12,712 nucleotides of DNA, from NCBI GenBank assembly GCA_025453925.1, contig JALOPK010000136.1, positions 1 to 12,712 of the forward strand. Direction: 5' to 3'. Below the pieces are notes generated by a model. It had not been told where the DNA came from. It was given only the letters and a program-made list of their open reading frames with translations, and did no database searches. The stretch is from Candidatus Eiseniibacteriota bacterium (GTDB lineage: Bacteria > JAFGKV01). How positions within the stretch are numbered: the first letter of the stretch is position 1; every line of letters starts with the position of its first letter. A program made the translations under genes and the position numbers. Shown here piece by piece: positions 1 to 12,712 of this stretch.

Positions 1-428
1 CGAACCGTGGTGGCACCACCAGAGATCTGCAGACCACTGGCCCCGGGGCCGGCCTGGCTCCCATCCAGCTCGATCATCATGATCGCGGGGGCGGCCTCGG
101 TGGCCGGAGATGCTCCGGGCTGGGAGCATCCGTCGATGAGCACCGGGTCGGTCAGCGTCGGAAGGGGGGACGTGGGCTGTATGGTATGCGGACCCGTGCC
201 CGGGACGGCAAATGCGACGGTGTCGAGGCCCTGTGTCTGGTTGGACTGGGTCAAGGCCCACCGGAGGGTGCCTGCCGCCGTCCCGTCGGCGCTGGTCGTG
301 ACCGTGAACACCTCCGCCGATGCCGTGTGGAGCGGCACCGATGCAATGATGACGAGCACCATTAGCGCATTCCGTCTCCATGCGCGTGAGAGATCATTCC
401 TCGTGCGAGACGTGCCACAGCGAAACAC
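1..428 (-). CDS. Secreted right-handed beta-helix (pectin-lyase-like) protein, N-terminal part
   Basis: The gene enters from the left edge; only the first 142 codons are here and the C-terminus is missing. I read it from a GTG at 428, because a strong Shine-Dalgarno lies five bases upstream and the reading frame gives a clear export signal: a basic stretch (SRAWRRN, about residues 12-18) followed by a hydrophobic run ending TASA, with EVFTV as the likely mature start. An ATG at 362 is an alternative but would lose the basic n-region. The mature part reads TLRWAL..N...LDTVAFAVPGTGPHTI, then LPTLTDPVLIDGCSQPGASP, then IELDGSQAG..ASGLQISGG. This is the characteristic opening of secreted proteins that start with an FTVT...G(S/T)LR..AL segment and continue as parallel beta-helix repeats. 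The family is a surface or extracellular one; substrate and role cannot be judged from this fragment. It is divergent from the gdh gene, with 603 bases between the two starts. Confidence 0.8.
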   Translation of the reverse strand, partial: MFRCGTSRTRNDLSRAWRRNALMVLVIIASVPLHTASAEVFTVTTSADGTAAGTLRWALTQSNQTQGLDTVAFAVPGTGPHTIQPTSPLPTLTDPVLIDGCSQPGASPATEAAPAIMMIELDGSQAGPGASGLQISGGATTV

Positions 429-432
429 GATA

Positions 433-440
433 CCCTCCTC
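433..440 (-). promoter_or_regulatory. Shine-Dalgarno of the beta-helix gene
   Basis: On the minus strand the sequence GAGGAGGG precedes the GTG at 428, with AGGAGG five bases from the start codon. It decides the choice of GTG over the downstream ATG at 362. Confidence 0.65.
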
Positions 441-718
441 TGGTCTCGAACCATCACCGGGGTTAACCGAAGATCACCGCGCGATCCGGGGGCCGCGGAA
501 TCGGCCGATCCCCATGGGCCCCGCGGGACTCCTTCAGGCTCACGCGCACAGGGGAGTGAAACTGAAACCGAAGTTGCGCGCCGGGCAACTGCAGTCAAGG
601 GGTGCAGGAGCGAACCCTTTTGCCGGGCGGTTGTCGGCGGCAAGTGCCTGCTCCACTCATGCGCGGTCCACGTTGAGTCGCGAATACTGGTCTCGGGCGC
701 TTCCGCGGAAGAGAAAAC

Positions 719-756
719 CCCTCGCCTGTTGCGGCTTCGGGTGTGCCCCGCGAGGG
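719..756 (-). terminator. Terminator-like stem with T-rich tail, no matching gene
   Basis: Read on the minus strand, CCCTCGC pairs with GCGAGGG around a 24-base loop and is followed by GTTTTCTCTT. The stem plus T-rich tail resembles an intrinsic terminator, but the loop is long and I see no minus-strand gene immediately to its right. It could end a small unannotated minus-strand transcript, or be chance in a GC-rich leader. Confidence 0.25.
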
Positions 757-1020
757 CAGGCCGCAGGCATGCCCCGGTGCGTTGTCGGCCTGAGGCGGCC
801 GCGAAGCGGGTCTCACCTGCGGGTCCGGCCGCATTTGACAAGAAGGGGGGGAGACAGGAACTTCGTCGCGTCTCATTGATCCACAGTCACCATGCCCGAT
901 CGAACTCCCGCGCCAGGCCTCGGTGGCCGTGGTTGACGGGGCTCGTTTTTTCGATTCGGCAGATGATTCGCGGTGTTCGCCGCATCGCAGCGCCGCGGGA
1001 TATGGTCGAGCCGTGCACAT

Positions 1021-1029
1021 GGAGGAGAG
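1021..1029 (+). promoter_or_regulatory. Shine-Dalgarno of gdh
   Basis: GGAGGAGAG, with the GGAGG core six bases before the ATG at 1032. It settles the start: the frame stays open upstream to 729, but that extension has no homology-like features and no ribosome site. Confidence 0.85.
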
Positions 1030-1031
1030 CA

Positions 1032-2318
1032 ATGGCGAAGGGTGCGTTCAATCCGTTTGAGATGGCGCAGAAGCAGTTCGATAGCGTCGCGGATCTGTTG
1101 GGTCTGGATCAGCCGACCCGAGATCTGCTCCGCTGGCCGATGCGCGAGTACCACTTCAACATCCCGGTGCGGATGGATGATGGGTCCGTGCGGGTGTTTC
1201 GCGGGTTCCGATCCCAGCACAACGACGCCCGCGGTCCGTGCAAGGGAGGAATCCGGTTCCATCCCCAGGAGACCATCGACACCGTGCGCGCGCTGTCCAT
1301 GTGGATGACCTGGAAGTGCTCGGTCGTCGATATCCCTCTGGGCGGAGGCAAGGGCGGCGTCATCTGTGATCCGCACGATCTGTCCGAGCGGGAGCAGGAG
1401 CGGCTCTGCCGCGGGTGGATCCGCCAGATCGCGAAGAACGTCGGTCCGCTCAGTGACGTGCCGGCGCCGGACGTTATGACCAATCCGCAGCACATGCTGT
1501 GGATGCTGGATGAGTTCGAGGTCATCCAAGGCGCCAAGTACCCGGGTTTCATCACCGGCAAGCCCGTGGGCCTGGGCGGATCGCTGGGGCGCACGGAAGC
1601 CACCGGCTACGGAGTCGTGTACACGCTCCGCGAAGCGCTGAAGGAGATGGGCGTCAGGCCTGAGGATACCATCGCCGCAGTCCAGGGATTCGGCAATGTC
1701 TCCCAGTATGCCATCCAGCTTTACTCCCAACTGGGCGGCACCGTGATCTGCGTGTCGTGCTGGGACCAGGCCGACCAGCTCTCCTATACCTACCGGAAGA
1801 AGAGCGGGATCAGCCTCGAGGAGCTGCTGGCGATTACCGACCGGTACGGCGGGATCGACAAAGGCAAGGCTCAGGATCTTGGATACGAGCGGCTCCCCGG
1901 CGACGCGTGGATCGAGCAGGATGTTGACGTTCTCATCCCGGCCGCGCTGGAGAATCAGGTCAATGCCGAAACCGTGAAGAAGATGAGCAGGCGGGTGAAA
2001 GTCATCGTCGAAGGCGCCAACGGGCCCACGACTCCCGATGCCGACGCCGTCCTCAAGGAGCGGGGCGTGTTCGTGATTCCCGACTTCCTGGCCAATGCCG
2101 GCGGGGTCACGTGCAGCTACTTCGAACAGGTTCAGTGCAACATGAACTACTTCTGGACGAAGGACGAAGTGCTGGGCAAACTGGACCAGAAGATGACCGC
2201 CGCCTTCATCGCCGTCAGCGATCTGGCGCGGAAGCGCAAGCTCTTCATGCGTGATGCCGCGTACGTGATCTCGGTCAGCCGAGTCGTCGACGCGTGCAGG
2301 GCCCGCGGCTGGGTCTAG
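1032..2318 (+). CDS. gdhA: Glutamate dehydrogenase (Glu/Leu/Phe/Val dehydrogenase family)
   Basis: Catalyses reversible oxidative deamination of L-glutamate to 2-oxoglutarate and ammonium, in the cytosol, normally as a hexamer. The product has 428 residues, the usual length for bacterial and archaeal NAD(P)-GDH. Substrate-domain motifs are complete: KGGIRF (Lys71), Lys95 in MTWKC, PLGGGKGG with Lys107, PAPDV with Asp147, and Ser362 in GGVTCSYFE. The spacings 71-107, 95-107 and 107-147 equal those of Lys89, Lys113, Lys125 and Asp165 in the Clostridium symbiosum enzyme, so catalysis should be intact. The Rossmann domain carries GFGNVS (219-224), with Ser at the usual third Gly/Ala position, and the end of the second strand reads SCWDQ, so NAD versus NADP cannot be called. 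The conserved C-terminal part includes VEGANGPTTP and DFLANAGG. Glutamate is preferred over leucine or phenylalanine as substrate because of the lysine set. A strong hairpin follows 16 bases after the stop; the next genes lie on the same strand. Confidence 0.95.
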   Translation: MAKGAFNPFEMAQKQFDSVADLLGLDQPTRDLLRWPMREYHFNIPVRMDDGSVRVFRGFRSQHNDARGPCKGGIRFHPQETIDTVRALSMWMTWKCSVVDIPLGGGKGGVICDPHDLSEREQERLCRGWIRQIAKNVGPLSDVPAPDVMTNPQHMLWMLDEFEVIQGAKYPGFITGKPVGLGGSLGRTEATGYGVVYTLREALKEMGVRPEDTIAAVQGFGNVSQYAIQLYSQLGGTVICVSCWDQADQLSYTYRKKSGISLEELLAITDRYGGIDKGKAQDLGYERLPGDAWIEQDVDVLIPAALENQVNAETVKKMSRRVKVIVEGANGPTTPDADAVLKERGVFVIPDFLANAGGVTCSYFEQVQCNMNYFWTKDEVLGKLDQKMTAAFIAVSDLARKRKLFMRDAAYVISVSRVVDACRARGWV

Positions 2319-2334
2319 TCTCGATTCAGGCTCC

Positions 2335-2365
2335 ACACCCTCCCCGGAATCCCCGGGGAGGGTGT
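2335..2365 (+). terminator. Perfect 13-bp hairpin after gdh
   Basis: ACACCCTCCCCGG (2335-2347) and CCGGGGAGGGTGT (2353-2365) pair without mismatch around the loop AATCC. Only ATGCTTTCC follows, so there is no proper U-tract. It lies between the gdh stop and the next start 37 bases downstream, so it may end gdh transcription partially or stabilise the 3' end of the gdh message while letting some read-through reach the following pair. Confidence 0.65.
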
Positions 2366-2402
2366 ATGCTTTCCGGCCACTTCCCACTCGTCGGGGTGCA
2401 GC

Positions 2403-4136
2403 ATGAGTGAACTCTCGGTCTTCGATCGCAGGTTCTTTGGCGGAGAGAGCGCAGTGACGCGCATCGGCACGGGATCGCTGGGAGGCAAGGCCCAGGGGCT
2501 CGTCGCCATCGAACAGACCATCCGGCAGCAATTCCCCCCGGAACGAACAAAAGGCTTCACGATCACCATTCCCCGGATGACGGTGATCGGCACTGATTTC
2601 TTCGATGCGTTCCTCGCGCAGAACGGTCTTCTGGAGATCGCCTACTCCGATGCTCCCGATGATCGCATCGGCCACGCCTTCCAGCGCGGCGATCTGCCGC
2701 CGCGCCTGGTGGGGGATCTCCGGGCGGTGACCGGCGAAGTTCGCACGCCCCTCGCCGTCCGCTCCTCCAGCATGCTCGAAGATGCCCTGTATCAGCCGTT
2801 CGCCGGGGTATACGCGACGAAGATGATCCCGAACAACCAACCCGATCCCGATCTGCGCTTCCGGCGTCTCGTCGAGGCGGTCAAGTTCGTCTGGGCCTCG
2901 ACCTTCTTCAAAGAGGCGAAGACCTACCTCAAGAGCGTGGGGAAGGATCCCTCGGTGGAGAAGATGGCGGTCATCATCCAGGAAGTCGTCGGGGCGCCCG
3001 CCACGGATCGGTTCTACCCGACCTTCGCCGGCGTCGCCCGCTCCTACAACTTCTACCCGTGCGGGTATGCCAAGCCGGAAGACGGCGTAGTCGATCTGGC
3101 CCTGGGCCTGGGCAAGACCATCGTCGACGGCGGACGGGTGTGGAGCTACTCTCCGGCCTACCCCAAGGCCCCCCCTCCGTACGGGAACGTCGGCGACATG
3201 CTGAAGAACACGCAGACGACGTTCTGGGCCGTGCACATGGGATCTCCCCCGCCACACGATCCGATCCGGGAGACGGAGTACATGATCGAGCTCGGTCTCG
3301 ACGCGGCCGACTACGACAATACGCTGCGCTTCGTGGCGTCCACGTATGATCCCGGCGCCGACCGGCTGGTGCCTGGGGTGGGTTCGGACGGGCCGCGGGT
3401 GGTGAATTTCGGCCCGATCCTCGACTACGAGGAAGTCCCTTTCAATGACCTCATCCGCGCGGTGCTCAAGGCCTGCGAGGATGCCGTCAAGGCCCCCGTC
3501 GAGGTGGAGTTCGCCGTGACGCTGGACCGGAAGCGCGGCCTGCCCGCCCGGTTTGGCTTTCTCCAGGTGCGCCCCATGGTGGTCTCGTCGGAGGAAATCG
3601 ACCTGCCGCGTGAACGGCTTGCGGGCGATGAGGTGGTCGTGGGTTCCGAGACCGTGCTGGGGAACGGGCGGCGGGATGACATCCAGGACATTGTCTATGT
3701 GATCCCCGAGTCTTTCGAGCCCCGCTTTACCGCCATGATCGCGGCCGAACTGGAGCGGATGAACGCTGAGCTCGCCGACCAAGGCAGACCGTACCTCTTG
3801 GTCGGTTTCGGGCGCTGGGGTTCCTCAGACCCCTGGCTGGGCATCCCCGTCACCTGGAGCACGATCTCCGGATCCCGCGTCATCGTGGAAGCCACGCTCC
3901 CACAGATGCAGCCCGACATGAGCCAGGGTTCCCATTTCTTCCACAACCTCACCAGTTTCAAGGTCTCCTATTTCTCGGTCCGCCACACGGGTGCGCATAC
4001 CATTGACTGGGATTGGATCGGCGCGCAAACTGAGGTGTCCAGAGCCCGGTTTGTCCGCCATGTGCGGACTGAGACACCCCTCTCGATCCAAGTGGACGGC
4101 CGGACGGGCCGGGGAGTGATACTGCGTCATGGATAA
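2403..4136 (+). CDS. PEP/pyruvate-binding (PPDK N-terminal type) ATP-grasp protein, short form
   Basis: A 577-residue protein built on the nucleotide-binding domain of PEP synthase and pyruvate phosphate dikinase. Visible landmarks in order: SLGGKAQGL (about 25-33), LAVRSSSMLED (117-127, Arg120), KMAVIIQEVVG (187-197) with TFAGVARS after it, and VEVEFAV...FLQVRP (366-391), which closes the ATP-grasp fold and carries the Glu and Gln/Arg expected near metal and ATP. Residues about 420-530 form a second module with GFGRWGSSDPWLG (468-480) and SQGSHFF (507-513). There is no phosphohistidine swivel domain and no PEP/pyruvate TIM barrel, so it cannot carry out the full PEP synthase reaction alone. 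No signal peptide, so probably cytosolic. The ribosome site is weak (GGGGTG, four bases before ATG). The stop overlaps the start of the next gene by 8 bases, implying coupled translation and a shared job. Exact reaction unknown. Confidence 0.88.
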   Translation: MSELSVFDRRFFGGESAVTRIGTGSLGGKAQGLVAIEQTIRQQFPPERTKGFTITIPRMTVIGTDFFDAFLAQNGLLEIAYSDAPDDRIGHAFQRGDLPPRLVGDLRAVTGEVRTPLAVRSSSMLEDALYQPFAGVYATKMIPNNQPDPDLRFRRLVEAVKFVWASTFFKEAKTYLKSVGKDPSVEKMAVIIQEVVGAPATDRFYPTFAGVARSYNFYPCGYAKPEDGVVDLALGLGKTIVDGGRVWSYSPAYPKAPPPYGNVGDMLKNTQTTFWAVHMGSPPPHDPIRETEYMIELGLDAADYDNTLRFVASTYDPGADRLVPGVGSDGPRVVNFGPILDYEEVPFNDLIRAVLKACEDAVKAPVEVEFAVTLDRKRGLPARFGFLQVRPMVVSSEEIDLPRERLAGDEVVVGSETVLGNGRRDDIQDIVYVIPESFEPRFTAMIAAELERMNAELADQGRPYLLVGFGRWGSSDPWLGIPVTWSTISGSRVIVEATLPQMQPDMSQGSHFFHNLTSFKVSYFSVRHTGAHTIDWDWIGAQTEVSRARFVRHVRTETPLSIQVDGRTGRGVILRHG

Positions 4137-7100
4137 TACCACCAAAGCAGCGGGAACGCTGTTCTCCACGCTGCATGAGCGGGCCAAGGAGCTGCGATGC
4201 CTGTATAGGGCGGAGGAGCTGCTCAACGACCCAAGCACGTCGCCCGAAGAGGCGTTCATCGGCGTGGCCCAGGCGATCCCTCCCGCTCTGCAGCACTCTG
4301 ACATCTGCGTCGCCGAGATCACCTACGGGCCGCATGTGTATCGGACCGACGAGATCGAGCCGACACCATGGGGGCTCTGCGCGGACATCAGAGTGCAGGA
4401 CACTACGGTGGGCAAGATCTGCGTCTACTACCGGGAGGAGCGCCCCCAATCGGGGGAAGGGCCCTTCCTCATCGATGAAGTCAAGCTCATCCGCACCATC
4501 GCCGACCGGCTCGGCCATTTCATCCTTCACCATCGCCTTCGCGCCATGTTCGCCACGGTCCAGGAGGCACGAGAGCGGCTCATCGACACGGCGCGCCCCG
4601 AGTGGTCCATGGCGCTGGGCCTGCTGAAGAAGACCGACACGGGGCTTCTCACCCGGCTGTCCAGGAAAATGATCAACTACCTGGGTTGGATCGGGGCAGC
4701 CGAGGCCCGCTCCCTGTTGCAGCGGTACGGGCAGGACGAGGGTGAGAGCGTGTTCGGCGAGAGCAATCAGCCGCAGCTTCTGGCGGAACCCGAGAGTGCG
4801 GGAACCCTGAGCGACGAGACGTTCAGGGTCTCGACCCGCTATCTCACCGACGTCGAGATTCTCGAGCGGATCGAACGCTGGATCCAGGAGGATCGTTCGT
4901 CGGAGCTTGTCCGGATGCTGCAGAACGTCTATGCGCCGCTCACGGATATCCTGGACTCCATGCAGAAGCTGCGAAGGATGATGCCCGGGGGCGCGGCCCT
5001 GCCGACGGCCGCGGAGAAGGGCGTCAGAGTGGCGCTCATTCGGCGCTTCTTCACCGAACAGCTCGAGTACATCAACCGGGCCAAGCGATTCATCGAGATT
5101 GAGGACTTCTTCGAACTGAGCGAGCGGATCATTTTCCCGGCCGGAAGCTACGGAAGGCTGGGCGGGAAGACGGCCGGCCTGTTCCTGGCCAGCCGGATCC
5201 TCCGAAGGATGGCCGCGAAGAACCCGGGCATCGGCACCGTGAAGACGCCGCGGACGTGGTTCGTCGCCTCCGACGGCATCCTCGCGTTCATCGGGCACAA
5301 CAATCTGGGGGAGGCCTACGAACAGAAGTACAAGGAGGTGGATGAGATCAGGCGGGAGTATCCCCAGCTCGTGCAGGTGTTCAAGCACTGCTACTTCCCG
5401 CAGGAGTTGCTGAAGGGGCTCTCCCAGGCGTTGGACGATCTGGGTGAGGTGCCCGTCATCGTGCGCAGTTCCAGTCTTCTGGAAGACCGTCTCGGCACCG
5501 CCTTCTCCGGGAAGTACAAGAGCCTGTTTCTCGCCAACCAGGGCACCAGGGATGAGCGTCTGGCTGCCCTTGCCGATGCGGTGGCCGAAGTCTACTCCTC
5601 GACCTTCGGCCCCGACCCCATAGAGTACCGCGCCGAGCGCGGCCTTCTGGATTTCAATGAGGAGATGGGGGTCATGATCCAGGAGGTAGTGGGCAAGCGG
5701 GTCGGCAAGTATTTCCTCCCCGCCTTTGCCGGCGTGGCGTTCAGCCGCAACGAATTCCGCTGGTCGCCCCGCATCAAGCGGGAAGACGGGCTGCTGCGCC
5801 TGGTGCCCGGCCTCGGCACCCGCGCCGTGGACCGGGTGGGTGAGGACTATCCGGTGCTGGTGGCGCCCAGCAAGCCGAATCTGCGCGTGAACGTATCGTT
5901 GGATGAAGTGATCCGTTACGCGCCCAAGAAGGTTGACGTGATCAACCTGGAGAAGAACTGCTTCGAGAGCCTCGACATCCGGGAGCTGCTCCGGGAGTAC
6001 GGCCCTGAGTATCCAGACATCAACAACGTCTTCTCGGTGCAGACCGGGGGGATGCTCAAGCGCGGCGTCGGGCTCATGACGGATTTCGAGCATGACGACG
6101 TCGTGGCGACCTTCGACGGTCTCGTGCTCGCCAGCCCCTTCGTGAAGCAGATGGAGACGATCCTGAAGACCCTGGAACAGGCACTGCAGACGCCCGTGGA
6201 TGTCGAGTTCGCCCACAACGGTACCGACCTGTTTCTCCTCCAGTGCCGGCCTCAGGCATCGTCGGGTGACGACGTTGCGGTGGACATACCCAAGGGCTTG
6301 CCGGACAATGCGGTTCTCTTCACCGCCAACCGTTTCGTCTCCAACGGGCGCGTGCCCGATCTCACCCACGTGGTGTATGTCGATCCTGACCGGTATGGGG
6401 AGTTGGCTGACCTGTCCGACCTCTATGCGGTCGGAGAGGCGGTGGGACGTCTGAACAAGATCCTCCCCCGAAGGAAGTTCGTGTTGATGGGTCCCGGCCG
6501 CTGGGGCAGCCGGGGTGACATCAAGCTCGGGGTGCGGGTCACCTATTCGGAGATCAACAACTCCGCCATGCTCATCGAAGTGGCGAGGAAGAAGGGCGGG
6601 TACGTGCCCGATGTGTCATTCGGCACCCACTTCTTCCAGGATCTGGTCGAGGCCTCCATCCGGTACCTGCCGTTGTACCCCGACACTGACGGCACCAGGT
6701 TCAACGAAGGGTTCCTCCTGGGCGCGCCTCATCACCTCGCGGAGCTGCTCCCCGAGTTTGCCCGCCTGGCTGACACCGTTCGCGTGATCGACGTGCCCCA
6801 GGCGACCGGCGGCAAGGTGCTGCGCATTCTCATGAATGCCGAGCAGGAAGAGGCGTTGGGCTGTTTCGCGGAACCGACGGCCGCGATCCGTAGTGTGGAT
6901 CGTCCCGAGGCGACCTGCCAACAGGAAGGCGACCAGAACTGGCGGTGGCGGCTCAGGATGGCCGAGCGGATTGCAGCCCAGACCGATCCCAGGCGATTCG
7001 GCGTCAGGGCCATGTACGTGCTGGGCAGCACGAAGAACGCCTCGGCCGGACCTGCCAGCGACATCGATCTTCTGATCCATTTCGCCGGGACTCCGCCCCA

Positions 7101-7314
7101 GAAGGATGACCTGAACCTGTGGCTGGAGGGGTGGAGCCTCTGTCTGGCGGAGTTGAACGAGGGGCGCACCGGTTGCCGCACCGGAGGGCTCCTGGACGTG
7201 CATATCGTCACCGACGACGACATCGCCCGGGGTGACAGCTTCGCCGTCAAGATCGGCAGCACCGGCGATGCAGCCAGAGAGCTGCCGATGAAGGGCGGTC
7301 TGATGGCGTCATAG
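4129..7314 (+). CDS. GAF-like / PEP-pyruvate-binding ATP-grasp / nucleotidyltransferase fusion protein
   Basis: A 1061-residue cytosolic fusion. Residues about 10-140 look like a GAF sensor (CADIRVQDTTVGKICVYY, then DEVKLIRTIADRLGHFI); this call is moderate. About 140-335 is charged and helical. The ATP-grasp part has YGRLGGKTAGLFLA (341-354), VIVRSSSLLED (443-453, Arg446), MIQEVVGKRVGKYFLPAFAG (516-535) and VDVEF...FLLQCRP (690-708). The GRWGS module follows: GPGRWGSRGDIKLG (788-801) and SFGTHFFQDL (830-839). Residues about 935-1061 are a Pol-beta/MNT-type nucleotidyltransferase: VLGSTKNASAGPASDIDLL gives GS-x10-D-x-D (Asp978, Asp980), and LLDVHIV gives the third acidic residue (Asp1023). 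There is no swivel histidine or TIM barrel. The start overlaps the upstream gene by 8 bases. I recall similar fusions annotated only as PEP/pyruvate-binding proteins; what it senses and which molecule it nucleotidylates are unknown. Confidence 0.88.
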   Translation: MDNTTKAAGTLFSTLHERAKELRCLYRAEELLNDPSTSPEEAFIGVAQAIPPALQHSDICVAEITYGPHVYRTDEIEPTPWGLCADIRVQDTTVGKICVYYREERPQSGEGPFLIDEVKLIRTIADRLGHFILHHRLRAMFATVQEARERLIDTARPEWSMALGLLKKTDTGLLTRLSRKMINYLGWIGAAEARSLLQRYGQDEGESVFGESNQPQLLAEPESAGTLSDETFRVSTRYLTDVEILERIERWIQEDRSSELVRMLQNVYAPLTDILDSMQKLRRMMPGGAALPTAAEKGVRVALIRRFFTEQLEYINRAKRFIEIEDFFELSERIIFPAGSYGRLGGKTAGLFLASRILRRMAAKNPGIGTVKTPRTWFVASDGILAFIGHNNLGEAYEQKYKEVDEIRREYPQLVQVFKHCYFPQELLKGLSQALDDLGEVPVIVRSSSLLEDRLGTAFSGKYKSLFLANQGTRDERLAALADAVAEVYSSTFGPDPIEYRAERGLLDFNEEMGVMIQEVVGKRVGKYFLPAFAGVAFSRNEFRWSPRIKREDGLLRLVPGLGTRAVDRVGEDYPVLVAPSKPNLRVNVSLDEVIRYAPKKVDVINLEKNCFESLDIRELLREYGPEYPDINNVFSVQTGGMLKRGVGLMTDFEHDDVVATFDGLVLASPFVKQMETILKTLEQALQTPVDVEFAHNGTDLFLLQCRPQASSGDDVAVDIPKGLPDNAVLFTANRFVSNGRVPDLTHVVYVDPDRYGELADLSDLYAVGEAVGRLNKILPRRKFVLMGPGRWGSRGDIKLGVRVTYSEINNSAMLIEVARKKGGYVPDVSFGTHFFQDLVEASIRYLPLYPDTDGTRFNEGFLLGAPHHLAELLPEFARLADTVRVIDVPQATGGKVLRILMNAEQEEALGCFAEPTAAIRSVDRPEATCQQEGDQNWRWRLRMAERIAAQTDPRRFGVRAMYVLGSTKNASAGPASDIDLLIHFAGTPPQKDDLNLWLEGWSLCLAELNEGRTGCRTGGLLDVHIVTDDDIARGDSFAVKIGSTGDAARELPMKGGLMAS

Positions 7315-7347
7315 ACCACGTCGCGCGACGCGATCTCAGGGCGCAAG

Positions 7348-7369
7348 CCCCGGGTGGCCGTCCCGGCGG
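7348..7369. terminator. GC-rich hairpin between convergent genes
   Basis: CCGGG (7350-7354) pairs with CCCGG (7362-7366) around a 7-base loop, extended by CC/GG past one bulged C. It sits in the 74-base gap between two convergent stops, where a bidirectional terminator is expected, but neither side has a T-tract. A separate 12-base perfect palindrome CGTCGCGCGACG lies at 7319-7330 just after the plus-strand stop. Confidence 0.35.
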
Positions 7370-7388
7370 GGTGCCGGAACCGCGAGAA

Positions 7389-8264
7389 CTACAGCAGCTC
7401 GCGGGTCGCGGCCGCGGGGTCTTCCAGGGTGAAGCTCACCAACGCGAGCTCCGGCCCGTCATGGGCGGCGGTGAACATCTGGGTTCGACCGCTCACGTCC
7501 CGCCAGGAGCCGGTGAGCCGGGCCGATTCGTGGATATGCCCGTGCATGGTGACGAGGGGTTGTCTCTCCTGGATGAACCGCGAGATGGCGATGCTGCCCA
7601 CGTGCACGTCCATGGGCACATGATCCACCATTTTGCCATCCAGGCCAGCACGATCCAGGGCGGTCTTGTACGGAGGCGAGTGGAACAGAAACACCGAGTC
7701 GGACAGATCGCGGTCACCCGTTAGGCCCGCCAGGTCCTGACTGATGGTGGAGAACATGGTTTCCGACTCCGACATCGGGACTGAGCGAAACCCCTCCTCG
7801 GGCGAGATGCAGCCCGGATCGACATACCGCGACACGTCGTAGCGCTCCCAATCCTTGAGCAAGAACGGTGTGGGGGGCACGAAGCTGTAGCCATAGATGT
7901 CGAACTGCCGCACGGAGATGCGGCGGCTGTGGGCGTAGTGCCAGAGGCCCCGCGCCGCGACGTCCAGCATCGCCGCCTCTTCGAATCGCGCATCGTCGTT
8001 GCCCAGGATCGCGAAGACTCGTGGGTACGCCAAACCGACGGAACGCTTCAGCCGTTCCAATTCCTTGGCGAGGAACCCGTTGATGAAATCCTCGTGGGCG
8101 CTTCCCGACGTGAACTGGAACATGCCGGATGGCAGAAGGTCACCGCCGAGGAACACCATATCGGGGCGGCGGTCTGCCATCACGTCGAACAGCTTCCGAT
8201 ACCGGTATTCGGAACCGTGGATATCGGTGACGAAGAGGCATTGTGTGGGCCGTTTCCCCGGCAT
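7389..8264 (-). CDS. Calcineurin-like metallophosphoesterase
   Basis: A 291-residue protein with the complete two-metal phosphoesterase motif set: FVTDIHG (Asp14, His16), FLGGDLL (Asp42), ILGNDDARFE (Asn89), FLFHSPPY (His195) and TMHGHIHES (GHIH, His243 and His245). The family hydrolyses phosphomonoesters, phosphodiesters or nucleotides; nothing here fixes the substrate. The GND-D-ARFE arrangement and the insert containing SYFVPPTPF-like residues (about 126-135) resemble the group of standalone bacterial metallophosphoesterases annotated as hypothetical phosphatases, not MutS- or UDP-diacylglucosamine-type enzymes. No signal peptide or membrane segment. The ATG at 8264 is preceded by AAAAGGA at good distance. 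It is convergent with the fusion protein and follows the amylase gene on the same strand, 333 bases away across a repeat array, so it is probably transcribed separately. The palindrome just upstream suggests repressor control. Confidence 0.88.
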   Translation of the reverse strand: MPGKRPTQCLFVTDIHGSEYRYRKLFDVMADRRPDMVFLGGDLLPSGMFQFTSGSAHEDFINGFLAKELERLKRSVGLAYPRVFAILGNDDARFEEAAMLDVAARGLWHYAHSRRISVRQFDIYGYSFVPPTPFLLKDWERYDVSRYVDPGCISPEEGFRSVPMSESETMFSTISQDLAGLTGDRDLSDSVFLFHSPPYKTALDRAGLDGKMVDHVPMDVHVGSIAISRFIQERQPLVTMHGHIHESARLTGSWRDVSGRTQMFTAAHDGPELALVSFTLEDPAAATRELL

Positions 8265-8278
8265 AGCGTTCCTTTTGA

Positions 8279-8302
8279 CACTATTCTAACATTAGAATAG
8301 TG
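8279..8302 (-). promoter_or_regulatory. 24-nt AT-rich palindrome, probable operator of the phosphoesterase gene
   Basis: CACTATTCTAA (8279-8289) and TTAGAATAGTG (8292-8302) are perfect inverted arms separated by CA. It is strikingly AT-rich against its GC-rich surroundings and ends 14 bases before the ATG at 8264. On the minus strand a weak promoter fits over it: TTCACG (8322-8317), 17 bases, TATTCT (8299-8294). An operator for a dimeric regulator covering the -10 is the simplest reading. A transcript hairpin is possible, but the two-base loop makes it a poor RNA fold. Confidence 0.55.
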
Positions 8303-8351
8303 CCGAGAGAGGGTGCCGTGAATGTCCACCCCCGGATCGAACTCAGGCCCT

Positions 8352-8485
8352 GCCCTGTTGGAGCGGTGTAAACCGCGACGGTGCCCGTCCCTCCTCAGAG
8401 CCGGCCCTGTTGGAGCGGTGTGAACCGCGACGATTCCCCGTCCTTCCTCATACCCTGCCCTGTTGGAGCGGTGTAAACCGCGACG
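8352..8485. repeat. Three REP-like palindromic repeats (52-53 bp period)
   Basis: Three copies of a 29-base unit lie at 8352-8380, 8404-8432 and 8457-8485; the core is TTGGAGCGGTGTAAACCGC. They differ at one base only (A to G at 8422). Each contains the stem GCGGT / ACCGC with loop GTAA, GTGA, GTAA. The 23- and 24-base intervening segments resemble each other (CCCGTCC, TCCTCA), so the true unit is about 52-53 bases. The GGAGCGG...CCGC form with a preceding GTTG resembles the REP elements of Pseudomonas and relatives (GTAGGAGCGGG...). Bases 8303-8351 before the array show nothing recognisable. Confidence 0.75.
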
Positions 8486-8493
8486 CTCCCCGA

Positions 8494-8611
8494 CGCGCCT
8501 CGCGGCACTCCAACCGTGCTTCTACTCCAGACCCTGCCCTACCGGAACCGACCGCGCCTCGCGGCACTCCAACCGTGCTTCTACTCCAGACCCTGCCCTA
8601 CCGGAACCGAC
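8494..8611. repeat. Perfect 2 x 59-bp tandem duplication
   Basis: 8494-8552 and 8553-8611 are identical. Each copy contains CCCTGCCCTACCGGAACCGA, whose first nine bases match the lead-in of the REP-like units (8452-8460) but whose hairpin is lost, so these appear to be decayed or recombined members of the same array. The second copy includes the stop codon and last few codons of the amylase gene. Confidence 0.85.
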
Positions 8612-11600
8612 CCAGGCCGAACCGACCGCCGGGCCCGGGCGAGTTCTGGGCGGCGGTCCCGTTGCTGGAGAATTCGAAACGGCCTTCGGCAACCGACGCG
8701 GCGCCGCGGTTCGCCGACGTGTCCCAGGCCAGGATCCTATAGAACACTCGCCCGCCGGGCGGCGCGGCATCCACGAACGAGGTGCCGCCGGCCGAGGCCA
8801 GGAACGTGGGGCTCCCGGCATCGAAGTAGGCGCTGGTGGACCGGAAGACCTCGTAGTAGGCGATGTTCTCCGGCTGCCCCAGGCTGTCGTGCGTCACCGC
8901 GGACCAGGATACCGTGATGGAACCGCCGCCGGGTGTCAGCGTCACAGTGGCCGGCGCTGCGGGCGGCACGGAGTCCCACGTCCAGCGCTTGGCGCGGCAG
9001 TAAACCCGGGCTTCCGAGCCGGGGATGGTGACCACCCGTGGCGAGGAGCCCACCGACACCGTGGAGTCACCCAGGAACTCATACCACGTGCCCGTGACCG
9101 GGAAGGCGACGCTGACCGCCTTGGCGTTGCGGTCGAAGTTGGCGACCACCACCACCGAGTCGGTGCCCGCATCGGTGTATCGCCAGAATGACAGGGTATG
9201 ATTGGCATTGTCACTGAGGGTTGTGTAGAGGTTCCCGCTGGTGAGCGACGGGTAGTTCTTCCTCAGCCAGATAAGGCGCGAGTACAGTTGGTAGAGTGCC
9301 GATCCCACGGGCTGCTCCAGATACTCCCAGTGCAGGGGATTGGGATCGATGGTTCGCTCCGTGTCTTCCCCGAACTCCTGGCCGTGGTACAGCATCGGGG
9401 TGCCCGTGGAGGTGAAGAGCATGGCTGCTCCGAGCTTGGATTTCTTGACCGCAAGATCATAGTCGATGGCGGGGTTGGTCTGGGCCTCCCAGACGATGCG
9501 CTGCTCGTCGTGGCTCTCGGTGTAGTTCACCACCTCCGTCTCGTCCGCGAAGCCGTCCCCGGCGTAGTGGATCGCCTGGGCCGTGACGCCCATGTTGCCG
9601 TAGGACGAGCCTTCGAACTGCCCTTCCCGCAGATTGGCTTTCATCTGATCGTGGAAGGTGTCGTGCCAGCCCGAGGTCGCCTTGGTCCCGGATACCACGG
9701 CGGGATCCTGGGGAAGGTGTTCCAGCACCTGGTAGACGTCGTTGTCAAAGTCCCACGCGACGTACGTGAAGTACCCGATGCCGTTCCCCGTATCGTCGCC
9801 CACGCCGTCCCATCCGATGAAGGTGGTTGCGTCGTAGCGGAACCCGTCCACGTGATACTCGCCCATCCACGTCTCCAGAACGTCCTTGCTGAGCTGCTTG
9901 GTGCCGGAGCTCCAGTGATCAAGATCGGGGAACCCCCAGGGGTTGGTCATGGCATGGAACCATGGGCTGGCATCCCAGTCTTCACCGTAGAGACGGTAGA
10001 GCGAGGCCGACGCGTCGAGATGGTTGAACACCATGTCGATGAGGATGGCGATGCCGTACGAGTGGGCGGTGTCCACCAGAGTCTTCAGGTCGTCCGGCGT
10101 GCCGTAGACGGCCTCGGGGGCCATGTAGTAGGCCGGGTTGTACCCCCAACTGATGCCGCCGGGGAACTCGTAGCACGGCATGATCTCGACCGCGTTGATG
10201 CCCAAGGATGCGAGGTACGGCAGGCGGGCCTGCAGACCGGCGAAGTCGCCTGATTCGGAGAAGTCACCCAGATGGGTCTCGTAGATGATCATGTCCTCCG
10301 GCGCGGGCCGGGACCATGCGCCATCGGTCCACGGGAAGGGCGAGGCCCCCACCTCGATCACCGATTTCGCGACGCGCCAGTCCCCTGATTGCGATCCGCC
10401 GTCCGTCCAGTTGAGCTGGCGGGCATAGGGGTCGGCGATGGGCAGAATGCCGTCCACGAGGTAACGGTAGTCGTAGGTGCCGTTGGCAAGGGGCAGCGTC
10501 GTCCACCAGACGCTGTCCGCGTAGACCTTGAGCAGCGTGGCATCGCTGTCCCACGAGTTGAAGTCGCCGGGCAAGGTCACGAAGTGCTTGCCCGGAGCCC
10601 ACAGCATGAAGGTCACGGTGCCATCGCCATTGTCGAACGCGCCGGGAGAGGCGCCCGCGGGCGGCTCCTCTTCCTCGACCGTAGGGGTCACCCATGCATA
10701 GCCATAGTCGAACGCCACCAGGCCGCCGGCGTTCTTCGCTTCGACTACCAGCAGATGCCGCCCCAGGGAATCGGTCTCCGTGTACCATTCGTAGGGTGAC
10801 GACGTGGCCACGTCGGCGCCGTCGAGCCAGAGGGTAGCCTGGACTGCGCCGGTGCTGGTCCAGGAGATGCTCACGGTATCGCCGTGAACGAACGACGTGT
10901 CGGATGGAGGAAAGGTAAGCGTTGCCGTGGGCTCGCCGGCCCCCGGCACGAGCCAGAGGGCGATCTGGTAGTCGAGCCCTCCGTTGTTGTCCCAGGTATC
11001 GTCGTCCCAGTGGAGCACGAAGTCAGCCGTCCGTACCAGTTGTTCCCCGGTGTTGAAGGGGCCGAGGGTGATGCTGCACTCGCCGTTGCCGTCCGGCCCG
11101 TCCAGGGGGCTCTCGACGGCCCCGGTTCCCGACGCCGAACTTCCCGCGGGCCAGTAGGCGGGAATGGGCTGAGTCCACGTGCCGTCATTGGTGTTGACGC
11201 CCCAGTGCAGGTTGCCACTCTGGGTGCAGTCGCGGATGACGACTTCGACCGTGTCATTGGGGCCCGGAGGGTCTCCTGTCCAGAACACGCTGCCCTGGGC
11301 CGCGTCGTAGAAGACGCCGTCATTGGGGTTGATCTGCGGGCCGAGACGGAAGCCGTAATGATGCGTGAAGGTCTTATCGTTGATGCCGTCGGACGTGCCG
11401 TTGTCCGGGACCGCCGCGTAGAGCCAGCCCCATCCGGGGTTGGACGCCGAGGCGAGGTCCCTGGCGTACATGACCATGTGGATGTGGGAGCCGTAGGCGA
11501 AGTGCGAGCGGGGGATGGCCGTCTCGAAGTACGACGTCGACCACGCGACATGATACCCGCCGCGAAGGTCCGTGGTGCCGCCGGCTCCATCGCGATACCA

Positions 11601-12017
11601 GGCCGAACCAACGTGCTGCCAGACGTGCTTCTCCGGCGCGCCCGCATTGGCCTTGGCGGAGTAGAGGAAGTCGGCATTGAACGGCAGATGCACCGTGGAC
11701 CCGGCAAACCACTGCTCGTAGGGGAGGGTCGAGTCGCCGGCGCCTTCGGAGAGGCCGGGCATCGGGTCGCTGTCGATGGCGATGAAGAGGGCCTGGTTGT
11801 ACCCGCTGTTGTCGTTGATGTTGATGCCCTCGAAGCCGATGTAGAGCGAGTCGGCGTCCCAGGTGATGTAGCCGTACTTGCCCGTCGTCGAGGTGGTCCA
11901 CTTCTCGCCGGCGGCATCCCATTCGGAGAGATTGCCGTCGACGGTGACTGAGTGGTAGGTGGCGGCCTGGGCCAGCAGGGGAGCGAAAAGGAGGGAGAGT
12001 ACGAGGCAGCGGCGCAT
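8598..12017 (-). CDS. Secreted multi-module GH13 alpha-amylase/pullulanase-like enzyme
   Basis: An exported 1139-residue alpha-glucan hydrolase. ATG at 12017 is chosen over an upstream ATG at 12077: AGGAGG lies six bases before it and the protein then begins with a classic signal peptide (MRRCLVLSLLFAPLLAQA, cut before ATYHS). Modules: CBM9/glucodextranase-like beta domain (about 20-230; VDGNLSEWD, YITWDADSLYIGF), a starch-binding-like domain of CBM25 style (about 232-357; WTQPIPAYWP, WDNNGGLDY), an Ig-like domain (about 362-445), an acidic linker EEEEPP, a CBM48-like domain (about 456-545; FMLWAPGKHFVTLPGDFNSW), GH13 catalytic barrel (about 575-925), C-terminal beta domain, and fibronectin III (about 1018-1112). 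Catalytic regions: DMVFNH (661-666), GFRYD (nucleophile Asp729), VLEHLP (acid/base Glu766), ESHDE (Asp837). All three catalytic acids are present. The final tail GRFGLGRFR is encoded in the 59-bp duplication and no sorting domain is visible. Hydrolase versus branching or debranching activity is undecided. Confidence 0.9.
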   Translation of the reverse strand: MRRCLVLSLLFAPLLAQAATYHSVTVDGNLSEWDAAGEKWTTSTTGKYGYITWDADSLYIGFEGININDNSGYNQALFIAIDSDPMPGLSEGAGDSTLPYEQWFAGSTVHLPFNADFLYSAKANAGAPEKHVWQHVGSAWYRDGAGGTTDLRGGYHVAWSTSYFETAIPRSHFAYGSHIHMVMYARDLASASNPGWGWLYAAVPDNGTSDGINDKTFTHHYGFRLGPQINPNDGVFYDAAQGSVFWTGDPPGPNDTVEVVIRDCTQSGNLHWGVNTNDGTWTQPIPAYWPAGSSASGTGAVESPLDGPDGNGECSITLGPFNTGEQLVRTADFVLHWDDDTWDNNGGLDYQIALWLVPGAGEPTATLTFPPSDTSFVHGDTVSISWTSTGAVQATLWLDGADVATSSPYEWYTETDSLGRHLLVVEAKNAGGLVAFDYGYAWVTPTVEEEEPPAGASPGAFDNGDGTVTFMLWAPGKHFVTLPGDFNSWDSDATLLKVYADSVWWTTLPLANGTYDYRYLVDGILPIADPYARQLNWTDGGSQSGDWRVAKSVIEVGASPFPWTDGAWSRPAPEDMIIYETHLGDFSESGDFAGLQARLPYLASLGINAVEIMPCYEFPGGISWGYNPAYYMAPEAVYGTPDDLKTLVDTAHSYGIAILIDMVFNHLDASASLYRLYGEDWDASPWFHAMTNPWGFPDLDHWSSGTKQLSKDVLETWMGEYHVDGFRYDATTFIGWDGVGDDTGNGIGYFTYVAWDFDNDVYQVLEHLPQDPAVVSGTKATSGWHDTFHDQMKANLREGQFEGSSYGNMGVTAQAIHYAGDGFADETEVVNYTESHDEQRIVWEAQTNPAIDYDLAVKKSKLGAAMLFTSTGTPMLYHGQEFGEDTERTIDPNPLHWEYLEQPVGSALYQLYSRLIWLRKNYPSLTSGNLYTTLSDNANHTLSFWRYTDAGTDSVVVVANFDRNAKAVSVAFPVTGTWYEFLGDSTVSVGSSPRVVTIPGSEARVYCRAKRWTWDSVPPAAPATVTLTPGGGSITVSWSAVTHDSLGQPENIAYYEVFRSTSAYFDAGSPTFLASAGGTSFVDAAPPGGRVFYRILAWDTSANRGAASVAEGRFEFSSNGTAAQNSPGPGGRFGLGRFR

Positions 12018-12023
12018 CAGGAA

Positions 12024-12029
12024 CCTCCT
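12024..12029 (-). promoter_or_regulatory. Shine-Dalgarno of the amylase gene
   Basis: A consensus AGGAGG on the minus strand, six bases before the ATG at 12017. It places translation start directly at the signal peptide and excludes the 20-residue arginine-rich extension. Confidence 0.85.
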
Positions 12030-12171
12030 GCGATCAGGGTGCATACCCGGTGGAGATGCTCTCCGACGACCCAACATGGCGGCCCGTGGCAGAAGATCAA
12101 GTGATGGAGCGACCGCTGCGTACTCCGCCCTCTCGTCCTCCTGTCGCTACGTCACTCTGCGGCGTGCCCCT

Positions 12172-12287
12172 CCATTGCTCCGTTTCGGATTCCGTACTTC
12201 GTGCTTCGTGCTTCGCGTCTCTGCGGGATCCCTCGCTCCGCCCATTGCTCCGTTTCGGATTTCGAGTTTCGTGCTTCGGATTTCCGG
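12172..12287. repeat. Heptameric TTTCG-type short tandem repeats inside a 70-bp direct repeat
   Basis: CCATTGCTCCGTTTCGGATT occurs at 12172-12191 and again, identically, at 12242-12261. Each copy leads into five degenerate heptamers: TTTCGGA, TTCCGTA, CTTCGTG, CTTCGTG, CTTCGCG (12183-12217) and TTTCGGA, TTTCGAG, TTTCGTG, CTTCGGA, TTTCCGG (12253-12287). The consensus is about YTTCGNR. The second block runs into a small CCGGC-GAA-GCCGG hairpin. Confidence 0.75.
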
Positions 12288-12306
12288 CGAAGCCGGTGCG
12301 CGAGAC

Positions 12307-12334
12307 TTGACTTGCGCCGTGCCTCGTGTAAGGT
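12307..12334 (+). promoter_or_regulatory. Promoter-like TTGACT-16-TAAGGT
   Basis: TTGACT (12307-12312) and TAAGGT (12329-12334) are 16 bases apart. A 9-bp hairpin (12346-12368, arms ACGGCGGCG / CGCCGCCGT, 5-base loop) would fall at the start of the transcript. No convincing gene follows within 300 bases, so this may drive a short RNA, a decayed gene or the possible gene at the right edge, or be chance. Confidence 0.3.
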
Positions 12335-12485
12335 GGGCCTCACTCACGGCGGCGGCGTGCGCCGCCGTTTCGAGCCTTCGCACCCACTGGGGGGAGCATG
12401 GTCTCGTTCTGCTCTGCGCTCTCATTCTGGCCGTTCCGCACTAGCTGCTCACCGCTCAACGTTGCGGCGCAGCCGCTTTGCCCGC

Positions 12486-12513
12486 CTGACGCTTCACGCC
12501 TCACCCTTTACTC
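12486..12513. repeat. Second heptamer tract (CTCACGC-type)
   Basis: Four consecutive heptamers: CTGACGC, TTCACGC, CTCACCC, TTTACTC. The period is the same as in the TTTCG-type blocks but the consensus differs (about YTSACSC). Confidence 0.5.
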
Positions 12514-12664
12514 AGCCGCGGGCCGGCCGGGCCAGCGAGTCTGACTCTCTCTCGTGCGCAAATCCCCCAATGCAATACCTGACCCTCAAGCCCCCTTCCA
12601 TGATCACAAGGGGCCTGTCAGATTTCAAGCCCTGATCCCGCGCCGTTCCCCATAGGGTGATTCG

Positions 12665-12712
12665 ATGGTCGGCAGAGGTGGGAGAGGCATATGGTGGTCT
12701 GAGGCCATTGAT
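12665..12712 (+). CDS. Possible N-terminus of a gene cut by the right edge
   Basis: ATG at 12665 opens a frame to the window end, giving MVGRGGRGIWWSEAID. AGGG lies seven bases upstream. Sixteen codons are too few to identify. A basic start followed by a W-x-x-x-I helix is compatible with small helix-turn-helix transposase accessory proteins, but this is only a guess. Confidence 0.2.
   Translation, partial: MVGRGGRGIWWSEAID

Follow-up and report, generated by a model that had tools for sequence, protein, structure and literature searches.

The gene at the center of this study raises the question of what a protein does when a sensor domain, an ATP-grasp domain and a nucleotidyltransferase are joined in one chain. 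It lies in a stretch of 12,712 nucleotides from a Candidatus Eiseniibacteriota genome (contig JALOPK010000136.1; hereafter, the window), where it runs from 4129 to 7314 on the forward strand with an ATG start and no internal stop. Its product of 1061 amino acids, here called protein B, is a GAF / ATP-grasp / GRWGS-HFF / nucleotidyltransferase fusion. The original prediction was of a signalling or modifying enzyme, which fits all the evidence presented below; it missed that the gene is one of four, together with those for glutamate dehydrogenase (GDH), a short ATP-grasp paralogue (protein A) and a convergent metallophosphoesterase (MPE). This conserved cluster narrows the likely target and role of protein B.

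Domain Architecture of Protein B

Searching bacterial and archaeal genomes, we found at least 580 stretches that code for relatives of protein B, and we took the best 80 as homologous loci. Nearly all of these 80 cover the full query, at 50-84% identity, and they come from Fermentibacteria, Aminicenantes, Zixibacteria, Ignavibacteria, Eisenbacteria, Krumholzibacteria, Acidobacteria, Calditrichota, Bacteroidota, and others. With the exception of the GRWGS module, the domains of protein B are all from known families. An AF2 model of the entire protein, built from an alignment of 78 sequences, has a mean pLDDT of 82, and fold comparison with this model bore out the GAF-like region that had been proposed: residues 10-145 (4156..4563, forward strand) correspond to the GAF domain of a Pseudomonas sensor kinase (3cit; Z 13.6, rmsd 2.3 over 126 residues) and match other GAFs as well. 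No Pfam match was found for this region.

The ATP-grasp domain, also foreseen as being of the PEP synthase type, is unambiguous. It is of the PPDK type (5155..6288, forward strand) and occupies residues 343-720, where Pfam detects PPDK_N with an E of 3e-58; in the fold comparison, residues ~303-715 of the AF2 model align with Rph, PEP synthase and PPDK at Z 17-25, and HpeI is a further match. K347, R446, D691, E693, Q705, and R707 are invariant across about 100 relatives, save for D691E in three, and by motif we take them to be the equivalents of PPDK K22, R92, D321, E323, Q335, and R337. The PEP-utilizer swivel and TIM-barrel domains of Pfam are absent from protein B at E<=1, a Pfam scan found no small-molecule acceptor domain, and the C-terminal place of the PEP/pyruvate TIM barrel is taken by the nucleotidyltransferase (residues 935-1056). 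With acceptor and canonical swivel domains missing, protein B is not an ordinary PEP synthase or PPDK. It also differs from Rph and HpeHI, its closest solved ATP-grasp folds, which phosphorylate small molecules via a swivel histidine and an acceptor domain, neither of which was found in B.

Between the ATP-grasp domain and the nucleotidyltransferase lies the GRWGS...HFF module (6289..6870, forward strand; residues 721-914), for which Pfam gave no match. It is named for GRWGS at residues 790-794 and for the histidine-containing FGTHFFQD at 831-838, and both R791 and H834 are invariant in all homologues checked, including 78 B sequences. A profile comparison with the swivel domains of 16 PPDKs gave no similarity, so that at the profile level the module does not look like a homologous swivel domain. 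When residues 716-1061 are modelled on their own (pLDDT 85), the conserved (T/S)H opens a helix between two strands, which is the same local arrangement as that of the PPDK TSHAA phosphohistidine. The alignments of the whole model to PEP synthase and PPDK extend to residues 914-933, which is suggestive and below residue-level evidence. In a fold search with the model of residues 716-1061, nucleotidyltransferases took up the matches listed. The original prediction had swivel histidine and TIM barrel both absent; this holds for the canonical domains in Pfam, but His834, to judge from its conservation and predicted setting, could stand in for the swivel histidine. The module may be a swivel analogue with a phosphohistidine role.

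The C-terminal domain is a minimal nucleotidyltransferase (NTase; 6931..7296, forward strand; residues 935-1056). In full-length protein B, Pfam NTP_transf_2 matches residues 956-993 with an E of 6e-4, just under the Pfam cut-off; the C-terminal domain alone clears it (24.3 vs 21 bits), and homologues of B reach E values of 5e-7 to 8e-7. The family motifs are present as GS...SDIDLL and a third Asp in LLDVH. As anticipated, structure prediction and fold search place an NTase fold here: the C-terminus of the whole model resembles the minimal NTases 2rff, HEPN-MNT (7ae9), and AadA, and the model of residues 716-1061 matches MNT and AadA/ANT enzymes, with a best Z of 7.3 that speaks for the fold level only. 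HEPN-MNT (MntA) antitoxins and AadA/ANT are the closest NTase folds, but they are stand-alone proteins with neither an ATP-grasp domain nor a link to GDH, and there is no HEPN gene among the neighbors of B. The proposed Pol-beta/MNT triad is well kept, with Asp978, Asp980, and Asp1023 present in 95, 93, and 95% of 83 aligned sequences. This conservation has exceptions, since the triad is not conserved in three Aminicenantes (L032, L033, L034) and in two further homologues (G157, L097), which are rare secondary losses; some relatives of protein B have no NTase domain at all.

A Conserved Cluster With Glutamate Dehydrogenase

The cluster opens with a GDH1-type glutamate dehydrogenase of 428 amino acids (1032..2318, forward strand; start chosen by homology), identified by Pfam ELFV_dehydrog (E 6e-69) and ELFV_dehydrog_N. 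GDH is a main enzyme of ammonium assimilation. A GDH orthologue precedes A and B on the same strand, within 1 kb, in 62 of the 80 homologous loci, a count that includes the loci where A is missing and GDH directly precedes B. Most of the loci without a near GDH are on short contigs or at contig ends. Four lack it despite at least 1 kb of upstream sequence (L043, L065, L069, L083), in two of the 80 it is 3.3-3.6 kb away, and one has it divergently. Two genomes (G002, G107) look unlinked only because of contig breaks between the two genes: GDH closes one contig, and A lies at the end of another.

As a control, we listed all PPDK_N genes and all ELFV dehydrogenases in 27 genomes. GDH was found within 6 kb of 35 of the 51 A, B, or related C genes (described below) and of none of the 31 ordinary PPDKs (Fisher p 4e-11, a value that ignores relatedness and counts apart the A and B of one operon as well as related genomes). 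In a sample of 290 genomes, GDH1 is present in 23 of the 26 that have a B relative vs 71 of the 264 others. The link to GDH is therefore shown statistically. It is also kept by the homologues that have no NTase, so GDH may go with the ATP-grasp core. A scan for promoters and terminators gave no more than expected by chance.

Protein A (2403..4136, forward strand) is a short ATP-grasp paralogue of 577 amino acids made of PPDK_N (Pfam E 8e-33) followed by the GRWGS...HFF module; it has neither NTase nor GAF. It has residues that are invariant across 55 orthologues, and those of the module are shared with B. The genes for A and B overlap by 8 bp in the window, and in most loci the overlap is 4 or 8 bp, which suggests that their translation is coupled.

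A third group of relatives, the C proteins, are of ~1000 amino acids with a REC-REC-ATP-grasp arrangement: receiver-like domains precede PPDK_N and, in nearly all, the GRWGS...HFF module. Their genes mostly adjoin a different kind of GDH (GDH2, ~459 amino acids) and some adjoin GDH1, in varying orientations, which means that two kinds of GDH are partnered by one catalytic core. One example is found in Parabacteroides distasonis (locus L279; NZ_OY725790.1, 3175-7659), where the C protein WP_041525632.1, annotated as a 'PEP/pyruvate-binding domain-containing protein', is encoded divergently from gdhA at a distance of 195 bp; a second GDH gene lies ~3.5 kb beyond it. This Bacteroidota type shares with B the PPDK_N and GRWGS...HFF core and the place next to gdhA, and differs in having receiver-like domains instead of a GAF and no NTase. 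No MPE was found beside the Bacteroidota C-type gene. At the contig end of another locus (L167, in G107), GDH1 and GDH2 are divergent neighbors, so that both partner kinds stand side by side.

The Nucleotidyltransferase and Its Metallophosphoesterase Neighbor

The fourth gene (7389..8264, reverse strand) encodes a calcineurin-like metallophosphoesterase of 291 amino acids (Pfam Metallophos, E 1e-9) that is convergent with B. The two genes are tail-to-tail in 46 of the 47 loci holding an MPE, with a gap that is mostly 2-50 bp. A Melioribacter locus (L049) also has GDH, A, B, and MPE together. Eighteen loci have an intact NTase and no adjoining MPE, and 10 of these have one elsewhere in the genome. 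Among the 290 sampled genomes, nine have a close MPE orthologue (E<1e-99); all nine encode a B with an intact NTase, and in three the MPE is at another place. Overall, an MPE is present in 64 of 74 cases with an intact NTase vs none of 19 where the NTase is absent or degenerate.

On the tree of the ATP-grasp core, the NTase decayed independently three times (the Aminicenantes L032-L034, G157, and L097), and the MPE is gone in each. The Aminicenantes are close to the clade of the window; they keep the length of the NTase with the catalytic Asp replaced, protein A is missing, and their genomes are without MPE. The core persists through this repeated decay. The reverse case, an intact NTase without MPE, arises about nine times on the core tree, and the ten cases concerned indicate that the MPE is not obligatory or that other esterases serve. 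The cases counted are related, and the comparison comes down to four independent contrasts, with which a sign test (p 0.125) cannot reach significance. The coupling of NTase and MPE is thus a strong association with thin phylogenetic replication.

A Putative Control Cassette for Glutamate Dehydrogenase

What could these four proteins do together? The explanation that we favor, and to which we give a little less than an even chance, is a dedicated GDH control cassette made of a GAF-gated dikinase core, an NTase "writer" and an MPE "eraser." The GAF domain of B would sense a small-molecule or redox signal, and its ATP-grasp domain would split ATP as in PPDK, PEP synthase, and Rph and hand the phosphoryl group on to GRWGS...HFF, where the invariant His834 may receive it. 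The module would then act on a protein partner and not on pyruvate, with protein A adding a second such core. The MNT-type NTase would nucleotidylate a member of the cassette, probably with AMP and in the simplest case GDH or A/B, and the convergent MPE would take the group off again. The net effect would be to tune ammonium assimilation or glutamate breakdown. GDH itself may be the modified protein; a search for a GDH residue that tracks the NTase, as a modification site might, gave only clade signatures.

We infer a regulatory role over a metabolic one after weighing the idea that A and B form a metabolic dikinase, in which the core would phosphorylate a small compound akin to glutamate or 2-oxoglutarate, which the NTase would activate by nucleotidylation, while GDH supplied the substrate and the MPE recycled the nucleotide or phosphate product. 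Such an enzyme would be in keeping with the nearest solved ATP-grasp relatives, Rph and HpeI, which are small-molecule kinases (HpeHI, PMC12167813), with the antibiotic-modifying AadA/ANT among the nearest NTases, and with the translational coupling of A and B. However, the Pfam scan gave it no small-molecule acceptor domain, the NTase is dispensable and decays while the core stays, and two different kinds of GDH are partnered. Moreover, the GAF on B and the receiver domains on C are signalling inputs and look regulatory. We consider a metabolic dikinase improbable.

An autoregulatory arrangement is also unlikely in our view. Here the core would regulate GDH, and the NTase-MPE pair would write and erase a mark that sets the kinase, placed on B or A and not on GDH. 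This would agree with the observation that GDH goes with the core, being linked to NTase-less homologues as well, and MPE with the NTase; HEPN-MNT (7ae9) provides a case of an MNT enzyme that modifies its own partner. Yet it points to no specific site, and sequence alone does not separate it from the control cassette.

More doubtful still is that the genes share nothing but their expression, A, B, and GDH being co-regulated genes of amino-acid catabolism and B reading the energy state in order to act elsewhere. The gaps between GDH and the next gene are often 50-250 bp and may hold promoters, and the MPE, encoded on the opposite strand, is found at a different site in some genomes. Against this, gene order and adjacency persist across phyla, GDH stays beside B where A is missing, and the C proteins have another kind of GDH as their neighbor, with varying orientation. 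That the MNT-like domain and the MPE serve in defense or as a toxin-antitoxin pair is very improbable, as the weak PADLOC matches behind it (PDC-S09 for the NTase, E 1e-5; PDC-S10 for the phosphoesterase at 7389-8264, E 2e-7) are short and probably generic, the partner is a housekeeping GDH, the spread is broad at one conserved locus, and 72,556 plasmid records contained no more than two relatives, both distant, of the C type, and on large Bacteroidota replicons that are non-mobilizable.

The control cassette would fit a known kind of regulation, the covalent control of nitrogen enzymes, in what appears from its domains to be a new form. With GlnE and GlnD it shares an NTase of the Pol-beta type within a large multidomain protein, a tie to nitrogen assimilation, and a proposed reversible nucleotidylation. 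Protein B is nevertheless not a member of either family, the required domains being missing: GlnE has a tandem NTase with GlnD_UR_UTase, and GlnD combines NTase, GlnD_UR_UTase, HD, and ACT, whereas a Pfam scan of B found a single NTase, not in tandem, and no GlnD_UR_UTase, HD, or ACT. B instead joins a minimal MNT/AadA-like NTase to GAF and a PPDK-type ATP-grasp, a calcineurin-like phosphoesterase encoded apart from it would act as eraser, and the partner is GDH. A precedent in the literature for such a core is VadK (Rv1127c) of mycobacteria, a PPDK-derived kinase that lacks the pyruvate/PEP domain, undergoes autophosphorylation on His, and binds to metabolic enzymes (PMC13400623). Both have a PPDK ATP-grasp without the pyruvate/PEP barrel and a proposed role as regulator of metabolic enzymes; in B, the canonical swivel (His422 in VadK) is replaced by GRWGS...HFF, GAF and NTase are added, and the partner is GDH instead of the methylcitrate cycle.

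The genomic background is of interest in this respect. A P-II domain was detected in three of 16 genomes encoding B, the same search being positive in 13 of 14 control genomes, and a GlnD/GlnE-type domain was likewise detected in three of the 16. At 82% completeness, the source assembly of the window says little by a single absence; the scarcity of P-II and GlnD/E over nearly complete B genomes carries more weight. A further-reaching proposal, which we regard as possible and put forward tentatively, is that a PPDK-derived dikinase whose phosphocarrier (GRWGS...HFF) is of a new type governs GDH, that the fused NTase writes and a dedicated phosphodiesterase erases a second mark, and that this undescribed, phylum-spanning system replaces P-II, GlnD, and GlnE. 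We found no description of a system of GDH with a PPDK-like/NTase protein in the open-licence literature searched, many subscription journals being outside it. Glutamine synthetase and P-II are the main known cases of post-translational control in ammonium assimilation, and a GDH cassette across many uncultured phyla could explain how nitrogen flux is controlled without P-II, GlnD, and GlnE. The receiver-domain relative beside gdhA in gut Bacteroidota extends this theme, and a function would be given to many proteins named only 'PEP/pyruvate-binding domain-containing protein'.

Other Features of the Window

Two long open frames on the reverse strand, of 969 codons (873-3782) and 803 codons (3958-6369), are antisense to GDH/A and to B, respectively, and we rejected them as genes since they are mirror frames of high-GC coding DNA. 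Beyond the MPE, positions 8598-12077 on the reverse strand encode a large alpha-amylase-family protein with a signal-peptide-like N-terminus, a CBM48, and a domain resembling the Ig-like N-terminal domain of alpha-glucan water dikinase. Between the MPE and amylase genes (8342-8612) are two adjoining short tandem arrays, with units of 53 and 59 bases in 2-3 copies.
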